A DNA stretch of 64,000 nucleotides from a virus, in IMG/VR virus record IMGVR_UViG_3300009378_000007, positions 1-64,000 of that record, one strand, 5' to 3'. The translations under genes and the position numbers were made by a program. This document shows, piece after piece, positions 1-64,000 of this stretch (position 1 is the first letter of the stretch; every line of letters starts with the position of its first letter). The notes under the pieces are model-generated. The model was not told the DNA's origin, ran no database searches, and was given only the letters and a program-made list of their open reading frames with translations.

Positions 1-1421
1 CTATTGACCAATTGTATGATCGTAGGGGCCTACGTAAAGACCAAGGGTACACCACAGATTTGTTGGTCAAGGGGCGTTCTGGAGAGTTTGCAAAAGCCAT
101 TCATTGGTGGTACCGGGGTAAATCACCTGTTGTCAAAACCACTACACAATCCGGGTATAATGTCACAACAACAAAGAAGCATGAGGTACTGACTTTGGGA
201 CAAGACCTACGTCCGGAATGGGTTCCTGTGAAGCGCCTTCAAAAATCCGATTACCTGTGCATTGACACACAGGGGCAGGAGGCGACGGAACCCCTGAGGC
301 TGAACCTCACAGATTATCCGGTTAAAGGAGGTTGGTCCCAAAAAGCTGCAACCAAACCGACAGAAATGACACCCGATTTGGCCTATGTGTTAGGACTTAT
401 CGTGTCTGAGGGCACACTTAAGAAGAAAAACGTGGTTTCGATCACGAATTCGAATCTGGGAGTCCTTGACCGATACCAAGAGGCTTTTACCTCTGTTTTT
501 GGTGTGGTTCCTGAACGGACCTTAAGTAGCCCGAAAGGTCGTAGGTATAACATTAAGGGTGTGACGGGTACCTCCAATTCGGATGTTTACAAGATGTCCT
601 TCGAGGAGGTAAAGGTCGTACATTGGTTGAAGGAACTCGGGGTCGTACAGAAACGGAAATCCGAGGTGAACAATCCGTCTGCCTACAGAGTAGTACCTTG
701 GTCCATCCTTCAGGCCCCGACGGAATGCCGATTGGCTTTCATTGCCGCTTTTCTTGACGGTGATGGCTCTGTTGCCCAAAGGAAAGATACTGTGGCTCTG
801 CGTTTTTGCAGTAGTAGTGGCCAATTGTTGGACCAAATGCAGATACTATTGGCGGACCTCGGGGTACCCAGCTTTCGGATGACTGACCACCCCAAATGGT
901 TAAGTGTTATTCGGTATTTTGGGAACAAATTTTACAGGCGTCTACGTCCTTGGTTGGCCCATACTGAAAAAAACCAGTACGATGTACGTGAAGCGGATTT
1001 ACAAGGACGTACATTCGGGGTACCTATACCACCTATCCGAAACTTCTTGGCATCCCGTTGGATCCGCAGAGAAACCAATGTTGGTGAGTGGTTTGAAAAT
1101 GCGGAAGGCCAACCAGTTTTAATTGAAGGCTTTGGTCACCGCACCTCAAAATACTTGGGATCAACGGTTGGGAAGGGTAAACATCGAGATGGAGTCCTGC
1201 CCTACTCTAACTTTGAGAAAGGTCTATACTCCGATTTATTGGATATCCTGGAACAAATTGATCCTGTAGTTGTCAGACGATTGGTGCGCTTGTCTGAACT
1301 CCAGTACTTCTTTGACCCGGTACAGGAGGTAAAACCAGCTGGAACTTCCCATTTGTATGACCTGACCATGGAACACAAAGTGGCACCTGCCTTTGTGTCT
1401 AACGGTATCGTGGTACATAAC
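1..1421 (+). mobile_element. LAGLIDADG (DOD) intein inside the portal-like gene
   Basis: Block B is visible as VTTTKKHEVL (TxxH) near base 170. Two LAGLIDADG-type helices follow: LAYVLGLIVSEG near 380 and LAFIAAFLDGDG near 735. The C-terminal splice junction is VVHN then Ser (bases 1410-1424), a standard His-Asn/Ser end. The catalytic N-terminal Cys or Ser lies just before the window. Both acidic endonuclease residues (E in SEG, D in GDG) are kept, so the homing endonuclease could be active. Confidence 0.9.
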
Positions 1422-2183
1422 AGTGGAGACATGTCGTATGGAACGATGGAAGTAGCGTTGTCAGTGTTTATTGAACACATGCGGGCGTTCCGTGACATGA
1501 CCACCCACAGGGTGTTTTACAACAAGCTGTTTCCATTGATCTCGGTTATCAATGGCTTTGAGAAGGAAGAGGATGCTCCAAAGCCTAACCCTTACTATCG
1601 ACACAGGACACCTGAGGAGTCGGCGGCCCGTCGGACAACTCCTATGTTGACAACCGACATGGTACAGTGGGATACGGCTGATACCAGTAAACTGGTTATT
1701 CCAACCATGCACTGGCATAAAGCCCTTCGGCCTGAGGCGGACACCGAGTACCTGACAGTATTGGAGACCCTGACCGAGAAGGGAGTGCCGGTCCCTCTGC
1801 GGATGTGGGCTGCTGCCGGTGGTCTATCTGTTGACAGCCTGATGAGTGACCTTGAGGAAGACGCGGAGATTAAGGACCGAATCAAGGAACTTAAAGGTGG
1901 AGGTGATGACGAGGACGACGATGATTTTTCCTTCTCTGGTCTGCGGTCTATCAAACGCCAGACCCTTACGGACAGGGATTTCGGAGACCTCGCAGAGTTG
2001 TCTACGACCGACAAAGCTGGCAAGAAACGGCACGTGTTCAACCAAACACGTGCCAACAAAGCCATCAATGATAAGATAATCAAGGCGGTCCGTGAGATTG
2101 CCAAGGAACCCAACAACAAACGCCGACAACGAATGGCACAGCGTTTTATTGGTCGTCGGAATCCCTATGGAGACGTGTCATGA
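1..2183 (+). CDS. Probable portal vertex protein, 5' partial, with in-frame intein
   Basis: The gene enters from outside the window, since the frame is open to base 3. The first 1421 bases are intein. The host protein resumes at Ser (codon 1422-1424) and runs about 253 residues, containing SGDMSYGTMEVALS, a LFPLISVINGF segment, PVPLRMWAAAGG and an acidic stretch (about DDEDDDD) near 1903-1925. It overlaps the ATG of a prohead protease by 4 bases, which matches the portal-protease order of T4-like head operons (gp20-gp21). The portal call rests on this order and on general resemblance to portal C-termini, so it is an inference. If spliced, the intein leaves an intact portal that forms the dodecameric DNA-entry ring. 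Alternative: another head-vertex or minor capsid protein. Confidence 0.7.
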   Translation, partial: IDQLYDRRGLRKDQGYTTDLLVKGRSGEFAKAIHWWYRGKSPVVKTTTQSGYNVTTTKKHEVLTLGQDLRPEWVPVKRLQKSDYLCIDTQGQEATEPLRLNLTDYPVKGGWSQKAATKPTEMTPDLAYVLGLIVSEGTLKKKNVVSITNSNLGVLDRYQEAFTSVFGVVPERTLSSPKGRRYNIKGVTGTSNSDVYKMSFEEVKVVHWLKELGVVQKRKSEVNNPSAYRVVPWSILQAPTECRLAFIAAFLDGDGSVAQRKDTVALRFCSSSGQLLDQMQILLADLGVPSFRMTDHPKWLSVIRYFGNKFYRRLRPWLAHTEKNQYDVREADLQGRTFGVPIPPIRNFLASRWIRRETNVGEWFENAEGQPVLIEGFGHRTSKYLGSTVGKGKHRDGVLPYSNFEKGLYSDLLDILEQIDPVVVRRLVRLSELQYFFDPVQEVKPAGTSHLYDLTMEHKVAPAFVSNGIVVHNSGDMSYGTMEVALSVFIEHMRAFRDMTTHRVFYNKLFPLISVINGFEKEEDAPKPNPYYRHRTPEESAARRTTPMLTTDMVQWDTADTSKLVIPTMHWHKALRPEADTEYLTVLETLTEKGVPVPLRMWAAAGGLSVDSLMSDLEEDAEIKDRIKELKGGGDDEDDDDFSFSGLRSIKRQTLTDRDFGDLAELSTTDKAGKKRHVFNQTRANKAINDKIIKAVREIAKEPNNKRRQRMAQRFIGRRNPYGDVS

Positions 2184-2974
2184 CACAATTTTTGCCAGGT
2201 CGGCGTCCTGTGAACAAGACAGCCAACTATGATCTCGGTGGAAGAGCCCTTTGCAACCCTCTGGAGGTCCACCAGGCGGTCAAACGAAAAGATGTGACCT
2301 TAGCCTCGGGCAGGGTCGTAATGCGGAATGAGGTCCTTGGAATGGAAAGCGGAGATACCTCGCTAGACATCAGCCAATGGTTACCTTTTGCCAGCAAAAC
2401 CTACGAGATCTCTGACAACCTCGAGGACTTTGTGATGGTGCCGGTTATTACGATTCCAACAGACTTACCAAACAGGAATGGTGTGGCGTTCCCGCTGGCA
2501 TCAATGGTAGCGTTCAACCCTGAAGCAGGGATGCAGGCGTTCAAGACGTTTAAAGGGAAACCATGTTTTGTTGAACATAAGAACACTGTTCTGTCAAAAG
2601 CCCGTGGTGTTATCGCCGATACCTACCTCCGTAAGATGCCGGAGTTCGGTCAAGGAAAGGTCTGGAAGTTCCTGGAGCTCTTGGCGTTTGACCGCACTAA
2701 GGATCCTGACCTGGTGAAGGATATCCTTAGTGGGCAGATGAACAGTTATTCCATGGGTGCCTACGTAGACCAGTACAGTTGTTCCTACTGTGGGAAGGAA
2801 CTGGGGCATTGTAGTCATATATCTGCCAACCGGCCTGTTGATTTCTACAAGAAAGGTAACAGGCTGGTGTATCGGCAGGTACATGGGGTCCAAGGTTTTG
2901 AAACCAGTGCTGTAAGTTCTCCCGCGTTTTACAGTGCTATCCAGGAGGACTCTAGCTTACTTTCAGTGGAGTAA
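2180..2974 (+). CDS. Prohead core protease (T4 gp21-like serine protease)
   Basis: 264 residues. The pattern fits the herpesvirus assemblin-like prohead proteases: a catalytic His in KPCFVEHKNT (about residue 133), then GVIADTYLRK, and a Ser in GQMNSYSMGAYVDQ (about residue 190). A CxxC...CxH cluster follows (SCSYCGKELGHCSH, about residues 201-214), which could bind zinc and is not a standard part of the family. The protein would cleave scaffold and head proteins during capsid maturation. It overlaps the portal-like gene by 4 bases, consistent with translational coupling. Scaffold and major capsid genes do not follow directly, so the head operon is rearranged or continues elsewhere. Confidence 0.8.
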   Translation: MTQFLPGRRPVNKTANYDLGGRALCNPLEVHQAVKRKDVTLASGRVVMRNEVLGMESGDTSLDISQWLPFASKTYEISDNLEDFVMVPVITIPTDLPNRNGVAFPLASMVAFNPEAGMQAFKTFKGKPCFVEHKNTVLSKARGVIADTYLRKMPEFGQGKVWKFLELLAFDRTKDPDLVKDILSGQMNSYSMGAYVDQYSCSYCGKELGHCSHISANRPVDFYKKGNRLVYRQVHGVQGFETSAVSSPAFYSAIQEDSSLLSVE

Positions 2975-3095
2975 CTTCAGAAGGTAGTTGTATAAGGGCT
3001 GCAAGTGTGGTGTTATCCGCCCTATCGAGTTTCCGGGACTCTGGGGTTGGGGATTCGGACTGACCGCTCGCCCCACCACCAAGTTTTCATGATCG

Positions 3096-3119
3096 CGTAG
3101 GTAGGCCTGCCTACGTTTT
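3096..3119 (+). terminator. Probable rho-independent terminator after the protease gene
   Basis: An eight-pair stem, CGTAGGTA / TGCCTACG (one G-T pair), closes a GGCC loop and is followed by TTTTA. The stretch from 2975 to this hairpin holds no convincing gene. A second GC-rich fold (GGTTGGGG with CCCCACC, 3037-3080) precedes it. Confidence 0.6.
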
Positions 3120-3159
3120 ATTGTGGGAACAGATCGCGGAGTATACCAAAGAGGATACC

Positions 3160-3339
3160 ATGATTAAAGAACTTGCCACACGAACGCCTAGTGTCTGTGC
3201 CCAGAGTGATAAGCAAAGGGAATACCAGGCGTTTTTCAACAAAAAATTGGATGAGTGGGATGCCTCCAGTCCCGCGGATTTGAGTGTCGAGGAACGGAAG
3301 AAGTTTTTCAATGAAATTGAGAAGGAGTGGGATGGTTAA
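3160..3339 (+). CDS. Small conserved-looking phage protein
   Basis: 59 residues, starting at the ATG preceded by AAAGAGG, which I prefer to an upstream TTG. The protein is charged, with an EYQAFFNKKLDEW segment and a C-terminal RKKFFNEIEKEW helix. This layout recalls small proteins encoded beside T4-like head genes, but I cannot name a function. It lies just after the terminator and begins the next + strand group. Confidence 0.6.
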   Translation: MIKELATRTPSVCAQSDKQREYQAFFNKKLDEWDASSPADLSVEERKKFFNEIEKEWDG

Positions 3340-3402
3340 GTGTGGTTGGGCGCGAGCATGAGGAGGTGAGTGTCATGTACTGAAAACCGAGGAGTGACTC
3401 CA

Positions 3403-3714
3403 ATGCAACTCTATATTAACGATATTGCCAACGCCCTCTCTAAATGTAGTTCCATCGAGGCCAACGCCCATCTATTGAGGTTCCTCTCACGGGCACTAAT
3501 GCGGGCCGTCCAAAAAACAAATGCAGTATACATATTCGACCTTTGTATCTGGGATACTGATGAACCCCATCGTCAAATAAGGTACCTGGAGACGTCGAAA
3601 GGTGGGCCTACCCCTACCAAGAAAACTAGGCGGTACTCTACCGAGGTGGAATACTTTGGCATCCATAAGGAGTGCGGCGCATGTACGTTCCAATTGGAGT
3701 TTAACTATGACTAA
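3403..3714 (+). CDS. Hypothetical protein
   Basis: 103 residues. The ATG at 3403 has GAGGAG eight bases upstream. A GTG at 3370 with AGGAGG only three bases upstream is a weaker option. The C-terminal half has CGACTF and several aromatic residues. No family recognised. It overlaps the next gene by 8 bases. Confidence 0.6.
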   Translation: MQLYINDIANALSKCSSIEANAHLLRFLSRALMRAVQKTNAVYIFDLCIWDTDEPHRQIRYLETSKGGPTPTKKTRRYSTEVEYFGIHKECGACTFQLEFNYD

Positions 3715-4030
3715 CCCGTTTAACGTAGAGAACGTCGAGTACCTTGTGAAGGTCAACATTGACCTCATTGGGTACTTCTTTGATCGATTGCGTATCGTAC
3801 CGCGTGTTGTAATCTTTGGATACATGTGGCTGGTGTACGATACCATTACGTGGGCAAAAGGGTTGCCCGATATCAGCACACAGCAAGCTGGGGTAGTGGC
3901 GGCTGTTGTTGGTTTCGCCGCTCCTTTATTTGCCTTTTATGTCAACGCCAGCACAATGTTGAAGGGATTCACAAAGAGATCCGGCTCGGCAGATAAACAA
4001 AATGAAAAACCTGGAGGACCCACCGCGTAA
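3707..4030 (+). CDS. Small membrane protein, holin-like
   Basis: 107 residues from the ATG at 3707, with GGAG seven bases upstream. Two hydrophobic segments are visible: VVIFGYMWLVYDTITWA (about residues 29-45) and AGVVAAVVGFAAPLFAFYVN (about 57-76), followed by a basic polar tail. The arrangement fits a small two-helix membrane protein such as a holin or lysis accessory, but no catalytic or family-specific motif supports this. It is followed by another one-helix protein and a coiled-coil membrane protein, a cluster reminiscent of lysis or spanin genes. Confidence 0.6.
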   Translation: MTNPFNVENVEYLVKVNIDLIGYFFDRLRIVPRVVIFGYMWLVYDTITWAKGLPDISTQQAGVVAAVVGFAAPLFAFYVNASTMLKGFTKRSGSADKQNEKPGGPTA

Positions 4031-4142
4031 TTGGAGGGACCGCTTGGTTGATGCGGCCCTAGTGCTTTTTCAATTTTTGATTCTGGCCGTAGTGCTCGGA
4101 GTGTCTGTCGCTGTCATAGATTTAACGGCCAGAATATTTTAA
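4002..4142 (+). CDS. Very small single-helix membrane protein
   Basis: 46 residues, overlapping the end of the preceding gene. A polar N-terminus (LEDPPRNWRDRL) leads into one membrane helix, ALVLFQFLILAVVLGVSVAV. No clear Shine-Dalgarno, so translation probably relies on coupling. The position between two membrane proteins suggests a lysis-related role, unproven. Confidence 0.5.
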   Translation: MKNLEDPPRNWRDRLVDAALVLFQFLILAVVLGVSVAVIDLTARIF

Positions 4143-4192
4143 ATACCGGCTATTTATGTCCCTTTCTAGGGGGTAAAGAGGAGGATAGTACC

Positions 4193-4591
4193 GTGGGTGA
4201 CAACGATGTGGATGTGGAAGAGCTGGTGGATAAAGAGGTGCGTGAGAAACTGGACAGGAAGTTTGGCTGGCAAAAGGTAAGTGCTGTTTTATCTGTGATT
4301 ATACCCTTGGTAGGTGGGGTTTGGTGGGTTGCCAATAACATCGTGACCAAAGAAGCCTTGGCAGAAGAGCGTCAGGTTATCGAGGCAGGTGTGGCATCCC
4401 GTATTCTCGCGGTCGAGCGAGAACTCCTGGCGTATAAAATTGAGAGTGTGACTGGTTATATTGAGTATTTGGAAGACCGTGTACAGAGAGGTGAGGCTAA
4501 TGACAATGACCACAGATTACTCAAGTACAACCAAAGGAGGCTCGACCGTCTCCTACGCCAGGAACAGGTGTTGGGGGGTCGTGATAGATGA
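4193..4591 (+). CDS. Membrane-anchored coiled-coil protein
   Basis: 132 residues from a GTG with AGGAGGA upstream. An acidic N-terminus is followed by one hydrophobic segment (VSAVLSVIIPLVGGVWWVANN, about residues 29-49) and a long charged helical stretch to the C-terminus. Inner-membrane spanins (Rz-like) have this general build, but the helix is not at the extreme N-terminus, so the call is tentative. It is followed immediately (TGA ATG) by the GGDEF gene. Confidence 0.5.
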   Translation: MGDNDVDVEELVDKEVREKLDRKFGWQKVSAVLSVIIPLVGGVWWVANNIVTKEALAEERQVIEAGVASRILAVERELLAYKIESVTGYIEYLEDRVQRGEANDNDHRLLKYNQRRLDRLLRQEQVLGGRDR

Positions 4592-5950
4592 ATGTTAACA
4601 GAAAAACCAGCCGTACAAGATTGTGGGGTGACACCATCCGCCGCTTGGTTTATGCAACAGGAGCCTAATATTTCTAACCAACAAAAATTTAACTCGGTGA
4701 TGGTACTTAACCGTCTGTTGTTGACCTCGCTTGACCAGATGCCTTTGAAATCCCAGTTACAAGAGTTTTTAAAGATCATCCTGGACATACCTTGGTTTAA
4801 ACTGGTGCCAAAAGGAGGAGTGTTCCTGGTAGACGAACAGTCAGGTCACCTACACTTGATGGCACAGCAAGGGTTCCTGGAAGAGCAGAAGGTACAATGC
4901 GCGGTTATAAAACTAGGGGATTGTCTGTGTGGTAGAGTACTGCAATCACAGAGCCTCCTCTTCGCCGATAAAGTGGACCACCAACATGACTTTACATTCG
5001 AGGGCATGGTTCCTCATGGGCATTATGTAGTGCCCATCATGGATGCTGATAAGCTCTTGGGAGTACTTAACCTATATCTGGAAGAAGGGCATCCTGTGAA
5101 TAAGGAAGAACAGGATTTCCTTGGCGTGGTAGCTTCGACAGTCGCGTGTTTAATCAAACGGAGGTATTTGGAACACCAGCTAAAACTCCAGGTAGAGAGG
5201 GACAAACTGACAGGGTTACCCAACCGCAGCCTATTTTTGGACCGTTTGTCACAGTCTATGTATGCCGCCAAGAGGCACAGAGAACAGGTTGTGTTAATGT
5301 TTATTGACCTGGATCGTTTCAAGTGGGTGAATGACACTCTCGGACACGACGCAGGGGATGACTTGCTGCGGGAGGTAGCCATCCGTATCAAGAGTTGCGT
5401 GCGGCAGTCGGATACTGTAGCCCGTCTTGGAGGGGATGAATTCACTACTATCCTGACAGGTATCACCCATCCCTGTTATGTTGAGTTGGTTGCCCGTAAG
5501 ATTCTGGAACAGTTAACGTTACCCTTCCAGCTGTGTGGGCAGAACATTTTCATCTCCTGTTCAATCGGTATCTCAGTCTACCCAGACGACGCAGAACTCC
5601 AAGAAGACCTGCTCAAGAGTGCCGACAGTGCAATGTATGAATCCAAGAATGCTGGACGTGGTACCTTCCACTTTTATCATCCAGAAATGCAAGAGAAAGC
5701 TTGCCGTCGTGTTGAAATAGAAGCCTCCGTCCGTGAAGGTCTGGAAAAAGGTGAGTTTTATCTGGTATACCAACCTAAAATAAACCTGGGGGCCAACAAG
5801 GTAGAAGCAGTCGAAGCCCTTGTCCGTTGGGAACATAAAGGTGAGTTGAAACGCCCAGATGATTTTATTCCTGTTGCGGGGGTTTTGCCTCGGCATTGGC
5901 CTCAGCCGGAGCGTCAGTGGCAGGCTGGCCCTCTGGAGGGGCTTCCTTAA
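4592..5950 (+). CDS. GAF-GGDEF protein with truncated EAL domain (probable diguanylate cyclase)
   Basis: 452 residues. Residues about 40-190 look like a GAF sensor. Residues 200-365 are a GGDEF domain with an intact GGDEF active site (280-284) and a product-inhibition I-site RxxD (RQSD, 271-274) exactly five residues upstream, plus FIDLDRFKWVND. An EAL domain begins near 375 and contains the EAL signature (408-410, EALVRW) but ends at DDFIPVA (423-429), before most phosphodiesterase catalytic residues. The last 23 residues are unrelated sequence read antisense to the next gene. Expected activity is c-di-GMP synthesis from two GTP with feedback control, and phosphodiesterase activity is almost certainly lost. 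Sensor ligand unknown. Probably acquired from a bacterium. Confidence 0.88.
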   Translation: MLTEKPAVQDCGVTPSAAWFMQQEPNISNQQKFNSVMVLNRLLLTSLDQMPLKSQLQEFLKIILDIPWFKLVPKGGVFLVDEQSGHLHLMAQQGFLEEQKVQCAVIKLGDCLCGRVLQSQSLLFADKVDHQHDFTFEGMVPHGHYVVPIMDADKLLGVLNLYLEEGHPVNKEEQDFLGVVASTVACLIKRRYLEHQLKLQVERDKLTGLPNRSLFLDRLSQSMYAAKRHREQVVLMFIDLDRFKWVNDTLGHDAGDDLLREVAIRIKSCVRQSDTVARLGGDEFTTILTGITHPCYVELVARKILEQLTLPFQLCGQNIFISCSIGISVYPDDAELQEDLLKSADSAMYESKNAGRGTFHFYHPEMQEKACRRVEIEASVREGLEKGEFYLVYQPKINLGANKVEAVEALVRWEHKGELKRPDDFIPVAGVLPRHWPQPERQWQAGPLEGLP

Positions 5951-6242
5951 CCGGCTCTTTGATGGCGCCGACCGCTTTGGCAATTCGCACGATCGTGGCT
6001 TGCTTATGCTGTTCGCGGTTGAACTTCCGGCTGATTAAGGTAACGCCTGCCGCGGCTGAGTTGAATCCGTCAACATAAGCGGTGGTCAAGGCTTCCGCCA
6101 GCTCGACGATGGGCATGGTAATCGTGGGGCCTTGTGGGCGTGCTCCCATCGGCTCTGGCGGCTGGATCCCGTTCTCTCCGGGCAGGGCAGTTACTGTGGG
6201 CGCAGGGGGTTGGGGTGTTTCGGTCTTCGGCTCATCGGCCAT
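5865..6242 (-). CDS. Pro/Ala/Glu-rich hypothetical protein
   Basis: 125 residues with low-complexity Pro/Glu/Ala ends and a more ordered middle (about residues 42-95: MPIVELAEALTTAYVDGF then a basic KFNREQHKQATIV helix). GGAG precedes the ATG. The last four codons and the stop lie inside the truncated EAL gene on the other strand, so its present C-terminus was created by the junction. Preceded by a TGTAAATA element. Function unknown; an unstructured virion or scaffold-like role is possible. Confidence 0.65.
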   Translation of the reverse strand: MADEPKTETPQPPAPTVTALPGENGIQPPEPMGARPQGPTITMPIVELAEALTTAYVDGFNSAAAGVTLISRKFNREQHKQATIVRIAKAVGAIKEPVKEAPPEGQPATDAPAEANAEAKPPQQE

Positions 6243-6285
6243 AGTACTTCTCCTTCTGGTAATAGTTGGGTGAACGCTCAGGGTT

Positions 6286-6293
6286 TATTTACA
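6286..6293 (-). promoter_or_regulatory. TGTAAATA element (putative late promoter)
   Basis: Perfect copy of the recurring motif, 44 bases upstream of the 6242 start codon and just after the pyrF stop. Confidence 0.6.
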
Positions 6294-6294
6294 G

Positions 6295-7401
6295 TTAACC
6301 TTGTGAAACTGGATTAAACTCTGACACTGGGACATTGATGACCTTGGCTCCTGACTTGCGGATCCTGCCCATCAAGGTATCCTGAGAGGTGTAAACTCCT
6401 TCCAGCACTTCTTGTTGCCCGTTGTGTACCACGATATCCTTGCTCTTTAAGTTGTTCCGCCACCTTTCAAGTGCGAACCGCTTTTGGATGGCTTCCTTCA
6501 ACAGACGAGCTTCCTCTTCACACCGAAGACGGATAAACTCTGGCCAGTTCTCTCCGTCCCACAACGCTTGTTCCTCTTTAGTCCTTCTCTTTGGATACAA
6601 TACCGACCGTGACGCTGCCGCATAGGCGCCTAGTAAGTCAGGTCCTGCCCCAGCTACGATCGTTTCGATCGATCCTCCTTGAACACCAATACCAGGCATC
6701 AAGAACAAAGCCCGTTTATTAAACTGCCGGATCGATCGCACCTCTCGTATGTCTTTGGTGGCCCCTACAACAAGCCCAAGATTGGAGTATTTACAATGGA
6801 GGGGTCGATAGTCCTTCCCCCAGTCATGTGCTTTTTCTGCCACCCTTTCATATAAACACCCACCCATGTTGTCAGAAAAGTCCTGAAAGTCATCGGCCCC
6901 AGAGTTGGAGGTCCGACAGAGGAGGGACACTCCAGCATCCCTGTTGGCGTCCAGGAAAGGAAGAACAGAATCCTTGCCCATGTAAGGTGCTACTGTAATT
7001 GCATCAACCATCCAAGGGTTGGGAAAACCATGAGTTGACCGGGAGTTTAACCAAGCTCTTCCATAAGCGGCTGCGGTGTTGCCAATGTCATTCCGCTTGG
7101 CGTCCAAGATGACAATCTGACCAAGTTCCCGGAGGCTTTCGATCACGTATTCCAAGACCTCCAGACCATCCCGTTGGAATTGTTCGTAGAAAGCAGCTTG
7201 AGGCTTGAACGCCACCGCGTGTTGGCGGGTGGCTTCAATAACCTGCCGAAGATAGGACCCAATGACAGAGGAAAGCCCTACTCCATTTTCTTGGGCTTCT
7301 TTTTGTACTTCTGGCGGCATCTTGGACAGATCTGGATCCAGACCTATGATTACCCGGCTGTCAATCTCTTGTGCCCTTTCCACCATTCTCTTTGCAAACA
7401 T
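6295..7401 (-). CDS. pyrF: Orotidine 5'-phosphate decarboxylase (PyrF, type 2-like)
   Basis: 368 residues. The catalytic Lys/Asp segment ILDAKRNDIGNTAAAYGRA (about 97-115) is the OMP decarboxylase signature, and LFLMPGIGVQGG (about 237-248) is the phosphate-binding end of the barrel. The longer type 2 architecture fits. It makes UMP from OMP in de novo pyrimidine synthesis. The last roughly 80 residues extend beyond the barrel and are not recognised. Two PyrE-like genes elsewhere in the window supply the preceding step. Confidence 0.9.
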   Translation of the reverse strand: MFAKRMVERAQEIDSRVIIGLDPDLSKMPPEVQKEAQENGVGLSSVIGSYLRQVIEATRQHAVAFKPQAAFYEQFQRDGLEVLEYVIESLRELGQIVILDAKRNDIGNTAAAYGRAWLNSRSTHGFPNPWMVDAITVAPYMGKDSVLPFLDANRDAGVSLLCRTSNSGADDFQDFSDNMGGCLYERVAEKAHDWGKDYRPLHCKYSNLGLVVGATKDIREVRSIRQFNKRALFLMPGIGVQGGSIETIVAGAGPDLLGAYAAASRSVLYPKRRTKEEQALWDGENWPEFIRLRCEEEARLLKEAIQKRFALERWRNNLKSKDIVVHNGQQEVLEGVYTSQDTLMGRIRKSGAKVINVPVSEFNPVSQG

Positions 7402-7411
7402 ACTCGGCCCC

Positions 7412-7753
7412 TTATACTACAAATGAATTGAACTCCCATGGGTCCCCAGAAGGACCCGCATACCGGATGGCATACCGGCGAAAATTCATATCACCGGACG
7501 CTTGTTTTCCTGTCCATCCTGTCACCCACATTCCCTTGAGGCCCCCAAACGCTTTCGTACCCACAGGCTCCCCATTAGTATGAGCTTCCATCCAGTCTTC
7601 CATGTCGGCAATGTAGTGTTGAGCACAGCACAGGATGTTTACGAAAAACGTGTTGGGAAAACAGGTACCATCAACGTAACCCTCTTGGATAATATACTCC
7701 TCAAGGGTCGGTACCAATGTTACGCCTTCATCAGGGAAAACACATTCAGCCAT
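7412..7753 (-). CDS. Hypothetical protein
   Basis: 113 residues from the ATG that overlaps the preceding stop region. Contains GTKAFGGLKGMWVTGW and a final PSGDPWEF segment, with Cys pairs near residues 42-43. No family recognised. No strong ribosome site, so translation is probably coupled. Confidence 0.6.
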   Translation of the reverse strand: MAECVFPDEGVTLVPTLEEYIIQEGYVDGTCFPNTFFVNILCCAQHYIADMEDWMEAHTNGEPVGTKAFGGLKGMWVTGWTGKQASGDMNFRRYAIRYAGPSGDPWEFNSFVV

Positions 7754-7755
7754 GG

Positions 7756-7929
7756 TCACACTGTTTCGCAAGGTCTGCCCATGTCACATCCACATAGGTG
7801 CCGACTGTGGACCAGGAGCGACCCTCTATCAGGTTTCTTTGGTTGAGGAATATCCTCGGGTTTGGGGGCACGCAAAGGTCTGGAAGGGTTCTTTGCGTGC
7901 CAAAATTCGCGCATCTCCTTAAGGTCCAT
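7756..7929 (-). CDS. Small basic hypothetical protein
   Basis: 57 residues, starting at MDLKEM because AGGAGG lies eight bases upstream inside the previous gene. Rich in Lys, Arg and Pro, with CGCD near the end. Overlaps the previous stop by 11 bases. Unknown function. Confidence 0.55.
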   Translation of the reverse strand: MDLKEMREFWHAKNPSRPLRAPKPEDIPQPKKPDRGSLLVHSRHLCGCDMGRPCETV

Positions 7930-8131
7930 CCGTCGGTTCCTCCTCTGCATCTTGTTCTCCCCAAAGCCCTTCAATGAAATCACAGGCTCTTTCGTAACTG
8001 TCGGTAATAAGGACCGGTTCTGTCTCTCCCCTATCCTTGTCGATAACAGCGTGTCCAGCGTCCCATTGCTGAATATAATACCGACCGTCGTTTCGGGAAG
8101 GTAGTCTAGGTTTGGTTGTTTGTGTTTCCAT
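7919..8131 (-). CDS. Small acidic hypothetical protein
   Basis: 70 residues beginning METQTTKPRL, with a GRYYIQQWDAGHAVID strand-like core and an acidic tail. Overlaps both neighbours by 11-26 bases. No family recognised. Confidence 0.6.
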   Translation of the reverse strand: METQTTKPRLPSRNDGRYYIQQWDAGHAVIDKDRGETEPVLITDSYERACDFIEGLWGEQDAEEEPTDGP

Positions 8132-8871
8132 GAGATTCCTCGTTTACGTCCAAACAGTCGGCTTGGCGGTCACAGGGGCATTCTTGATTTGTCAGCCCTA
8201 GTTGGTGGTAAGCACAACACACTGCATGGGCTTGTCGCCATGCGTCTACCCACGCAATATGTCGAAGGTGGTTTGTACCCGGAAGTAGGGTATTGTGTGG
8301 GTACTGCCCTCCGAGTTGGGGCCATACCTGGTCAAAAACAGTGCGGGTATCACGGGCCATCCGGTGACCCCAAGGGCGGGAAATCTCGCTACCCTTAAAC
8401 AGACGGAAGGCCTGTTGCAATAGCACAGGATCAAAGTCCGCCCCATGTCCCCATACCCGTAAATATTTTATGTCTTGCACCTCGATAGGTTTTCCATTAT
8501 GCAGGAATTGAGGGGCTGATGCCCGAGCCTCATGGGCTGTCTTCAGGCAGAAATAGTATAGGTCATGGAGCACGTCTTGGAGAGGACGTTGGTTTACCTC
8601 CAAGTAAGAGCTGGCTTCCTTGGATTGTCTCATCCACCATTTGACGGTCCCGGCATCCACTGTCAAGCCTTGTTGTTGGGCGTCCTCCGGATCAATGTTG
8701 GCGTAAAAATAGCCAGGGACTTCGTTAATGGAATTGGGATCCTCTGGAATAGGGGGGTAAATCAGGAACCCATCCTGCATTGGGATCAAATACAACGGCA
8801 CCAATGGACAAGATAACGGAGCCGGGTTCCAAACCTAACGTCTCCAGGTCTATCATCATTTGGATACTCAT
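8106..8871 (-). CDS. dexA: DexA-like 3'-5' exonuclease, frame broken at a C6 run
   Basis: The 5' part (ATG at 8871, overlapping the previous stop as ATGA) reads MIDLETLGLEPGSVILSIGA, the ExoI D-x-E motif of DexA/RNase H-like exonucleases. The rest of the domain (GYFYANIDPEDAQQQG, VDAGTVKWWMRQS, VWGHGADFDPVLL, HIAWVDAWRQA) continues in the +1 frame to 8106. The break falls at a six-C run (plus-strand G at 8752-8757). With five Cs the two parts fuse cleanly. The D-E-D-D residues are all present across the two frames. Expected role: single-strand 3'-5' exonuclease, as T4 DexA. Sequencing error, mutation or +1 frameshifting are possible. Confidence 0.8.
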
Positions 8872-9788
8872 TTCGGTGTACCCCACTGAACAGCTTGGTT
8901 GCTGGAGGCATCAGGAAATTGTTTGGCCTCTTCGCCAGGTCGTGTGATGGTTACGGCGGGTGCCACCTCTTCGACCGTCACCTTTTTAAGAGGTTCTGGA
9001 TCTACAGGAGTCTCCAACGACACAGGTGGAACATCCTGACCGAATTCCTGGCCAGACACGTCATTACCATCCATCTCTATCTCTATGGTGTCTTGGGTGC
9101 CCATCTTGTCGGCGAACTCAACTACCTCACCTGGATCTTCCTCCGCAATACCTTCAGGCTCTATCGGTAGAACAACCTCGTCAGGATTCATACCCAAGGT
9201 TTCTCCTACAAGTTGCTTCAACTCTTCGGGTGTCGGTTCCTCTGGTAATCCCTCTTGGTCCTCAAACTCGAGGGGCTCGTCTGCCTGTGGCATGATGGGT
9301 TGGTCCAAACTAATACTGACAACCCCGTCACCCTCTTTCACAGGGATGCCTTCAGGAATCTGTGTCGTACCTTGTTTCTGGCGATGCTTGGCCAAAGCCG
9401 CTTGCTGCTGCTTTATCACCAGTTCTTGTTCTTGTTGGATGCGTACCTTCTCACGGTTGGTTTTCATCCGTTGGTAGAGGGGCCATAAGTCTTGCTTGTT
9501 TACCAACCGACAGATGCCCTTGATGGTCATTGCTTGACCAACAGAAACAATCGTACAGGCCAGGATCGGCATGTCCTTCTCGACTTTGTTGATGGCTTCC
9601 TGGCGTTTGCGGTATTTCTTGCCAAGGGGTTCTACACCGAACGCTTTGTAGAGCTGTTGGAGTTCTACCTCCTCACTCTTGTTACGCGGTACAATCTGAC
9701 CTCGTTGGTTGATCAGGTCTGGGAGGCGGAAAGACATGCCCTCCGCTTGTTGTGCCAAATTACCGGTTGGTCGTTCTGTATTATCCAT
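8868..9788 (-). CDS. Acidic hypothetical protein
   Basis: 306 residues. The first 125 are helical and Gln/Lys-rich (RKRQEAINKVEKDMPIL, then a KQQQAALAKHRQKQ coiled-coil-like stretch). The remainder is strongly acidic and Pro-rich (EEPTPEELKQLVGE, GIAEEDPGEVVEFA). No catalytic motif seen. Followed by the exonuclease gene with an ATGA overlap. Confidence 0.65.
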   Translation of the reverse strand: MDNTERPTGNLAQQAEGMSFRLPDLINQRGQIVPRNKSEEVELQQLYKAFGVEPLGKKYRKRQEAINKVEKDMPILACTIVSVGQAMTIKGICRLVNKQDLWPLYQRMKTNREKVRIQQEQELVIKQQQAALAKHRQKQGTTQIPEGIPVKEGDGVVSISLDQPIMPQADEPLEFEDQEGLPEEPTPEELKQLVGETLGMNPDEVVLPIEPEGIAEEDPGEVVEFADKMGTQDTIEIEMDGNDVSGQEFGQDVPPVSLETPVDPEPLKKVTVEEVAPAVTITRPGEEAKQFPDASSNQAVQWGTPK

Positions 9789-9807
9789 GTCGGCCCTCTT
9801 GGTTACG

Positions 9808-10032
9808 TTAAAGGGATGTACCCAATGTAATTAAAAGGTGAATCCCTAGTCCTGACAGTACCAAAGCTAGTGCCGTGGTACAACGATTCACGTATGGTCT
9901 GTCTTCCGCGTATTTACATGTACGGCAAATGGACCCCCTCCAACATCTTTGACAAACAACATAAGACGCGGGCTCCCCTACCTTACCATCAGGACATTCA
10001 CGATGGGTACACCGTTGTATAAATGACACCAT
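9808..10032 (-). CDS. Small Cys-rich protein with C-terminal membrane helix
   Basis: 74 residues. Six Cys in the first 40 residues (including CQRC and CRTC) suggest one or two zinc sites. Residues 52-72 (TTALALVLSGLGIHLLITLG) form a membrane helix. AAGGAAG precedes the ATG. A TGTAAATA copy at 9911-9918 lies inside the coding sequence and may be coincidental. Confidence 0.6.
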   Translation of the reverse strand: MVSFIQRCTHRECPDGKVGEPASYVVCQRCWRGSICRTCKYAEDRPYVNRCTTALALVLSGLGIHLLITLGTSL

Positions 10033-10053
10033 GCTACTTCCTTATCAAACAGG

Positions 10054-12204
10054 TCATGTTGTTTGGGTTTCTTGTCGCAGGCGTTGCCACAATTCCTGGG
10101 CCAATACTTGCTCACCTTGGTAGTCGATCATCTGGTTTCGTGGTACCTCTACTGGTCCGGCTTCTGTCTCAAACACAATGATAGCCGGAGTCTCCTCTTC
10201 ACGCACCAGTATAGCCTCACCACGGTCTGGGTTCGGGCGGTACATGGTACAACCCTTTAGGCCTAGTTGGTGGGCCAACAAATACGCACCCTTAAAGTCC
10301 TCGAACGGAAAGTCTTCTGGTACGTTGATGGTCTTGGATATACTGGAGTCCACCCACTTTTGGGCTGCTGCCTGCATCCGCAAGTGTTGTTCCGGCGTAA
10401 TGGTAGCGGTGTCAACGAATCCTTTCGGTAGCTTGTTTCCTACCTCGTTGGGGTAGTCCAGGAGGTCATCAGGTTCATAAACCGCGTCACCTCTGGATCG
10501 TGTCATGTATTTAGCATACGCCATCAACTCTGCTGAGTATACCTTCACCTTCTTCTTGGACCCATCTGGTTGCGTGATGTTGCGACCATATCGTTGGGCA
10601 AACGTTGGCTCGATACCGTTTGAACAATTGTTACCAAACCCTAAACTGATGGTCCCTGTTGGTGCGATGGACGTGTGGTGGGTAAACCGAGATCCGTGGT
10701 TTTCAATGGCGGCCCTGAGTTCCTTTGGGAACTGGGCCAGGTATCGGGACCCATATGCAAGTAAAAGAGAGCCGTTTACTTTGTCCCCTATTCGTAAATC
10801 CCCACCTAGGTAATCTTTCAGCCGATGACGTATTTCGGCAGTGATTTCATATTCCTGGTCCAGCACAGGGGCCACGCCCTTCTCTTTCGCCAGCTCTACC
10901 CCTACTTCCCACCCAGTGATTGCCATTGTCTTGGCAACCTCCTCGGTGAAAGCCTGGGCTTTTTCCGATCCGTAAGGAACACCCATCATAGCTAAAGCAG
11001 AACCCAGACCCATAAACCCCATACCATGCCTACGTTTGGCGAGAATTTCTTCTCGCTGTTTCTCCAACGGGAGCCCAGAGATGTCCACCACGTTGTCCAA
11101 CATACGAGTGAATACCCGTACTACCTCCTTGAACCCTTCAAAGTTAAACGTAGCTTTGTCAGTGAATGGGTTGTCTACAAACATTGTCAAGAGGATGGAT
11201 CCCAACAGGCAGGCACCATACGGCGGCAAGGGTTGTTCTCCACATGGGTTGGTTCCACGGATTTCTTCCAACCACCACAGGTTGTTCTGGTCGTTCAGTC
11301 TGTCAACCAGCATAAATCCTGGCTCTGCAAAGTCATAGGCAGACTGCATGACCGTTTGCCATAGGTCACGGGCCCTAATCATTCGGTAAATCTTACATGG
11401 GACGGTCCCCCCACCATTCCGGTTTTTATGGGGATGGTCTTCCGTGCCCGGCCAGTGTGCCCATACCCAGTCGTATTCGATAGGGGGTGGGGGATCTCTG
11501 TCAACGGCACAAGTACCTAAGTATTCTTGGTCCCACCATTCTCCAGAATGAACAGGAAAAATCAGGTTCCAGTCTTTGTCTTCTTCAACTGCCTGCATGA
11601 AGTCCTGTGTAAACAACACAGACAGGTTAAACTGTGTTAGGACACCAGGCTCCCGCTTGGCACGGATGTAGGCTTCAATGTCGGGGTGCCGGATATCCAT
11701 GGTCGCCATCTGGGCTCCTCGGCGGTCCCCTGCAGAGCTGATAGTGCGGCACATACTGTCATAAATGTGCATGAAAGATATGGGCCCGCTGGTGTAGGCG
11801 CCTGCCCCTCCGACAAAGGCCCCTGATGGTCGCAAGCAACTCCAGTCGTATCCGATTCCACACCCAGCCTTGAGGGTTAATCCCGCTTCACGGACCAATG
11901 ATAGAATAGAATCCATATCATCCAGGATAGTCCCACTCATCGTGCAATTGATGAGGGACGTAGCTGGTTTGTAGTCTTGGGCGCCTGCGTTGGCAATAAT
12001 CCTTCCACCGGGAACTGCACCGTTTTCAAGAGCCCAGAGAAACCGTTCTTCCCAGTAGTCTTTCTTGTCTTCTGTCTCTTGGCCCGCCAATGCCTTGGCT
12101 ACCCTGAAGTGAAGGCCTGGTATGTCTTCTACTGGTCGGTTCTGGTGGTCTCGAAGCAGGTATTTCTTCTCAATGGTATCTTGAGATGCGGGTTGGTAAT
12201 CCAT
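10054..12204 (-). CDS. nrdJ: Adenosylcobalamin-dependent ribonucleotide reductase (class II, NrdJ)
   Basis: 716 residues. Early segments PGGRIIANAG and ATSLINCTMSG (substrate-site Cys), LTLKAGCGIGYDWS, then NPCGEQPLPPYGACLLGSI (radical-site Cys and Glu) and SIAPTGTISLGFGNNCSNGIEP mark a class II reductase. No class Ia tyrosyl-radical subunit lies nearby. It reduces ribonucleotides to deoxyribonucleotides with coenzyme B12, so the host must make or import cobalamin. The start lies after the conserved AGGAGCCGA element. The C-terminus has no obvious CxxC redox tail. Confidence 0.93.
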   Translation of the reverse strand: MDYQPASQDTIEKKYLLRDHQNRPVEDIPGLHFRVAKALAGQETEDKKDYWEERFLWALENGAVPGGRIIANAGAQDYKPATSLINCTMSGTILDDMDSILSLVREAGLTLKAGCGIGYDWSCLRPSGAFVGGAGAYTSGPISFMHIYDSMCRTISSAGDRRGAQMATMDIRHPDIEAYIRAKREPGVLTQFNLSVLFTQDFMQAVEEDKDWNLIFPVHSGEWWDQEYLGTCAVDRDPPPPIEYDWVWAHWPGTEDHPHKNRNGGGTVPCKIYRMIRARDLWQTVMQSAYDFAEPGFMLVDRLNDQNNLWWLEEIRGTNPCGEQPLPPYGACLLGSILLTMFVDNPFTDKATFNFEGFKEVVRVFTRMLDNVVDISGLPLEKQREEILAKRRHGMGFMGLGSALAMMGVPYGSEKAQAFTEEVAKTMAITGWEVGVELAKEKGVAPVLDQEYEITAEIRHRLKDYLGGDLRIGDKVNGSLLLAYGSRYLAQFPKELRAAIENHGSRFTHHTSIAPTGTISLGFGNNCSNGIEPTFAQRYGRNITQPDGSKKKVKVYSAELMAYAKYMTRSRGDAVYEPDDLLDYPNEVGNKLPKGFVDTATITPEQHLRMQAAAQKWVDSSISKTINVPEDFPFEDFKGAYLLAHQLGLKGCTMYRPNPDRGEAILVREEETPAIIVFETEAGPVEVPRNQMIDYQGEQVLAQELWQRLRQETQTT

Positions 12205-12222
12205 TAAATCGGCTCCTAATGG

Positions 12223-12561
12223 TCAATATTGTTCTTCATAGGGGAAGTATGCCATAGCCATCTGGTGTAATTCTTCCTGGTCAGGGTTTGGACGCACTTT
12301 CTTAACAGTAGGTCGGTGTTTCAACATCCACAGGTTGTTCTCGACCTGCGTTAATTGCAGACCACAGTTCGAGCACACTAGGCTACTGCAGCTCTTGTTT
12401 GGTATTGAGGAGTAGGCTAATTGTGCCAGTTGACCACAATGAAAGGGCATGTGGTATTGGGTCACTAATGCGATGCCAAATTGTTGACACCAGTCTTCAA
12501 TCACCTTGGGTCGTCGGTCAGATAATCGGCTCCTGACCGTCTTCTTCAACCAGCGAATCAT
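12223..12561 (-). CDS. Hypothetical protein with zinc-ribbon-like cysteines
   Basis: 112 residues with SSLVCSNCGLQLTQVENNLWML near the middle, a half zinc ribbon, and a basic N-terminus. The start overlaps the previous gene by 43 bases and AGGAG abuts the ATG, so a later start is possible. No family recognised. Confidence 0.5.
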   Translation of the reverse strand: MIRWLKKTVRSRLSDRRPKVIEDWCQQFGIALVTQYHMPFHCGQLAQLAYSSIPNKSCSSLVCSNCGLQLTQVENNLWMLKHRPTVKKVRPNPDQEELHQMAMAYFPYEEQY

Positions 12562-12979
12562 CTCCTTTTACTCCCGGTGGTAGGTTCCGCAATTTATTGA
12601 TTGTAATGTGTACCAAAGGGTCGGGCGATGCCACGACCGACTTTTCTGATATCCATTTACAGTCCCCTTTTGAAACTGGGGTTTTGTCGGTCAGGTTAAC
12701 CGTGTATAAATGGCAGATGGTTGTTTCTGTTTTGGACAACCAACATTTACCAAGAGGAATCATGGCCTCGATCGGGAAGTCATAGCCCATCGTGTCAAAC
12801 GTGGACAGGGCTACCTCGCGGGTACAAGAATCTGAGGGTTCCAACTCCTTGAGGATAGCACAGAGAGGTTCTACCTCGCACACTGGATGGTCCTCAATAC
12901 AGACGAGGAATTCAAGGGCTTCGTCCTTAAATCGGTAGGGTACTACTACCAAATGTTGTACCTTCGTCGTTGTCTTCAT
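12518..12979 (-). CDS. Nudix-fold-like hypothetical protein
   Basis: 153 residues from MKTTTKVQHL, which has GGGAG upstream. Alternating strands (HLVVVPYRFKDEALEFLVCIED) and a position for a Nudix helix (REVALSTFDTMGYDFP) suggest the Nudix fold. The GxxxxxExxxxxREUxEExGU box is not intact, so hydrolase activity is doubtful. Confidence 0.5.
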   Translation of the reverse strand: MKTTTKVQHLVVVPYRFKDEALEFLVCIEDHPVCEVEPLCAILKELEPSDSCTREVALSTFDTMGYDFPIEAMIPLGKCWLSKTETTICHLYTVNLTDKTPVSKGDCKWISEKSVVASPDPLVHITINKLRNLPPGVKGDDSLVEEDGQEPII

Positions 12980-13500
12980 TTTCTCCCGTAACCCCAACGC
13001 CAAGAGGTGGGCCACCAGGAACTCCCACCTATTCTAACTCCCACGTACATGACGAACGCGGTGAAGGGGTATCCCTTCCTGGCAACACACGCCATCAATT
13101 CTAAGTCTGCTTTGCGGCGACCCTCTTTATCCTCGGGGTCACCTTTCCAATATGCCTTGTCATGTTCCACACAACACTCTCTCCACTTACCATCCGGAAA
13201 CATTGAACACCCATCAGTGGAGAATGGTTCCAGATAGGATAGGTCTTCCTCTGGTTCTGGTGTGGGTATATCCACCGGCTTTTTGTTGGCCCAGAGAACA
13301 ATCCTTTCTGCTTGTTGGAGAGCGTTCTGGGTTACATCAGAAGGTCCCCGGTTTCGGTTGGCAGTGACTTGAGCCCAGTATTTTACCACCTTTACAGCTA
13401 CTGGATCCTGCCCTCGAATCAAGAATACCGGTTCATCCTCGGGGATTAAACCAGCTTTATCCACAATCCGGCGGTTATAGTCCTGGCGTCCGAAAATCAT
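12976..13500 (-). CDS. Phage protein with phospholipase A2-like CCxxHD motif
   Basis: 174 residues in two parts. Residues 1-75 resemble a common small phage domain (EDEPVFLIRGQDPVAVKVV). Residues 93-140 read DGCSMFPDGKWRECCVEH then DKAYW and RRKADLELMACV, which has the CCxxHD catalytic pattern of phospholipase A2-like proteins. A hydrophobic stretch near the C-terminus (FTAFVMYVGVRIGG) may touch membrane. It could disturb host lipids, but activity is unproven. GGAG precedes the ATG. Confidence 0.6.
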   Translation of the reverse strand: MIFGRQDYNRRIVDKAGLIPEDEPVFLIRGQDPVAVKVVKYWAQVTANRNRGPSDVTQNALQQAERIVLWANKKPVDIPTPEPEEDLSYLEPFSTDGCSMFPDGKWRECCVEHDKAYWKGDPEDKEGRRKADLELMACVARKGYPFTAFVMYVGVRIGGSSWWPTSWRWGYGRK

Positions 13501-13518
13501 GCTACGTGCTCCTTGGTC

Positions 13519-13723
13519 TCATATGTGGTGGGACAACAACGCTTCCTGGACTGCAACTTTCAGTAGGACTCGTACAAGCCATGGTAGAGACTCTCCGGAT
13601 AGGGAGACCTAGTTGGCGTCGGACGCGTAGCTCAAGGTCACTGCCCTCGTACTTAGTTTTGCGGAATAAGGTAAGAGCATTGTTACATTCTCTCAGGAGA
13701 GCGAGCAAGGGTTCAGAATCCAT
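13519..13723 (-). CDS. Hypothetical protein, probable single-base frame break
   Basis: Begins MDSEPLLALLRECNNALTLF (AAGGA upstream) and reads well to RRQLGLPI. After a CC pair (plus 13597-13598) a natural continuation, GESLPWLVRVLLKVAVQEAL, lies in the +1 frame and stops at 13519, 18 bases before the next start. Without the shift the frame gives an unlikely Ser/Pro-rich tail ending at 13502. Intact product about 67 residues; function unknown. Confidence 0.5.
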
Positions 13724-13734
13724 TATATTGTTCC

Positions 13735-14013
13735 TTATCTCGGCTCTGTTAACACGAAGGGTACTTGTGGCCCTGGTTTATACCTTCTTGTGGTTCCAAG
13801 GTTTAAGAGCCAATAATTTGGCTGGCGTTGGCCACTCTCGGTAAATCTGATCAAAAAATCAGGCTTTGTACCGCGCAGGATACGGATACCCCCAAAGCCC
13901 GTAGTAATACCATCCCCTGCCTCTCCTTTGTTTAACACCAGTTCATTGTCGGCGGATTCCCAGTCCTTAGAATGAATGGTTGGCGCGAAGTCTTTTCTGG
14001 TTCCTGTCATCAT
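13735..14013 (-). CDS. Hypothetical protein
   Basis: 91-92 residues. Two adjacent ATGs follow AGGAGCCG; the second (14010) has the better spacing. Contains DGITTGFGGIRILRGTKPDF. No family recognised. Confidence 0.6.
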   Translation of the reverse strand: MMTGTRKDFAPTIHSKDWESADNELVLNKGEAGDGITTGFGGIRILRGTKPDFLIRFTESGQRQPNYWLLNLGTTRRYKPGPQVPFVLTEPR

Positions 14014-14019
14014 CGGCTC

Positions 14020-14298
14020 CTAAGCGTTTTCCCAGTGTTTGATGTTGACGGTGAACTCAAACACGTTATGTGGATCCACTGGTCGTGGGTCTTCCGTGGT
14101 GATAAACTGGCTGCGACCATATTTATCCACGATAAGCCTGCCGTCAGGTTCATAGTGCCTGAATACGTCCCCTGCCCTTAACTCATCCATAGGGATCGTG
14201 ATGAACCACCCAGTATCCGGATCCTGACGTTGAATAATGCGGGTAGGCTTTTCCCATTCCGCTTTTTCATGTGGGAAAACTGGTGGACCGATTTGCAT
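14020..14298 (-). CDS. Hypothetical protein
   Basis: 92 residues, beta-rich, with ELRAGDVFRHYEPDGRLIV, suggesting a small barrel fold. Overlaps the thyX stop by one base and has GAGAGGA upstream. Function unknown. Confidence 0.6.
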   Translation of the reverse strand: MQIGPPVFPHEKAEWEKPTRIIQRQDPDTGWFITIPMDELRAGDVFRHYEPDGRLIVDKYGRSQFITTEDPRPVDPHNVFEFTVNIKHWENA

Positions 14299-15689
14299 TA
14301 TTTCCTCTCGATGGTTTGCCCTCCTCGTACAGGTTGGAACCCGTCAGGTTCGTTATCGAGGTAGAGCTTTAAACCTGGAATGTTTTCTTGCGCCCATTGC
14401 CCAATACGATGGGCTACTACACGTAACGTTGGATGTACCGCACGACCCGAACGTAACTCAGCCACATACGCCAATTGAGGTACGGTCCAGGTAACAAACA
14501 CTGGAACCTGAAGCCCCATAGGTAGGTAGTATTGTTCTACTCTAGGTTCTGCTTGGAGCCTTTCCGCCCGCGCCAAGAGATCCTGGATATGTGAGCATAG
14601 ACCTGTAAATAAGGACCCACTCAAAAGGTCTTGGTACTGACCCCAGTACCAAGGGTGGAGATCATAAGCTCTTGTTACTACAGGCATACGAATCACACCG
14701 TTACGATGGCGCTGGATGTCCCGGAAGGATCCGAAATCCAACAGGAACCCAAAACGTAGGACACCGAATTGATCAAAATACCGTGGTACCTCTGTACCTC
14801 GAGGTCGATCTTCCAGTGCCCCTTGGGCATGGGAAAGACCCGAAAAGTCCAGAAGTTCGGTACTACATTCCAGCCCACCGTTTTTCAGATCGTTACTGGA
14901 AAACGTATCCAATTCTGGATTTCCGTAGAAGATCCCAGGGTACTTTTGGTGGTACTCCAGATGTTGTTGGCTGCTCACACCCTTAAACGCGCCTGAATTA
15001 AAATTAGCGCCAGCGTAATGGTCAGGGCTGAAACTATGCGGGTACTTTTCCGCCAATTGTAGGTACACCTTGGCCGATGTCTCGCGTACTTCCTCCAACG
15101 GATGTGCTCTCAGCCTCATTAGGTGGTCGTTGGCTTGTCGGAGGTTTGTCGTCCAAGATAGTTGAGTGAGCGTTCCACATGGAAGGAGGCTACGGCAAAT
15201 GTCGAAAGCCCGGGCACTGATAGATCTATTATGCTCTTTCCTTGCCGTACCAGGGTTCTCCTGCCCTTTGAACTCGAAGAGGTGACGTTTGGCCAAGGCC
15301 TCACGTACCAGAGGCATATAACGGTTGTACAAGGCAAACCACCCTTGTTGGATCTGCATCCCATCTGCCGACCCTACTGGATTGACGCAACCACCTTTAC
15401 CAAAGTCCATGTAACGGGTCGAGCCTTCTTGCCCACTGTAGAGGGGCCAGTCCTGGATGGCTTTGGCGAATAACATGGACACACCTTCCATGAAGACCGT
15501 AGTGGTTCCACAGTCACCAATAGAACGGTGGCCATACCCCACATAGTACTGGTCCATCAAAGGTCTTGGGTCCTTCTCCATGGCTGCAACCCGATCGGCA
15601 ATCGGTTTTGGGCTCCGGCTATAGAAAGCCTGTAACATAGCCAAGGTCTCGGGGTCATAATCCTGTCCGTCATAAAGGGTAATTTTCAT
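14298..15689 (-). CDS. thyX: Flavin-dependent thymidylate synthase, double-length (ThyX)
   Basis: 463 residues, about twice the usual ThyX length. The N-terminal half has YVGYGHRSIGDCG (about 49-61) and the C-terminal half has GSFRDIQRHRNG (about 321-332), which carries the RHR of the ThyX motif, then YYLPMGLQVP. It looks like two tandem ThyX-type domains, perhaps forming half of the usual tetramer each. ThyX methylates dUMP to dTMP with FAD, NADPH and methylenetetrahydrofolate. It works with the reductase and dCMP deaminase in this region. Starts in an ATGA overlap. Confidence 0.85.
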   Translation of the reverse strand: MKITLYDGQDYDPETLAMLQAFYSRSPKPIADRVAAMEKDPRPLMDQYYVGYGHRSIGDCGTTTVFMEGVSMLFAKAIQDWPLYSGQEGSTRYMDFGKGGCVNPVGSADGMQIQQGWFALYNRYMPLVREALAKRHLFEFKGQENPGTARKEHNRSISARAFDICRSLLPCGTLTQLSWTTNLRQANDHLMRLRAHPLEEVRETSAKVYLQLAEKYPHSFSPDHYAGANFNSGAFKGVSSQQHLEYHQKYPGIFYGNPELDTFSSNDLKNGGLECSTELLDFSGLSHAQGALEDRPRGTEVPRYFDQFGVLRFGFLLDFGSFRDIQRHRNGVIRMPVVTRAYDLHPWYWGQYQDLLSGSLFTGLCSHIQDLLARAERLQAEPRVEQYYLPMGLQVPVFVTWTVPQLAYVAELRSGRAVHPTLRVVAHRIGQWAQENIPGLKLYLDNEPDGFQPVRGGQTIERK

Positions 15690-15799
15690 CTGTTACTCCG
15701 TTTAAAGAATGTGTTTCCTACTTCCTGCCAACAGATATAAGGTTCCCTAAATTCCTCCGCTACCAAGATCCAGCGTATACTGGTGTTGTTGCTGCCCAT
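15686..15799 (-). CDS. Small protein or C-terminal extension of the preceding gene
   Basis: 37 residues, MGSNNTSIRW then ILVAEEFREPYICWQEVGN, ending in an ATGA overlap with thyX. The composition is protein-like but no ribosome site precedes its ATG. It could be the true C-terminus of the 15747-16049 gene if a base is wrong near 15797. Confidence 0.4.
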   Translation of the reverse strand: MGSNNTSIRWILVAEEFREPYICWQEVGNTFFKRSNR

Positions 15800-16049
15800 A
15801 GGTGGAGTACAGGGATCGGAGGGATTCTACTTCTTCGTCTGATATGTTCCTCCATGCCTTGGTTATCCTTACGTACCCACGTTCCCCATCCTGACAATTA
15901 TGCCTTACAGTGCCATTCTCCATGGATGTCTCCCTATGACCAACCATATCTGATCCAGAGGCTGCCCATTTCTTATCACAAAGATGACAGGCATACAGCC
16001 CAAAGGTTGGGAAAGCCGGGACCTCTGGTTCCCTCTTATATTGATTCAC
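15747..16049 (-). CDS. Small Cys/His protein
   Basis: 100 residues from a GTG with AAAGGAGG upstream. ACHLCDKKW and a later His/Cys pair (GTVRHNC) suggest a treble-clef zinc site. Overlaps the preceding stop. Function unknown. Confidence 0.55.
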   Translation of the reverse strand: MNQYKREPEVPAFPTFGLYACHLCDKKWAASGSDMVGHRETSMENGTVRHNCQDGERGYVRITKAWRNISDEEVESLRSLYSTYGQQQHQYTLDLGSGGI

Positions 16050-16380
16050 AACCGCCTCCTTTGTCCATTAATGAGATGGCCACTGCATAAATCCTGGCCA
16101 CTATATCACACATCACTTGCCTTGCTACTGGATTGGCTGTGTGAACGTATATCAGAGGTGGATGGTACCCGTACAATACTACTTGTTCCTCGATCCAATC
16201 GAGAACCTGTTTACCTGTTCGTTCCTTGTTGGATCCAACGTCACCAAGATCATGGTCCAGGCTAATCTTTAAAACGTTTGGTCCATGTTGCTCCAAGAGG
16301 GCAATAACTTCTTCGGGCCAACGCACGGCTTTCCAGCTGGAATCAGGAACAGGGCGTTCGTCATCCAACCAGATTTTCAT
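16036..16380 (-). CDS. Cyclic-phosphate processing receiver (cPPR)-like domain
   Basis: 114 residues. MKIWLDDERPVPD at the N-terminus, LKISLDHDLGD (about 37-47) and IYVHTANPVARQVM (about 77-90) match the cPPR receiver-like family, which is predicted to bind or process cyclic phosphates on nucleotides or RNA ends. Single-domain form. Overlaps the PyrE-like gene upstream by 4 bases. Role in infection unknown, possibly RNA repair. Confidence 0.75.
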   Translation of the reverse strand: MKIWLDDERPVPDSSWKAVRWPEEVIALLEQHGPNVLKISLDHDLGDVGSNKERTGKQVLDWIEEQVVLYGYHPPLIYVHTANPVARQVMCDIVARIYAVAISLMDKGGGCESI

Positions 16381-17030
16381 TTGTCAATCCCTTGATTGGC
16401 TTTATGTGTGACTAGGCTTCTGTACTGTGGAGACTCAGGCCCTAGTTGTTCACGCACAAACCTGATCATGTCGTTAAACGTCACCAAGCACTTGACGGGG
16501 ACCTTAGTCTTAACCTCCATCTCAATGATGGACGCGTGTTGTGTGTGCCCATTCGGAACTCGTTCCCTTCTGTCAAGGGCTACCAACACACCAACAGGCT
16601 TACACCCATGTGGACGCATCCATTTCAGGGCTTCCTCAATCTCCTTACCATCAGTAATCTGATCGAACAACAGGACGACCTTGGACCCATAAATCTGAGG
16701 ATCACCATGGAAACCTTGTTCATCTCCAAAGCTGTAGGTCATACGAAAGGCGTGGAGGTCGTTGATGCCAATGACGGTAGAAATGAGGTGCGGAACCCCA
16801 CCGGTCGGACTCCACACTAGGTTAAAGTCTTGACCGATACCCCAGTCAGCGTCCAGACCTTCGGCCATAAACTTACCCCAGACCGATAACCCGAACCCAT
16901 TGAGAATCTCGCCAGGGTTGAAGATATAAGGGGATACTGTACCAGATGGTAGGGTGACGTTTCCAAAACGGAGCGCTTTGTGTTCCATGCAGAAACGAAA
17001 AAACTCGGGTTTGCGTAGTGGACTCAACAT
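16377..17030 (-). CDS. pyrE: Orotate phosphoribosyltransferase-like protein (first of two)
   Basis: 217 residues. LRFGNVTLPSGTVSPYIFNP (about 21-40) is the orotate-site segment of PyrE. The PRPP loop position reads VVLLFDQITDGKEIEEAL (about 118-135), weaker than the usual EDxxTTG. It would make OMP from orotate and PRPP for PyrF. The altered PRPP loop suggests reduced or changed activity; the second copy at 29981-30613 has a standard loop. Confidence 0.75.
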   Translation of the reverse strand: MLSPLRKPEFFRFCMEHKALRFGNVTLPSGTVSPYIFNPGEILNGFGLSVWGKFMAEGLDADWGIGQDFNLVWSPTGGVPHLISTVIGINDLHAFRMTYSFGDEQGFHGDPQIYGSKVVLLFDQITDGKEIEEALKWMRPHGCKPVGVLVALDRRERVPNGHTQHASIIEMEVKTKVPVKCLVTFNDMIRFVREQLGPESPQYRSLVTHKANQGIDK

Positions 17031-17033
17031 TGT

Positions 17034-17237
17034 TTATCCCTGCATTTCGTAGTATTGGAGTTCAAGTATGCCGTACTTACCATCGACGCACTTATGAGAG
17101 AATTGGTTTCTGTATAAGAATACCTGCCTGGTGCCCTGCCGCCTCTCAGGGCCGCTTAACATAAGCTTCTGATTACAGTTTCTGCATGTATAAAAATCAC
17201 GGGTGGGTAAATTGGTGTTATCCTTGTTTCGAGCCAT
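17034..17237 (-). CDS. Small hypothetical protein with a CxxC pair
   Basis: 67 residues from MARNKDNTNLP (GGAG upstream) in preference to an upstream TTG at 17279. FYTCRNCNQKLML resembles half of a zinc ribbon. Unknown function. Confidence 0.55.
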   Translation of the reverse strand: MARNKDNTNLPTRDFYTCRNCNQKLMLSGPERRQGTRQVFLYRNQFSHKCVDGKYGILELQYYEMQG

Positions 17238-18109
17238 CCTGTTGCTCCAGTAATCGTTGGTGTTCTTGTCGGTTGACAACGGCGGCTGTGGCCTTTGAAA
17301 AGAGTACCATCCTCTTGAGACTGGATCGCTACCAGGACCATGAAACCAAACTTACAGCAATTTGATTCTCTGCCCATGGCAACAACCTCAAGGTAAGGGC
17401 CCATCATTTGGTCAAGTCGCAGTTGTGGGTATCCTGTGTCGCACTGATCTGCCAGGGACTGCCCACAATTTGGGCACATAAAGTAAGCTACGCAGGGCTC
17501 CGTGTGGAGACGTATCCGATGGTTTTGGTTGATCCCCATTTTGAAGTCCTCGGACTTCTCTATCCTCCACCTGTTTTCCATGGCCTGCCAAACGGCTTGT
17601 TGGCGTCTTTTTCTTTGTACAGGGGACTCTGCGGTGACGGTGGTTTGTCCTGTCACCTTTTGCAAAACAGCTAGCTTTTGCTTAGTGGTGTCCAGTACAC
17701 GGGTCTCTTCCGGTCGTTCTCGGATAACAGGTCGTTTGGCCCCACTGTGATGGGTAGGCATAGGGTACCCATCGTTAATGGCAGGCAGATCGAACTTAGG
17801 AACGATCTCTTGGGCGAGGGACTCTTTTTTCGGTCCCTGCTTTACCACAACTCTGGGTTTTTTCAGGCACCCACAGTGATGCTTTGGCCATTTCTTACGC
17901 CGGAGTACCGTGCCTATGACCTCCAAACGTTTTCCGCATACGCAAAGACACAAATATATTATAGCCCCGTTGGAGGCCCTCTCAGGGCTTTCTTCCAACA
18001 CCGTTAATTGGCCGTAGGTCTTTCCCACCATTCCCTTGACTTTGGTTCCCTTCCAGTTCTTGGGAGGCCAGCGAGGCCGTCCACATATCCAGTCCCAGAT
18101 CCTACTCAT
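17218..18109 (-). CDS. Zinc-ribbon protein with a probable +1 break near its 3' end
   Basis: Starts at MSRIWDW (AGGTGA upstream). Residues about 27-85 have GKTYGQLTVLEESPER, LCLCVCGKRLEVIG and HHCGCLKK, a pattern common in phage and homing-associated proteins with a Cys cluster. A second Cys group (MCPNCGQSL) follows near residue 210. The direct frame runs to 17156 and overlaps the next gene deeply. At a four-T run (plus A at 17298-17301) the +1 frame gives a natural ending, SKATAAVVNRQEHQRLLEQQ, stopping at 17218. About 296 residues if corrected. Function unknown. Confidence 0.55.
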
Positions 18110-18668
18110 TGAGATCACCTAATTGTTGGAGTTGGATGCTTGCATAGTTGGCAATAGCATCCCTCGTTTCGGCTGCAGGATACTCCCCGTCATACACCAC
18201 CCGTTTAATGCCTACGTTTGCCAGCATACCCATACACATCTGACAGGGCATACAAGTCACGTATACCGTACTGTCCTTCAACTCAATACCATGTCGGGCA
18301 GCATTGGAGATACCGTTTTGTTCCGCGTGCATACAAGGACAAAGGTGTAAAGCTTCGCCATTCTTGAACCCTCGGTCTTTACGCAAACAGCTTGTTGGGT
18401 GTGGGTACTTGGCAGGCACCCCGTTAAACCCTGATACTAACAGACGTTTATCTTGGACGAATACTGCCCCTACAGCTCTGGATTGACAGGTACACATCTG
18501 CTTGGCCATGTGAGCAGCATTCATCCAGTGTTGGTCCCAAGAGGGGCGCCTGCCATTACCCAACAGTTTTTCATAGGCTTCGACCAACTGTTGGATTAGG
18601 GTAGGACTTTGGGAACCTCTCTTGAGGTTCCTGATAGTTTCCTCAAGACTCCAAGGGTAGGTAGTCAT
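18102..18668 (-). CDS. dCMP deaminase
   Basis: 188 residues, starting at MTTYPWSLEE with GGAGGT upstream. The zinc-dependent deaminase motifs are CMHAEQN (His-Ala-Glu, about residue 120) and CMPCQMCMG (PCxxC). SRAVGAVFVQDKRLLVSGFNG is the typical strand before them. It converts dCMP to dUMP for ThyX. The N-terminal roughly 45 residues are additional. T4 gene cd is the familiar phage example. Confidence 0.88.
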   Translation of the reverse strand: MTTYPWSLEETIRNLKRGSQSPTLIQQLVEAYEKLLGNGRRPSWDQHWMNAAHMAKQMCTCQSRAVGAVFVQDKRLLVSGFNGVPAKYPHPTSCLRKDRGFKNGEALHLCPCMHAEQNGISNAARHGIELKDSTVYVTCMPCQMCMGMLANVGIKRVVYDGEYPAAETRDAIANYASIQLQQLGDLNE

Positions 18669-18921
18669 TTCAGGTACCTCCATCTGCAAATATTATCGTC
18701 CGTTGTCGGGGTCCATGTCCATATTCTACCCGCCTTGTCCTCATGGGCTTGGCCCATTACTGGCTCTTTGGGAAAGGATGTTTCGAGCTCGAGGTCGGTT
18801 ATAACCGGTTTCCATTGACCTACTCCATCCTTCCCAACCCGCCATAACCATTCTCCACCTAAGGAGTCTGGTGTGTGGAGGTCCCCGGAACAGGACCGTC
18901 AGGAAGCTTATGGGTAGTCAT
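18665..18921 (-). CDS. Small hypothetical protein with a -1 frame break
   Basis: ATG at 18921 overlaps the previous stop (ATGA) and the stop at 18665 overlaps the deaminase ATG, so coupling marks both ends, yet the 257-base span needs a -1 shift. The first frame gives MTTHKLPDGPVPG and soon stops. From a GGGG run (plus C at 18883-18886) the -1 frame gives DLHTPDSLGGEWLWRVGKDG and continues to the end. Product about 85 residues. A missing base or -1 slippage on GGGG would explain it. Confidence 0.5.
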
Positions 18922-19112
18922 GTCACCACTCTCAGGATACCGCGAATCACCAGGACGTTTCGAATAGGTTCCCAGTGTAGGTCTTGTTCATCATCCAGTT
19001 GGATAGCAACCCGATCCCTTGCAATATCGTAGGCATGGACTCTACCTGATTTAGAGCCTACCTGGGCAGGAACCTTGTTGTCGGCGGCTTTTTGTAGTTC
19101 TTCCCGCGTCAT
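18918..19112 (-). CDS. Small hypothetical protein
   Basis: 64 residues, beginning MTREELQKAADNKVPA, with GGAGGA upstream. The later part (RVAIQLDDEQDLHWEPIRN) is strand-rich. Four-base overlaps with both neighbours. Unknown. Confidence 0.6.
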   Translation of the reverse strand: MTREELQKAADNKVPAQVGSKSGRVHAYDIARDRVAIQLDDEQDLHWEPIRNVLVIRGILRVVT

Positions 19113-19498
19113 GCCCTGTCCTCCATGTCAGTATAGTTACCTTGATCCCTCAGCTTTGTAAGGTGTTCATCCGCCATTATAGTACAATCTTTGTTACCAT
19201 ACTGACGTAGGACCATAACTTCTTGCTTGTCTTGGCCCACCATCTTATTCCACCGTTCGATTGCGGCTTGGGTGACATGAGTCATGTTCTGAGGCCAGTG
19301 CCCGTGCTCCAACTTGTGGTCCAGCATATTGTTGGACACAGATTCCTCAGCAGGTATCGTGTCATAAGCCACAGGGCCCGCAACCCCGCAGTCCACAGGA
19401 TCATCACACATCACTTGGACCGAGAATCGTTGTCCCTCGAGGTCGTTGGAGGTAATGGCATAGCCACCACAAGCAGGGCAGTTTAGAGCTTCTAACAT
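19109..19498 (-). CDS. Lar-like restriction alleviation protein
   Basis: 129 residues. LNCPACGG near the start, a second Cys pair (VMCDDPVDCGVAGP, about 29-42) and AAIERWNKM (about 78-86) reproduce the CPxCGG...C..C...A...WN layout of the Lar/restriction-alleviation family, which in Rac prophage modulates type I restriction. There is extra sequence between the two halves and at the C-terminus. Function in this phage is inferred only. Starts in TAATG overlap with purC. Confidence 0.6.
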   Translation of the reverse strand: MLEALNCPACGGYAITSNDLEGQRFSVQVMCDDPVDCGVAGPVAYDTIPAEESVSNNMLDHKLEHGHWPQNMTHVTQAAIERWNKMVGQDKQEVMVLRQYGNKDCTIMADEHLTKLRDQGNYTDMEDRA

Positions 19499-20259
19499 TA
19501 TAGGCCTCCTGTGACAGCATCGAGTGCCTCTTGGTAACCCTCAATGACCGGCCCTAGGTCGTGACGGATCCACCGCCACCACCGTTCGCCTCTGCCTTCT
19601 TTGGTCCACAGGCGGCAACTGTCAAGGGAGAACTCGTCACCCAGCATCAATACATCCTCTGTCCACCCAAACCCAGCAGGAGCCCTGTCCTCGCCTTGTA
19701 CCTTGTATGGGTGTGTGGTAGTGCCAAACTCCAACTTGAAGTCGACGAGGTTCAGCTTTCGTTGACCAAAGAAACGGCGGAGGACACTGTTGATGTGGAG
19801 GGCCAGGTCTTGCATGGTAAGTAATTCTTCTTTGGTCGCCAAGCCCAGGGCCACAATGGCCGGCATGTTGATCAAAGGGTCACCGTGTTCGTCGGACTTG
19901 TAACAGAACTCTACCAGTGGAGGGTCGAACTGGGTGAGCTCAAATTCTGAGCCGTAACGCCGACAGAAGGAACCGGTCGCATCGTTACGTACGATGACTT
20001 CTACTTTAAACATCTTCAGCTGGGCTACCAGGTATTCCGTGTCAGATAACTTGTCCACCATGCAGGTATGGACGTTGTTACTCCGCAGAAGCTGCATAAT
20101 ATGCCAGTTGAACAGGCCGTTCAACCGACCTTTGCCTGCCAGCTGGTCTGTCTTTTTGCCATCAAAGGCACTGGTGTCATCACAGAACAACATCCGCAAC
20201 AAGCCCGCGTCTTTCACGGTATGAAGTTCCTTTGCTTTACCCTTGTATAATAGTGTCAT
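19498..20259 (-). CDS. purC: SAICAR synthetase (PurC)
   Basis: 253 residues. YKGKAKELHTV at the N-terminus, FCDDTSAFDGKK, KLSDTEYLVAQL, VIVRNDATGSFCRRYG and LNLVDFKLEFG are characteristic PurC segments covering the ATP and CAIR sites. It ligates aspartate to CAIR in purine synthesis. Length is close to bacterial PurC. GAGGAG precedes the ATG. Phage PurC is known from marine phages, where it is read as support for nucleotide supply. Confidence 0.93.
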   Translation of the reverse strand: MTLLYKGKAKELHTVKDAGLLRMLFCDDTSAFDGKKTDQLAGKGRLNGLFNWHIMQLLRSNNVHTCMVDKLSDTEYLVAQLKMFKVEVIVRNDATGSFCRRYGSEFELTQFDPPLVEFCYKSDEHGDPLINMPAIVALGLATKEELLTMQDLALHINSVLRRFFGQRKLNLVDFKLEFGTTTHPYKVQGEDRAPAGFGWTEDVLMLGDEFSLDSCRLWTKEGRGERWWRWIRHDLGPVIEGYQEALDAVTGGL

Positions 20260-20429
20260 TTACAGTCTCCTCGGCAACCCCAGTGTAGGGTTACGAGTTT
20301 GTCAAATTTGGTGCACCAACCAGTGCAGGAATGTTGTGCGTCTCTCTTAAACCATTTACAGTCCTGGCAAAAGAGGTCCCAGTGGTCCCTCAGTATACCA
20401 ATGAAGGCACTTATATCTCGGGCCCTCAT
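20256..20429 (-). CDS. Small Cys-rich protein
   Basis: 57 residues, beginning MRARDISAFIGI. Starts in an ATGA overlap and ends in an ATGA overlap with purC. Six Cys (FCQDCKW, SCTGWC, GCRGDC) suggest zinc binding. Too short to place in a family. Confidence 0.6.
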   Translation of the reverse strand: MRARDISAFIGILRDHWDLFCQDCKWFKRDAQHSCTGWCTKFDKLVTLHWGCRGDCK

Positions 20430-20947
20430 TTCTTGACAAGGTTATCTTTAATTTCCACCAGGTCGCGGAACTCATCGGCTTGGCGACGTAGTTCGTCCGC
20501 CGCTATTGGAGGGTCCGTTTTCTTGGTAGACACAACAACTACCTTCTTACCTAGTTGTTGTAGTTTGTCAACCAGGTACCGAAAGTCCCCATCCCCGGTA
20601 AACAGGAAAGCCGTGTCATAATTATCAGCGAAAGATTGCATGTCTACAGCCATCTCCACATCCATGTTACCCTTACGGCGGACGTCACCATTAGGGGCTT
20701 TCCAGGTTTTTACTGGTTTGGACACAATGTGATAACCGTTGTAGTGCATCCAGTCTACCAAGGGTTTAAGGGGATTGTAATCACCCTCATCCAACGCGGT
20801 ATAATAGTAGATGCGTTGAACGACCCCTTGGTCACTCAAGTACGCATGTAAACGTTTGTAACAGATGTCTAGGTTAAGAGCCTTTAAAGTAGAATGGAAA
20901 TTGGACCCGTCAATAAAAACCATGATTCTCGGGTGACCAAGGGTCAT
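20426..20947 (-). CDS. NYN (PIN-like) domain protein, putative RNase
   Basis: 173 residues from MTLGHPRIMVFIDGSN, with GAGGGAGG upstream. Conserved acidic residues lie in VFIDGSNFH (about 8-16), KGNMDVEMAVDM (about 98-109) and LFTGDGDFRYLVDKL (about 121-135), as in LabA/NYN proteins, which coordinate metal and cut RNA. Probable role: host or phage RNA processing. Confidence 0.8.
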   Translation of the reverse strand: MTLGHPRIMVFIDGSNFHSTLKALNLDICYKRLHAYLSDQGVVQRIYYYTALDEGDYNPLKPLVDWMHYNGYHIVSKPVKTWKAPNGDVRRKGNMDVEMAVDMQSFADNYDTAFLFTGDGDFRYLVDKLQQLGKKVVVVSTKKTDPPIAADELRRQADEFRDLVEIKDNLVKK

Positions 20948-20960
20948 CACTGCCTCCCTC

Positions 20961-21464
20961 TTACCACTTTTGGATGGAAGTGTATTGGCCATTGTGGTAG
21001 CCAAGGACCTTCTGATAGGGCTCTTGGTATGGACCAATTACGTCGTGTAACTTTACCACATTGGCGTTCGACACCATAAAGTTACTGTCATCTGTGACCG
21101 CCACCATGTGGTTGCCGTCAGGCCCTTTCAACAAAAACAGGCTCGCAGGACGCCCACCTTGGTCGAACAGGTATTTACCCAAAGTGGCGGCGCCATCACA
21201 GTCATCCTTCAACTTGCGGGCCAAGATCGTGATAACCCAGGGCTTCCAATCGGTGGGTTTGTCTTCCGTCCACTGGAAGCCCCGCATATAGGCTTCAATG
21301 TTTGTGGTAGCCCGCGGACCGGTCACACGTGAATCGATGTGCTTGAGCTCCTTGAGGGCTCCTGGTAACCGGTAGAAGTTGAACCCCCAGTATAACAGGT
21401 TAACGAAAGCACTCCACAAACCGTAACCGGAGCGGGTTAAAAGCGGTACACGTTTGATGGTCAT
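20961..21464 (-). CDS. Transglutaminase-like cysteine peptidase fold protein
   Basis: 167 residues. A Cys in KLKDDCDGAATLGKYL (about 85-100) followed by a His in DGNHMVAVTDDSNFMV (about 116-131) and a later Asn/Asp give the order of the papain-like transglutaminase fold. The N-terminal 35 residues are hydrophobic and aromatic and may anchor the protein. Substrate unknown. Family assignment is moderate. Confidence 0.5.
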   Translation of the reverse strand: MTIKRVPLLTRSGYGLWSAFVNLLYWGFNFYRLPGALKELKHIDSRVTGPRATTNIEAYMRGFQWTEDKPTDWKPWVITILARKLKDDCDGAATLGKYLFDQGGRPASLFLLKGPDGNHMVAVTDDSNFMVSNANVVKLHDVIGPYQEPYQKVLGYHNGQYTSIQKW

Positions 21465-21661
21465 AGGGAGGCCTCCTTGAGTTCAGAATCCAGAGTGTCG
21501 GTTCGGTGGTTGTGGACATGTACATGTAGGTCCTGGCTTGTCGGGGGTTCGCCATTCGGGCCCGGCAAAACCTGACCTTGTAGGTAGGCCAGGCGTTCCT
21601 TATGCGGACCGCTGAGAGCGCCTTCTTTGTTGTATTTTACTACGACTGCTACGAGGGCCAT
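21461..21661 (-). CDS. Small hypothetical protein
   Basis: 66 residues from MALVAVVVKYNKEG, chosen because AAAGGAG lies nine bases upstream. Contains QDLHVHVHNHRTDT, a His-rich segment that could bind metal. Unknown. Confidence 0.55.
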   Translation of the reverse strand: MALVAVVVKYNKEGALSGPHKERLAYLQGQVLPGPNGEPPTSQDLHVHVHNHRTDTLDSELKEASL

Positions 21662-21665
21662 GTGT

Positions 21666-22022
21666 TTACTCCTTTGGTGTGTACTTGACTTGAATAACAG
21701 GGTTGATTCCGAGTACGTCCCCATAGCGAGGTGCCACATGTACTCGGACAGGATGAACTACTCCATCGTCGGTGGTGATGCGGACAAGGACCCACATTTC
21801 ATGTTTGTCCTTGACCTCTGGCGTATTAAGGTCCTCAGGGATAGATACACGCCAGCCCCAATTCTGAGGTAAGCGGGCAGTGGTCCCCAAGTGCTGGACG
21901 GCTGTTTGTTTGAACCGCTGGTAGCCTACGTCGTCACCAATGAAGGCACCCATGCTCTGCATGGTGGCTCGAATGGCTTCCCCGATGTAGGTCAAGGCGG
22001 CTTTGGTCAAGGTCTTGGACAT
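21666..22022 (-). CDS. Hypothetical protein
   Basis: 118 residues with a helical N-terminal half (MSKTLTKAALTYIGEAIRAT) and a strand-rich C-terminal half ending in VIQVKYTPKE. Starts in TAATG overlap with the acb2-like gene. No family recognised. Confidence 0.6.
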   Translation of the reverse strand: MSKTLTKAALTYIGEAIRATMQSMGAFIGDDVGYQRFKQTAVQHLGTTARLPQNWGWRVSIPEDLNTPEVKDKHEMWVLVRITTDDGVVHPVRVHVAPRYGDVLGINPVIQVKYTPKE

Positions 22023-22234
22023 TACTCGTTCCTCGCGATCGAGGCGTTAGCCCACATAACGGCCTCCTCCAACTTGGTGAAAGCCACCGACTTCTCCCGG
22101 CTATCTGGGCATTCGTCGTTGAGCAAGGAGGCAAATTCGTGGGCAGTGTCTCGAATCTTGACATAACGATCCGCCTGCCCTGGCTTGGGTGGATGGTAGG
22201 TAAATCGGTTGTTCAGGTCTTCTTGTGTGGTCAT
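22022..22234 (-). CDS. acb2: Acb2/Tad1-type hairpin protein, putative anti-CBASS sponge
   Basis: 70 residues. RFTYHPPKPGQADRY near residue 10 and LEEAVMWANASIARNE at the C-terminus match the Acb2 (T4 Vs.4-like) family. Known members form hexamers that bind cyclic di- and trinucleotides and so block CBASS, and some also bind Thoeris signals. The protein is all-helical and about the usual length. GAGGGA precedes the ATG. Family recognition is by motif memory; binding by this protein is inferred. Confidence 0.75.
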   Translation of the reverse strand: MTTQEDLNNRFTYHPPKPGQADRYVKIRDTAHEFASLLNDECPDSREKSVAFTKLEEAVMWANASIARNE

Positions 22235-22236
22235 GA

Positions 22237-23208
22237 TTAGTCCCTCAGTAGGTCGTTGATACTAGTACATGCCCGTGTCTTTTCGTCTACGGTCTTGACG
22301 ATAACTGCGGCATAGGTAGAGTAATCAATATAAAGGCCACGCATCGTTTCGGAGGGCCCACATTGGCCTTTGTGTAGAGCCCCTGGAATCACCACCGAGT
22401 AGGGTGGCACATAACCAGTAGTGATCTCGCCCGTCTTACGGTTCAGGATCGGCGTGGAGGCGCCAATATAGACACCCATACTCAACACCGATCCACGGCC
22501 GACCACCACCCCTTCCGCAACCTCTGACCGGGCACCGATAAAGCAATCGTCCTCAACAATAACAGGACGTGCGTTAATGGGCTCCAGTACCCCTCCAAGA
22601 CCGGCACCACCACTAATGTGGCAGTTCTTCCCGACCTGAGCGCAGGACCCGACAGTGGCCCAGGTATCAATCATGGTACCGCTGTCAACGTAGGCCCCCA
22701 GGTTAATAAAAGACGGCATCAGGATAACGTTGGGTGCTATATAGGCTCCGTAACGGATAACACCTCCGGGAACCACGCGGAAGCCATGGGCTTCAAAATC
22801 CTGTTTACCCCACCGACTGGTTTTGAGTGGTACTTTGTCGTAGGCAATCTGGTCGATCGCCTGCATACCGGGTCCCGAAGTAGACTTGGTGCGCATCACC
22901 TCCATGTCATGGCTCTTGAACCACATCAAGATACCAAGCTTGGGCCAATCATTGATGACGTAGGATGGTATCCCGTTGTCATGTTTGTGCCCGCTGGGGT
23001 CTGGTTCCGAGATCTTGACGGCACCTCGATCCAACATTTCCAGGCAAAGGCCAGAAAGGTCTTGGAGTTGGTCCCGAGGAACGTTATCTCGTTCAGGCCA
23101 CACCTGTGTAACCAACTGGGCGAGTTGGTGGCAGACGGGAGAGAAATCTCCACCAAACCCAATGGATGAAATCTGATCGTCGAGGCGGTCAATGGCTTCT
23201 CGTAACAT
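22237..23208 (-). CDS. dapD: Tetrahydrodipicolinate N-succinyltransferase (DapD)
   Basis: 323 residues. An N-terminal helical domain precedes a left-handed beta-helix of hexapeptide repeats (GVIRYGAYIAPNVILMP through IEDDCFIGARSEVAEG-type repeats, about 150-260). KSTSGPG, GTMIDTWATVGSCAQVGKN and GGVLEPINARPVIVEDDCFI are DapD signatures. Known role: succinylation in lysine and diaminopimelate synthesis. A metabolic gene rarely seen in phages; it could feed cell-wall precursors or lysine. It is somewhat longer than E. coli DapD. AGGAGCCGA element before the start. Confidence 0.88.
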   Translation of the reverse strand: MLREAIDRLDDQISSIGFGGDFSPVCHQLAQLVTQVWPERDNVPRDQLQDLSGLCLEMLDRGAVKISEPDPSGHKHDNGIPSYVINDWPKLGILMWFKSHDMEVMRTKSTSGPGMQAIDQIAYDKVPLKTSRWGKQDFEAHGFRVVPGGVIRYGAYIAPNVILMPSFINLGAYVDSGTMIDTWATVGSCAQVGKNCHISGGAGLGGVLEPINARPVIVEDDCFIGARSEVAEGVVVGRGSVLSMGVYIGASTPILNRKTGEITTGYVPPYSVVIPGALHKGQCGPSETMRGLYIDYSTYAAVIVKTVDEKTRACTSINDLLRD

Positions 23209-23256
23209 TTTATTCGGCTCCTTGCTGTGTAAGGACCTACGGGAGGTCCTAGTTGG

Positions 23257-23859
23257 TCAGGGTGTAAACCCACCCAGATACCGTTTAATGGGTTTGTAGG
23301 ACCTCCGGTGGGCTCTACAGAGTCCATGCTTCACAATCATTTTCCGATGGAGTTCGGTCCCGTACCCTTTGTGTCGGTCAAACCCATATTGTGGGAATTC
23401 TTTGTGCAGTTCCAGCATCATCCTGTCACGCACCACTTTGGCTACAATAGAAGCGGCTGCAATGGATGGGCTTTGAGTATCCCCTTTAATGAAGAATTGA
23501 TGAGGTGCTGGCACGTCGATAGACATCTCATCAATCATAAGGAAAGGTGGCCGGAAATCTTGGTAAGCCTCTTTTAAGGCCCTACGGGTGGCAGGGTCGA
23601 TGCCTATCTTGTCAATACGTCGGGCTGATACCTGAGCCCAAGCCCACCGAACATCCTTCTTGCGACCTAGCTCCTCATATAGGCGCTCGCGTTGGTGTTC
23701 TTTAAGTTTTTTGGAATCGTCCAGGCCCGTAAACTGTTGACCTCCTATATCGGCTACCGCTACCACGATAGGACCAGCCCATGGACCACGACCGGCTTCA
23801 TCAACACCTGCCACCCACCCGTGTTGATCAATGAACGGTTGATCGAAAGTTGGTATCAT
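23257..23859 (-). CDS. rnhB: Ribonuclease HII
   Basis: 200 residues from MIPTFDQPFI. WVAGVDEAGRGPWAG carries the first Asp-Glu pair. Further active-site positions lie near LMIDEMSI and AAASIVAKVVRDRMM. GFDRHKGYGTELH is the usual C-terminal motif. It removes ribonucleotides and RNA from DNA-RNA hybrids, for example primers. The start overlaps the upstream gene by about 30 bases. Confidence 0.9.
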   Translation of the reverse strand: MIPTFDQPFIDQHGWVAGVDEAGRGPWAGPIVVAVADIGGQQFTGLDDSKKLKEHQRERLYEELGRKKDVRWAWAQVSARRIDKIGIDPATRRALKEAYQDFRPPFLMIDEMSIDVPAPHQFFIKGDTQSPSIAAASIVAKVVRDRMMLELHKEFPQYGFDRHKGYGTELHRKMIVKHGLCRAHRRSYKPIKRYLGGFTP

Positions 23860-24250
23860 CAGGAGCCACCGTAACGTATCCGGTTTTATGGTTGAACGCC
23901 TGCTTTCGTGGTCCATCGTTGTGAACCAGGATCGCCTCGGCGTTATCTTCGAAGGTAAGTTTCCAACCCCAAGCATAGGTCCCTTGGAAAGCCAGTCGTA
24001 TCACACCATCGTGAACCTTGGCCCCATCAAGTGGTTGGAACATGGAGTGGCAGAAGACAAAGGGTTCCTTGATAGAAAAGATACCCTGTTCCTTGTCGTA
24101 GGTTCCTTCGGCCTGCAACAACAACCCTTGGTCTTCCAACATGTTACCCATTAGGTACCCCATGTCAAAAGCCACCAAATGGATGGCTTCCAGGTGGTCC
24201 AGGTCAGGCATCATTTCGTCCGTTACCTCTTCAAACTTCAGGATCTTCAT
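23828..24250 (-). CDS. Hypothetical protein
   Basis: 140 residues, beginning MKILKFEEVTDEMMPDL, with GGAG upstream. Aromatic and strand-rich in the second half (GTYAWGWKLTFEDNAEAIL). Unknown. Confidence 0.6.
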   Translation of the reverse strand: MKILKFEEVTDEMMPDLDHLEAIHLVAFDMGYLMGNMLEDQGLLLQAEGTYDKEQGIFSIKEPFVFCHSMFQPLDGAKVHDGVIRLAFQGTYAWGWKLTFEDNAEAILVHNDGPRKQAFNHKTGYVTVAPDDTNFRSTVH

Positions 24251-25092
24251 CCCTTTATCTCCTTCAGGTGCTTGCCGATCAATAACAGGTAGTCATCGGC
24301 GGTGGTCAGTATAGAGGCTAGTTGAAGCCTCAAACTCTTAAATTCATTTACAGGTTGGGTTAACATTGGTCCGCTGAGTCGAGACTTATACATCCTTACA
24401 AGGTCTCGCATAACAGCGGGACTAGTGTTGGACAGGTCCGCAATCAGGATGGGCGTCTCCACAGGTCTCCGCATGAGGGTCTGCTCAACTACATGGGATG
24501 CTGGGTAGATGACCGACACCAAGTAAGGACCGGCTCGATCCAGCTTTTTACCAAGGGAACTCATCGTAATGCGGAATTGTTGTAACACTAACAAAGAAAG
24601 ATCATAGTGGTAGTAATCGCCTCCTGGTATTAGAAAAAGATTTGCATGGTCCAAAGCTATTCGGGACATTTCGTCGCTAGTAGTGGATGCCTGTACTGCT
24701 TCGACAAGAGCCTGTAACCGCACCTGGGCAGGCTGGCCCTCTATTACTTTACGGGCGGCCAGGACATAAGTGTACATGGCGTACCCTGCAGGCTCGGAAT
24801 CATAAGCCTTTAAGTAACTCCATACGTGATGATTTGGCGGCGAGTAACCTTGGTCTTCCATGCTGGGCGGTGGTTCGTACTCAGGGCTTGCCTCTCCTTC
24901 CATGGCTTCTTCTGGCCAAGCCCCAGGAGTCCCGGCTCCACCTTGGCCACCTCCAATAGGAGCCGTTTGGGGAGGATGGTCGGGAGGGGCCATCACGGGA
25001 ACTGTCCGTCTCATGTCCACAGCAGACATACAGGCCACCACCACGAACATCATTACCATCAAAATTACACCAACTTTCCACCAGGTAGTCAT
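24247..25092 (-). CDS. Putative lipoprotein or membrane-anchored protein
   Basis: 281 residues. The N-terminus has a hydrophobic segment ending VVVACMSAV (about 17-25), a good lipobox (VVAC), followed by a Pro/Gly-rich linker (about 30-80) and a helical domain. No enzyme motif was seen. A phage lipoprotein could act in superinfection exclusion or lysis. GAGAGG precedes the ATG. Confidence 0.55.
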   Translation of the reverse strand: MTTWWKVGVILMVMMFVVVACMSAVDMRRTVPVMAPPDHPPQTAPIGGGQGGAGTPGAWPEEAMEGEASPEYEPPPSMEDQGYSPPNHHVWSYLKAYDSEPAGYAMYTYVLAARKVIEGQPAQVRLQALVEAVQASTTSDEMSRIALDHANLFLIPGGDYYHYDLSLLVLQQFRITMSSLGKKLDRAGPYLVSVIYPASHVVEQTLMRRPVETPILIADLSNTSPAVMRDLVRMYKSRLSGPMLTQPVNEFKSLRLQLASILTTADDYLLLIGKHLKEIKG

Positions 25093-25117
25093 GGCAACCT
25101 CTCAATGAACAGTTATG

Positions 25118-25312
25118 TTAATGTGGGTTATCTTTGTCATATTGGTTCCAGTAATGGTTTATGGCCCAAGCCAGGGCTACGGCAATCAGGGTTACAACAA
25201 CCCCCACCTCTGTAATAGGTGTTTCAGGCACTAACCAATGGAAGGCGCTGAGTAAGATTGACCCTATCACCAGGGTCAGGACAGTGGTCCTCATGGTAGT
25301 TTGGGTGGACAC
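25118..25312 (-). CDS. Small two-helix membrane protein
   Basis: 64 residues. Helices at about 9-27 (RTTVLTLVIGSILLSAFHWL) and 34-52 (EVGVVVTLIAVALAWAIN). GTG start at 25312, or ATG six codons later. Unknown, possibly a holin or antiholin type. Confidence 0.5.
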   Translation of the reverse strand: MSTQTTMRTTVLTLVIGSILLSAFHWLVPETPITEVGVVVTLIAVALAWAINHYWNQYDKDNPH

Positions 25313-25433
25313 TGTTCAAGAGCCAGGTTCCTAAGATGGGCACCCCTTAGGTCTTTGGCCACCAACACCCACAAAGGGCTGTAAAGCATTATATCACAAA
25401 CAAAGCCCGTGGAATCTGGTTCCGGGGCATGTC

Positions 25434-25511
25434 CTACCTGTTTATCAGGGTCTTGCCCGCGCCTTCACGGAATTCACGGTTCAGGTACTGGATAAATTCA
25501 GTAATGGTCAT
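25434..25511 (-). CDS. Tiny coupled reading frame
   Basis: 25 residues, MTITEFIQYLNREFREGAGK onward, starting in an ATGA overlap with the preceding small gene. Real expression is uncertain. The 25313-25433 stretch after it holds no gene I can support. Confidence 0.35.
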   Translation of the reverse strand: MTITEFIQYLNREFREGAGKTLINR

Positions 25512-25663
25512 ATCGTGTAGTCCTTGTAAGTGTCGTCAAAGTCGTCAAAGTATTGGAACCGCCCACACCGCAAACATTGACGGTCGGCTGGTTCTGGGCC
25601 TACTTGATACTGGTACTTCCATTCGTGCCACCCAATCCAACAGAAAAATCGGTTTATATTCAT
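25508..25663 (-). CDS. Small zinc-ribbon-like protein
   Basis: 51 residues, MNINRFFCWIGWHEWKY then QCLRCGRFQYFDDF. AAGGAGGA lies just upstream and a TGTAAATA element precedes that, so the signals are strong for so small a gene. Cys8, His13 and the CxxC pair could form one zinc site. Similar short Cys/His proteins are common in phages; function unknown. Confidence 0.65.
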   Translation of the reverse strand: MNINRFFCWIGWHEWKYQYQVGPEPADRQCLRCGRFQYFDDFDDTYKDYTI

Positions 25664-25681
25664 TTGGTCCTCCTTCAGCTA

Positions 25682-25689
25682 TATTTACA
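25682..25689 (-). promoter_or_regulatory. TGTAAATA element (putative late promoter)
   Basis: Perfect copy, 18 bases upstream of the start at 25663, with a strong ribosome site directly between. Confidence 0.65.
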
Positions 25690-25708
25690 AGAGCCAGGAG
25701 TATGGTGC

Positions 25709-26335
25709 CTAGCGAGCTTTGGCTTGGGCTACATGTATGTGACGGATGAGATCAATTTGACCTTGCAGAACAAACATGATGTTCTCGTAGGCTGCTTCTT
25801 GAGAAGGGTAGGCTTTGTGTGCTTGTCTTAGCATTGGAAGCACCCACCTCTCCACTTCCCGGAGGTACCTCTGTTGCTTATTGACGGTAAACACATGTTG
25901 CATAGACTGGACGTTGTGCATACGATCCACGCCTTTAACCACAGAGGACACACAATTGGTGCCTAGCCTCCTGTAATACTCTCGCCTAGCTTTGTCCGTC
26001 CATCGACCCTGTTTGGTAAGGACATCCACACATTCTCGAATGAAGGGTCCGAACCTGGCTTCCAGCGCATCCAAGGTTGTGTAGTGGTCTTCAACAACAT
26101 CATGTAGGAACGCCACAATCAAGCAGTTTTCCAGGTTCTCCCCAAGAGGTAAGGTTCTTATATAGTGAGCAATCTCTAGCTGATGGCTGAACTCTGGAGT
26201 GTGGCCGTCCTTGCGTGTACCTGTGTGGAAGGATAGCCCACACTCCAGAGCCTCAAGGGCACGGGTGAATGTTTGGCCGCGAAGCCATTCCTGAAGACTA
26301 ATCTTGATCTTATCAAATTTGCCGCTTCTGCTCAT
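25709..26335 (-). CDS. RelA/SpoT-type HD hydrolase (small alarmone hydrolase-like)
   Basis: 208 residues. The HD signature is present: a His in TPEFSHQLEIAHYIR (about 46-60) and FLHDVVEDHYTT (about 76-87), matching the hydrolase half of RSH enzymes and MESH1-like proteins. No synthetase domain follows. Expected reaction: removal of pyrophosphate from (p)ppGpp, which would dampen the stringent response. Another HD phosphohydrolase specificity cannot be excluded. AGAGGGG precedes the ATG. Confidence 0.7.
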   Translation of the reverse strand: MSRSGKFDKIKISLQEWLRGQTFTRALEALECGLSFHTGTRKDGHTPEFSHQLEIAHYIRTLPLGENLENCLIVAFLHDVVEDHYTTLDALEARFGPFIRECVDVLTKQGRWTDKARREYYRRLGTNCVSSVVKGVDRMHNVQSMQHVFTVNKQQRYLREVERWVLPMLRQAHKAYPSQEAAYENIMFVLQGQIDLIRHIHVAQAKAR

Positions 26336-26443
26336 CCCCTCTTCCCTTTAGTGTTGGTGGTCATTGACCAAAATTAGCCTCTTAGCCAGTAGGAGGAGGC
26401 AGGCTAAGTCCGAGCACACAAATAGGTCTGATGGCTTTATACC

Positions 26444-26451
26444 TATTTACA
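26444..26451 (-). promoter_or_regulatory. TGTAAATA element (putative late promoter)
   Basis: Perfect copy spanning the stop of the 26447 gene, about 110 bases before the HD-gene start. The 26336-26443 spacer holds no other feature I can support. Confidence 0.6.
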
Positions 26452-27403
26452 AGTCAATCCTTACCTTGTGGATGACATGACGGTCCTTGATTTCAGTAGG
26501 TCCCACCCAGCAAGCCTTTACATCAATCACCTCACCTTGTCGTTTACCCCACCTAGGACTACGAAGTACACGTTTATGACGACGCCTTGGGTGAGGGGCA
26601 ATTGTCCGTTGTTTTGACGGGGTGTCAGGGTTCTGATCTTTCTGTTGACCCAAACCTAACGTGTGTACTTCTGGTAGGGTAAGGCTGCGGAAGACCTTCT
26701 TTTGCCCGAATTTCGCAGCGGGTCTACGTCGATAGGACAACGGCTTAGCACTAACCTCTGACTCCACAATAAAACGCCTCATATCTCCGATCCTAGCAAT
26801 AGTCCCCATTGTCTTTACTATCGAACTTTTGACAGACCACACACTATCAGGATCCATATGATCCACCGTTCCATCTGCGTTGTAAAAAGTAGGGCGGTCG
26901 AGAGCTTTAGCCGTGGTACCCTTGGCCCCTATAACGTACTCTGATAGGTATAGTACATTTATACTAACTTCGTCCTCTTTTAGATTCAAACTTGTAAGTA
27001 CCTTTGATAGGGTCAGATAATAGATTGTGAGGCCCTGTTGACGGAAAGGTAAGCCATCGTCTTGCATGGGACCTATCTCTATATGAAGCCTGGTGGTGTT
27101 GAAGCCTTTGGCATCTACTTCGGTATCACGTAAGAGTACCAACGGCTTGTTGTCCACATCGAACTGTACACCTGTAACTGGGAAGGGTAGTACTACTTCT
27201 TCTAACATCTGTTGGGTGTTCTCATCAAACTTCCCAGGGAAGGTGGAGTCAACGTCAAACAAGGCGCACTGTCTCAATGTGTTACCTAGGTCCAGGTCTA
27301 CATCACGCTCTTGTTTCTTCAAAAGCTTACCGAACTTTAATTGTGTACTACATAAGAGATCAAACAGCAGGATTCGGTCTTTGTCTTTGTTGTTCTTGTT
27401 CAT
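26447..27403 (-). CDS. Hypothetical protein with basic C-terminal HxRR motif
   Basis: 318 residues from the ATG four bases after GGAGGG. The body is mixed alpha/beta without a known motif. The C-terminus, HPRRRHKRVLRSPRWG then VIDVKACWVGP, resembles a basic motif found in several unrelated phage hypothetical proteins. It is the first gene after a strong sigma-70-like promoter, so it is probably early. Confidence 0.6.
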   Translation of the reverse strand: MNKNNKDKDRILLFDLLCSTQLKFGKLLKKQERDVDLDLGNTLRQCALFDVDSTFPGKFDENTQQMLEEVVLPFPVTGVQFDVDNKPLVLLRDTEVDAKGFNTTRLHIEIGPMQDDGLPFRQQGLTIYYLTLSKVLTSLNLKEDEVSINVLYLSEYVIGAKGTTAKALDRPTFYNADGTVDHMDPDSVWSVKSSIVKTMGTIARIGDMRRFIVESEVSAKPLSYRRRPAAKFGQKKVFRSLTLPEVHTLGLGQQKDQNPDTPSKQRTIAPHPRRRHKRVLRSPRWGKRQGEVIDVKACWVGPTEIKDRHVIHKVRIDL

Positions 27404-27467
27404 ATTACCCTCCATCGGGTTTGGTTAGTTCTGTGTAGAGCGCGCCCAATACGCACCCTATACTTAT

Positions 27468-27496
27468 AGTATACCACATCTGAATGGATTTGTCAA
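27468..27496 (-). promoter_or_regulatory. Strong sigma-70-type promoter
   Basis: Reading the minus strand: TTGACA, a 17-base spacer, then TATACT with an extended TGG before it. Both boxes are near consensus. It sits after a terminator and drives the 26447-27403 gene and probably those below. Likely used by host polymerase early in infection. Confidence 0.85.
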
Positions 27497-27507
27497 GCAT
27501 CTGGACG

Positions 27508-27533
27508 CAAAAGTGGGGACCGCAAAGGTCCCC
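27508..27533 (-). terminator. Rho-independent terminator
   Basis: Minus strand: GGGGACC, loop TTTGC, GGTCCCC, then ACTTTTG. It ends the transcript of the 27571 gene just before the next promoter. Confidence 0.75.
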
Positions 27534-27570
27534 AAGAATAGTCGAACCATCAGGGGTAGAAAGCAAGGAG

Positions 27571-27966
27571 TCAGAACCGTCCCACCATCTTACCAAGGGT
27601 GTAGGCGGCCTCCACGGCTGCCTCACCCAGGCGAGTAACTACCAATCGTTCGAGCTTAGTTTCCATTGGCTCTGGAATCCAAGGGATGTTAGGGTCTATG
27701 GTCTTATACAAGACCCACAGACAGTCCACAACGAACTCTCTCTTGGCTTGTCCTTCCAGTTCTTTGAAAGTGGTGGCCACATCCATCAATTCAGGGACCA
27801 ACTTCCCCAAGATGCCTGCCACATCCTTCCACTCCAACCCTTGGTCCAGGTCAGCCTTCCGACCAATCTCCTTGACTAAGGTCAGATTGTTTTGGACCAA
27901 CGCAGCTTGTAACAGGTCATCCTGAAGGTCGCCAACGGTTTCATAAATTGCATTCAACGCACTCAT
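27571..27966 (-). CDS. Hypothetical helical protein
   Basis: 131 residues, nearly all helix (VGDLQDDLLQAALVQNNLTL; LVVTRLGEAAVEAAYTLGKM). GAGAGGA upstream. Last gene before the terminator. No family recognised. The 27967-28074 spacer contains no gene I can support. Confidence 0.6.
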   Translation of the reverse strand: MSALNAIYETVGDLQDDLLQAALVQNNLTLVKEIGRKADLDQGLEWKDVAGILGKLVPELMDVATTFKELEGQAKREFVVDCLWVLYKTIDPNIPWIPEPMETKLERLVVTRLGEAAVEAAYTLGKMVGRF

Positions 27967-28074
27967 CTACTCTTTCCTCTCTTGTTGTTGTGGGTGGGAA
28001 AGTCTTACATTGTTCAGCCATACGGATACTACCTTTACTACCCTTGAGCAAGGCTACTAATTGTAGACACTGTG

Positions 28075-28260
28075 CTACCGTTTTATCCTAACCTTGAAAG
28101 CGAACACGCCAGGCCACGTTAGGATTATCAGGAGGCACATGGCTAGGTTCTCAATCCTATGTTTGAGCCCGTCGTACAGAAGTAGGTCAGATACATAGGA
28201 GGTACCAAAAGCTGTACCTAGACCCAGCATAAGGTACACGATATAAAAGATTGTGATCAT
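28075..28260 (-). CDS. Small two-helix membrane protein
   Basis: 61 residues: MITIFYIVYLMLGLGTAFGT and ENLAMCLLIILTWPGVFAFK form two membrane helices with a short polar loop. Starts in overlap with the hpt stop. Unknown. Confidence 0.55.
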   Translation of the reverse strand: MITIFYIVYLMLGLGTAFGTSYVSDLLLYDGLKHRIENLAMCLLIILTWPGVFAFKVRIKR

Positions 28261-28764
28261 TTAACTCTCCAACACTCCGATGTGAGGAAGCCCTCTATAC
28301 CGGCCATTATGATCCAAGCCGTAACCAACCACAAACTCATCTGGACATTGGAACCCATACAGACGATCACAACGTTCCGCCTTGAACTTGTCCAGCAACA
28401 CACAGTTGAGGACCTCGCGGGCACCCTTCTTTCGGAGATGATCGTTCAACCACCGAAGGGTCTGACCTGTATCGAGAATATCTTCGACTACCACCACACT
28501 TTTACCTTGTAGGTCTCCGCAATCTTGAACCAGCTTGAGCTCTCGGCTTTCAGTCCCTTGGTAACTCTGCACCTGGATAAACCCCAGGGTTGGCTTCGCA
28601 ACGCGGCGATCGAGGGCCCGCATCAAGTCGGCGGTAAACATGTAGGCGCCCTGAAGGACACACAGGACATGGAAAGAATGCCCGAGCCGGTCCACCACTC
28701 TTTCCGCTAGCTCGTCAACTTGTTCGGCAATTTGTTGCTCTGTATACAGGATCTTGATTTTCAT
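28261..28764 (-). CDS. hpt: Hypoxanthine (purine) phosphoribosyltransferase
   Basis: 167 residues from MKIKILYTEQ (ATGA overlap). VLCVLQGAYMFTADLMRAL and the PRPP loop SVVVVEDILDTGQTLRWL (about 91-108) identify a type I phosphoribosyltransferase of the Hpt family, and DEFVVGYGLDHNGRYRGLPH is the purine-binding end. It salvages hypoxanthine or guanine. Normal length. Confidence 0.92.
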   Translation of the reverse strand: MKIKILYTEQQIAEQVDELAERVVDRLGHSFHVLCVLQGAYMFTADLMRALDRRVAKPTLGFIQVQSYQGTESRELKLVQDCGDLQGKSVVVVEDILDTGQTLRWLNDHLRKKGAREVLNCVLLDKFKAERCDRLYGFQCPDEFVVGYGLDHNGRYRGLPHIGVLES

Positions 28765-28973
28765 TCTGCCCTCCACAAAACCGTTCCGTCTACGGTCTCA
28801 ACCCTTAGGGTCCCCGGATTGAGTTTGGCACTGTCTGCTGCCACCTGTTTAAGGGTTTTACCTTTAGGTAGCCCTGGGTATTCGGCTGGATAGAATCCAT
28901 CTACGCGAAAGGCCCCGTAATCAGGAACCGATGGTTCTTCCGTTTGCGGTAAGGTCTTGATGGTCATGATCAC
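28761..28973 (-). CDS. Small hypothetical protein
   Basis: 68-70 residues, GTG at 28973 or ATG at 28967. Contains GFYPAEYPGLPKGKTLKQVA. Overlaps both neighbours. Unknown. Confidence 0.55.
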   Translation of the reverse strand: MIMTIKTLPQTEEPSVPDYGAFRVDGFYPAEYPGLPKGKTLKQVAADSAKLNPGTLRVETVDGTVLWRAE

Positions 28974-29326
28974 ACCATTTCAATAGGAGGGAGTGGGATT
29001 GGTTGGTCATGCGGTCGCCATAAGTGAAGGCAATTGGCATGGTAGTTAATGTGCTTGGCTGGAGGTACGTGTAACTGAAATGCCACCTCGTCCGGGTGAA
29101 AGAACATACGTTTGATAAACTCCATTTCCTTCCAAAGAGGAATCCTGGATTTATGACTGATAGAAACGTGGTCCCAACCATCGGATGACGTTGCAATCAC
29201 TCTTAGGTGTCCGGACACAGGAGACTTTACTTTAAAGGCGGCACCTTGTGTTGGTGGGTCTTCATTTAGGTCTGGACGGAGCGGGACCCTAACCCTAGGA
29301 GCCGGGATGTCAACCAGCTTTTTCAT
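28970..29326 (-). CDS. Conserved phage protein, DUF7694-like
   Basis: 118 residues. WDHVSISHKSRIPLWKEMEF then KRMFFHPDEVAFQLHVPP and NCLHLWRP match a conserved phage family seen in many genomes, with no assigned function. AAAGGA precedes the ATG. Confidence 0.65.
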   Translation of the reverse strand: MKKLVDIPAPRVRVPLRPDLNEDPPTQGAAFKVKSPVSGHLRVIATSSDGWDHVSISHKSRIPLWKEMEFIKRMFFHPDEVAFQLHVPPAKHINYHANCLHLWRPHDQPIPLPPIEMV

Positions 29327-29328
29327 TC

Positions 29329-29775
29329 TTATCCTTTCAATATATCCATGGCAGCAAAAAACCGTTCTGCCGTCAGGTCTGTGTGAAAGGTCACAATAGA
29401 CCCCGGTGGTTGGTCCTTCAAAAGACCGAGGGCATCAAAGCCATGTCCATCCTTATTGGATTGGTAAATCGGACGTAAAGCGTACCCCTGTTGTGTTGGT
29501 ACTGTTACCACTGCGTAGTGATAAGTGGTACTATTTTCAAGTACCTCATACCGACGCATCCATACATCGAGAGCATGTTCCATCACACAAATGATACCGG
29601 CTTTGGAACTGTAAGCCTCAATGAAATGGCGGATGAACGTTTCCTCAGTGGTCGTCATCTTCATTGTACGGGCGTCAAGCAGGTTGTTCTTGTTCGTCAG
29701 TTCGGGGGGATAACCGTCCTCCGTTGCCAACCGAACCACTTCATCCAACAGTTGCTGCATTTGCTCGTCTGTCAT
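29329..29775 (-). CDS. Hypothetical protein
   Basis: 148 residues, helical first half, then GSIVTFHTDLTAERFFAAMD. GGAG upstream. No family recognised. Confidence 0.6.
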   Translation of the reverse strand: MTDEQMQQLLDEVVRLATEDGYPPELTNKNNLLDARTMKMTTTEETFIRHFIEAYSSKAGIICVMEHALDVWMRRYEVLENSTTYHYAVVTVPTQQGYALRPIYQSNKDGHGFDALGLLKDQPPGSIVTFHTDLTAERFFAAMDILKG

Positions 29776-29984
29776 AACGTCTCCAAAACCCAGAGTTCAT
29801 ACCGCCAAACAGGTTGGTTGTTTTTCATTAAAACCACTACCAACAATTGGTTGTCAGCAGATAGGGTTCTTGTGTATTGTCCCGTTTGTAAGATACCCTT
29901 CAAGTTTCGTATTCCTTGTACAATGGAAGGTGAAGCAGTGGTAACTTGGGATCGGTACCAGTTTTCTAACTCCGAGGCACTCAT
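29772..29984 (-). CDS. Small hypothetical protein
   Basis: 70 residues, MSASELENWYRSQVTTASPS onward, strand-rich end. Four-base overlaps on both sides. Unknown. Confidence 0.6.
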   Translation of the reverse strand: MSASELENWYRSQVTTASPSIVQGIRNLKGILQTGQYTRTLSADNQLLVVVLMKNNQPVWRYELWVLETL

Positions 29985-30613
29985 GACGCTGTTAACAGGT
30001 CCCAGTTTTCTTTTGGGCGGACAGCTTCAGAACCGTCCGCACAGAGTGGGCACATATGGGGAGGCCAAATCTGGAGTTGTTTATCAAGTAAGGACACGAT
30101 AGGTAGGCCATTAATATGTCGGTGACCACTTCGGTTGAGTATAACTGCTACCATCGTTACCTTGGCTCCTTGTACCTTGATAGCCTGGATGGTCTTCCGT
30201 GTGGTGTCACCGGTGGTTAATACATCCTCGACTACCAACACTTGTTGGCCCGGTTCCAAGGTAAACCTCTTAAGGACCATTTGCTTCTCGCCGTCATCAT
30301 CCCTCATGGGTTCGGTAAAGCCTGTATACACGTCTCCACCAATAGACCCTCCCAGGATTAAAGCCATTTGGTGGGCTAACGTTACTGCTCCCATGGCAGA
30401 CCCGATTACCCAATGAAAGTCATGGGAGGCCATAAGGTCCTTCCAGTGGAGACAAACATCCAAAACCAAGGTCGGGTGTTTGATTACCTGGCTGGCGTTG
30501 AAGAAGCCATCACTGTGGTTGCCAGATGTAAGCAGGGCGTGAGGCCCATTGCCGTCATGGATCCAGAGGGCGCCTCCAGCCCCTAGTTCTTGTTCCCAAT
30601 CAATGTCGTTCAT
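29981..30613 (-). CDS. pyrE: Orotate phosphoribosyltransferase (second PyrE)
   Basis: 210 residues. LLTSGNHSDGFFNASQVIKH is the PyrE orotate segment and QQVLVVEDVLTTGDTTRKTI (about 123-142) is a full PRPP loop. A CPLC pair near the C-terminus is extra. It makes OMP for PyrF. It follows a TGTAAATA element and an AGGGAGG site. Two divergent PyrE copies in one phage are unusual. Confidence 0.88.
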   Translation of the reverse strand: MNDIDWEQELGAGGALWIHDGNGPHALLTSGNHSDGFFNASQVIKHPTLVLDVCLHWKDLMASHDFHWVIGSAMGAVTLAHQMALILGGSIGGDVYTGFTEPMRDDDGEKQMVLKRFTLEPGQQVLVVEDVLTTGDTTRKTIQAIKVQGAKVTMVAVILNRSGHRHINGLPIVSLLDKQLQIWPPHMCPLCADGSEAVRPKENWDLLTAS

Positions 30614-30637
30614 TTTGTTTACCTCCCTATTGAAGTC

Positions 30638-30645
30638 TATTTACA
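30638..30645 (-). promoter_or_regulatory. TGTAAATA element (putative late promoter)
   Basis: Perfect copy, 24 bases upstream of the pyrE start at 30613 and separated from it only by a ribosome site. Confidence 0.7.
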
Positions 30646-30688
30646 TACTAATTTAATAGATAACCTTTTTATACACGGGAGAAATAGG

Positions 30689-31888
30689 ATGCGCGGTGTT
30701 AAGTATACTACAGAAACCTACAAAAAGGCGATCAAACAGCTACCACATGGAAATAAAATTAAAGTCCTCGGATCCTACGTCAAAGGAAGAATTAAAATCC
30801 TACACCAATGCCTTGAGTGTAACCATAAATGGTACACCAAACCAGGCGTTATTTTAAGAGGTGCTGGTTGTCCTGCTTGCAACACACGAAATCGAACATG
30901 GACCCACGAGGACTACTTGGAACAGTTAAAAGCTAAGCACCAAGGTTACTTAATTTGCTTGGAACAATACCGAGGAGCCAATCATTTTATATTACACCGA
31001 TGCCTTAGGTGTAGTACCGATTGGGAGACTTCTCCCTACCGAGCACTGAGAGCTACCAATTGTCCCATTTGTGCGGACCGTCATCGTGGAACCAAGGTAC
31101 CATTAACTACCTACGAGAAAAAGCTAAGAAGGATCCATGGATCAACTATCCAAGTGTTAGAGTATAATCCGGGTTCTCGACAAAAATCTCGGTACAAATG
31201 CCATCTATGTCATCACCGATGGGCGGCATCAACTCAATCAGTAACTTCTGGATGTGGTTGCCCCTCATGTGCCCAATCACGGAAAAGAAAACACCCCCAA
31301 CAATACCTACGGGAAGTAAGACACATGCATGGTAATACGATTAAAGTTCTCGAAAAATATGTTGGGGCGAACTCAGCCATCCGACACCAATGTGTTAAAA
31401 ACCACACATGGAAAGCTGAACCAAGCATGGTTATTCGTGGTTCAGGGTGCCCGGTATGTGCACGACAAAAGGCTTTCCAACCTAAGGATTTTAAACTCGG
31501 AGACCGCTTTGTGCAAGTCCAAGGGTATGAACCACAAGCCATCCTTTGGATTTTGGCCAATACAGAAATACCTGCCGAAAATATAAAAACGAGCGCCAAT
31601 GATAATCTACCTGTGGTTCCCTACCATTTGGGTGGACGTAATAGGAAATACTATCCAGACCTTTGGATTCCTATACGTAACATATTAGTGGAAGTCAAAT
31701 CCTTATGGACCTTCTGTGGTAGAAGGTCCAGATTGGAAATGACTCAAGCCAAAGCGAAAGCCTGCTTAAAAGCTGGATTCCGATTTAAACTCCTTGTGAT
31801 GGACCCTGCTGGTAGCCGACTCCCGTTACCACATAACTGGTACCACATGGAACCTAAACGTGTCCGGGATATACTGCACAACTGTTAG
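30689..31888 (+). CDS. Zinc-ribbon-repeat homing-endonuclease-like protein (PD-(D/E)xK/VSR-type end)
   Basis: 399 residues from the ATG after GGGAGAAATAGG. Four similar modules each end in a Cys pair and a GCPxC or NCPIC pair (ECNHKW/GCPACN, RCSTDW/NCPICA, LCHHRW/GCPSCA, VKNHTW/GCPVCA). The C-terminal domain has YYPDLWIPIRNILVEVKSLW, a nuclease D...ExK core. This matches free-standing phage homing endonucleases with DNA-binding treble-clef repeats. It is the only + gene for tens of kilobases, is visibly more AT-rich and overlaps queD antisense by 35 bases, all signs of recent insertion. Confidence 0.8.
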   Translation: MRGVKYTTETYKKAIKQLPHGNKIKVLGSYVKGRIKILHQCLECNHKWYTKPGVILRGAGCPACNTRNRTWTHEDYLEQLKAKHQGYLICLEQYRGANHFILHRCLRCSTDWETSPYRALRATNCPICADRHRGTKVPLTTYEKKLRRIHGSTIQVLEYNPGSRQKSRYKCHLCHHRWAASTQSVTSGCGCPSCAQSRKRKHPQQYLREVRHMHGNTIKVLEKYVGANSAIRHQCVKNHTWKAEPSMVIRGSGCPVCARQKAFQPKDFKLGDRFVQVQGYEPQAILWILANTEIPAENIKTSANDNLPVVPYHLGGRNRKYYPDLWIPIRNILVEVKSLWTFCGRRSRLEMTQAKAKACLKAGFRFKLLVMDPAGSRLPLPHNWYHMEPKRVRDILHNC

Positions 31889-32387
31889 GTGTTTCATACA
31901 CCCGCACTTGGTGTAGGATATCCTTTCCAAATTTCTTTTGAACCTCTTCTTTGAGACGTTGGTACCAGTGTTGTGCCAAGACCTCTGCGGTTGGAATGCC
32001 CTGTACCACATAAATCTTGGTACCTTGGAGAGTCTCAACGTCACTTTCTTGCGAATTCCAATACCCCTTCTCATCACACGCTTTCTGTATGGCAGAGACG
32101 TGTCGGCCAAAGTCATGGATGAATACCGGACAAAGCTGCTGATCTTGGATGGACAGAATAAAACCATGATCACACCCTACATCAATAATATCCATCATGC
32201 AGGTCTTCAAGAACCCAAAATCCACCACCATGTCCGTTTGTTCCCCTTCCAAGTAAAGGAACCCTTTACACACGGCTTCGACGGTATAACGATGACCGTG
32301 AATGTTACGGCACTTGGACCCATGTGTTTGGACACGATGACCCGCATCAATTTCAATTTTTCGTGTAATCGTGAAGGTGTTACCCAT
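31854..32387 (-). CDS. queD: QueD-type 6-carboxy-tetrahydropterin synthase
   Basis: 177 residues from MGNTFTITRK, with TTGGAGGA upstream. IDAGHRVQTHGSKCRNIHGH (about 13-32) has the zinc histidines and catalytic Cys, MVVDFGFLK and a GCDHGFILS segment follow, and VYETPNSCAVY is the usual end. It contains an insertion relative to ordinary QueD (about residues 80-115). QueD makes the precursor of 7-cyano-7-deazaguanine used for queuosine or DNA deazaguanine modification. Confidence 0.85.
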   Translation of the reverse strand: MGNTFTITRKIEIDAGHRVQTHGSKCRNIHGHRYTVEAVCKGFLYLEGEQTDMVVDFGFLKTCMMDIIDVGCDHGFILSIQDQQLCPVFIHDFGRHVSAIQKACDEKGYWNSQESDVETLQGTKIYVVQGIPTAEVLAQHWYQRLKEEVQKKFGKDILHQVRVYETPNSCAVYPGHV

Positions 32388-32550
32388 GGTTACGTCCTCC
32401 AAAATCAACAACACGACCAACACCATCCAACTCTTGGGATTCACAGTAAAAAGTCACCCGGTAGTTGTGGCCATGGAGGTGACGGCATTTGTTTTCGTGG
32501 CCAACCACGCGGTGGCCAGCGCAAAAATCGTGGTATCTGTGTGCTTTCAT
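32380..32550 (-). pseudogene. Truncated second QueD-like gene
   Basis: 56 residues, MKAHRYHDFCAGHRVVGHEN then KCRHLHGHNYRV and GRVVDFG, after which the frame ends in seven unrelated residues overlapping the full-length queD start. It keeps the N-terminal zinc histidines but lacks the rest. It has an AGGAGCCGA-like element (GGAGCCGAC), so may still be translated. Probably the remnant of a tandem queD pair. Confidence 0.7.
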
Positions 32551-32759
32551 AAGTCGGCTCCAAATTCTGTGGGGTCTTCCCCTGTTGGTGTATCCTTCAT
32601 CCATGCCTCGATATGTGCCTTGCCTTCAAAGTGACAGCTATCAAAGATGGCATACCGTCGGGCCTTTGGTTCCATGTTCTCAAGATCTTCGGCGGTAAAT
32701 ACAACTAATAGAGGACCGTCCTGGGTTGTGAAGACCTTGTTCCCTACCTTAAACAACAT
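32547..32759 (-). CDS. Small hypothetical protein
   Basis: 70 residues, MLFKVGNKVFTTQDGPLLVV, then a DSCHFEGKAHIEAWMKD segment. GGGAGA upstream, four-base overlap downstream. Unknown. Confidence 0.6.
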   Translation of the reverse strand: MLFKVGNKVFTTQDGPLLVVFTAEDLENMEPKARRYAIFDSCHFEGKAHIEAWMKDTPTGEDPTEFGADL

Positions 32760-32769
32760 TATGGTCTCC

Positions 32770-33165
32770 CTACCAGTCCTCAGCCAGACTTTCTCTCGGT
32801 GTCATTGCCTCCTGTTCTGCCTCTATATCCCTGTTGAGAGCTGCTTCTTGGGTGAAGCCTTCGGGATAACGGGCTTTCAACTTACGGATGTTCATGTCGG
32901 CAATGGCACCGAGAGAAAGGCCTGTTCCATGAGCAGCCAACGCGAGGTACCAAAGGAGGTCACCCAGTTCCTCTCGGATATTGTCAATATCCAGTTCCTT
33001 GCCGTAGAACCGATGGCGTTTGAAGGCATCCGTCAATTCACCAGCCTCAGTGACGAGCCCCATCACTCCATGTTCGAGGTCTTCCAAAGAACTGCTGGTA
33101 GTGCTGGCAGTTCTACCAGCTAACTGTTGGTACTCATTGAGAGTCAAATCTTTTGGGTTGGTCAT
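32770..33165 (-). CDS. mazG: MazG-like nucleotide pyrophosphohydrolase
   Basis: 131 residues. GLVTEAGELTDAFKRH (ExxE half) and REELGDLLWYLALAAHG (E..D half) are the metal-binding motifs of the all-alpha NTP pyrophosphatase family. Phage MazG proteins hydrolyse (d)NTPs, and a link to ppGpp levels has been proposed. Normal length for a single-domain member. Confidence 0.88.
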   Translation of the reverse strand: MTNPKDLTLNEYQQLAGRTASTTSSSLEDLEHGVMGLVTEAGELTDAFKRHRFYGKELDIDNIREELGDLLWYLALAAHGTGLSLGAIADMNIRKLKARYPEGFTQEAALNRDIEAEQEAMTPRESLAEDW

Positions 33166-34226
33166 ACGTCTACCTCTGTTTCAGCTTCTGTCGTACGTTC
33201 GATTAATTGGATCCTACTTTTGGCGGAAGGGAGTCTAACATAACCACGGCCCTCCAACTTACGGACAGCCATGGGCAGTCCCGACTTGGCCATTCCGCTG
33301 TGAGCCGACAATTCCGTTACTGTCGGCAACATTCCATGTTCATCCTGGTAGCTTAGGATGAAGCCATAGAGCTTGGCCTGGGCTTGTGGAAGCTTCCGTG
33401 TCTTAAAAAGCTCCATGGCGTCTTTCTCTGGAAACTGCCAGTAATCTGCCTTCCGCATGGCCCTCACCACAAACTTGATGTCGAAGGCATCCAAACCATG
33501 CGTTTTTGACAACAAGGCGTAACCTGGTGCCTTGCCAACCTTCTTACCTTTGACATACTCGGCCAGTGCCGCCCGTCCTTTCTGTCCAGTGTCGGTTTCA
33601 AAGAACTCCAGGATACGTGTCACCGATACAGGCGTTTTGTCATACCCTATCACACGGGCGAGCTTCTGCTCAAGTTCTTCCGGCGTCCGTTTTGATGCCA
33701 TCCAACGGAAGATCCAAATTCGAGCCTTTGCCCGGACAGTCGTGTCCGGGATGCGGTACAGGAAGGTCTGGAGGGGACTCAAGAAGGACACCCTGGTTGT
33801 GTACAACATCCGAGGGATCATGTCCACTGTTTCACGGGTCACCTCCACCTGGTGCCTATTATTAAGTCCCTTTTGGATAGCCTCGCGGATGTCATCGAAC
33901 GTCAGTTGCTGGAGTTCATATTGGTAACTATGACGCATCTCGCGGACATCTAACAGGTTGATGGGATCCAACATGTCACACTGGACGGGGTTGTCGAACA
34001 CGAATACCACCGCCCGACTCTTGTTAAACTCCCGTAGGTTTTGCAAGAACCACTGGAGCGTTGGTACCAGGACTACCAACGCACGTGGATTAATCTTTTC
34101 GTCGAACCCTAACAGTTGAGTCTTCAACCGCTTTTGTTTGGCCTCCGGGAGGCTCCTTTTGTACCGGGACACGGCTTTGGCGACAAATTCCATCCCGTGT
34201 GTTGTTACTCCATACAATGCTTTCAT
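33162..34226 (-). CDS. Protein with C-terminal winged-helix domain
   Basis: 354 residues from MKALYGVTTHG (AGGAGTCGA before the ATG). Residues about 295-350 (YGFILSYQDEHGMLPTVTEL then AVRKLEGRGYVRLP) look like a LexA/MarR-type winged helix. The first 280 residues are helical and unrecognised. Might be a DNA-binding replication or regulatory factor. Confidence 0.55.
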   Translation of the reverse strand: MKALYGVTTHGMEFVAKAVSRYKRSLPEAKQKRLKTQLLGFDEKINPRALVVLVPTLQWFLQNLREFNKSRAVVFVFDNPVQCDMLDPINLLDVREMRHSYQYELQQLTFDDIREAIQKGLNNRHQVEVTRETVDMIPRMLYTTRVSFLSPLQTFLYRIPDTTVRAKARIWIFRWMASKRTPEELEQKLARVIGYDKTPVSVTRILEFFETDTGQKGRAALAEYVKGKKVGKAPGYALLSKTHGLDAFDIKFVVRAMRKADYWQFPEKDAMELFKTRKLPQAQAKLYGFILSYQDEHGMLPTVTELSAHSGMAKSGLPMAVRKLEGRGYVRLPSAKSRIQLIERTTEAETEVDV

Positions 34227-34255
34227 ATCGACTCCTATAGATGGTCTCTGCCTTT

Positions 34256-34263
34256 TATTTACA
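34256..34263 (-). promoter_or_regulatory. TGTAAATA element (putative late promoter)
   Basis: Perfect copy spanning the stop codon of the 34259 gene, 29 bases upstream of the 34226 start. Confidence 0.65.
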
Positions 34264-34756
34264 AACAAGGTAGGACACCAGGTGTTTGTAACCTTTTAAC
34301 CTGATGACTAAATCCTGGCATTCTTATTGGCTGTCGGTCTTTAATTGGACCAAAGACTACAACTTGGTCCAAGGCAAGGGGTGACAAGGGTTCGATAACC
34401 GCCTCGTACGACCTCCTTGCGTCTAACAATAACTTGGCACCACGTTGCCCAATTATTAAGGTGTTAAAATGTCCATGTTGGAGCAGGTTCAAAGCACAAG
34501 GAATATGTGGTTTGTATTCCCCGACTGCCAAGACAGAGGCAGGAACCCTCAAAATGCCCTCACTCAAGAGGGCACTTAATGGGTGTGGTCCGGTAGGTGC
34601 CACCAATAAACACCGAGAACCTGAGGTGATACTAAGACTCTGTAGGTCACGACACACCGCCATAACCATGAGATCCCAATCCTTGTTAGACACGACGACG
34701 GGTTTTTCAAGCCCTGGAAGGAGAAAACCGCGTGATCCTACGGTTAGGCTTGACAT
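34259..34756 (-). CDS. Hypothetical alpha/beta protein
   Basis: 165 residues with alternating strands (SRCLLVAPTGPHPLSALL; FNTLIIGQRGAKLLLDA; ALDQVVVFGPIKD). This resembles a Rossmann-like fold, but no catalytic motif identifies it. Seven bases after the helicase stop. Confidence 0.55.
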   Translation of the reverse strand: MSSLTVGSRGFLLPGLEKPVVVSNKDWDLMVMAVCRDLQSLSITSGSRCLLVAPTGPHPLSALLSEGILRVPASVLAVGEYKPHIPCALNLLQHGHFNTLIIGQRGAKLLLDARRSYEAVIEPLSPLALDQVVVFGPIKDRQPIRMPGFSHQVKRLQTPGVLPCL

Positions 34757-34762
34757 GGCCCT

Positions 34763-36688
34763 TCACATAATCCTGTCGACTAACATCACAGACCCTTGAC
34801 TGTCTTCCAAACGCTCTTCCATCTCACGGTAGGCGGACCCAGCCCCTGCCACCAGAAACTCTGGTCCGTAAGCCAACGCACTGCGGGTGCGGGTAAGTAT
34901 CAGATTGTTCTCGGCCCGAGTGAGGGCGACATAAAACACCCGCCGCTCCTCCTCAACCTCTTCTGGATCGTGGAGGCTACGTTCATGTGGGAAGAAACCA
35001 GGCTGGGCACCCATCACGTAACACGTAGGGGCTTCAGCACCTTTGGCAGAGTGGGTGGTGATGATGGTTACGAGCCCATCGTTGGCATCAACACCCTTCT
35101 CGGTGATGGGGTCAATCGTGTAAGACTCCAGAAACTGGGTCAAGGTCTTGAACTTCTCGCTGAGCTTGACAACGACCTCCAGGTCCTTCCTCCTGTTTTC
35201 CCATTCGTCCTTATACTTTGCGGCCAGAATTGGATCAAAGTGCTTCCTCGCAGCGCGGAGGGCGCGTATAGGGGACTTCCGGTTCCGGGCAATACTGCGT
35301 AGGCCATCTGTGACCATTTTACGGCCCAGGATTTCATCCACTCGGTTAAGGGCTTCCCCAACATTGGCACACCGCTCAACAGCCTCTACCAACCGAGTGG
35401 ATGTTACCTGACCAATACGTGGCCACAGGTTGAGGTATCGGGTCCAGTGGATGTCAGCGCGATGTGATCGGGCGGCGCGTATCATGGACAGAAAGTCTCG
35501 GACGTGTTGTGTACCCAACAGACCTTTACCACCAATCATCCGGTAGGGAATTTTCTCGTTTAAGAGGAAGCCCTCGAGGTCACGGGCTTGGTAGGCGGTT
35601 CTTACTAGCACCATATGATCTCCCCACTTGGCACCGGCTTTATGCCGTTTGGAAATGTCCTCTTGTATCCACTGTCCTTCTACCGTCGGGTCCTGAAAGC
35701 CCCAAACCTGTGGATCATTCCCAGGGCCTCTATAGGCTTCCAGCTTCTTGTCATAGTTCAGATCGCTTTGGGCCAGCATATGGTTGGCCAAATCCAGTAT
35801 CTCTTGGGTTGAGCGGTAATTCAACTCGAGCTTGAGTTTCACGGCGTTGGGAATCTTGGCGACAAAGTTGTGGACGTTTTGGAAGTCGGCACCTCTGAAC
35901 GCGTATACGGACTGCGCATCGTCGCCTACACAAAACAGACGCACCCCGGCTTGTGCCAACTGATGAAGGATCGTCCACTGAAGGTGGTTAGTATCTTGCA
36001 TCTCGTCCACCAACATGTGGTCAAACAGACCGGCAACATAGGACCGAATACGGTTACTCCGCTTCAGCCTACGTGCCACCATGTACAGCATGTCATCGAA
36101 ATCCATGTAACCGCGGGCTTTCTTTCGGTCACTATAAGCCCGAAATATTTGGAGGATGGCCGGAATTAATGGGTGAGCCTGTTGTGGAAGGGCTTTACGC
36201 AACCATTCGGCAGGCGCGATGCCTGTGTTGCGAGCATAAGAATAGTAGTTCATGAGGTCCCAAATCTTGGGCATGTCCTCTGGTCGTTTGACAGTTCCGA
36301 GGGCGTATTTCATAAGCGTCAGCTGGTCTTCCTGGTCAATGATAACCATCTTGGTGTCAAACTTGAGCTGCTTCCAGTGCCGACGCAACATCATCATGCA
36401 AAACATGTGGAAGGTGTGTACAACGGGCCCTGCTTGCTGGTTGGTGTTCTTAGGCATCACCTGTTGAAGGCGGTCTTTCATTTCATGGGTGGCCCGTCGG
36501 GTAAACGTCAGGAGAGCAATCCTGTTGGGCCGTACCCCTTGACGCATGAGGTGTTCAGCGCGTGCCACCAAGGTTCGGGTCTTCCCGGTCCCGGCTCCAG
36601 CCAGTAACAAGACGTTTTTCTTGGGACCAAGGTAGGTGGCTGCCACCTTCTGCTCTCTGTTGAGTGTACTGATATAACTGATCGGCAT
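34763..36688 (-). CDS. UvrD/Rep-family superfamily 1 DNA helicase
   Basis: 641 residues. Walker A AGAGTGKTRTL (30-40), IALLTFTRRATHEM (motif Ia), MLVDEMQDTNHLQW (motif II), GDDAQSVYAFRGAD (motif III), LELNYRST (motif IV), TTHSAKGAEA (motif V) and RVFYVALTRAENNL (motif VI) are all present. It unwinds DNA 3'-5' in replication or repair. Motif III and VI match UvrD more than T4 Dda. AGGAGCCGA element before the start. Confidence 0.93.
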   Translation of the reverse strand: MPISYISTLNREQKVAATYLGPKKNVLLLAGAGTGKTRTLVARAEHLMRQGVRPNRIALLTFTRRATHEMKDRLQQVMPKNTNQQAGPVVHTFHMFCMMMLRRHWKQLKFDTKMVIIDQEDQLTLMKYALGTVKRPEDMPKIWDLMNYYSYARNTGIAPAEWLRKALPQQAHPLIPAILQIFRAYSDRKKARGYMDFDDMLYMVARRLKRSNRIRSYVAGLFDHMLVDEMQDTNHLQWTILHQLAQAGVRLFCVGDDAQSVYAFRGADFQNVHNFVAKIPNAVKLKLELNYRSTQEILDLANHMLAQSDLNYDKKLEAYRGPGNDPQVWGFQDPTVEGQWIQEDISKRHKAGAKWGDHMVLVRTAYQARDLEGFLLNEKIPYRMIGGKGLLGTQHVRDFLSMIRAARSHRADIHWTRYLNLWPRIGQVTSTRLVEAVERCANVGEALNRVDEILGRKMVTDGLRSIARNRKSPIRALRAARKHFDPILAAKYKDEWENRRKDLEVVVKLSEKFKTLTQFLESYTIDPITEKGVDANDGLVTIITTHSAKGAEAPTCYVMGAQPGFFPHERSLHDPEEVEEERRVFYVALTRAENNLILTRTRSALAYGPEFLVAGAGSAYREMEERLEDSQGSVMLVDRIM

Positions 36689-36696
36689 GTCGGCTC

Positions 36697-36951
36697 CTAT
36701 TGTTGACGCTCCAACCAGTCGGCGAACCGTGTAATCTCGCGGGCCAACCTGCAGAGTTTCTTGATAAACTTCCGGTGGTGTTTATCATCCGAGTAGACGT
36801 GGAGTTTAACCGAATGGTTACAATCCTTGATGTTAAGAAATGTAGTGGGTCGTAGAGTCCTACCCCAGTAGGACTCGCCGTGGAAGGCAGTAACCGAACT
36901 CGTCTGGGGCCCTTTCGGGTTCAACCATTTACGACGAACATAGGTCTCCAT
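36697..36951 (-). CDS. Small hypothetical protein
   Basis: 84 residues: WLNPKGPQTSSVTAFHGESY then TFLNIKDCNHSVKLHVY and LAREITRFADWLERQQ. Composition suggests a conserved small phage protein. Function unknown. Confidence 0.6.
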   Translation of the reverse strand: METYVRRKWLNPKGPQTSSVTAFHGESYWGRTLRPTTFLNIKDCNHSVKLHVYSDDKHHRKFIKKLCRLAREITRFADWLERQQ

Positions 36952-36954
36952 GGA

Positions 36955-37185
36955 TTACTTCTTTGGTCTGTTCGCCCGACGGCTCTTCTTTTGCTGGCAC
37001 CGCTTTTTGTTACGGATGGCCTTTTGCTTGGCGGTCAAGGTGCCGGTGGACATAGAACGGCGCCGACCTCCTTGAGACTCCTGCAACTGGGACACCATAC
37101 GTTGAGCATCATTCATGGCTATGCCGCCTTGCAACCCACCAGCCAATGCTGGAAGAAGATTAACATCCATTGGTTTATTGTGCAT
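36955..37185 (-). CDS. Small basic protein
   Basis: 76 residues, ATG at 37185 (AGGAG seven bases upstream). The C-terminal half is very basic (KQKAIRNKKRCQQKKSRRAN), so nucleic acid binding is possible. Unknown. Confidence 0.55.
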   Translation of the reverse strand: MHNKPMDVNLLPALAGGLQGGIAMNDAQRMVSQLQESQGGRRRSMSTGTLTAKQKAIRNKKRCQQKKSRRANRPKK

Positions 37186-37215
37186 CACGTTTCTCCTAGT
37201 GTGTTGGTTTCTACC

Positions 37216-37223
37216 TATTTACA
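37216..37223 (-). promoter_or_regulatory. TGTAAATA element (putative late promoter)
   Basis: Perfect copy spanning the sbcC-like stop codon, about 30 bases before the next start. Confidence 0.65.
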
Positions 37224-39687
37224 TAACAGGGATAAACCGCATCTTTTGGCCTTTCTTTTGGGCCACAAACTCCCGGGCCTGTGGGTACTCCTCGTCAGTT
37301 GGTGTAACCACAATGATGTGAGGGATCACCCTGTTGAGGGCGGGTAAGAATTCTTGGATAAACAGGTCCCGTCCACCTTCATCCATGTTAGCCGTCATCT
37401 CATCAAGCACGAGAATGTTGGTACGCTTGTTGGCCGGAATTAGGGGCAGGACACCAAGCAAAAGCAGCATATTAAACGCCCGCCCTTCCGCACCACTGAG
37501 GGACCTCACATCAGCCGTCACCGTTTTACTACCTTCTACCCTATGAAACAACACGTCAAACTTGTTCGGTCCTATCTGGAACTCGAACTCCGTTGGTTCA
37601 TGGAACAGGTGTCGAGCATAGACGTTCATATTCTGTTGTACTGTTTCTGCCAACTGTTGGACCACCAGGGACTTTAGGCCCTTAGGGGAATACGCATCAG
37701 ACAGCATCTTGAGAACAGGTAGGTCCTTGAGACGATCCTTCAATTTTTGGCCCTCCGCCTCCAGGTCCGCCAGCCTCTTGGTATCCTGTTCATACTGCTC
37801 TATCTTGACCTGTAAACGTGGGGTTCTCCGTTGAAGGTCCATCAATCGGGTTTTCTGTTGGTCAACCTTTTGTTCCAGATGCTGCCGTTTAGCCCGCAAT
37901 TTGGACACGTCTCGTGTACCGAACTGGTCCCACAGGGCCACCAACTTGGGTACCACGTAAACCAAAGACTCCAGCTGGCCGTACATCCAGCGTAGGTCCC
38001 TTAATTCGTTCTCGATTTTAGAGGGATCCGACGCTTGTTCACCCGTTCTCTTGGGTACACGTAATGCCTGTTCCTGGTTGTCAAGGTCCCACCATGCCCT
38101 CCATTTGTCGAACTCTCTGGAGCGGTCCTTTCGTTTATCTTTCTGACTGCATAGTTGATTATAATGGTCTCTCAGTTCCTGCTGTTGTTCCTTGAGGTGG
38201 TCATAGGTAATAACCTCTGGTACCTCTTGTAGCTTCTGTACCAGAGATTCCCTACGTTTACGCTTGGCACGTAACTGGCTCAAACGTTTGCGAAGGGTAT
38301 CATGGATGGATTCCGCTTGAACCTTGGACAAGTCCTGTTGACACACCGTACACTGGCCACCCTCAGCGTGTTCCATGTGTTGGGACATTAAGTGAAGGGA
38401 ACGTTTAAAGTCGCGTTCCTGCCCCCGTAGGTCCCCTAGGACCCCAGATAACTTCTGTAGGGTCCCTTGGACCCCTAACTCCTCTAGGTCCAGCCCTAGG
38501 TCCTTACACGGACCTGTTACTCGACCCAACGCCTCCCCGTATTGCTTGCGTTCTCTGCGGGCGGATTTAATCCGGCGACCTACCTTCTCATACTGGGCTC
38601 GCGTTTCTCGTAACTTGGATCGGAGGTCAGATCGTTGTTGCCGGTCCTGTTCGATCTGTTGTTGCCCATCTTTTGGAGGCTTTGATAAGCCCTTTTTCTG
38701 GCCCGTAATATGCTTGAGCTGGTCTCTGTAGGCTTTCGTAGATCGGCGCCAATGCCTCCACTCTTGGTGTGCTTCATGCTTTTGTTCTAACCCGGTTATC
38801 TTGGCCCCCAGAGAATCCCGGAACTCCAATAACTCTGAGGCGGTCATGTCAAATATAGTGATTGGGCGGTCTATTGAGGCAAGGTATTCAGCAGTCAAAC
38901 CAGATAATTTATCCAGTGCCTCTGTTTGGTGGGACACTGCCAGCCGGAGGTCTGCGATAGCCTTGTGCCTATGGTCCTGTCCTTTGACCAAGGACTTCAG
39001 TTCCTTTTGGTACCTGTCATGCCGGACCCTCAGTTGGGTAATATCAATATCCTGTACCCTACTGGTTAGCTCAACCACGTCTTTTTGTCGGCTTTCATAC
39101 ACCGCTTGTTCCGCCTGGAGTTTCCGGATTTGCTTCTGTACCCTACCCTTCAACTGGTCAAAATCATCTAAAACAAACAGGTCACTGAAGAAGGACATAC
39201 GCTGAGCAACTGTACCCATGTGGAGGACAAACGGTCTGCGACTGTCAAGGTAGACCAGGGACCAGAACTGCTCCTCATTAATAGGGACGATCTGCTGGAC
39301 CATTTCCTCGGCTATAGTCGTTGTGCGTGGTTCTAGGTTGTCTTTGTTTTTGTGTATCCGGTACTTAAGGGACGCTCCTCTCTGACCTTTCTCCAGCTCA
39401 TAGTTGTCACCGTCGATGGTCAAATCGAGTTGGATCCGGCTACCTTTACGGTGTATGTCTTTCTTGGCCCTGGATTTGTTTTGCCAGATGATGGGGGAAC
39501 TGGAATACAGCAGGTTGGGGATGGTTGAAACGAGGAGGGATTTACCACTACCGTTGGACTTCTTGAGTCCGGCTGGGACATTAAAGTTTTGGCCTCGGAT
39601 TACCGTAAGACCACGATGGTCTAGGTCAAGGGAGGCTTCCCGGTAATAAACAATATTGGCCAAACGCAAACGAGTGAACTGTATCAA
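37219..39687 (-). CDS. SbcC/Rad50-like recombination endonuclease subunit (T4 gp46-like)
   Basis: 822 residues, TTG start with GGGAG upstream. Walker A KKSNGSGKSLL (about 42-52), two long coiled coils flanking a zinc-hook CTVCQQDL (about 446-453), signature SLSGAEGRAFNMLLLLG and Walker B TNILVLDEMTANMDE. With the SbcD-like subunit at 43085-44107 it would form the exonuclease that resects DNA ends for recombination-dependent replication. Its partner is not adjacent but lies 3.4 kb upstream. Confidence 0.92.
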   Translation of the reverse strand: MIQFTRLRLANIVYYREASLDLDHRGLTVIRGQNFNVPAGLKKSNGSGKSLLVSTIPNLLYSSSPIIWQNKSRAKKDIHRKGSRIQLDLTIDGDNYELEKGQRGASLKYRIHKNKDNLEPRTTTIAEEMVQQIVPINEEQFWSLVYLDSRRPFVLHMGTVAQRMSFFSDLFVLDDFDQLKGRVQKQIRKLQAEQAVYESRQKDVVELTSRVQDIDITQLRVRHDRYQKELKSLVKGQDHRHKAIADLRLAVSHQTEALDKLSGLTAEYLASIDRPITIFDMTASELLEFRDSLGAKITGLEQKHEAHQEWRHWRRSTKAYRDQLKHITGQKKGLSKPPKDGQQQIEQDRQQRSDLRSKLRETRAQYEKVGRRIKSARRERKQYGEALGRVTGPCKDLGLDLEELGVQGTLQKLSGVLGDLRGQERDFKRSLHLMSQHMEHAEGGQCTVCQQDLSKVQAESIHDTLRKRLSQLRAKRKRRESLVQKLQEVPEVITYDHLKEQQQELRDHYNQLCSQKDKRKDRSREFDKWRAWWDLDNQEQALRVPKRTGEQASDPSKIENELRDLRWMYGQLESLVYVVPKLVALWDQFGTRDVSKLRAKRQHLEQKVDQQKTRLMDLQRRTPRLQVKIEQYEQDTKRLADLEAEGQKLKDRLKDLPVLKMLSDAYSPKGLKSLVVQQLAETVQQNMNVYARHLFHEPTEFEFQIGPNKFDVLFHRVEGSKTVTADVRSLSGAEGRAFNMLLLLGVLPLIPANKRTNILVLDEMTANMDEGGRDLFIQEFLPALNRVIPHIIVVTPTDEEYPQAREFVAQKKGQKMRFIPVM

Positions 39688-39705
39688 GGGTCGGCTCTCC
39701 CATGA

Positions 39706-39825
39706 TTAAAGCCACCAACCGATAAACAATCCTAATAGGAAGAATATGATTGGTAACACGAGGTTAGTTTGATGCCAGAGATGGACCAACGTTTTGAGGG
39801 TATAGTGTCGTCTCTTCGTTGGCAT
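39706..39825 (-). CDS. Very small membrane protein
   Basis: 39 residues, a basic N-terminus (MPTKRRHYTLK) then one membrane helix (LVLPIIFFLLGLFIGWWL). First of three consecutive single-helix proteins when read with the two upstream genes. GGTACC rather than a good ribosome site precedes it. Confidence 0.5.
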   Translation of the reverse strand: MPTKRRHYTLKTLVHLWHQTNLVLPIIFFLLGLFIGWWL

Positions 39826-39833
39826 GTAGGTAC

Positions 39834-40112
39834 CTATCTAGTTGGAGTCCCGTCAGGATTGGTTGGTTTGTTAGGTACCAGGTCTTCAGGTTGTGCCCAA
39901 CGCAGTACCGTCTCCTTTGCACAATCATAATGGGTGCCATGGAGAACGCAACCGTTCAACACCTTCCGGGGGAACAGGTAATGCCCCTTCCAGGAGAAGT
40001 TGACAACAGGGTCGGAAGCCCAACCAAATACCATACCGGCGATGAATATGGCGATGGGTATCAGGGATTTGAGCTCCATCAGGGTACGGATAACGTGGCG
40101 TCTGTCTTTCAT
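39834..40112 (-). CDS. Single-helix membrane protein
   Basis: 92 residues. Helix LIPIAIFIAGMVFGWASD (about 17-34), then a soluble tail with two Cys (NGCVLHGTHYDCAKE), possibly a disulfide outside the cytoplasm. GAGGA upstream. Related in layout to the next gene (both have FGW/GWGS after the helix). Confidence 0.6.
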   Translation of the reverse strand: MKDRRHVIRTLMELKSLIPIAIFIAGMVFGWASDPVVNFSWKGHYLFPRKVLNGCVLHGTHYDCAKETVLRWAQPEDLVPNKPTNPDGTPTR

Positions 40113-40369
40113 GGCTTTTCCTCGATTACATGCGGGTCACCCTGTTTACCATGACACTCAAGGCACTCTTCATGTTCAAGTTGTAGTTGTCGGTGCATTT
40201 TTACTAGAGGTACGTGAGTGTCTTTATGCAGGACATTAGGAGACTTGTGACCAAAGACATGTTCGTGGGAACCCCAGCCAAGAATAAGACCGCACAGGAA
40301 CACAATTACTGGGAACACGTATAGTAATTCCGCTTGCATGTAACGGAAGCTCTTTAACATCCATTTCAT
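40109..40369 (-). CDS. Membrane-anchored protein with CxxCH motif
   Basis: 86 residues. Helix LLYVFPVIVFLCGLILGWGS (about 15-34) and a His-rich tail ending in EHEECLECHGKQGDP, which has the CxxCH pattern that binds c-type haem. Positive charges precede the helix, so the tail is probably periplasmic, where haem is attached. A zinc site is the alternative. AAGGAG upstream. Confidence 0.6.
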   Translation of the reverse strand: MKWMLKSFRYMQAELLYVFPVIVFLCGLILGWGSHEHVFGHKSPNVLHKDTHVPLVKMHRQLQLEHEECLECHGKQGDPHVIEEKP

Positions 40370-41287
40370 TTACTTACTCCTTGAACGTTGTCGGTGGATA
40401 CCTGACATACGCCCAAGCCGAGCAACCAGCATTGACCTTTCAGGTGTTACAAAGGTCATCATCTCAGCCCGAGCATCCAATATTAAATTATGGACACGTA
40501 GTAATAGACCGAGGTTCCTCTTGATGTCGAACTCCCGCTTTAACATCGCCCTGTGCAGGTTCTTCCGGGATACACTGGCAAACACCGCTGGGTGTTGACC
40601 CCTGCTATCAAAATGGAGCGTGGCCCTGTCCACCATGTATTGGTTGAGGTCCATTAATTTTTGCATGAGGGGCACGAACTCCGTAGTCTTGGCTATCTCT
40701 CTGCACACTATGCGGGTACTGTTCGTGTACAGACCTACCAAGATGGCGCTTGCAATGTTATCCAAAACACTGTCAACCGTTTGGATGGCTTGGTCTTCGA
40801 TAATCTTGGACAGAGCTTCAGGTTCAACATCTGTGCCGAGCCCTGCAATGAAGGAACTGGTATTTTCCAAGATACCAATGGCGTCACGCATCTGACCACC
40901 TGACAGATTCGCCATGGCCTTAAAGTGAGGTTCCTCGAGGCCAGTAACACGTTCTCGTTTGGCAATCTGTTGGAGGCGTCGAATAATGGACTGGTGCCCT
41001 AAAGGTTTCACAGGTAAATGGTGACAACGCCCCTTGATGGCAGCCGCCAACTTCTCTGGGTTTGTGGTGCCAAGAATCCATAGGACGTGACTTGGAGGAT
41101 CCTCCAGCGGTTTCAAGAGGGCTTGCTCTGCCTGAGGCGTTAACTGGTGGCAATTTGATACCAGGACGCTATTTGTGGAGCCTTTTGGTCGAATGAAAAA
41201 ATTATGGTTCTTAGCGACACCGATATCATATACGCGTTGACACGGATTACCCAACCGCGTGACTTTTTTGACTTTAACAGTTTTCAT
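40370..41287 (-). CDS. dnaX: Clamp loader DnaX, C-terminal half, with C-terminal split intein
   Basis: 305 residues. Residues 1-45 are a C-intein: VYDIGVAKNHNFFI (block F) and VLVSN (block G, terminal Asn). The extein starts at Cys46 with CHQLTPQAEQALLKPLEDPP, the Walker B/switch region of clamp-loader ATPases, followed by ILGTTNPEKL (sensor 1) and KGRCHHLPVKPL (near the arginine finger). The C-terminal 140 residues form the collar-type domain. It must be joined in trans to the 41514-42194 product. GAGAGGA precedes the ATG. Confidence 0.92.
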   Translation of the reverse strand: MKTVKVKKVTRLGNPCQRVYDIGVAKNHNFFIRPKGSTNSVLVSNCHQLTPQAEQALLKPLEDPPSHVLWILGTTNPEKLAAAIKGRCHHLPVKPLGHQSIIRRLQQIAKRERVTGLEEPHFKAMANLSGGQMRDAIGILENTSSFIAGLGTDVEPEALSKIIEDQAIQTVDSVLDNIASAILVGLYTNSTRIVCREIAKTTEFVPLMQKLMDLNQYMVDRATLHFDSRGQHPAVFASVSRKNLHRAMLKREFDIKRNLGLLLRVHNLILDARAEMMTFVTPERSMLVARLGRMSGIHRQRSRSK

Positions 41288-41312
41288 AAATTCCTCTCAC
41301 TAATTTAGATAA

Positions 41313-41546
41313 GTTACATCGGAGAATCATTACCACGGGTCCCCTTTCAAATTCAAGCCTGACCATAAGTGCCACCCATTTAACCGCAAAGTAACTGCCA
41401 AAACACTATACCGCAAAACTATGGACAGGTTATTACGGCTAGTCTTGGCAGGTTACAATGTGGTATACATTTGGGAAACCGATTTTAAACAAGGCCTTAC
41501 TTACAGCGGGAGTCTAATCGCGAACCAAAAGTTCCTCCCCCTCTAA
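41313..41546 (+). pseudogene. VSR-like homing endonuclease C-terminal remnant (antisense)
   Basis: The + strand is open from 41313 to 41546 without a convincing start. It encodes SENHYHGSPFKFKPDHK, CHPFNRKVTAKTLYRKT and LVLAGYNVVYIWETDFKQG. The HP...T...LY..T..R...L..GY.VV.IWE.DF pattern is the end of VSR-like nucleases associated with fractured, split-intein genes. The N-terminal half is missing, so it is probably dead. Confidence 0.7.
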
Positions 41547-42194
41547 AAGCTCTTGGGCTTCTACCATACGTCCACGCGTGACAGACCACCACTTATGTGT
41601 ATCCGTGCAGTCTTGATGGGATCCATCCTCAAGATCGACACGTACCATTTGATCGGGCTTGGCTTCCTTTGGTGTCCTGCTAATTACAGGTTGGGCCTCT
41701 ATCCTACCTACCTTTGTATCATAGGATAACACCTCTGGGTATCTATCAGGATTTTGACAAATATCCTCGATGGTGGCCCACTGATCAGGGGCCACCTCTA
41801 CCTCCGCGTCTGGAGGGAAACATTCGTCAAGGATAAAGACACGGAGGCGATGGGTGGACATAAATCTACTGCGGGCGATTAAGTTACGAACGTCCTCGAT
41901 CTTCCGGCTGTCTGCCATGTTGAACTCTTCGATATCAGGATGGCGGCCTTCCTGTAAGGCGACGCAGGAATCACATTTACCACACCCTGTCATCTCTGTA
42001 CAGTTCAGGTATTTGGCGATCAACCGACCGATGGTGGTTTTACCACATCCACTTGGACCTGTCAGAAGGTAGGCGCTGGGAATCTCACCCTTTTCAATGT
42101 TACCCCGAAACGTGGTAACAATAGACTTTTGACCTGCGACTTGGCTTAACTTTTGGGGCCTGTACTTCTGGGCCCATCCTTTTACTGGTGGCAT
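41514..42194 (-). CDS. dnaX: Clamp loader DnaX, N-terminal half, with N-terminal split intein
   Basis: 226 residues. Extein 1-124: WAQKYRPQKLSQVAGQ, Walker A GPSGCGKTT (46-54), a four-Cys zinc site (C65, C71, C74, C77) and VFILDE ending at 124. Residues 125-226 are an N-intein starting CFPPDAEVEV, with block B LEDGSHQDCTDTHKWW (TxxH). Splicing would join LDE to CHQL, restoring the Walker B DExH box, and give a 384-residue DnaX. The split falls inside the ATPase active site, so splicing should be needed for function. AGGAGCCGA before the ATG. Confidence 0.93.
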   Translation of the reverse strand: MPPVKGWAQKYRPQKLSQVAGQKSIVTTFRGNIEKGEIPSAYLLTGPSGCGKTTIGRLIAKYLNCTEMTGCGKCDSCVALQEGRHPDIEEFNMADSRKIEDVRNLIARSRFMSTHRLRVFILDECFPPDAEVEVAPDQWATIEDICQNPDRYPEVLSYDTKVGRIEAQPVISRTPKEAKPDQMVRVDLEDGSHQDCTDTHKWWSVTRGRMVEAQELLEGEELLVRD

Positions 42195-42230
42195 ATCTCG
42201 GCTCCTACGGCTTTGTGTTCATATACCTTT

Positions 42231-42238
42231 AATTTACA
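42231..42238 (-). promoter_or_regulatory. TGTAAATT element (variant of the late-promoter motif)
   Basis: One mismatch to TGTAAATA. Covers the stop region of the 42234 gene, 37 bases before the dnaX N-half start. Confidence 0.5.
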
Positions 42239-43088
42239 GTTTCCAGAATTGTCCCCAGTTAACTGTGGTACCTTCATGACCAAAGGTGACGTTCACTTTT
42301 TCAGGATTCCTCATCCGCTCTATATCCCCTTGGATGCGTTCCATCTGTTTTTGGAACGTTTGGTACTTGGCTATAAGTTGGGCACGTGTGTTTTCAATGA
42401 CGTGTGCTCTCCCTACAGGGGTTTGCCACAACTTCCAGTTGTTGTGCCCCTCGGAATTCTCTAGGGTATTTATCTCCGCCCGCAATTCTTGGATACGGCC
42501 TAGTAAGATGCCGTGCCTTTTTCGGAGTCTGGCCACCAACCTGTCATAGGCTGGACGGTCCGGAAGGTTCACCTCTGTACCTTTTTTCTTACCCCGCCCT
42601 AGTTTTACCAGCCCATCCCATATATCCAACAGAGCTTTGACGTTGTTGTTCTCGTAGGCCTCTGACGCCATCTTAAAAAATTCGTGGAGCCAGGTTTTAC
42701 CCGGCGTTTTATCAGGGTGGCACAACAGGCTAATGCGGCGGAACAACCTTTTGGCTTCTGAGCTTGGTTTAACCTTTTGCTTTTCCTGCCGCTTTTCAAA
42801 ATTGGTTTCGAAGTTTGGCCCCCGTGGTTTGTTAGGTTCCTCTTGGTTGTGTCGCTCCTGTAATTTACGATGTTGGTCCAAGAGATCACGGCAGGCGGTT
42901 TCAAGGTGAGTTATCATCTCATCCTCTTCTGACAGCTCTGCTTGCAACCAACCATCAAGATCGTCCATCATCCCTTGAAACTCGGCTCTCTTGGTCTCCA
43001 GTTGCTGGCACTCAATCTCAAGTACCTCTACCTCATCTTGGAGTTCCATGTGTTGGACAGTAAATCCAACGGCAGTATTGGCAGTCAT
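42234..43088 (-). CDS. J-domain (DnaJ-like) coiled-coil protein
   Basis: 284 residues. Residues about 110-160 (EAKRLFRRISLLCHPDKTPG, then FFKMASEAYENNNVKALLDI) form a J domain with an intact HPD, needed to stimulate Hsp70 ATPase. Coiled coils flank it on both sides. A recruit for host DnaK in replication or assembly is plausible. AAAGGA precedes the ATG, which overlaps the upstream stop. Confidence 0.8.
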   Translation of the reverse strand: MTANTAVGFTVQHMELQDEVEVLEIECQQLETKRAEFQGMMDDLDGWLQAELSEEDEMITHLETACRDLLDQHRKLQERHNQEEPNKPRGPNFETNFEKRQEKQKVKPSSEAKRLFRRISLLCHPDKTPGKTWLHEFFKMASEAYENNNVKALLDIWDGLVKLGRGKKKGTEVNLPDRPAYDRLVARLRKRHGILLGRIQELRAEINTLENSEGHNNWKLWQTPVGRAHVIENTRAQLIAKYQTFQKQMERIQGDIERMRNPEKVNVTFGHEGTTVNWGQFWKL

Positions 43089-44107
43089 GCCGCGTCCTTT
43101 AAGAAGCTTTCTATTAATTGTTGTCCCCGACGAATTTGGGACCGTGTAGCTCCCTTATCCTTCAGGAAAACATCAAGCCCTGTCAGGAGATCCCATTGCG
43201 GACCATCTACGGCCGTATCCTCAAGGGATAAGAGTTCTTGCCGATGTTTGTACCCAACAACGTTGTAGACGTTTGGATGGGCTGTCAGGAAGCCAGGAGG
43301 TAATACTACACCACTCTTCAACCATAGCTTGTATCGGTGTAATGGATTGGACTCAATTTTATCTAGGTCTGCCTCTACCTCGATGGACAAGTTAACTAGG
43401 CGAAACGCTGGTTCGTTCTGGATCCACGTTATGTCAGCGTCAATCTGGTTATTACGTGTATCCAGAATAAAGTGCATCCATCCCTTGGGTAAGGGTTCCC
43501 CAAAGTTCATCTGGTAGAGCGTGCCGGGGTACCACACATTACCCGTCTTTTGCTTGAGATGGAGGTGCCCCATTAACCAGATGTCTTGGTCTCTCGTAGG
43601 ACGCCAACCCTTGGTAATCCGTTGGCCATTATCTCGGCGGGCACCTGTTGTTTCTAAGTGCCCAATATTAACCGTGGGTCCCAAGGAAAAAGGAGGACAG
43701 TCATAGGGAAAAGGAAGAAAGTTAATGACCGTTCCATCCAACTGGATACGGTTAGGACGGTCATAAATGTAGATGGTACGAAATTTCTCCATCCTGCATA
43801 ATTGTACAAGTGGTTGTAGGCTGTGGAGGTCTTTGTTCCGAACGTCATGGTTACCCAGGATAACATGGATGTCTAACGTTCCATCGTACTCGTGGAGGAC
43901 CTCAAGGAACGCCATTTGGGCTTCGTATGAAAGCCTAGTATTGTGGGAAATGTCCCCACCAAGGATAACAAAGTTGAGACCGAGTTCAACCGCATACCTC
44001 AGTGGTTTGCGGAACTCTGCCATTTGTAGGTCCAAATGATTGTCAGGGAACAACTTACGGAGGCCATCCAGATGGAGGTCTCCTATGAACACACCTTCTA
44101 CCGACAT
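43085..44107 (-). CDS. SbcD/Mre11-like nuclease subunit (T4 gp47-like)
   Basis: 340 residues. Calcineurin-like phosphoesterase motifs: GDLHLDG (9-15), LGGDISHN (48-55), ILGNHDVRN (about 82-90) and WLMGHLHLKQ (about 172-181), each with metal ligands. Expected partner of the SbcC-like ATPase. ATAGGAG upstream. Confidence 0.92.
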   Translation of the reverse strand: MSVEGVFIGDLHLDGLRKLFPDNHLDLQMAEFRKPLRYAVELGLNFVILGGDISHNTRLSYEAQMAFLEVLHEYDGTLDIHVILGNHDVRNKDLHSLQPLVQLCRMEKFRTIYIYDRPNRIQLDGTVINFLPFPYDCPPFSLGPTVNIGHLETTGARRDNGQRITKGWRPTRDQDIWLMGHLHLKQKTGNVWYPGTLYQMNFGEPLPKGWMHFILDTRNNQIDADITWIQNEPAFRLVNLSIEVEADLDKIESNPLHRYKLWLKSGVVLPPGFLTAHPNVYNVVGYKHRQELLSLEDTAVDGPQWDLLTGLDVFLKDKGATRSQIRRGQQLIESFLKDAA

Positions 44108-44116
44108 GAGGTACTC

Positions 44117-44392
44117 CTATCCAGGTAGGGTAATAGGCGGACCTGGTGAAGCCCTCCTACTTTCGATCTCTAGTGCCCTTATCAACGCCTGCCCTTTGGG
44201 CATCACCATGAATGACGTGCTGTACACATGCAGAGACTGTTCCACCACATCTATTGTTACCATCCCTTGTTGTATTAACTCAGAGAACCCAGGGGCATAA
44301 TGGATGTCATCCAGCAATTCCATGACTGTCTCAGTAGGGTACATCATCGACATGTACAAGCAATCTACCGCAAGGCCCGAAATTATGTTCAC
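44117..44392 (-). CDS. Hypothetical protein, winged-helix-like
   Basis: 91 residues from a GTG with little ribosome site. SELIQQGMVTIDVVEQSLHV then FMVMPKGQALIRALEIESRR has the helix-turn-strand order of a small winged helix. Unknown. Confidence 0.5.
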   Translation of the reverse strand: MNIISGLAVDCLYMSMMYPTETVMELLDDIHYAPGFSELIQQGMVTIDVVEQSLHVYSTSFMVMPKGQALIRALEIESRRASPGPPITLPG

Positions 44393-44631
44393 CTATTAAA
44401 TCCAGACGAATTGTAGTCGTATCGGTCACAGACCATACCTTCCCCAACCTCCAGTATTTTGAAATGGCTGAGGACTTCACAGGTGGTGACCCTATCATAA
44501 CGTGAAGGGTTTAACTGGAAATGCCTACCTTTCATACACGTCAGGCACTCATCCTCGGTGTCCGAGGGGCGGAAATTAAATGGTTCAAGGAGGTCCGCCA
44601 CGTCCTCCAATGCTTGAATAAAAAAGCTCAT
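44389..44631 (-). CDS. Hypothetical protein
   Basis: 80 residues, MSFFIQALEDVADLLEPFNF then DECLTCMKGRHFQL and a late TCEVLSHF. Four-base overlap with the next gene. Unknown. Confidence 0.55.
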   Translation of the reverse strand: MSFFIQALEDVADLLEPFNFRPSDTEDECLTCMKGRHFQLNPSRYDRVTTCEVLSHFKILEVGEGMVCDRYDYNSSGFNR

Positions 44632-44644
44632 TATTGGTCCCTTG

Positions 44645-45112
44645 TCATAAGAAAACGCGGTATCGTTTGGTGTTACTTTTGTTGAACTTGGATGCCTTCC
44701 AAGCGATGCGGAGGACGATAGCCTTCTTGTTACCCTTAGGCATCTCTCGGTGAGGGGCCGACAGTATGGACTTCAAGAGACCTGTTTTAGGATTCAACCA
44801 CAGGATGCCTATACCCTGGCTTTTCAGAGTGTCCTTGAATGGTTCGATCCAGTCTTTGTCGTGCACGATAAAATACATCTTGTTGCAGTGTGGAAGGTAC
44901 TGCTCGTATTTCTTGTCGGCTCGGAAGTCAGACAAACCACTCTTGACCTCGCACACCACTAACACACCTTTTTGGTTGACTGCCAGCAGGTCTGCTCTAC
45001 GTCGGCCCCATGGTAGGACACCTATTTCAGGGGTGACACCAAAACCCTTCTTAACCCAGTATCCGACGCCTGCTTTTGTAAGGGCCCGGGTGATTGTTTT
45101 ACGATCACCCAT
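44645..45112 (-). CDS. MmcB-like PD-(D/E)xK nuclease-fold protein
   Basis: 155 residues from MGDRKTITRALTKAG. PEIGVLPWGRRRADLLAVNQ then VLVVCEVKSGLSDFRADKKY and YLPHCNKMYFIV match the MmcB/DUF2726-like DNA repair family, with D and ExK of the nuclease core. Probably acts on damaged DNA. ATG overlaps the upstream stop. Confidence 0.8.
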   Translation of the reverse strand: MGDRKTITRALTKAGVGYWVKKGFGVTPEIGVLPWGRRRADLLAVNQKGVLVVCEVKSGLSDFRADKKYEQYLPHCNKMYFIVHDKDWIEPFKDTLKSQGIGILWLNPKTGLLKSILSAPHREMPKGNKKAIVLRIAWKASKFNKSNTKRYRVFL

Positions 45113-45557
45113 CTGTTGGTGCCAACAGTCCGTCTTGTTTATCCTGGTACAAAGCTTCCAACATTTCCACCAAGTCCTCCAACTTTTCGACCACCCAACC
45201 AGGGCTCTTGGCATCCAATAATTCCGGTCCCTTGTATTTGTGAAGCATACCTGCTGGGAGGGGGATGCGATTTTTATGGCACCAAGCAGGAACATATACC
45301 ACCGTGGTATACTGGGCCAAAGCATACCCCATTTCACTGGTTGTGCCTTCACCATGTGGCCCAAAAGCAATCACTATGTCTGCCTCTTGTACCCCTTGGT
45401 AGTCCATCTCGGCTCGCTCTGGTACACTATCAATAGGCGGTTTCCAGTACCAATGACTGACAAACTCCAAGGTAGCCTGTACTTTCTGCCCGAGATAGTA
45501 TTGGATGGCTTGTATAAACAGACGGTTACATGCAGTAGACGCCAAATATATTTTCAT
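45105..45557 (-). CDS. Nucleoside 2-deoxyribosyltransferase-like protein
   Basis: 150 residues. MKIYLASTACNRLFIQAIQY, ERAEMDYQGVQEADIVIAF and EGTTSEMGYALA (about 69-80, catalytic Glu) match the family that moves deoxyribose between bases. Possible roles are nucleotide salvage or base-modification metabolism. GGAAG upstream. Confidence 0.75.
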   Translation of the reverse strand: MKIYLASTACNRLFIQAIQYYLGQKVQATLEFVSHWYWKPPIDSVPERAEMDYQGVQEADIVIAFGPHGEGTTSEMGYALAQYTTVVYVPAWCHKNRIPLPAGMLHKYKGPELLDAKSPGWVVEKLEDLVEMLEALYQDKQDGLLAPTDG

Positions 45558-46496
45558 CGGTATGTCTTCCGGCCTGGAAAGTCAAACTGGATACCCTGTA
45601 CAGATTTTCCGTCAACGACCAACTCCATCTCATCCATCTCCAAGATCGGTGTGGTTTTATCCACGGTAGGGAATCCAGTAGCCATCAAGAGACGGATAAA
45701 TACGTTCTTACTACTGCGTTGGGAATCATGTCGCAGAGTAAAGGAGTCCCCGGTAGAGGCCGGATAAAACAACAGGGTCATCTTCCGATCTTTGGCCCGA
45801 AAATAGATTTCACAGTGACCACCTTTGGGTATACCCAAAGCCTTTTGAACCACCGATCCAAAGGTAATCTGTAAGGTAATCTGTAAGGTAGGGAGGGCCT
45901 TTCTTCGACTGGATGATACACACCTCCAAGTAGGCATCCATAAGTTTGCGCCTTTCATGATTAGGGAGGGGTTGGACAAAGCCGTCAAGAGGAGAGGTTT
46001 GATCTACCTGGACCTCGGGCGGTTCGGGTTTTCTAACCTTCGTTGGCTCTGCTTTTACTGGTTCCTTTACAGGCTTTTCTTTGACGGCAGGCGGAACCGG
46101 TTTTATCTCTTCCTTTGGTGGCACCAGAGATTTTGCTGCTGCAGGAGCCAAGTCCTTTTTCTCTGTAACAGGTTTCGGCTTTGTGGGAAGCTCTTCTGCC
46201 TTAACAGGTTCCTCCTCTGTTTTTGTCAGGCACGACAGGGCCCATTCCTCGTCCTTGTCTGCTGAAAAATAGTAGTAGGGCCGACTGCGACCTCCTCCTT
46301 TGTGACGAACCCTTTGCAAGTCTTCCGACTTTATCAAACCACTCAACCGTTGGGTAAGTTTCAGATACGTGGTTTGGTCCTCAGGTAAATCCAACATGTG
46401 TCGTATGTCCTGCAAGGATACGGGATGTTGGGCTTTGTCCACAATGTCAAAAATCTTGAGGTCGGCCTTCCCGTCTGACCAAAAATCGGTACTCAT
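45554..46496 (-). CDS. Hypothetical protein with Pro/Lys-rich linker; probable +1 break
   Basis: Starts MSTDFWSDGKADLKIFDIVD and has an N-terminal winged-helix-like part (QDIRHMLDLPEDQTTYLKLT), a repetitive EPVKAEPTKVRKPEPPE linker and a helical segment ending LEVCIIQSKK. The direct frame then ends at 45810 in an unlikely tail, while the +1 frame from an AAA run (plus T at 45900-45902) gives ALPTLQITLQITFGSVVQKA and a natural domain to 45554. One gene of about 313 residues is the best reading; two overlapping genes are the alternative. Confidence 0.55.
45861..45884. repeat. 12-base tandem duplication inside a gene
   Basis: AAGGTAATCTGT occurs twice in a row and is followed by AAGGTA. It doubles four residues (LQIT LQIT) without changing frame. 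Confidence 0.85.
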
Positions 46497-47821
46497 TTTT
46501 TCTTACTCCTCTTTTTCTCCGCCACGCGGAGGGCCTGTGCCTTTCCATACTGGAGTTGCTGGAAGCAACGTTCCCGAAGTTTGGGTGGGCGTGTAATGCC
46601 AATGTCGTGACAGAACTTCTTACCGCGCTGCCCCTTCAACAACACCAGCGATTTGAAATCGTACCAGGAAAGGGTCCCGTCATAAGGAAACCCTTCCATC
46701 GTAATACGCATTTTCTTCATGTTACCCTGCACCTGGCCAGTCATCTTGAGGTACTGGAAGGTATCCCAGACAGGACAAAAACCACGCCCGCGGCCTTTAT
46801 GATCCTCGAACCAAATCCGGTGCCACCCATCCAAGTAGGGCGTGCCATACTTATTCTTAATGGACTGGACGTGGATGTACTTGTACTGGTCTTCTGCACC
46901 GTCTTCCAGCACAGAATCCTCTACCTCGATTTGGCCCTTTCCGTGCGGGATTGCCCGAGGTTTCTGACGGAGACGAAAGTCCGACCAAAACTTAAGGGCT
47001 TCACCACCCGGTTCATACTCAGGTGACCCATACATCTGGGCAGGCTTGAGGCGAAGCTGGTTGACACCGATGAGAGCCACCGCTTTCTTGCGAAGCTTGG
47101 ATTTCACCCGCTTTACCTGCTTGGAGAACATCCGTGCCTCGACCGCCATGGCGTTGGATGCTTCATCCTCGTCATCCGCCAACATACCGGGCCAGCTATC
47201 TACAAAGATTAGAGACTGGAGGCCTCCATCAGGGGCTTCAATCCAAAACTCGTTGGTCTTGGAGAACAGGGTTTTGCTGTACTTACCCGATAGCATCTTC
47301 TGGTGGGCTTTGGTATTCGACCACACGTAGAACCAGTCCCCGTCTACCAACCGTTTATCAGGCAACCGTCGGAGCATGGCCGACATACTGTCAAAAAAGA
47401 CCTGACCAAGTACTTCATCGTAGTACCGCACGCGAGGTGGAATTGACCACCCACCTTTACCATCCGGGGTTCCAAAAATGTCCTCGGCAATGAGACGCCC
47501 GCTGGAAATCCCCTCCAAATAGGATGGGTCCATAGACTTCTCATAGTCCCATACATTGAGGATAGGTACATCCTTTTGTACGGCGGCGTCCAAGATGTGG
47601 TAGGAATGGGTTGACTTGGCGGCGGCCTCTGGGCCGAAGAAAGTATACATACCACCTGGGAGGAGGCCACCGCTTCCCATGATAAGGTCAGTCACCAACA
47701 GGCCTGTTGACAAAGCCGTGGCTCTCCGGGTAGTGGCATCCATCTGACCACTACTGAGGCGGAAGGACTTGTCAACGCTGTTGATTACTCCTGCATAGTC
47801 AGGAACAAAGGCATCACTCAT
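46493..47821 (-). CDS. RecA/UvsX-like recombinase
   Basis: 442 residues. The P-loop is FFGPEAAAKSTHSY (62-75), with Ala in place of the usual Gly before Lys, as T4 UvsX also departs from consensus there. LQSLIFVDSWPGM is Walker B and AVALIGVNQLRLKP the L2-proximal strand. An extended basic C-terminus ends in KKRSKKK. It would form filaments on single-strand DNA for recombination-dependent replication. GGAGGAG upstream. Confidence 0.9.
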   Translation of the reverse strand: MSDAFVPDYAGVINSVDKSFRLSSGQMDATTRRATALSTGLLVTDLIMGSGGLLPGGMYTFFGPEAAAKSTHSYHILDAAVQKDVPILNVWDYEKSMDPSYLEGISSGRLIAEDIFGTPDGKGGWSIPPRVRYYDEVLGQVFFDSMSAMLRRLPDKRLVDGDWFYVWSNTKAHQKMLSGKYSKTLFSKTNEFWIEAPDGGLQSLIFVDSWPGMLADDEDEASNAMAVEARMFSKQVKRVKSKLRKKAVALIGVNQLRLKPAQMYGSPEYEPGGEALKFWSDFRLRQKPRAIPHGKGQIEVEDSVLEDGAEDQYKYIHVQSIKNKYGTPYLDGWHRIWFEDHKGRGRGFCPVWDTFQYLKMTGQVQGNMKKMRITMEGFPYDGTLSWYDFKSLVLLKGQRGKKFCHDIGITRPPKLRERCFQQLQYGKAQALRVAEKKRSKKK

Positions 47822-48077
47822 GAGGCTCCTCCGTTGTCATCTGGTCCAGGTTACCAACCTTTTGATTGAGGTTTTGGGTAAAGGCATCCTCACCAGCCAT
47901 CATTTTAACAAAGGAAGACCACCCGCCGGTAGCCGAAAGGTCGAATCCATACATGTTGGCCACATTCTGAATTTGTTCCACCATCCCAGTTAACTCCTCT
48001 TCCGTGCGAGAGTCCCCGGTTTCATCCGAAAGCCTAATCCCATAATCGTTTCCGGGTTCCCAGTTTGTCGTAACCAT
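47814..48077 (-). CDS. Small hypothetical protein beside uvsX
   Basis: 87 residues from MVTTNWEPGNDYG (GGAG upstream). Acidic and helical. The position between SSB and the recombinase suggests a role in recombination, but no motif shows it. Confidence 0.55.
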   Translation of the reverse strand: MVTTNWEPGNDYGIRLSDETGDSRTEEELTGMVEQIQNVANMYGFDLSATGGWSSFVKMMAGEDAFTQNLNQKVGNLDQMTTEEPHE

Positions 48078-48095
48078 CTTTTTACTCCATATAAA

Positions 48096-48125
48096 GAGGG
48101 TCGGCCATGTCACAGACCGACCCTC
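48096..48125 (-). terminator. Rho-independent terminator after the SSB gene
   Basis: Minus strand: GAGGGTCGG, about 12-base loop, CCGACCCTC, then TTTAT. It probably limits read-through from the SSB gene into the uvsX group. Confidence 0.75.
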
Positions 48126-48152
48126 ATTTACCAACAAGGGCCCTGTAAGGAC

Positions 48153-49562
48153 CTACCTACGACTTGATCGGCGAGAACGTGTTTTCGTACCCGACCTTGC
48201 CTTGGACCTGCTGGAACTGCGTTTGCTGGACCGTGTGGACTTCTCTTTCGGTTCATCTACGTCGTCCAGATCATCAATAGGTCCGTCATCCCCATCGTAG
48301 TCGTCCTCAGCTGGTTTGGGCTTTGGCTTCTGCCGTGAGGAAGAACGTGCCTTACTCTTGGACCGGCTTTTCTTTGGGGGGTCCGGATCAAATGGAGGAT
48401 CGTCTTCCCCATCATAACCCTCGTCACCATCGTAACCGTCACCTTCGTATTCAGGTTCCGGCTCTGGCTCCTTCTTTTTCTTGGACCGACTGGATTGTGG
48501 CTCGCGGGCAGGCTTTTCCTCTTCCTCTTCCTCTTCCCCTTCGTAATCACCTTCTCCGTCATACTCGCCATCACCATCATAGTCACCCGCCTCATCACCA
48601 TCATAGCCGTCGCCTTCATACTCAGGTTCCGTGTCCTTCTTTTTCTTGCCAGAAGACTTCCGAGACCTCGACGACTTGGGAGCAGTTTCTTCCCCGTCAT
48701 AGCCACTGTCTCCATCGTAACCATCCAGGTCACCGTCTTCCCCATCGTAGTCCACGTCACCATCGTAACCATCCTCATCGTCGCTGGTGGCGTAGTCTTT
48801 ATCGCCCTCAGCGTCTGGCAGATTACCAGACTCACGGAGGCGATCGATCTCCTTGCGGGCGGCGGTAACCGATTCTGGTTCCATGAGACCTTCCAGCTTG
48901 TAGATAAGGTAGTCCATCTCCTCTTCCGTCAAAGGCGATCGATCACCTTTCTCCACGTCGTACATGGCACTACCCTTGGCGTCAGGATCAAACGACACAT
49001 GTACGTCAATGCCGTATTTGGGGTCTGACAGGTCATAGGCGGTCTTGGCCCCTGTCTTGCGATTACGGCGGACATTAAGGTTACTACGGCTTTTGAACTT
49101 TGCTGCCAACGTTGGAGGGATACGTACCGCCCGAACGGGTGTCCAGGAATCAGAACCCTTATCTTTGAAGCCGCTGGCGTCCTCTTCCTTGGAAGGCCGA
49201 CTGATTTTGCGTGGTTGGCGTTCTTGTAAGTCCCGAATAATGGCATTTGAGTAGTACGAGATCTGCAGGTTCGTTACCCATCTGCAGTATGGACATTTTT
49301 TGGTCGTGTCGTGGCTCTCAGTCTCTGGGTCCCAATTCAGGCATTGTTTGGGAAACTTGGTTTTACCCTTCTTCTCACTCAGGATCTCAATCCAGTGCTG
49401 GGCATAGCTGGTGACGTTACCGACCAGCCGCAGCGTCAACCAGTCATCCTTCTTTTTGGGGAAGGGGAAGACGTCAACCATATCGGTCAACCTGGGTTTC
49501 TTGGAATTTGGGTTACTGTCAGCGAACCCTTTCTTTGGCGAACGACGTAGTTGTCTGGCCAT
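48153..49562 (-). CDS. Single-stranded DNA binding protein (gp32-like) with long acidic/RS tail
   Basis: 469 residues. The N-terminal 230 contain an OB-like core with KKDDWLTLRLVGNVTSYAQH and a Cys pair (KKCPYCRW, near 90) recalling the zinc site of T4 gp32. From about 245 the sequence is low complexity: many YDGD/YDGE repeats alternate with basic Ser/Arg blocks, ending SKARSGTKTRSRRSSRR. Acidic SSB tails usually bind partner proteins; the alternation with RS blocks is unusual. TGGAGGAG upstream. Confidence 0.75.
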   Translation of the reverse strand: MARQLRRSPKKGFADSNPNSKKPRLTDMVDVFPFPKKKDDWLTLRLVGNVTSYAQHWIEILSEKKGKTKFPKQCLNWDPETESHDTTKKCPYCRWVTNLQISYYSNAIIRDLQERQPRKISRPSKEEDASGFKDKGSDSWTPVRAVRIPPTLAAKFKSRSNLNVRRNRKTGAKTAYDLSDPKYGIDVHVSFDPDAKGSAMYDVEKGDRSPLTEEEMDYLIYKLEGLMEPESVTAARKEIDRLRESGNLPDAEGDKDYATSDDEDGYDGDVDYDGEDGDLDGYDGDSGYDGEETAPKSSRSRKSSGKKKKDTEPEYEGDGYDGDEAGDYDGDGEYDGEGDYEGEEEEEEEKPAREPQSSRSKKKKEPEPEPEYEGDGYDGDEGYDGEDDPPFDPDPPKKSRSKSKARSSSRQKPKPKPAEDDYDGDDGPIDDLDDVDEPKEKSTRSSKRSSSRSKARSGTKTRSRRSSRR

Positions 49563-49606
49563 TGGTGCTCCTCCATACTCTTTGGGTTTATATTCGGCTC
49601 AACGTC

Positions 49607-49614
49607 CATTTACA
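49607..49614 (-). promoter_or_regulatory. TGTAAATG element (variant of the late-promoter motif)
   Basis: One mismatch to TGTAAATA, 45 bases upstream of the SSB start. Confidence 0.5.
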
Positions 49615-49629
49615 TATTAATGAATCCAC

Positions 49630-50607
49630 CTACAATACCTCTGGGATACTGAGGGCGATGCGAGCAAACCCCTCTGGGTCTGCGGCTTTGGCCAACCGCC
49701 TAATTAGGTCCTGTTCCATGCGCTGTTCCATGCCTATTTCAGGGTCCACCATAAGTTGTGGGGCCAAAGATTTGTCGTCTAGGGCAAGGGCTAGGTTAAA
49801 GTCATGGGATTCTCCTCTCGCGATCTTGGACTTTACTGACTGTGGGATAACATACGCCACCCCATACTCATGTCCGTTTATACTGTTGTGGCTGGCGTTT
49901 TTTAACCAGTGGTTAATATAAGTGGTAAGGGTTCCTTGGCCGGCATCCGCCTTGTCAATAGCCTTGGAGGCCGCCAGTACAAAGTTTTGGATGAGGTCTT
50001 CGATGTCTACGCGAGAACCACTTTGGGATTGGAAGGCATGGGCTCTGTTTACGATATGCCGCATGTACTTCTCAAGGATCATATTTTTGAACCGCATAGC
50101 CTCGGCCAACCAATAGGTAACGGTCTCACACATTGGATAAACCTCAGAGACCGCACCTACCTGCTTTTCAATGTCATCCAAGTTTTGTTGCAGGGAGGCC
50201 CTGCGAAAAGGATCCTTGGTTTTGATCTTGCGTATCATGAGGTCCCTGTAGGGCCGCACGTGCTCCAAGAATAACGTGATGGTGGATATCAGGATGTTAC
50301 GCTCCAACCTCAACTGACGTAGAATCCGCTTTTTGGCACGCACCGTCTTGGCCGCCAGGTACAAAAATAGGAGGGAAAATGTCTTCTCCCTCCCGATCGA
50401 TGAGATCTTGCGGCATGGGTTGTCAGTGTACCAGCCAATAATCACCGACACAATGCGGTCCATGAAGGTAGTGTTTTCAATGATAGGTACGATCGCTTGT
50501 TCCAACAACCGGTCGAGTACCTGTAAGAGTTGGCTGCTGGTATAATTCCCTTGGATTTGTTCCTTAACGGTCTTTAAGCTGGAAACTATCGAAGAATCGT
50601 AGGCCAT
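49630..50607 (-). CDS. Phage RNA polymerase sigma factor (sigma-70 region 2-like)
   Basis: 325 residues from MAYDSSIVSSL. Residues about 215-265 (SRVDIEDLIQNFVLAASKAI, then DAGQGTLTTYINHWLKNA) match sigma region 2: DLIQ, an FD-like segment and a TYINHWL in place of TYAxWWI. A long helical N-terminal part is unlike T4 gp55. It is the natural candidate for recognition of the TGTAAATA elements. No region 4 is obvious. Overlaps nothing but abuts the SWIM-like gene. Confidence 0.75.
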   Translation of the reverse strand: MAYDSSIVSSLKTVKEQIQGNYTSSQLLQVLDRLLEQAIVPIIENTTFMDRIVSVIIGWYTDNPCRKISSIGREKTFSLLFLYLAAKTVRAKKRILRQLRLERNILISTITLFLEHVRPYRDLMIRKIKTKDPFRRASLQQNLDDIEKQVGAVSEVYPMCETVTYWLAEAMRFKNMILEKYMRHIVNRAHAFQSQSGSRVDIEDLIQNFVLAASKAIDKADAGQGTLTTYINHWLKNASHNSINGHEYGVAYVIPQSVKSKIARGESHDFNLALALDDKSLAPQLMVDPEIGMEQRMEQDLIRRLAKAADPEGFARIALSIPEVL

Positions 50608-50611
50608 CGGG

Positions 50612-51022
50612 TTACATACGTTTGTTGATGGCGGTAGCAAGCACTTTGGCCAAGTGTTTGCACACATAGGGGATGTTGTAGGGGTTCGTCACAACAGCCG
50701 GCATACCATTGGACCAACGAATGCGGCTAGCATCCAACTTGGTCAAAGGGTATTCCTCCCGGTACATAAAGTCTTCGCAAGTACACCACACGCGTACCGG
50801 ACCTTTGCTGATTTTATATTGCTTGGTAAGGGCTCGAATCTCCACCCCATGCATACGCCCGGAACCATGAGGCTTCAAACATCGAACGGAGGCCCTGATC
50901 ACACCCTGTTTTGTTTTCTTGGTACGGTATTTCTTGGCGCCAGCGATACGCACAAACTGAGCCCTCTTTCTCCTGGGCCCGTCTGTGAGCTTGATCAACT
51001 GAGCGGCTGTTAAATGTGCCAT
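50612..51022 (-). CDS. SWIM-type zinc-finger-like protein
   Basis: 136 residues. VRVWCTCEDFMYREEYPL (about 77-94) and IPYVCKHLAKVL (about 117-128) give the CxC...CxH order of SWIM fingers, and the segment between resembles a conserved phage variant. Basic N-terminus. Probably binds nucleic acid. GGGAGA upstream. Confidence 0.65.
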   Translation of the reverse strand: MAHLTAAQLIKLTDGPRRKRAQFVRIAGAKKYRTKKTKQGVIRASVRCLKPHGSGRMHGVEIRALTKQYKISKGPVRVWCTCEDFMYREEYPLTKLDASRIRWSNGMPAVVTNPYNIPYVCKHLAKVLATAINKRM

Positions 51023-51034
51023 CTATGTGTCTCC

Positions 51035-52558
51035 CTACACGTTTCCTGCCGCATGTTTGGAGCTTCCTTTCCTCTTCTGATCCATCCCAGGAGGAACGCG
51101 AGCCTTGGCATAGGCAGCAAGGTTTTTCACGAGTCGGCGTTTGGGTGGTTTCTGTCCATGTACAAGACCACTTCGGTCACCCTCGTATAGACCGATAATA
51201 CGTTGCATATGCTTGAGGTTGTCATCGACCACTGTTTTCTTGGGCTGGCCTTCCTTTTGGAACCCAGACATTGGACCACCTCCGAACAAACCTTTAGACA
51301 GGTAAAAGTGGTAATTCTGGCGGGCTTTATCCACGCCGTGGTCACAAATGTGGTCGATATAATCAAGGCCCCGCATCATCTCCTGGCGACCACTACGAGC
51401 CCGAGACATTTGGAGTCTCGTTAGCTGTTTCAATTCGGTGGTAGAAGCCTCGCGAGTGATCTCGGCCATCGCTTGGTAATACTTTTGGACCGCAAAAATG
51501 TTGTGGTACATCAGCATCATGTTAACGACGTTACTGTCTAGGGCTGCCAACACGTCCATGTATTTGATGTTCTCGCACACCGGGCAGTTACATGGCAAGG
51601 TGTTCTTGGGGTTTGGGTAGTTGGTATTGTCCCCAATATCAAACGACCTGCCATGTGCCCCAATATGCGGGTACAAGCGGTATCTCTTAACCGTACCCTC
51701 CGCAATATGACTGCTACTGTCGCTGGTAATCAAAGGTGCAAAACCCTTTGCCGCCATGCGCATAAGTAAAATTACTTGGAGGACGTTTGAAACCCCAAGA
51801 ACATGGTATTGGTCATACTTGCGGCCGGTGGTTACAACACTAAATATATCATCGATGCTGTTCATGATGCTGCCGAAATAAGCAGACCCAAGCGCGAGGC
51901 GGTTGATGTCTGGGTGTTCGCACACCTCACGGTACGCCGCCTTGTCCTCGGCAAAGGCCCCATGAAAAATGTTCATGAGTTCCAAGTGCGGTGCCTTGTG
52001 CTTCAGCATCAACTCGGTGTTTTTGCGTTGTACCTCAGCCGCCCGAAGGTAAGTATCATGGCAGTTAACATGACCAGGGATATCCAGAACGAGACCGATG
52101 TCCACGTTCTCATTATACCACTCAACAATTTGCACGGGATCCAGGTATTCAACAACACCTGTCAGAATCTGGAACCCTCCGCTATCACATACCAGATTGA
52201 TCTTCCCTCGTTTGCCGTTCCTACGCGTAGCATGGTTCTGGGAGCCCTTTGTCATAACCTGGAAGTAATTGAGCATGAACGTTGGAATACCCCAGTCCTG
52301 AGCTTGTCTTTCGTGGAATGGGGACAAGACCACGAACCGATCCCAGCTTCCATCCGTTGGGTGGTTTCCATAGGCATAATTGGTATCCCATACCATGTAC
52401 AGCTCACGGTCAGGGCATTGGACATGGAAATGCCAAGGGCTGTGGGACTTCAATACAACGCGGTTGTCCCCACCGCGGTACCGTACATAAATCCCCATAC
52501 CACCATGGTTAGGATAAAACATCCCTGCCGGGATAAACTCATATTTTCCTGGTATCAT
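51035..52558 (-). CDS. Queuine tRNA-ribosyltransferase-like protein (DpdA-type)
   Basis: 507 residues. NLVCDSGGFQILTG (about 121-134) holds the catalytic Asp and the DSGGFQ motif of the Tgt barrel, IGLVLDIPGHVNCHD and LALGSAYFG follow, and a CNCPVC cluster (about 327-332) supplies zinc ligands. The extra N- and C-terminal regions and phage context fit DpdA, which inserts 7-deazaguanine bases into DNA. With QueD in the window, DNA modification is plausible; tRNA modification is the alternative. AAGGAG upstream, TGTAAATA 51 bases before the start. Confidence 0.8.
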   Translation of the reverse strand: MIPGKYEFIPAGMFYPNHGGMGIYVRYRGGDNRVVLKSHSPWHFHVQCPDRELYMVWDTNYAYGNHPTDGSWDRFVVLSPFHERQAQDWGIPTFMLNYFQVMTKGSQNHATRRNGKRGKINLVCDSGGFQILTGVVEYLDPVQIVEWYNENVDIGLVLDIPGHVNCHDTYLRAAEVQRKNTELMLKHKAPHLELMNIFHGAFAEDKAAYREVCEHPDINRLALGSAYFGSIMNSIDDIFSVVTTGRKYDQYHVLGVSNVLQVILLMRMAAKGFAPLITSDSSSHIAEGTVKRYRLYPHIGAHGRSFDIGDNTNYPNPKNTLPCNCPVCENIKYMDVLAALDSNVVNMMLMYHNIFAVQKYYQAMAEITREASTTELKQLTRLQMSRARSGRQEMMRGLDYIDHICDHGVDKARQNYHFYLSKGLFGGGPMSGFQKEGQPKKTVVDDNLKHMQRIIGLYEGDRSGLVHGQKPPKRRLVKNLAAYAKARVPPGMDQKRKGSSKHAAGNV

Positions 52559-52570
52559 TATCTGCTCTCC

Positions 52571-52921
52571 TTATTGCGGTTCCCATGAGTGGTTTCCGCG
52601 TACCATTCTATTTACACCTGGAGTTCCATCCCACCTAATAAGGTCGTTCTGCGTGCAGAACCGTAGGATAAAATTCCATTGGTAATCGCTTTTCCAACAC
52701 CATCCCAAGCGTTGTAATTCCGCGTGTAAGGCAGGCCATTTCATGTTCGCATCATGGGTCCAGGTAGAAGGGAAGGCCCGCGCTGTTTCCTGCATTACCC
52801 CTACCGTCAAGGGGTAGGTCCTTGAGGAATGTAATAATAGGTTTACCTTCAAAGTCAACCAAACTGGCCGCAGTGTCAACCAGTATATACCCACCACCAA
52901 TAAGAGGTCACCCAGGATCAT
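52571..52921 (-). CDS. Hypothetical protein, two compensating frame breaks
   Basis: The ATG at 52921 lies inside the end of the preceding gene. Read directly, residues 9-40 are an implausible hydrophobic run. The neighbouring frame there gives YILVDTAASLVDFEGKPIIT then FLKDLPL, and the original frame resumes at TVGVMQETARAFPST and is good to the end. This implies one base missing near 52896-52904 and one extra in the C4 run (plus G at 52811-52814). The C-terminal 74 residues (ATG 52795) are the safest part. Unknown function. Confidence 0.45.
   Translation of the reverse strand: MILGDLLLVVGIYWLTLRPVWLTLKVNLLLHSSRTYPLTVGVMQETARAFPSTWTHDANMKWPALHAELQRLGWCWKSDYQWNFILRFCTQNDLIRWDGTPGVNRMVRGNHSWEPQ
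52609..52616 (-). promoter_or_regulatory. TGTAAATA element (putative late promoter)
   Basis: Perfect copy within the 3' end of the 52571 gene, 51 bases upstream of the DpdA-like start. Confidence 0.6.
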
Positions 52922-53894
52922 TGGAACGATCCACTTTTTGGAGGGTCTGTCGGATGGCTTTTTCAATCCGAGAAGGGAGTTTGGTTCCAAGGAGGTACAT
53001 GGCCAACGACTCCGCAAAGAATTCCTCCGGTGACTCTTTGGAATAATCGGTTACAGGTATGTCGATGTCAAACAACTGGATGGTTTTGGGCCAATACTTA
53101 GCCACAGATTCATCCGAGTCCAGAAGGATGTCAACGTGCTGTACCGTCAGCCCGTGCTTTCTTTTTACATAATCAAGGCACTCCTTCAGCATGTCGGTCA
53201 TGCCTGATGCCTTCTTGAACTGGCCGACTGTCATGTTGGACCGTTCGAGTTCCTCACGAAGGGTGGCAATCTCCTGCGGGGTAGAGGCAGTCAACTCGGT
53301 ATAGGCATGATAAAGCTGGACCCACTTAGCTTTGAGGTGCTGTGGTACCATCCGGAACCAAACCCCGTGTGCCGACTCGTGAGTAACAAGGTGAGGTACA
53401 GACGCGGGATGGAAGTCCTTGGGGTTCAGGGTCAGGGTATCTGTGCCTTTCTGCCTGTACTTGTAACGTCCACTGTACTTCCCTTGGGCAGGACGCACTT
53501 CAACGTCCAAGGGAAGGAACGCCGATAGCCGGTGTTTCTTGAGCGCCTTCTGGGCTGCGTGCATACCTTTCTTGAGCTCGGCCTTGTCTTCCTTGCAAAG
53601 TTTACGGAAGAAGTGGATTTGGCCCCAGAAATCACTGTCCACCGTTTGGTGCCAAGGTTCGACCTTACAGCCATGGACGGACCCATGGACGGGTTCTGGT
53701 CCAAGGTTGAGGATAACATCGGCAGGCTCAATGGTGAGCTCCTGGCGCGTCTCAGGATCAGGACGGCCTTCTTCCAACACCACTTGGAGGTAGTCAGTGT
53801 CTTTCTTGACGACCTGCCCAAGCTTCTTCTTGTCCTGGACCCACAGAATGACATAGTGGTCCTTCTCTACGTATTTATACAACCATTTGGACAT
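52908..53894 (-). CDS. Putative zinc metallopeptidase (HExxH)
   Basis: 328 residues from MSKWLYKYVEKDH (GAGGAAC upstream). VPHLVTHESAHGVWFRM holds HExxH (about residues 177-181), and SPEEFFAESLAMYLLG (about 293-308) supplies a downstream Glu as in gluzincins. The N-terminal domain (about 1-110) is strand-rich. Substrate unknown; virion maturation, anti-defence or cell-envelope proteolysis are possible. Confidence 0.7.
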   Translation of the reverse strand: MSKWLYKYVEKDHYVILWVQDKKKLGQVVKKDTDYLQVVLEEGRPDPETRQELTIEPADVILNLGPEPVHGSVHGCKVEPWHQTVDSDFWGQIHFFRKLCKEDKAELKKGMHAAQKALKKHRLSAFLPLDVEVRPAQGKYSGRYKYRQKGTDTLTLNPKDFHPASVPHLVTHESAHGVWFRMVPQHLKAKWVQLYHAYTELTASTPQEIATLREELERSNMTVGQFKKASGMTDMLKECLDYVKRKHGLTVQHVDILLDSDESVAKYWPKTIQLFDIDIPVTDYSKESPEEFFAESLAMYLLGTKLPSRIEKAIRQTLQKVDRSNDPG

Positions 53895-53895
53895 G

Positions 53896-54339
53896 TTATT
53901 GTTCCTCGTCAAAACGTTCCCAATATTCATAGGATTCCTGTTCCCAGTACCACAACTTCTGGGGCCAAGGCCACCCGCAATTCCACCTCCAGCAAAAAGG
54001 CCAATAAGGCCCACCACCAACCCGAGTGATAATCCAAATCAGCCAGGCCAGGGGCGAATAATACCAACCGTAGGATCGAATAGTATTTAATAAATCCATG
54101 TCTGCAAACCAGCGTTCGGCGGCTGTACCTCCTTGATGGTACAGCCGATTGTACTTGGTGTAAGCAGACTCCCACTTTGGTGGAAACATAAACACCCTAC
54201 GCCCCAAAGAACTTAGGACACCTGGTGTAACAGGTAATGGGGGTTTAACACAGTCAGACACGTTGTTGTCCACGGTGGCATGAGGGCAGTTTTCGGTCCC
54301 AAAACGTTCCCAACAGTGGTCAATCTTTCGCAAGGCCAT
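53896..54339 (-). CDS. Tryptophan-rich hypothetical protein
   Basis: 147 residues from the second ATG after GGAGAGC. The C-terminal half is exceptionally Trp-rich (WYYSPLAWLIWIITRVGGG, then WPFCWRWNCGWPWPQKLWYW), probably membrane-interfacial. Unknown. Confidence 0.55.
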   Translation of the reverse strand: MALRKIDHCWERFGTENCPHATVDNNVSDCVKPPLPVTPGVLSSLGRRVFMFPPKWESAYTKYNRLYHQGGTAAERWFADMDLLNTIRSYGWYYSPLAWLIWIITRVGGGPYWPFCWRWNCGWPWPQKLWYWEQESYEYWERFDEEQ

Positions 54340-54451
54340 CATGCTCTCCATTGGCAAAATCGTTGGTATATAAGGCAGCATCCTCGTGGTCATGAAATCT
54401 ATGCACGAGGAGCCGCCAAGCCTGAGCCAAAATGTAGGACAGGCTCCACAT
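54320..54451 (-). CDS. Possible very small protein
   Basis: 43 residues, MWSLSYILAQAWRLLVHRFH onward, ending in a 20-base overlap with the Trp-rich gene. No ribosome site seen, hence low confidence. Confidence 0.35.
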   Translation of the reverse strand: MWSLSYILAQAWRLLVHRFHDHEDAALYTNDFANGEHDGLAKD

Positions 54452-54586
54452 GAGTCAGAACCAGTTTATGCCGAACACACGGTCACGGAACCGCCAGGGA
54501 GGAGTACCTTCCAATTCACGGAGGCTGTAAACCTTGAGGAGTTGCTCGCCGAAAGTGGAGGTCCCTCGGACAAGGTTCTTGGTAAA
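54452..54586 (-). other. Open stretch in frame after the lysin stop codon
   Basis: Directly after the TAG of the lysin the same frame stays open for 43 codons (FTKNLVRGTSTFGEQLLKVY, then SLRELEGTPPWRFRDRVFG) and ends next to the ATG at 54451. It looks protein-like but has no ATG, GTG or good ribosome site. It may be a gene whose start is lost or a read-through extension. The + strand frame here appears to be a shadow. Confidence 0.35.
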
Positions 54587-55349
54587 CTAGAAGTGCCACC
54601 ACTCGGCCCCAAGGTAGGACCCACCATGCAGGAAGGACTTACGGCATCGGATCCTCTCGAAACCCTTGGCTTCAAAAAGTGCCGTCAGATCGATAAACTT
54701 GCCGGTGACCCGGATACCCCCTTGGCGTTTGTCGTAGGAGACGGCGTCCAACGTCATTTGTTCGCCATGTTCTGCCCGAGCATAAACACGGAACCGGCGC
54801 CCGCTGGAATCCCCATCCCAGGTACACACCATCGGATCTCTGTGGGGATTGTTCATACCTGAGGCAAGCCCAAGGTCCAGGGCAAGGCCCGAGTAATGAA
54901 AGGAAGTAGCGGACCGGGCGGCACCCACTTTGGCACCGAGACCACGGAGGGAACCACTGGAGGTAATCAAAGCCCCTGCCTGTTCTACTTTCTGGAGCAC
55001 ACTTTCATAGGCGGCTGCAGCGTTCCCTTGGAGGCGGAAGTTATTGTACCCATCCTTGTACTCATGTGCCCGTACTTTCACCAAAGGAGCCGGGGCAGGG
55101 GTGCTTCCAAGATGGAACAGTGGTTCGGGAGACTTTACCTTGACGCCGAGGGCCTCCATGGTATTGGGACCAACAATACCGTCCGGCAACAGGTCATTTT
55201 TTCTCCTGCAGAAAAATGACGGCGTCCTCGGTCTTTTCTCCGAAGTGCCCGTCTGTAACGAGGAGCGCCTGGTTGTGTTTACCCAGGAACTCGTTGAGTT
55301 TGACCTGTAGGTCTCGCACCTCAGATCCTTTGGAGTTCAGTCTTAACAT
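54587..55349 (-). CDS. Endolysin: peptidoglycan-binding domain plus M15 (LAS) peptidase, frame broken at an A6 run
   Basis: The ATG at 55349 (AAAGGG upstream) opens a PG_binding_1 domain: NSKGSEVRDLQVKLNEFLG and DGHFGEKTEDAVIFLQ. At an A6 run (plus T at 55197-55202) it stops, and the +1 frame continues NDLLPDGIVGPNTMEALG, the end of that domain. The catalytic domain has SFHYSGLALDLG (HxxxxxxD) and GAEWWHF (ExxH) zinc ligands. With five As the gene is one 253-residue lysin cutting peptide bonds of the cell wall. The 3' frame alone begins at 55189 and would lack most of the binding domain. Confidence 0.8.
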
Positions 55350-55372
55350 GACTACCCTTTCAATTGATACGG

Positions 55373-56368
55373 TTATAGGGTATTACCCCTGGAACGAAGG
55401 CCCATCCGTTTGAACCGGGCCCCCACCCTTGATTTACATTTGGATGCCTGTTGTCCTCCAACGCACGTTTTAAACCAAGGACAATCACGGTAAAAGAATT
55501 TCTTGGCCGATTTCTTGTAGTAATCAAGGTCAGTACCTTGTTGTTGCTGGCACATGCGAGCATCGAAGGCCCATCGTGGATCCCCTGTCTTGACCGACTT
55601 CTCTGCTGCCTGAAATGCCTCTGTTTGTTGTCGAAGGAATCCGCGAATCCGTTGGCTGTTGGCCTGTGTATAGGGCATATGAAACTCTTGGAACGCCCGC
55701 GGATCATCCCGAGCCACAAACAACAAAGAGCACCCTACCACCTTCTTCTTGAACAGGCGCCTGAAGATGTAGGCATAGGAGTTAATCTGGGCTACGTACT
55801 TCTCGGACACGAGGTACCGACTTGGCTTACCTAGTTTCTTGGCCCGCTTGTCGATCCAACCACCGAGCTTCTCCAAGCTGGTGGTTTTGTAATCCCCGAT
55901 GATGTACCCGCCACGCGTTTGGACCACCACATCAATGTGACCGGTAATGCCTTTGTACTTGACCTCCAGCTCGACGTAATGCCTTTGGGCCCCGCATTGA
56001 GGGCACTTGTTTACTGTGCTGGGGGTCTGGGTAGGAACAGCCTTAGAAGGGCATTTCTCCTGCACGCATCTCCAGTTCCCGAACAGTCGGCCCCTGCGTC
56101 CCATCCATCGTTCACAGACCGCATGAAGAGTGGTTCCAACGTCACAATAGTAATCACCTGTCCATTCCTGTTGTCGTGGGAGGCCTTGCTTATGACGAAC
56201 CCATTGCTCCAACGTCAGGATAGAACACATTGGAAACGAGGATGGTCGTAGTTCGGGTAGGCGCTCCGGTTCTGGTTGCTGGTCGTTGGTCATGGCCTCG
56301 TACTTAAGGCCATACTTTGTCTTCTTATACTGGCCTTGGGCCAAGATTTCCAATATTTGGTGTACCAT
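55373..56368 (-). CDS. RecB/Cas4-like PD-(D/E)xK nuclease
   Basis: 331 residues. LRPSSFPMC, then CDVGTTLHAVCERWMG (motif His), GHIDVVVQTRGG and YIIGDYKTTSLEK (D...DYK core) and YVAQINSYAYIF (QxxxY) identify the nuclease. A zinc-ribbon insertion (KCPQCGAQ, CVQEKC) and a C-terminal Cys group (DCPWFKTC, CKS) that could hold Fe-S or zinc are present. Probably a recombination or end-processing exonuclease. AGAGGG upstream. Confidence 0.85.
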   Translation of the reverse strand: MVHQILEILAQGQYKKTKYGLKYEAMTNDQQPEPERLPELRPSSFPMCSILTLEQWVRHKQGLPRQQEWTGDYYCDVGTTLHAVCERWMGRRGRLFGNWRCVQEKCPSKAVPTQTPSTVNKCPQCGAQRHYVELEVKYKGITGHIDVVVQTRGGYIIGDYKTTSLEKLGGWIDKRAKKLGKPSRYLVSEKYVAQINSYAYIFRRLFKKKVVGCSLLFVARDDPRAFQEFHMPYTQANSQRIRGFLRQQTEAFQAAEKSVKTGDPRWAFDARMCQQQQGTDLDYYKKSAKKFFYRDCPWFKTCVGGQQASKCKSRVGARFKRMGLRSRGNTL

Positions 56369-56378
56369 GAGAACCCTC

Positions 56379-56386
56379 TGTAAATT
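56379..56386 (+). promoter_or_regulatory. TGTAAATT element facing the primase gene
   Basis: Variant of the late-promoter motif on the + strand, 42 bases before the primase ATG. It forms a divergent pair with the element at 56399-56406. Confidence 0.45.
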
Positions 56387-56398
56387 GATTGTGAGTTA

Positions 56399-56406
56399 TA
56401 TTTACA
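56399..56406 (-). promoter_or_regulatory. TGTAAATA element (putative late promoter)
   Basis: Perfect copy, 31 bases upstream of the nuclease start at 56368. Confidence 0.65.
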
Positions 56407-56427
56407 AGTTTATTGTAGGAGCATGCC

Positions 56428-57387
56428 ATGCTTGCAGAGTCAGAAGCCCTCAGAATTGTCCAACGCGAAGTCCAACGCCTTCACATATCCAAGCAGTACT
56501 CAGGTAGCCATGTGAAGATCTGCTGCCCCTACCACCATGAAACGGTACCTAGCTGTAGCATACATATTGGTCACGACTCTGTGGTTCCAATAGGCTACTT
56601 CCATTGTTTTGGCTGCGGTGTTAAAGGGCATTGGAATCAACTGGCAAAAACGTTGGACCTCGAGAAGATAGCCAGCCACCAATTCCAAGGCACACGTGTA
56701 GGCAAGGTGGACCTGCGTAGTATCAAACGAAAATTATTTCATACAGGTACCACTTTGGATGACTTTGCCCAATATTATGGGGACGGCCTCTTATTCACTT
56801 TCAAGGACCCAGAGTGGAGACGTGTGACGCGGGCTACCATGCAAGCGGTAGACGCCAAAGTTATCTTTGATTCCAAAGAGGAAACCACGTCCCTGCTGTT
56901 ACCGGTATGGGTGAACGGCCACCTGGAGGGAGCCGTCCGTGCCCGCATGAGGAAGAAGAGAGGTGCCTTGTCTTATGTGACCAGTGAAGGACCATGGGTG
57001 AAGAATAAAGGTCTATTCCCTTTCGACCATGTGCGGACACTGATACAGGATAATAAGGGCATAGCGTTGGTTGAGGGGCCCAGAGATGCGTTGGCCCTCA
57101 TTGACAAGGGCATACCGGCGTTGGCGGTCCTGGGCGCCAAGAACTGGGGCCGAGAAAAGAGGGATTTGTTACTCAGTCTGGAGGCCCCCAAGATAGTCCT
57201 GGCCTTTGACGGAGACCAAGCCGGGGTAGCGGCCTCCAATGACGTTTGGCGGTCTCTCAAGGGACTGGCACGGGTGTCTGTGTTGAAGCTCAAGCAAGCT
57301 TCGGATGAGTTGGGACGGTCGGTGGATCCGGCCAACATGCCACGGGAGTGGAGGCAAAAGCTACGACGTAAGATCGCAATAAGGTAA
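56428..57387 (+). CDS. DnaG-type DNA primase
   Basis: 319 residues. An N-terminal CHC2-type zinc domain (CCPYHHETVPSCSIH, then YFHCFGCGVKGHW) and a Toprim domain (GIALVEGPRDALALIDKG and IVLAFDGDQAGVAASN) are in the usual order. Shorter than bacterial DnaG and without a helicase-binding domain. It synthesises RNA primers for lagging-strand replication. AGGAG lies seven bases before the ATG. It is a rare + strand gene here. Confidence 0.88.
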   Translation: MLAESEALRIVQREVQRLHISKQYSGSHVKICCPYHHETVPSCSIHIGHDSVVPIGYFHCFGCGVKGHWNQLAKTLDLEKIASHQFQGTRVGKVDLRSIKRKLFHTGTTLDDFAQYYGDGLLFTFKDPEWRRVTRATMQAVDAKVIFDSKEETTSLLLPVWVNGHLEGAVRARMRKKRGALSYVTSEGPWVKNKGLFPFDHVRTLIQDNKGIALVEGPRDALALIDKGIPALAVLGAKNWGREKRDLLLSLEAPKIVLAFDGDQAGVAASNDVWRSLKGLARVSVLKLKQASDELGRSVDPANMPREWRQKLRRKIAIR

Positions 57388-57407
57388 CGATACCAACAAG
57401 ATATGAA

Positions 57408-57431
57408 AAATCCACCTTCCTTGGTGGATTT
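57408..57431 (+). terminator. Hairpin terminator after the primase
   Basis: AAATCCACC and GGTGGATTT form a nine-pair stem around a six-base loop. The T-run is short (TTT within the stem), so efficiency is uncertain. It would work on either strand. Confidence 0.6.
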
Positions 57432-57435
57432 CGTG

Positions 57436-57464
57436 TTGACGCCGACAGGGCCCTTCTATACACT
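57436..57464 (+). promoter_or_regulatory. Sigma-70-type promoter
   Basis: TTGACG, 17-base spacer, TACACT, located 40 bases before the ATG at 57505. Good but not perfect match. Confidence 0.65.
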
Positions 57465-57488
57465 GAGAATCGTAGGGTAGGTTAACGA

Positions 57489-57881
57489 TTAGCAGGAGGG
57501 CGCCATGAGAGGCATGAGAACATACTTGGAGCGGCTGGTTGACGAGAAACAGGGCCTTGACCCAGAGATGATGCTGGAGATCGAGGTAGACTGTACCTTG
57601 ATGCGGTCGTTGGACCCGTCAAAAAGTCCACACCGTCCTATCAACCCTGCAGAGTTTGTCGAGAGACCACCATAGGCGACCCCATCATAATGATTGGGCG
57701 AGCTGTCTTTGACCTCCCCAGAGGAACCGTTCCAGGACATCTCCTCCATCCTGTAATAGGCGACAAGACCAGACCACACACCGGCAGTCTTTAGTTGGCT
57801 GTGCCCATCCACCACCTCAATCTTGTTTGGGTCGTAGGTGTAGTTGTCAGGCAGCGTGTATGGTATGACAAGATTGGGCAT
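57489..57881 (-). pseudogene. Truncated LamG/concanavalin-like virion protein
   Basis: Starts MPNLVIPYTLPDNYTYDPN (AAGGA upstream). GLVAYYRMEEMSWNGSSGEV, DSSPNHYDGVAYGG and LFDGSNDRIKV match the beginning of LamG-like domains of phage structural proteins. After about residue 100 the sequence loses all resemblance and reads antisense to the small + gene. A full LamG domain needs about 80 more residues, so this is a truncated copy. Confidence 0.65.
57505..57675 (+). CDS. Small early-type protein
   Basis: 56 residues, MRGMRTYLERLVDEKQGLDP onward, with AGGAGGG upstream and a sigma-70-type promoter. Its 3' half is antisense to a credible LamG-like coding stretch, so the natural gene may be truncated near 57590 and the rest read through a junction. 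Confidence 0.55.
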   Translation: MRGMRTYLERLVDEKQGLDPEMMLEIEVDCTLMRSLDPSKSPHRPINPAEFVERPP

Positions 57882-57890
57882 CTTAAGTCC

Positions 57891-58328
57891 TTATTTCGTA
57901 AACATAGAGACAGGAAATCTCCTGACTACGACAGCCTTCTGTTTAACAGGATCACCCCAAGGGGTTTTGTTTTTATCCCCTCGTCGGGGTTGGAACCAAT
58001 AAATATAGTTAGTTCCGTCAAAGGATATCCTCTTTCCTTCCACTCGTGGATTACAAACATCGAGGCAAGGACCTCCATAACAGTCAAAAATAATACCGGT
58101 TTTACTACGTGTAATGATAGAATGGGAAATAAAATTTCCACGCTTAGTTCCACCTAATAACACTACTTCGTCAGCGGCTTGCACTTCCGGGTGGTGTAAA
58201 CTTATCCCTGTGCGTGAATGGCAGGTCCCTCCTTCTTTACCCAAGCGGTCCCTTTTATAGGCTTTTCGTATTACATCGAGCACACCCTTAATAGTGCCTA
58301 TACTACCAAGCACACGAAGCTCTTTCAT
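57891..58328 (-). CDS. Hypothetical protein
   Basis: 145 residues. GGTCHSRTGISLHHPEVQAA then VVLLGGTKRGNFISHSII and GIIFDCYGGPC suggest a compact fold with Cys and His that could be catalytic, but no family is certain. Starts in overlap with the M15 gene stop. Its position before the LamG remnant suggests a virion or lysis role. Confidence 0.55.
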   Translation of the reverse strand: MKELRVLGSIGTIKGVLDVIRKAYKRDRLGKEGGTCHSRTGISLHHPEVQAADEVVLLGGTKRGNFISHSIITRSKTGIIFDCYGGPCLDVCNPRVEGKRISFDGTNYIYWFQPRRGDKNKTPWGDPVKQKAVVVRRFPVSMFTK

Positions 58329-58933
58329 GTGCCGTAACTCAGGGCTTCCTCGACGGAACGCGGGCTGTTCTTAACCCAACCACCAAGGGCTGTTAATTTT
58401 TGCCGACCTACAGACCCTGGCACAGATGACACGTGAATCCATCCAGGTTGACCAGGACCCGACCCAAACTCATGGATCACCTGATCAATCCGCAAACGTT
58501 CCCGGTTCAAGACCAGGTAAGCCCACAGGTAGAAGTTGGAACCTACATCTTGCCGTATTCCTGCCCCTGTAAGGTCCTGTACGCGCCTTTCGATATGTTG
58601 ACGCAGCCTTAACACTCCTGGCTCTTTGGAAGCAAGGAAGGACCTTGGAAGGACCAGGTCGGCGGCTTGCCCTTTCAGGTGTTGGGATGTCGGTTCGGAG
58701 CCTACTTTCTCGTTTAAGGAAGGGCACCGCCACCCACTGCTCACCATGATCGGAAACCCGATCTCTGTACGCGCAACCTGAATGCAGTGGGTTACCAGAT
58801 TTTGTAGACACCCGACCACGCATTCAGGAGGGTTCATCTGCTCCTTCCAAATATCCGGGTGTCGCTGGGCTATCTGGGAATCCAGTAACTCAAGAAGGGT
58901 AAAATTGGGTCCTAGCTTTATACCAAGGTCCAT
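58325..58933 (-). CDS. M15-family peptidase (second endolysin-type gene)
   Basis: 202 residues. FPIMVSSGWRCPSLNEKVGS, then SQHLKGQAADLVLP (His and Asp ligands, about 83-96) and GWIHVSSVPG (final zinc His) match peptidase M15_3. It cleaves cell-wall peptides. It sits directly below the holin cluster, as expected for a lysin. A possible division of labour is cell exit here and virion-associated or alternative lysis for the 54587 gene. AGGAGCCGA before the ATG. Confidence 0.85.
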   Translation of the reverse strand: MDLGIKLGPNFTLLELLDSQIAQRHPDIWKEQMNPPECVVGCLQNLVTHCIQVARTEIGFPIMVSSGWRCPSLNEKVGSEPTSQHLKGQAADLVLPRSFLASKEPGVLRLRQHIERRVQDLTGAGIRQDVGSNFYLWAYLVLNRERLRIDQVIHEFGSGPGQPGWIHVSSVPGSVGRQKLTALGGWVKNSPRSVEEALSYGT

Positions 58934-58942
58934 TGTCGGCTC

Positions 58943-59533
58943 CTACCAGTTGAACCAGCTCTTGTCGTCATCCTCTCCCTCAGCCTCTTTTTGCTGGCGC
59001 TGAGCTTGAGCAATCTGGACCTTGGCTTGGGCTTCTTCCACACGGGTACGCATTTCTTCTCGTGCGACTTTGGCTTGACCATCCTTGTACGTCTGGATGC
59101 CTTGCATCAACGCACGACCACCAAACCAGAAACCAAACACGATCTCAAAGATCGACCATAGCTTGGGTGGGATGGCTTCCATGTTGGCTTTTAATGTGGG
59201 TCCGTCAACCCAACCAAACATGACACAGGTGATGATAACAAGGGCCCAGTAGGTAACGGCAGGACGTACAGAGGCGCGGATAAACTGGACCACAGGATGC
59301 ATGTCCTCTGCTTTTCCTTCATAGTCCAGGACAAACTTGCGGAAGTCACTGTCTGGTTTCCGCATCTCCTCCAGAAACCGAAACTCAATGTCTGCTGCCA
59401 GCTGTTCTTTGGCCAGCTCAAACTCTTGTCGGGTGACCTCCTTCTTTTGTTCCCCCTCTTTAAACCGGAAGAAACCATCTACACCTGACTTGATAATACT
59501 GGGGATGAATCCCAAGAGAGCAGGAAGAGCCAT
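58943..59533 (-). CDS. Three-helix holin family membrane protein
   Basis: 196 residues. VVQFIRASVRPAVTYWALVI, TCVMFGWVD and LWSIFEIVFGFWFGGRALM resemble the 3TM holins first described in gene-transfer-agent release. A charged N-terminal helix and a long Gln/Lys-rich coiled-coil C-terminus flank them. GAGGA precedes the ATG. Probably controls the lysin export time. Confidence 0.75.
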   Translation of the reverse strand: MALPALLGFIPSIIKSGVDGFFRFKEGEQKKEVTRQEFELAKEQLAADIEFRFLEEMRKPDSDFRKFVLDYEGKAEDMHPVVQFIRASVRPAVTYWALVIITCVMFGWVDGPTLKANMEAIPPKLWSIFEIVFGFWFGGRALMQGIQTYKDGQAKVAREEMRTRVEEAQAKVQIAQAQRQQKEAEGEDDDKSWFNW

Positions 59534-59542
59534 AGTAATCCT

Positions 59543-59803
59543 CTAACCCAGCCAGGAAAGCCACCATGGACTGGTGCCCTTCCCCTGAAAGTAAAGAAAT
59601 AATGATCGAGTGCCCAAGTGTGATCCGATTGCCACCAAGAACACTATGGTGTTCACCGGCAATTTCAAGGCCGTGCCTCCCAGGTAAATAAGCAACCCAA
59701 AAATACCTGACACCATCAGGTCACAACACGTTGCAAACGTGCGCTCTTGAAATAAGCTTTTACGGTGTCCCCACTCGTTGGTCACAACCATACCACTATT
59801 CAT
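59543..59803 (-). CDS. LydA-like holin family protein
   Basis: 86 residues from the ATG eight bases after GAGGAG. SGIFGLLIYLGGTALKLPVN and VFLVAIGSHLGTRSLFLYF give two to three helices with a GSHLGTR end similar to the GHMGTR of LydA-type holins and to the gene at 60505. Confidence 0.65.
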   Translation of the reverse strand: MNSGMVVTNEWGHRKSLFQERTFATCCDLMVSGIFGLLIYLGGTALKLPVNTIVFLVAIGSHLGTRSLFLYFQGKGTSPWWLSWLG

Positions 59804-59832
59804 CTCGTGCACTCCTCACATAACTCGGAGGT

Positions 59833-60508
59833 CTAGCCTCCACCAAACCCTGTACCTAGGGTACTCGAACCGAAAATTTTGAAACCATGGACTGTTATAA
59901 AAAAGCTTTCAAGGTTGGAAAGATCATCACTAACACGTGATACGATACGATCACTACTCCCCTTAACCAATCGGATACCCCAGGCATTATGGACCCTACC
60001 CTATAGGGATGGTATGCGCGTTCTTTTGGTTCTGGTAACCTATCAACTCAAAGGCAGTACCTCCGTCACCATAGGGATCATTAGCACCTGTTTGTACAAT
60101 GATTTCCCCACTGGTTTTGGCCCCACTTACAATAGGCCCCTCTTGACCACCTTTTTGGACAAAGAAATCCCACCCATTCACGATTGAACCGGCAGGGATA
60201 GACCCAAACCGGTTGTGTCGAACGTCATCGTCCACAATAACGATGCCTATGTGCATGATGGAGATCGTGAAGTCAGAGTTGGCTTCGAGATAAAATAAAG
60301 AAGGTATAGAGGAACCATTGACAGCCATGTTCTGGCTACCGCTGTCGGTTCCGTCAGAACTCAATAGAGCAGTGTAATGCTGAATCGGAAGAACGACTCC
60401 TGGTTCAGCGTTTGGGTCTGGATCCCCACCCCTTGGAATAACTTGTCCTGCGTTCTCACCCCCGGGCCAGCCAGGTGGAAGGGTCCATAAAGCGGTTTGC
60501 TTTCTCAT
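59833..60508 (-). CDS. Virion-like hypothetical protein, +1 break near its 3' end
   Basis: Starts MRKQTALWTLPPGWPGGENA (AAGGAAA upstream), with strand-rich sequence such as FTISIMHIGIVIVDDDVRHN. The direct frame ends at 59996 after TIPIG. Skipping one G of a GGG run (plus C at 59999-60001) continues RVHNAWGIRLVKGSSDRIVS and FFITVHGFKIFGSS to a stop at 59833. About 224 residues if corrected. A tail or decoration protein is possible. Confidence 0.6.
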
Positions 60509-60876
60509 TTAGGCTTTCCTTCTTCAGGGACAGGACATTCCTTGGGGTCTACGCCAACAGCACTTGTAACCTTTGATGTAAGCAGGCGTTCTGCCAGAGA
60601 TAACCAACGAGCACCCATGTGTCCCGACATAGCTACAACAATGGCAGTCCAATGTGGGGATAGTTCAAATTCTTTACAACCCCAGAAACCAACCATACCG
60701 GCCAAGGCAGAAGACAGAATGCTATGTAAGAACGCAAAGAAGAAGCCGACCTTGGATAAGGAACTCGAATACCCCTTATCCAAGTACCTTCTAAGGAAGC
60801 TATTAACTCCTCCAAGAATGGCCAGTACCAGAACCCACCCAAGGCCCTGAAACTGTTCGATTACTGAAAAATCCAT
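60505..60876 (-). CDS. LydA-like holin
   Basis: 123 residues. GWVLVLAILGGVNSFLRRYL, then SILSSALAGMVGFWGCKEF and IVVAMSGHMGARWLSLAERL follow the LydA (Phage_holin_3_3) pattern with three helices. GAGGTGG upstream. Together with 59543 and 58943 it makes three holin-type genes in 2 kb, so one may be an antiholin. Confidence 0.75.
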   Translation of the reverse strand: MDFSVIEQFQGLGWVLVLAILGGVNSFLRRYLDKGYSSSLSKVGFFFAFLHSILSSALAGMVGFWGCKEFELSPHWTAIVVAMSGHMGARWLSLAERLLTSKVTSAVGVDPKECPVPEEGKPK

Positions 60877-60929
60877 GAATGTTCCACCTCATAGTCATTG
60901 TGTTATCCACCACTTAAATAAAATTAGTG

Positions 60930-60962
60930 AAAAAACAAGGGGCGGGGTAACTCGCCCCTTGT
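60930..60962 (-). terminator. Strong rho-independent terminator after the fibre gene
   Basis: Minus strand: ACAAGGGGCG, eight-base loop, CGCCCCTTGT, then T6. Ten perfect pairs. Confidence 0.9.
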
Positions 60963-60994
60963 GTGGTCGAACATACGACATGTGGAAAGGTGGG

Positions 60995-63889
60995 TTATCC
61001 TGCAACAATCGGTTGGTTCCGACTGACCTCCACCCAGGCACTGAGATTGGCAACATACATCAAGGTGATCATCACACCATACTTCAGGAGGATGTTACCT
61101 TGTAAGATCAAGCCAGCCCCGTTGGTAAGCTTCACATAGTTGGTGTCATTGGTTCCGAGGACTTTCACCTCCTGACCTCCAACACCAGCCACGATCTGGG
61201 CAGTACCGCTCAACGTAACCTCACCACCTGCAGAATGTACCTGCATAATGGCTTTGTTGGCTGTGATCTGACCACCACTGGACATTGTGGTGTCGTTACT
61301 TTCCGTCAACCCAACGGTGTCCAGACCCATATTGGTACGGGCGGTAGGAGCATCGTTCAGGTCACTCAGGTTATTGGCAATCGCCAGCTGGGCATCGTCC
61401 GTGACCGACCCCAAACTCACTTGAGCTTTGGTTACCCCGTGAGGGTTGCCAGAGTCAGAAGTATGTGAAGTCAGGTCCGCGGCATCGGCTTTGGCACCGA
61501 CTTCACTGTTGATCTTCTGGGCCGACCAACCTTCGTTGTTGGCAGTTCCGGTGTCATTGAGGATAAAGTGGACGGCGGAGTTACCCGTGTGAGAATCCAC
61601 TTCTGCCTGACTATAGACCGACAAGTTGGTCCGAGCGGTGGCATCGTTCACCAGGTCACTCAGGTTATTGGCAGCTTGCAACTGCAGGGCGTTGACAACG
61701 TTACCGAGACCAACGTCAGAAGCAACCAAAGTAACAGGACCGGTCTTACCCGCAACCGAAGTCACGTTGGCCGTGTTATCCATCTTGTCCCAGGTAGTGC
61801 CGTTGGAGATCAGCATGTCACCGGCAACCCAGTCAGTCACACCATCAACGTCAGTGGAACCTCCTGTGGTTACAACATAGTAATGACCTTTGTTACCTGA
61901 GGCAGCGGCAGGGATCGTCGGCGTGTTGGTGTTGGCGTTCCACCCGCTTTGGTATTCGACCTGACCCAAGACACTAGCATCGAGTCGGCTATTGGGGACG
62001 AGTCCCCCAACCAGTTCACACACCCCGTTGTCTGCGCCCTTTTCAGAGGCATCCAACTTGAGCCCGAATTCCGTGGTCAGCTTGCTGCTTGACCAAGCTT
62101 CATTGGCCGCCGAATTCCCATCATCGATGACGAAGTGGAGCGCCGCGTTGGTGGTATGCGTGGTAAGGTCGGAAGTTGAGGCGGCCCCGATGTTACTCCG
62201 AGCATTCGTGATGTTGGTCACGTCACTCAGATTATTGGCAGCCACCAGTTGAAGAGCATCTGCCACGCTTCCAAGACCTACCTGAGCCTTGGTAACGCTG
62301 TGTGGATTGGCAGCGTCCCCTTCATGAGATGACAAGTCAGAGGCAGTGGCAAGCCCGGCTTCTGCCGGAGTCATGTTGTTCCACTGGCCACCCGACAGAT
62401 TGTAGGCCATCACTTCCAGGTTTCCAACGTTGGTGATCGTCACGTTGGTGTTGTCTTCAACGGCATGGGTGTGCGCGCCACTGGAATAACCACTCAGCAT
62501 ATCCACGATTTTGGCCGCTGTCCAGATCACAGCGTTCGTAGACAAGCTATCGTTCACAGGGAAGTGAATGTCAGAATCCCCTGTATGGGTATCCAGAGAG
62601 GTCTGGTCGGCCTTTAGGCCAAGAGAGGTATCAAGCTCAGCCGTTGAATAAACCTCGAGGTTGGTCCTTGCAGTGCCGATGTTGTCGAAGGTGTTATTGC
62701 AGACCCGGCTATCAATCAACCGGCTGTCGTTGTCCAACACGATGGGCTGCAAACTTCCACTGATACCGCATTGGAAGTTACCTGCCGCCTCAACCCAAAG
62801 CATGGCTGCATCAAGTTCATCACCACGTTCGACTTCAAAACCAGCATTCTGTGAAGGAATGCCCACATGGTCAGCGTTGAGACGGTAGATGTTATCACTG
62901 ATATCCAACTCAGTGGTGTTGACAGTTGTGGTGGTACCGTTGACAGTGAAGTTTCCGGTTACAACGACATTACCGCTGAAGTTACCATCAACAGCGCCGA
63001 CGTTACCAGAGGTAAGAGTCAAACCACCTGACCCAATTTCCATCCCTTTGACAACCACAGTGGCGTCAGCTGCAACACCGTCCGCGTCAAAGCGAATCTT
63101 GTTGGTCGCAAGGTCCAACACCATTTCGTACACCACCCCACCGACAGTCTTCAACTGATAGGTCGGATTAATGGTAACGTCACCTCCGCCTGGATCATAG
63201 GTAAAGGGAATGGCGGTATACTGAGAGGCCTGGGATAACGGCGTTTCGCTCAAGTCCGTTGGTGCGGCGGGAGGACTCACGATCAAACCAGTGGCGTTCA
63301 GTATTACCTCGTCACCGATGTGGACCGAACCAGGACCAACGTAGATGTCACGCACCCGGTTACCGGATGTACCGATATCCCAGGTAATGTCATCGGTTGG
63401 TACCAGATGAGCAGAAAAGTTGATTGTGTCGCCGGTATTCGACTGTAACGTGTCGAAGTAAGCAACGCTGGCTTTCATGCTTGGCGCCAGCAGTTCCGTG
63501 TTGACGAACACCACCACTTTACCAGCCATAGACTCCGTCAGCTCAATGGCGAAGCTGTTAGAGGTAATGCTGGCGTTGTCGATCGGCACGTCCATGACAT
63601 TCCCATTGGAGTCATAAACGTGGTAACCGAAGTCGGTGCTGTCCAGGTTATGTGTGATGGTCCAGGTTGTGGCAGAAACAGCCTGTGTATGAACATAGCT
63701 GTCTTTGGCATTGGTCAGGGGAAACCACATCTCCACGCCACCAATGGACGTGTAAAGATAAAGGATCTGATTGACGAACGCCATCTGCCCAATGCCTGGG
63801 CTAGTTGGAAAGACGGTATCGCTTTCCCAAGTGATCCGGGTTGATTTCGGAATCGCTTGGTGGGCAAGCATACGTTGCGTGGTACTCAT
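60995..63889 (-). CDS. Tail-fibre-like repeat protein
   Basis: 964 residues, Asn/Thr/Ser/Ala-rich. An N-terminal part (about 1-340) has strands typical of virion-attached fibres (WTITHNLDSTDFGYHVYD, GNFTVNGTTTTVNTTELDIS). From about 400 a unit recurs with LGSVADALQLVAANNLSD, TARTNL.VYS.AE and a TxxSxxHF end. The C-terminus is distinct and may be the receptor-binding tip or a virion-attachment part. Probably a trimeric fibre binding the host surface. AATGGAGG upstream. Confidence 0.8.
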   Translation of the reverse strand: MSTTQRMLAHQAIPKSTRITWESDTVFPTSPGIGQMAFVNQILYLYTSIGGVEMWFPLTNAKDSYVHTQAVSATTWTITHNLDSTDFGYHVYDSNGNVMDVPIDNASITSNSFAIELTESMAGKVVVFVNTELLAPSMKASVAYFDTLQSNTGDTINFSAHLVPTDDITWDIGTSGNRVRDIYVGPGSVHIGDEVILNATGLIVSPPAAPTDLSETPLSQASQYTAIPFTYDPGGGDVTINPTYQLKTVGGVVYEMVLDLATNKIRFDADGVAADATVVVKGMEIGSGGLTLTSGNVGAVDGNFSGNVVVTGNFTVNGTTTTVNTTELDISDNIYRLNADHVGIPSQNAGFEVERGDELDAAMLWVEAAGNFQCGISGSLQPIVLDNDSRLIDSRVCNNTFDNIGTARTNLEVYSTAELDTSLGLKADQTSLDTHTGDSDIHFPVNDSLSTNAVIWTAAKIVDMLSGYSSGAHTHAVEDNTNVTITNVGNLEVMAYNLSGGQWNNMTPAEAGLATASDLSSHEGDAANPHSVTKAQVGLGSVADALQLVAANNLSDVTNITNARSNIGAASTSDLTTHTTNAALHFVIDDGNSAANEAWSSSKLTTEFGLKLDASEKGADNGVCELVGGLVPNSRLDASVLGQVEYQSGWNANTNTPTIPAAASGNKGHYYVVTTGGSTDVDGVTDWVAGDMLISNGTTWDKMDNTANVTSVAGKTGPVTLVASDVGLGNVVNALQLQAANNLSDLVNDATARTNLSVYSQAEVDSHTGNSAVHFILNDTGTANNEGWSAQKINSEVGAKADAADLTSHTSDSGNPHGVTKAQVSLGSVTDDAQLAIANNLSDLNDAPTARTNMGLDTVGLTESNDTTMSSGGQITANKAIMQVHSAGGEVTLSGTAQIVAGVGGQEVKVLGTNDTNYVKLTNGAGLILQGNILLKYGVMITLMYVANLSAWVEVSRNQPIVAG
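61320..62690 (-). repeat. Degenerate repeats in the fibre gene
   Basis: Four diverged coding repeats near 61320-61440, 61560-61740, 62190-62300 and 62560-62690, each with AANNLSD or TARTNL and an A-x-HF (IHF, LHF, VHF) element. At the DNA level CAGGTCACTCAGGTTATTGG is shared almost exactly between copies. Confidence 0.75.
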
Positions 63890-63939
63890 GCGGCACCTCC
63901 ATTATAAACCGGGGGTGCTGACGGTGCTGTGATTCTCAT
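63886..63939 (-). CDS. Mini reading frame coupled to the fibre start
   Basis: 17 residues (MRITAPSAPPVYNGGAA), GGGAG eight bases upstream, ending in an ATGA overlap with the fibre ATG. May be a leader peptide or incidental. Confidence 0.35.
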   Translation of the reverse strand: MRITAPSAPPVYNGGAA

Positions 63940-63951
63940 GTCATGCGCTCC

Positions 63952-64000
63952 CTATCGTTGGGCTGAATGGTCAAATTTACTAGGATCTACTCCTGTTACG
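63952..64000 (-). CDS. 3' end of an upstream gene (partial)
   Basis: The last 15 codons and stop (VTGVDPSKFDHSAQR) of a gene that starts beyond the window. Cannot be identified. Confidence 0.45.
   Translation of the reverse strand, partial: VTGVDPSKFDHSAQR

What the first reader, a model, noticed from the sequence alone, without database searches (positions are those of the whole stretch)
40370..42194. Fractured dnaX: clamp loader split inside Walker B by a split intein, with an antisense endonuclease remnant between
The N-half ends LDE then Cys-led N-intein (102 residues); the C-half starts with a 45-residue C-intein ending VSN then CHQL. Splicing rebuilds the DExH box of the ATPase. Between the halves the opposite strand encodes the end of a VSR-like nuclease. 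This is the layout described for fractured genes with split inteins (for example gp41, NrdJ and IMPDH types from environmental phage), here in a clamp loader. The insertion site disables the ATPase until trans-splicing occurs.
Basis: partly seen in the sequence, partly recalled or inferred. Interest (0 to 1): 0.9.

Follow-up and report, generated by a model that had tools for sequence, protein, structure and literature searches.

The report
Split clamp-loader gene rejoined by intein
A virus of bacteria carries a replication gene (the clamp loader) cut in two at its ATPase heart, each piece bearing half of a self-splicing protein element that should rejoin them, with the dead remains of a mobile DNA-cutting gene still lying in between; a sister element sits in a different gene of a related virus.

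Summary
Confirmed. The minus strand holds a phage dnaX-like clamp-loader gene broken after Walker B LDE: 124 aa + 102-aa N-intein (41514-42194) and 45-aa C-intein + 260 aa (40370-41287). The joined exteins (384 aa) align without a gap at the junction with intact DnaX of Vibrio phages GR7B and GR11A, in the same gene order. Both NCBIfam intein models pass their cut-offs, the halves are charge-opposed (-12/+8), both ORFs have Shine-Dalgarno-like sites, and no other dnaX was found in the 168.9-kb near-identical record. Trans-splicing itself is inferred. Between the halves, a 77-codon antisense frame is the C-terminal end of an EDxHD/Vsr-like homing endonuclease lacking its catalytic half. New: a whole relative (GR11A_00005) lies antisense between halves of a helicase in GR11A, split at the same DE|CH motif by the sister split intein (support 96/91), while dnaX is intact there and the helicase is intact at that site here. 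Two further phages have dnaX split at a second site with antisense nucleases that group with these. So this is, provisionally, a new host gene for the known fractured-gene arrangement, with its nuclease dead, plus evidence that one split-intein/nuclease module occurs in unrelated ATPases. The founding paper (2009) could not be read.

The parts
41823..42194 (-). N-extein: first 124 aa of the DnaX-like clamp loader (P-loop GPSGCGKTT, CGKCDSC motif, Walker B ..FILDE)
41517..41822 (-). N-intein, 102 aa, Cys1, block B TDTH, acidic (net -12); stop codon 41514-41516
41153..41287 (-). C-intein, 45 aa, own ATG, block F VYDIGVAKNHNFF, ends VLVSN, basic (net +8)
40373..41152 (-). C-extein: last 260 aa of the clamp loader, begins CHQLTPQAEQALLKPLEDPP; stop 40370-40372
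41313..41546 (+). Antisense remnant: C-terminal 77 codons of an EDxHD/Vsr-like homing endonuclease; the part with the conserved Asp and Glu is missing; its last 33 bp overlap the end of the N-half ORF
41293..41298 (-). Shine-Dalgarno-like GAGAGG before the C-half ATG
   Evidence: read from the sequence printed
42202..42206 (-). Shine-Dalgarno-like AGGAG before the N-half ATG
   Evidence: read from the sequence printed

Best explanation
A tailed phage related to Vibrio phages GR7B/GR11A makes its DnaX-like clamp loader as two proteins. The acidic 102-aa N-intein on the first and the basic 45-aa C-intein on the second bind each other, fold into one HINT domain and splice by the class 1 route (Cys1, TxxH, terminal Asn, Cys+1), joining ..RVFILDE to CHQLTPQ.. 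into a 384-aa ATPase. The break arose when a split-intein/antisense-EDxHD-nuclease module entered the Walker B codons; the nuclease has since lost its catalytic half, so the split is fixed but no longer mobile. Shown: anatomy, homology, intact junction, kinship of intein and nuclease to the GR11A helicase module. Inferred: splicing, the need for it, nuclease death, route of spread.
For: Intein models over cut-off; splice motifs align with 18 other inteins; no gap at the extein junction; same gene order as GR7B, where DnaX is uninterrupted: phosphoesterase (41% identical), DnaX, large ATPase-like protein (26%; 28% in GR11A; annotation); halves of opposite charge (-12/+8), the widest gap of 20 inteins, a sign pattern (IN -4 or lower with IC positive) seen in 0 of 10 cis and 4 of 10 split inteins; Shine-Dalgarno-like sites; no second dnaX in G000, G001, G002; at the identical site two other phages carry contiguous inteins in DnaX, LR745208 (167 aa) and L038 (405 aa); the remnant lacks the Asp and Glu that the 18 other rows of the nuclease alignment share; no other copy of the nuclease in G000-G002.
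Against: No splicing was or could be tested. The penultimate C-intein residue is Ser, not the usual His (both contiguous DnaX inteins at this site also end VSN). Pfam Intein_splicing is below its cut-off. Charge opposition is not universal among split inteins: 6 of the 10 compared lack it. A second dnaX cannot be excluded because the records may be incomplete. Promoter-like sites do not exceed shuffles. No differences fall in this locus, so there is no test of selection.
Confidence: 0.9

Rival explanations
1. The two polypeptides work as a two-chain clamp loader without splicing; the intein halves act only as a dimerisation clip or are decaying.
For: Ser instead of His before the terminal Asn; no direct evidence of splicing exists.
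Against: Cys1, TxxH, Asn and Cys+1 are kept; both contiguous DnaX inteins at this site end VSN as well and must splice if their DnaX is to be whole; charge-opposed halves.
Confidence: 0.06
2. dnaX is a dying pseudogene and the phage uses the host clamp loader.
For: The nuclease between the halves is already a remnant.
Against: Both halves are open, keep the P-loop, Walker B and GRC residues of the intact homologs and have translation starts; same arrangement in two other records. Lid-domain matches are weak, below cut-off.
Confidence: 0.03
3. The break is an assembly or sequencing artefact.
For: The two IMG/VR records with the locus come from metagenomes.
Against: Three records with an identical locus and 9 differences elsewhere in 12,678 bases; precise intein halves at the break are not expected from misassembly.
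Confidence: 0.01

Closest known systems
Fractured genes with split inteins (Dassa et al. 2009, doi 10.1093/nar/gkp095; not held; content from recall, title from other papers' reference lists)
   Same: Replication gene broken by a split intein with endonuclease DNA of the Vsr-like family between the halves
   Different: Host is a DnaX-like clamp loader; nuclease is a truncated remnant; I could not check whether a clamp loader is among the host enzymes of that paper
Vibrio phage vB_VcorM_GR11A helicase GR11A_00006 / GR11A_00005 / GR11A_00004 (MT366761.1 4704-8883)
   Same: Split intein at DE|CH, 42% identical, sister in the tree; antisense nuclease with catalytic motif, grouping with the remnant; 3'/3' overlap 35 vs 33 bp
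   Different: Sits in an SF2-type helicase (ResIII and Helicase_C), nuclease 271 aa, penultimate His; annotated as hypothetical proteins and a helicase
Fractured dnaX of IMG/VR 3300022872_000001 (L132) and 3300018414_000006 (L146)
   Same: dnaX split by an intein, antisense EDxHD-like nuclease that groups with the remnant
   Different: Different insertion point (..ATD|CLLKPLEEP, ..SAQ|CLLKPLEEP); nucleases of 140 and 566 aa keep the catalytic motif
Fractured gp44-like clamp loader of huge phage LR756500 (L032)
   Same: Clamp loader split after Walker B..VVILDE|C
   Different: gp44-type lid (Gp44_lid 46.4, cut-off 27), sense-strand nuclease of another kind, distant intein (25% identical)
Ssp DnaX intein
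   Same: Intein in DnaX with Cys1 and Cys+1 (table in PMC11766414, passages seen)
   Different: Described as a natural intein of Synechocystis DnaX whose split forms are engineered (PMC3443213, passages seen)
Phage MIJ3 split-intein DNA polymerase B (PMC6892783, passages seen)
   Same: Jumbo-phage replication gene interrupted by a putative split intein around an endonuclease ORF
   Different: PolB host, HNH nuclease

Membership tests
Naturally split class 1 intein | N-intein with Cys1 and block B TxxH on one polypeptide | tested here: met
Naturally split class 1 intein | C-intein with block F and terminal Asn, followed by Cys/Ser/Thr, on a separate ORF | tested here: met
Naturally split class 1 intein | Penultimate His (usual, not obligatory) | tested here: not met
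   Ser; also Ser in both contiguous DnaX inteins at this site
Naturally split class 1 intein | Trans-splicing activity | not testable with these tools
   bench test needed
Fractured-gene arrangement | One conserved gene broken at one point without loss of extein residues | tested here: met
Fractured-gene arrangement | Endonuclease-derived DNA between the halves | tested here: met
   antisense remnant
Fractured-gene arrangement | A whole, potentially active endonuclease gene between the halves | tested here: not met
   catalytic half absent; hence described as a decayed derivative of the arrangement
EDxHD/Vsr-like homing endonuclease (parent of the remnant) | Sequence of the C-terminal half (HGxP .. 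GYxV..WExD) | tested here: met
EDxHD/Vsr-like homing endonuclease (parent of the remnant) | Vsr / I-Bth0305I fold of a relative | tested here: inconclusive
   Model of the L132 nuclease (pLDDT 77.4): Vsr 1cw0 Z 8.2, 3.5 A over 108; I-Bth0305I 3r3p Z 7.5, 4.0 A over 93; other proteins tie or rank above; Foldseek lists Vsr at ranks 2 and 3, E 0.03
EDxHD/Vsr-like homing endonuclease (parent of the remnant) | Conserved Asp and Glu in the window copy | tested here: not met
DnaX (gamma/tau) clamp loader | Match to TIGR02397 over its curated cut-off of 250 | tested here: not met
   123 and 91.9 bits as halves; intact GR7B DnaX also stays below at 213.7; hence 'DnaX-like'
DnaX (gamma/tau) clamp loader | PF13177 over cut-off and phage clamp-loader family phrog_5846 | tested here: met

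The most novel reading that the evidence does not exclude
Split intein and antisense EDxHD nuclease form one mobile module that enters unrelated ATPases by way of their DE-C-H Walker B codons: it has hit dnaX in the window phage and a helicase in GR11A, and a related lineage hit dnaX at a second site; the window copy is a stranded landing that now makes clamp-loader assembly depend on protein trans-splicing.
Probability: 0.45. Interest if true: 0.75.

Novelty: new member of a known kind. Interest (0 to 1): 0.55.

Why it matters
It adds a DnaX-like clamp loader to the genes that nature keeps in two pieces, in a setting where loading of the sliding clamp would wait on protein splicing. The pair window-dnaX / GR11A-helicase, each intact at that site where the other is split, is a clean case of sister split-intein/nuclease modules in two unrelated genes at the same protein motif. 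GR11A (whole nuclease), the window (truncated) and L171 (none) suggest a decay series from mobile fracture to fixed split gene. The strongly charge-opposed halves are also candidates for a protein-ligation tool.

Tried and rejected
Intact dnaX elsewhere: not found in G000, G001, G002. Other copies of the nuclease in those records: none. Bacterial carriers: two scans of genome contigs, with the N-intein and the nuclease alignments, found no relative; the patterns are narrow, so this is weak. Pfam and NCBIfam for the 77-codon remnant: no family; PHROGs: only phrog_22677, unknown function, E 9.3e-5; PDB sequence search: two chance-level hits. Pfam gave no convincing family for the GR11A, L132 and L146 nucleases either. 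Grouping the window intein with the two contiguous DnaX inteins of the same site: not in the best tree, but not rejected (AU p 0.197); grouping it with the two second-site DnaX split inteins: p 0.022. Promoter/terminator scan: not above shuffles. DnaX relatives: by my models none of the 78 non-window loci kept (of 113 found) shows an intein in DnaX; one, L051, has a C-intein-like hit about 2 kb away; the search patterns favoured an unbroken LDECH. Vsr fold: Z values tie with other rows. Intein tree: only 1 of 16 inner branches is starred and end branches are long. Nuclease tree: the four-row clade has 85/95, not starred; part of the shared tail may lie in the kept columns.

Considered and dropped: that the remnant is chance (tblastn E 3e-9 to GR11A, the only match at E 0.01 among 50,697 records); that the break is a self-splicing RNA intron (not searched with Rfam; the splice motifs are protein-level and each half is a closed ORF with its own start).

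Full report
WHAT IS THERE. On the minus strand, ORF 41514-42194 (226 aa) runs from a DnaX-type start through the P-loop and Walker B to ..RVFILDE, then CFPPDAEV.. and stops after LEGEELLVRD; ORF 40370-41287 (305 aa) starts MKTVKVKKV.., reaches ..NSVLVSN and continues CHQLTPQAEQALLKPLEDPP... The N-half matches the first part of PF13177 and TIGR02397 and the C-half the next part; PHROGs calls both clamp loader, phrog_5846. The gamma subunit structure 1njf aligns with N-half residues 8-125 at E 4e-23. TIGR02397's cut-off (250) is reached neither by the halves nor by intact GR7B DnaX (213.7 bits), so the label is 'DnaX-like'.

THE JUNCTION. Joining the exteins gives 384 aa that align without a gap at the junction with GR7B_00195 and GR11A_00163 (37% and 33% identical), whose Walker B reads LDECHML uninterrupted. 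Gene order agrees: in GR7B a phosphoesterase lies upstream and a large protein downstream; the window's 43085-44107 is 41% identical to the former and 37219-39687 is 26% identical to the latter over nearly its whole length (28% to the GR11A one). The window has extra ORFs between, among them a weak DnaJ-like one. The Walker B Asp and Glu stay in the N-half; the break falls between E and C of DECH.

THE INTEIN. The fused 147-aa intein plus Cys+1 exceeds both NCBIfam intein cut-offs and PT-HINT, not Pfam Intein_splicing (31.3 against 35.8), and matches solved inteins. Cys1, block B (CTDTH), block F (VYDIGVAKNHNFF) and terminal Asn with Cys+1 are in place (motif names recalled). The penultimate residue is Ser; two contiguous inteins at exactly this site in DnaX, 167 aa in huge phage LR745208 and 405 aa in IMG/VR locus L038, also end VSN. 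Net charge is -12 for the N-intein and +8 for the C-intein, the widest opposition of 20 inteins compared; IN at -4 or lower with a positive IC occurs in 4 of 10 split inteins (window, GR11A, S16, LR756500) and 0 of 10 contiguous ones, which were cut at 100 and 44 residues for the purpose. Both ORFs have Shine-Dalgarno-like sites; promoter-like sites do not exceed shuffles. Splicing itself is inferred.

IS THERE ANOTHER DNAX? Two IMG/VR records (168,900 and 40,857 bases) hold the same locus; over 12,678 bases they are identical to each other and differ from the window at 9 positions, none inside 40370-42194. PF13177 finds only the two halves in each of the three records, and TIGR02397 only the two halves in the two IMG/VR records. 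No completeness is given for any of them, so the absence is not final.

THE ANTISENSE REMNANT. The plus-strand frame is open from 41313 to the stop at 41546, 77 codons; the only listed start inside it gives 41 aa. Its only match at E 0.01 or better among 50,697 phage records is GR11A_00005 (40% over 62 aa, E 3e-9). A scan of viral contigs with three family members gave 28 loci, 2 of them near-identical copies of the window's. In the alignment the remnant begins just before HGxP; the Asp and Glu columns upstream of it (D65 and E76 of the L132 protein) are filled in the 18 other rows and missing here. That these are the catalytic residues is recalled from the EDxHD family. The family label rests on that motif (recalled), on a paper that describes EDxHD/Vsr-like phage nucleases (PMC12350094, passages seen) and on a model of the L132 relative: Vsr 1cw0 Z 8.2 and I-Bth0305I 3r3p Z 7.5, which tie with other rows.

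THE SAME MODULE IN A HELICASE. GR11A_00005 (271 aa, with VDGF..IFEFHGD) lies antisense between GR11A_00006, which ends ..VVIVDE plus a 104-aa N-intein, and GR11A_00004, which begins with a C-intein ending VHN then CHKIP. Their exteins match ResIII and Helicase_C: a helicase split at DE|CH like the window's dnaX. Intein identity to the window is 42%, the highest of 18 (40% Yersinia phage fHe-Yen9-02 helicase, 35% the second split intein of the near twin G001, 29% and 26% the contiguous DnaX inteins of the same site), and window+GR11A is the only starred branch of the tree (96/91). A clade of the three first-site DnaX inteins is not rejected (AU p 0.197). The nuclease tree groups window, GR11A, L132 and L146 (85/95, not starred) and window with GR11A (88/72); these four share a C-terminal SG-x-L that the other 20 of 24 rows (two pairs identical) lack; 5 loci could not be parsed and were left out. 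The 3'/3' overlaps of nuclease and N-half are 33 (window), 35 (GR11A), 11 (L132) and 17 bp (L146).

RECIPROCAL STATE. The helicase homolog of the near twin (G001 75496-76197, 41% identical to the GR11A C-half extein) is one open frame with Walker B DEVH; G003 and G004 read DEVH and GR7B DEIH, unbroken at that site, while GR11A's is split and reads DE|CH. Conversely DnaX is whole in GR7B and GR11A. The +1 Cys is thus present in uninterrupted DnaX but not in these four uninterrupted helicases, which would fit the Cys codon having travelled with the module; but other phages' intein-bearing helicases also read DE|CH, so direction is open. DNA flanks of the window and GR11A sites share TGCCAC after the break and 8 of 12 bases before it (counted by eye).

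OTHER FRACTURED REPLICATION GENES FOUND ON THE WAY. L132 and L146 (192- and 119-kb contigs) have dnaX split at a second place..ATD|CLLKPLEEP and ..SAQ|CLLKPLEEP, with antisense nucleases of 140 and 566 aa; of the 26 non-window nuclease loci, these 2 lie between intein halves by my models, 22 show no intein hit and 2 only a distant one. LR756500 has a gp44-like clamp loader split at ILDE|C..THN|CDG with a sense-strand ORF between that I take for a nuclease by eye. The near twin G001 has a second fractured gene, matching the PolA-type exonuclease domain (N-half 35.7, C-half 19.6, cut-off 23.6), with an antisense DUF7487 ORF. L171 has a family A polymerase split by an intein with only a 174-base gap and no nuclease. 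Whole, truncated and absent nucleases are thus all seen, in different genes.

LITERATURE. 'intein'+'dnaX' (25 papers, 20 listed), 'split intein'+'clamp loader' (2), 'intein'+'clamp loader'+'phage' (12) and 'split intein'+'jumbo phage' (1) gave no naturally split DnaX in the listings or in the passages I read. The library lacks the 2009 fractured-gene paper, so 'new host gene' is provisional.

VERDICT. It is, as far as I could check, a new host gene for a known arrangement, in a decayed state; the added value is the sister module in a helicase, which makes movement of a split intein between unrelated ATPases directly testable.

Noticed in passing
window 12-2183 (+), continues beyond the record start; near twin G001 68699-68938: ORF holding the later part of a contiguous intein with a LAGLIDADG domain (PF14528, PF14890), ending VVHN|SGDMSYG; host gene not identified.
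   Followed up: partly
L024 (G001 87125-90346): Second fractured gene in the near twin: PolA-type 3'-5' exonuclease domain split ..IAGEF|C..VHN|CLDENMK with an antisense DUF7487 ORF.
   Followed up: partly
L132 2839-4826 and L146 1576-4796: dnaX fractured at a second site (..|CLLKPLEEP) with antisense EDxHD-like nucleases.
   Followed up: yes
L032 3716-6461 (LR756500): gp44-like clamp loader of a huge phage fractured after Walker B, with a sense-strand ORF between.
   Followed up: partly
L030 2338-5064 (Salmonella phage S16): uvsW annotated as two genes is broken at DE|CH with intein halves at the break; gp114.1 between them has weak NUMOD3 and TnsA-like matches, below cut-off.
   Followed up: partly
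L171 2666-6217: Family A DNA polymerase split by an intein with no nuclease in the 174-base gap.
   Followed up: partly
L018/L154 (GR7B) and L017 (GR11A) helicase: A contiguous intein sits in the P-loop (GK|C..VHN|T) of this helicase in both phages.
   Followed up: no
window 40109-40369 (-): Small protein with one hydrophobic stretch and a CLECH (haem-c-like CxxCH) motif directly after the dnaX C-half; no Pfam family.
   Followed up: no
window 42234-43088 (-): DnaJ-like ORF (24.7 bits, below cut-off 27.8) between the phosphoesterase and dnaX; GR7B and GR11A have no gene there.
   Followed up: no
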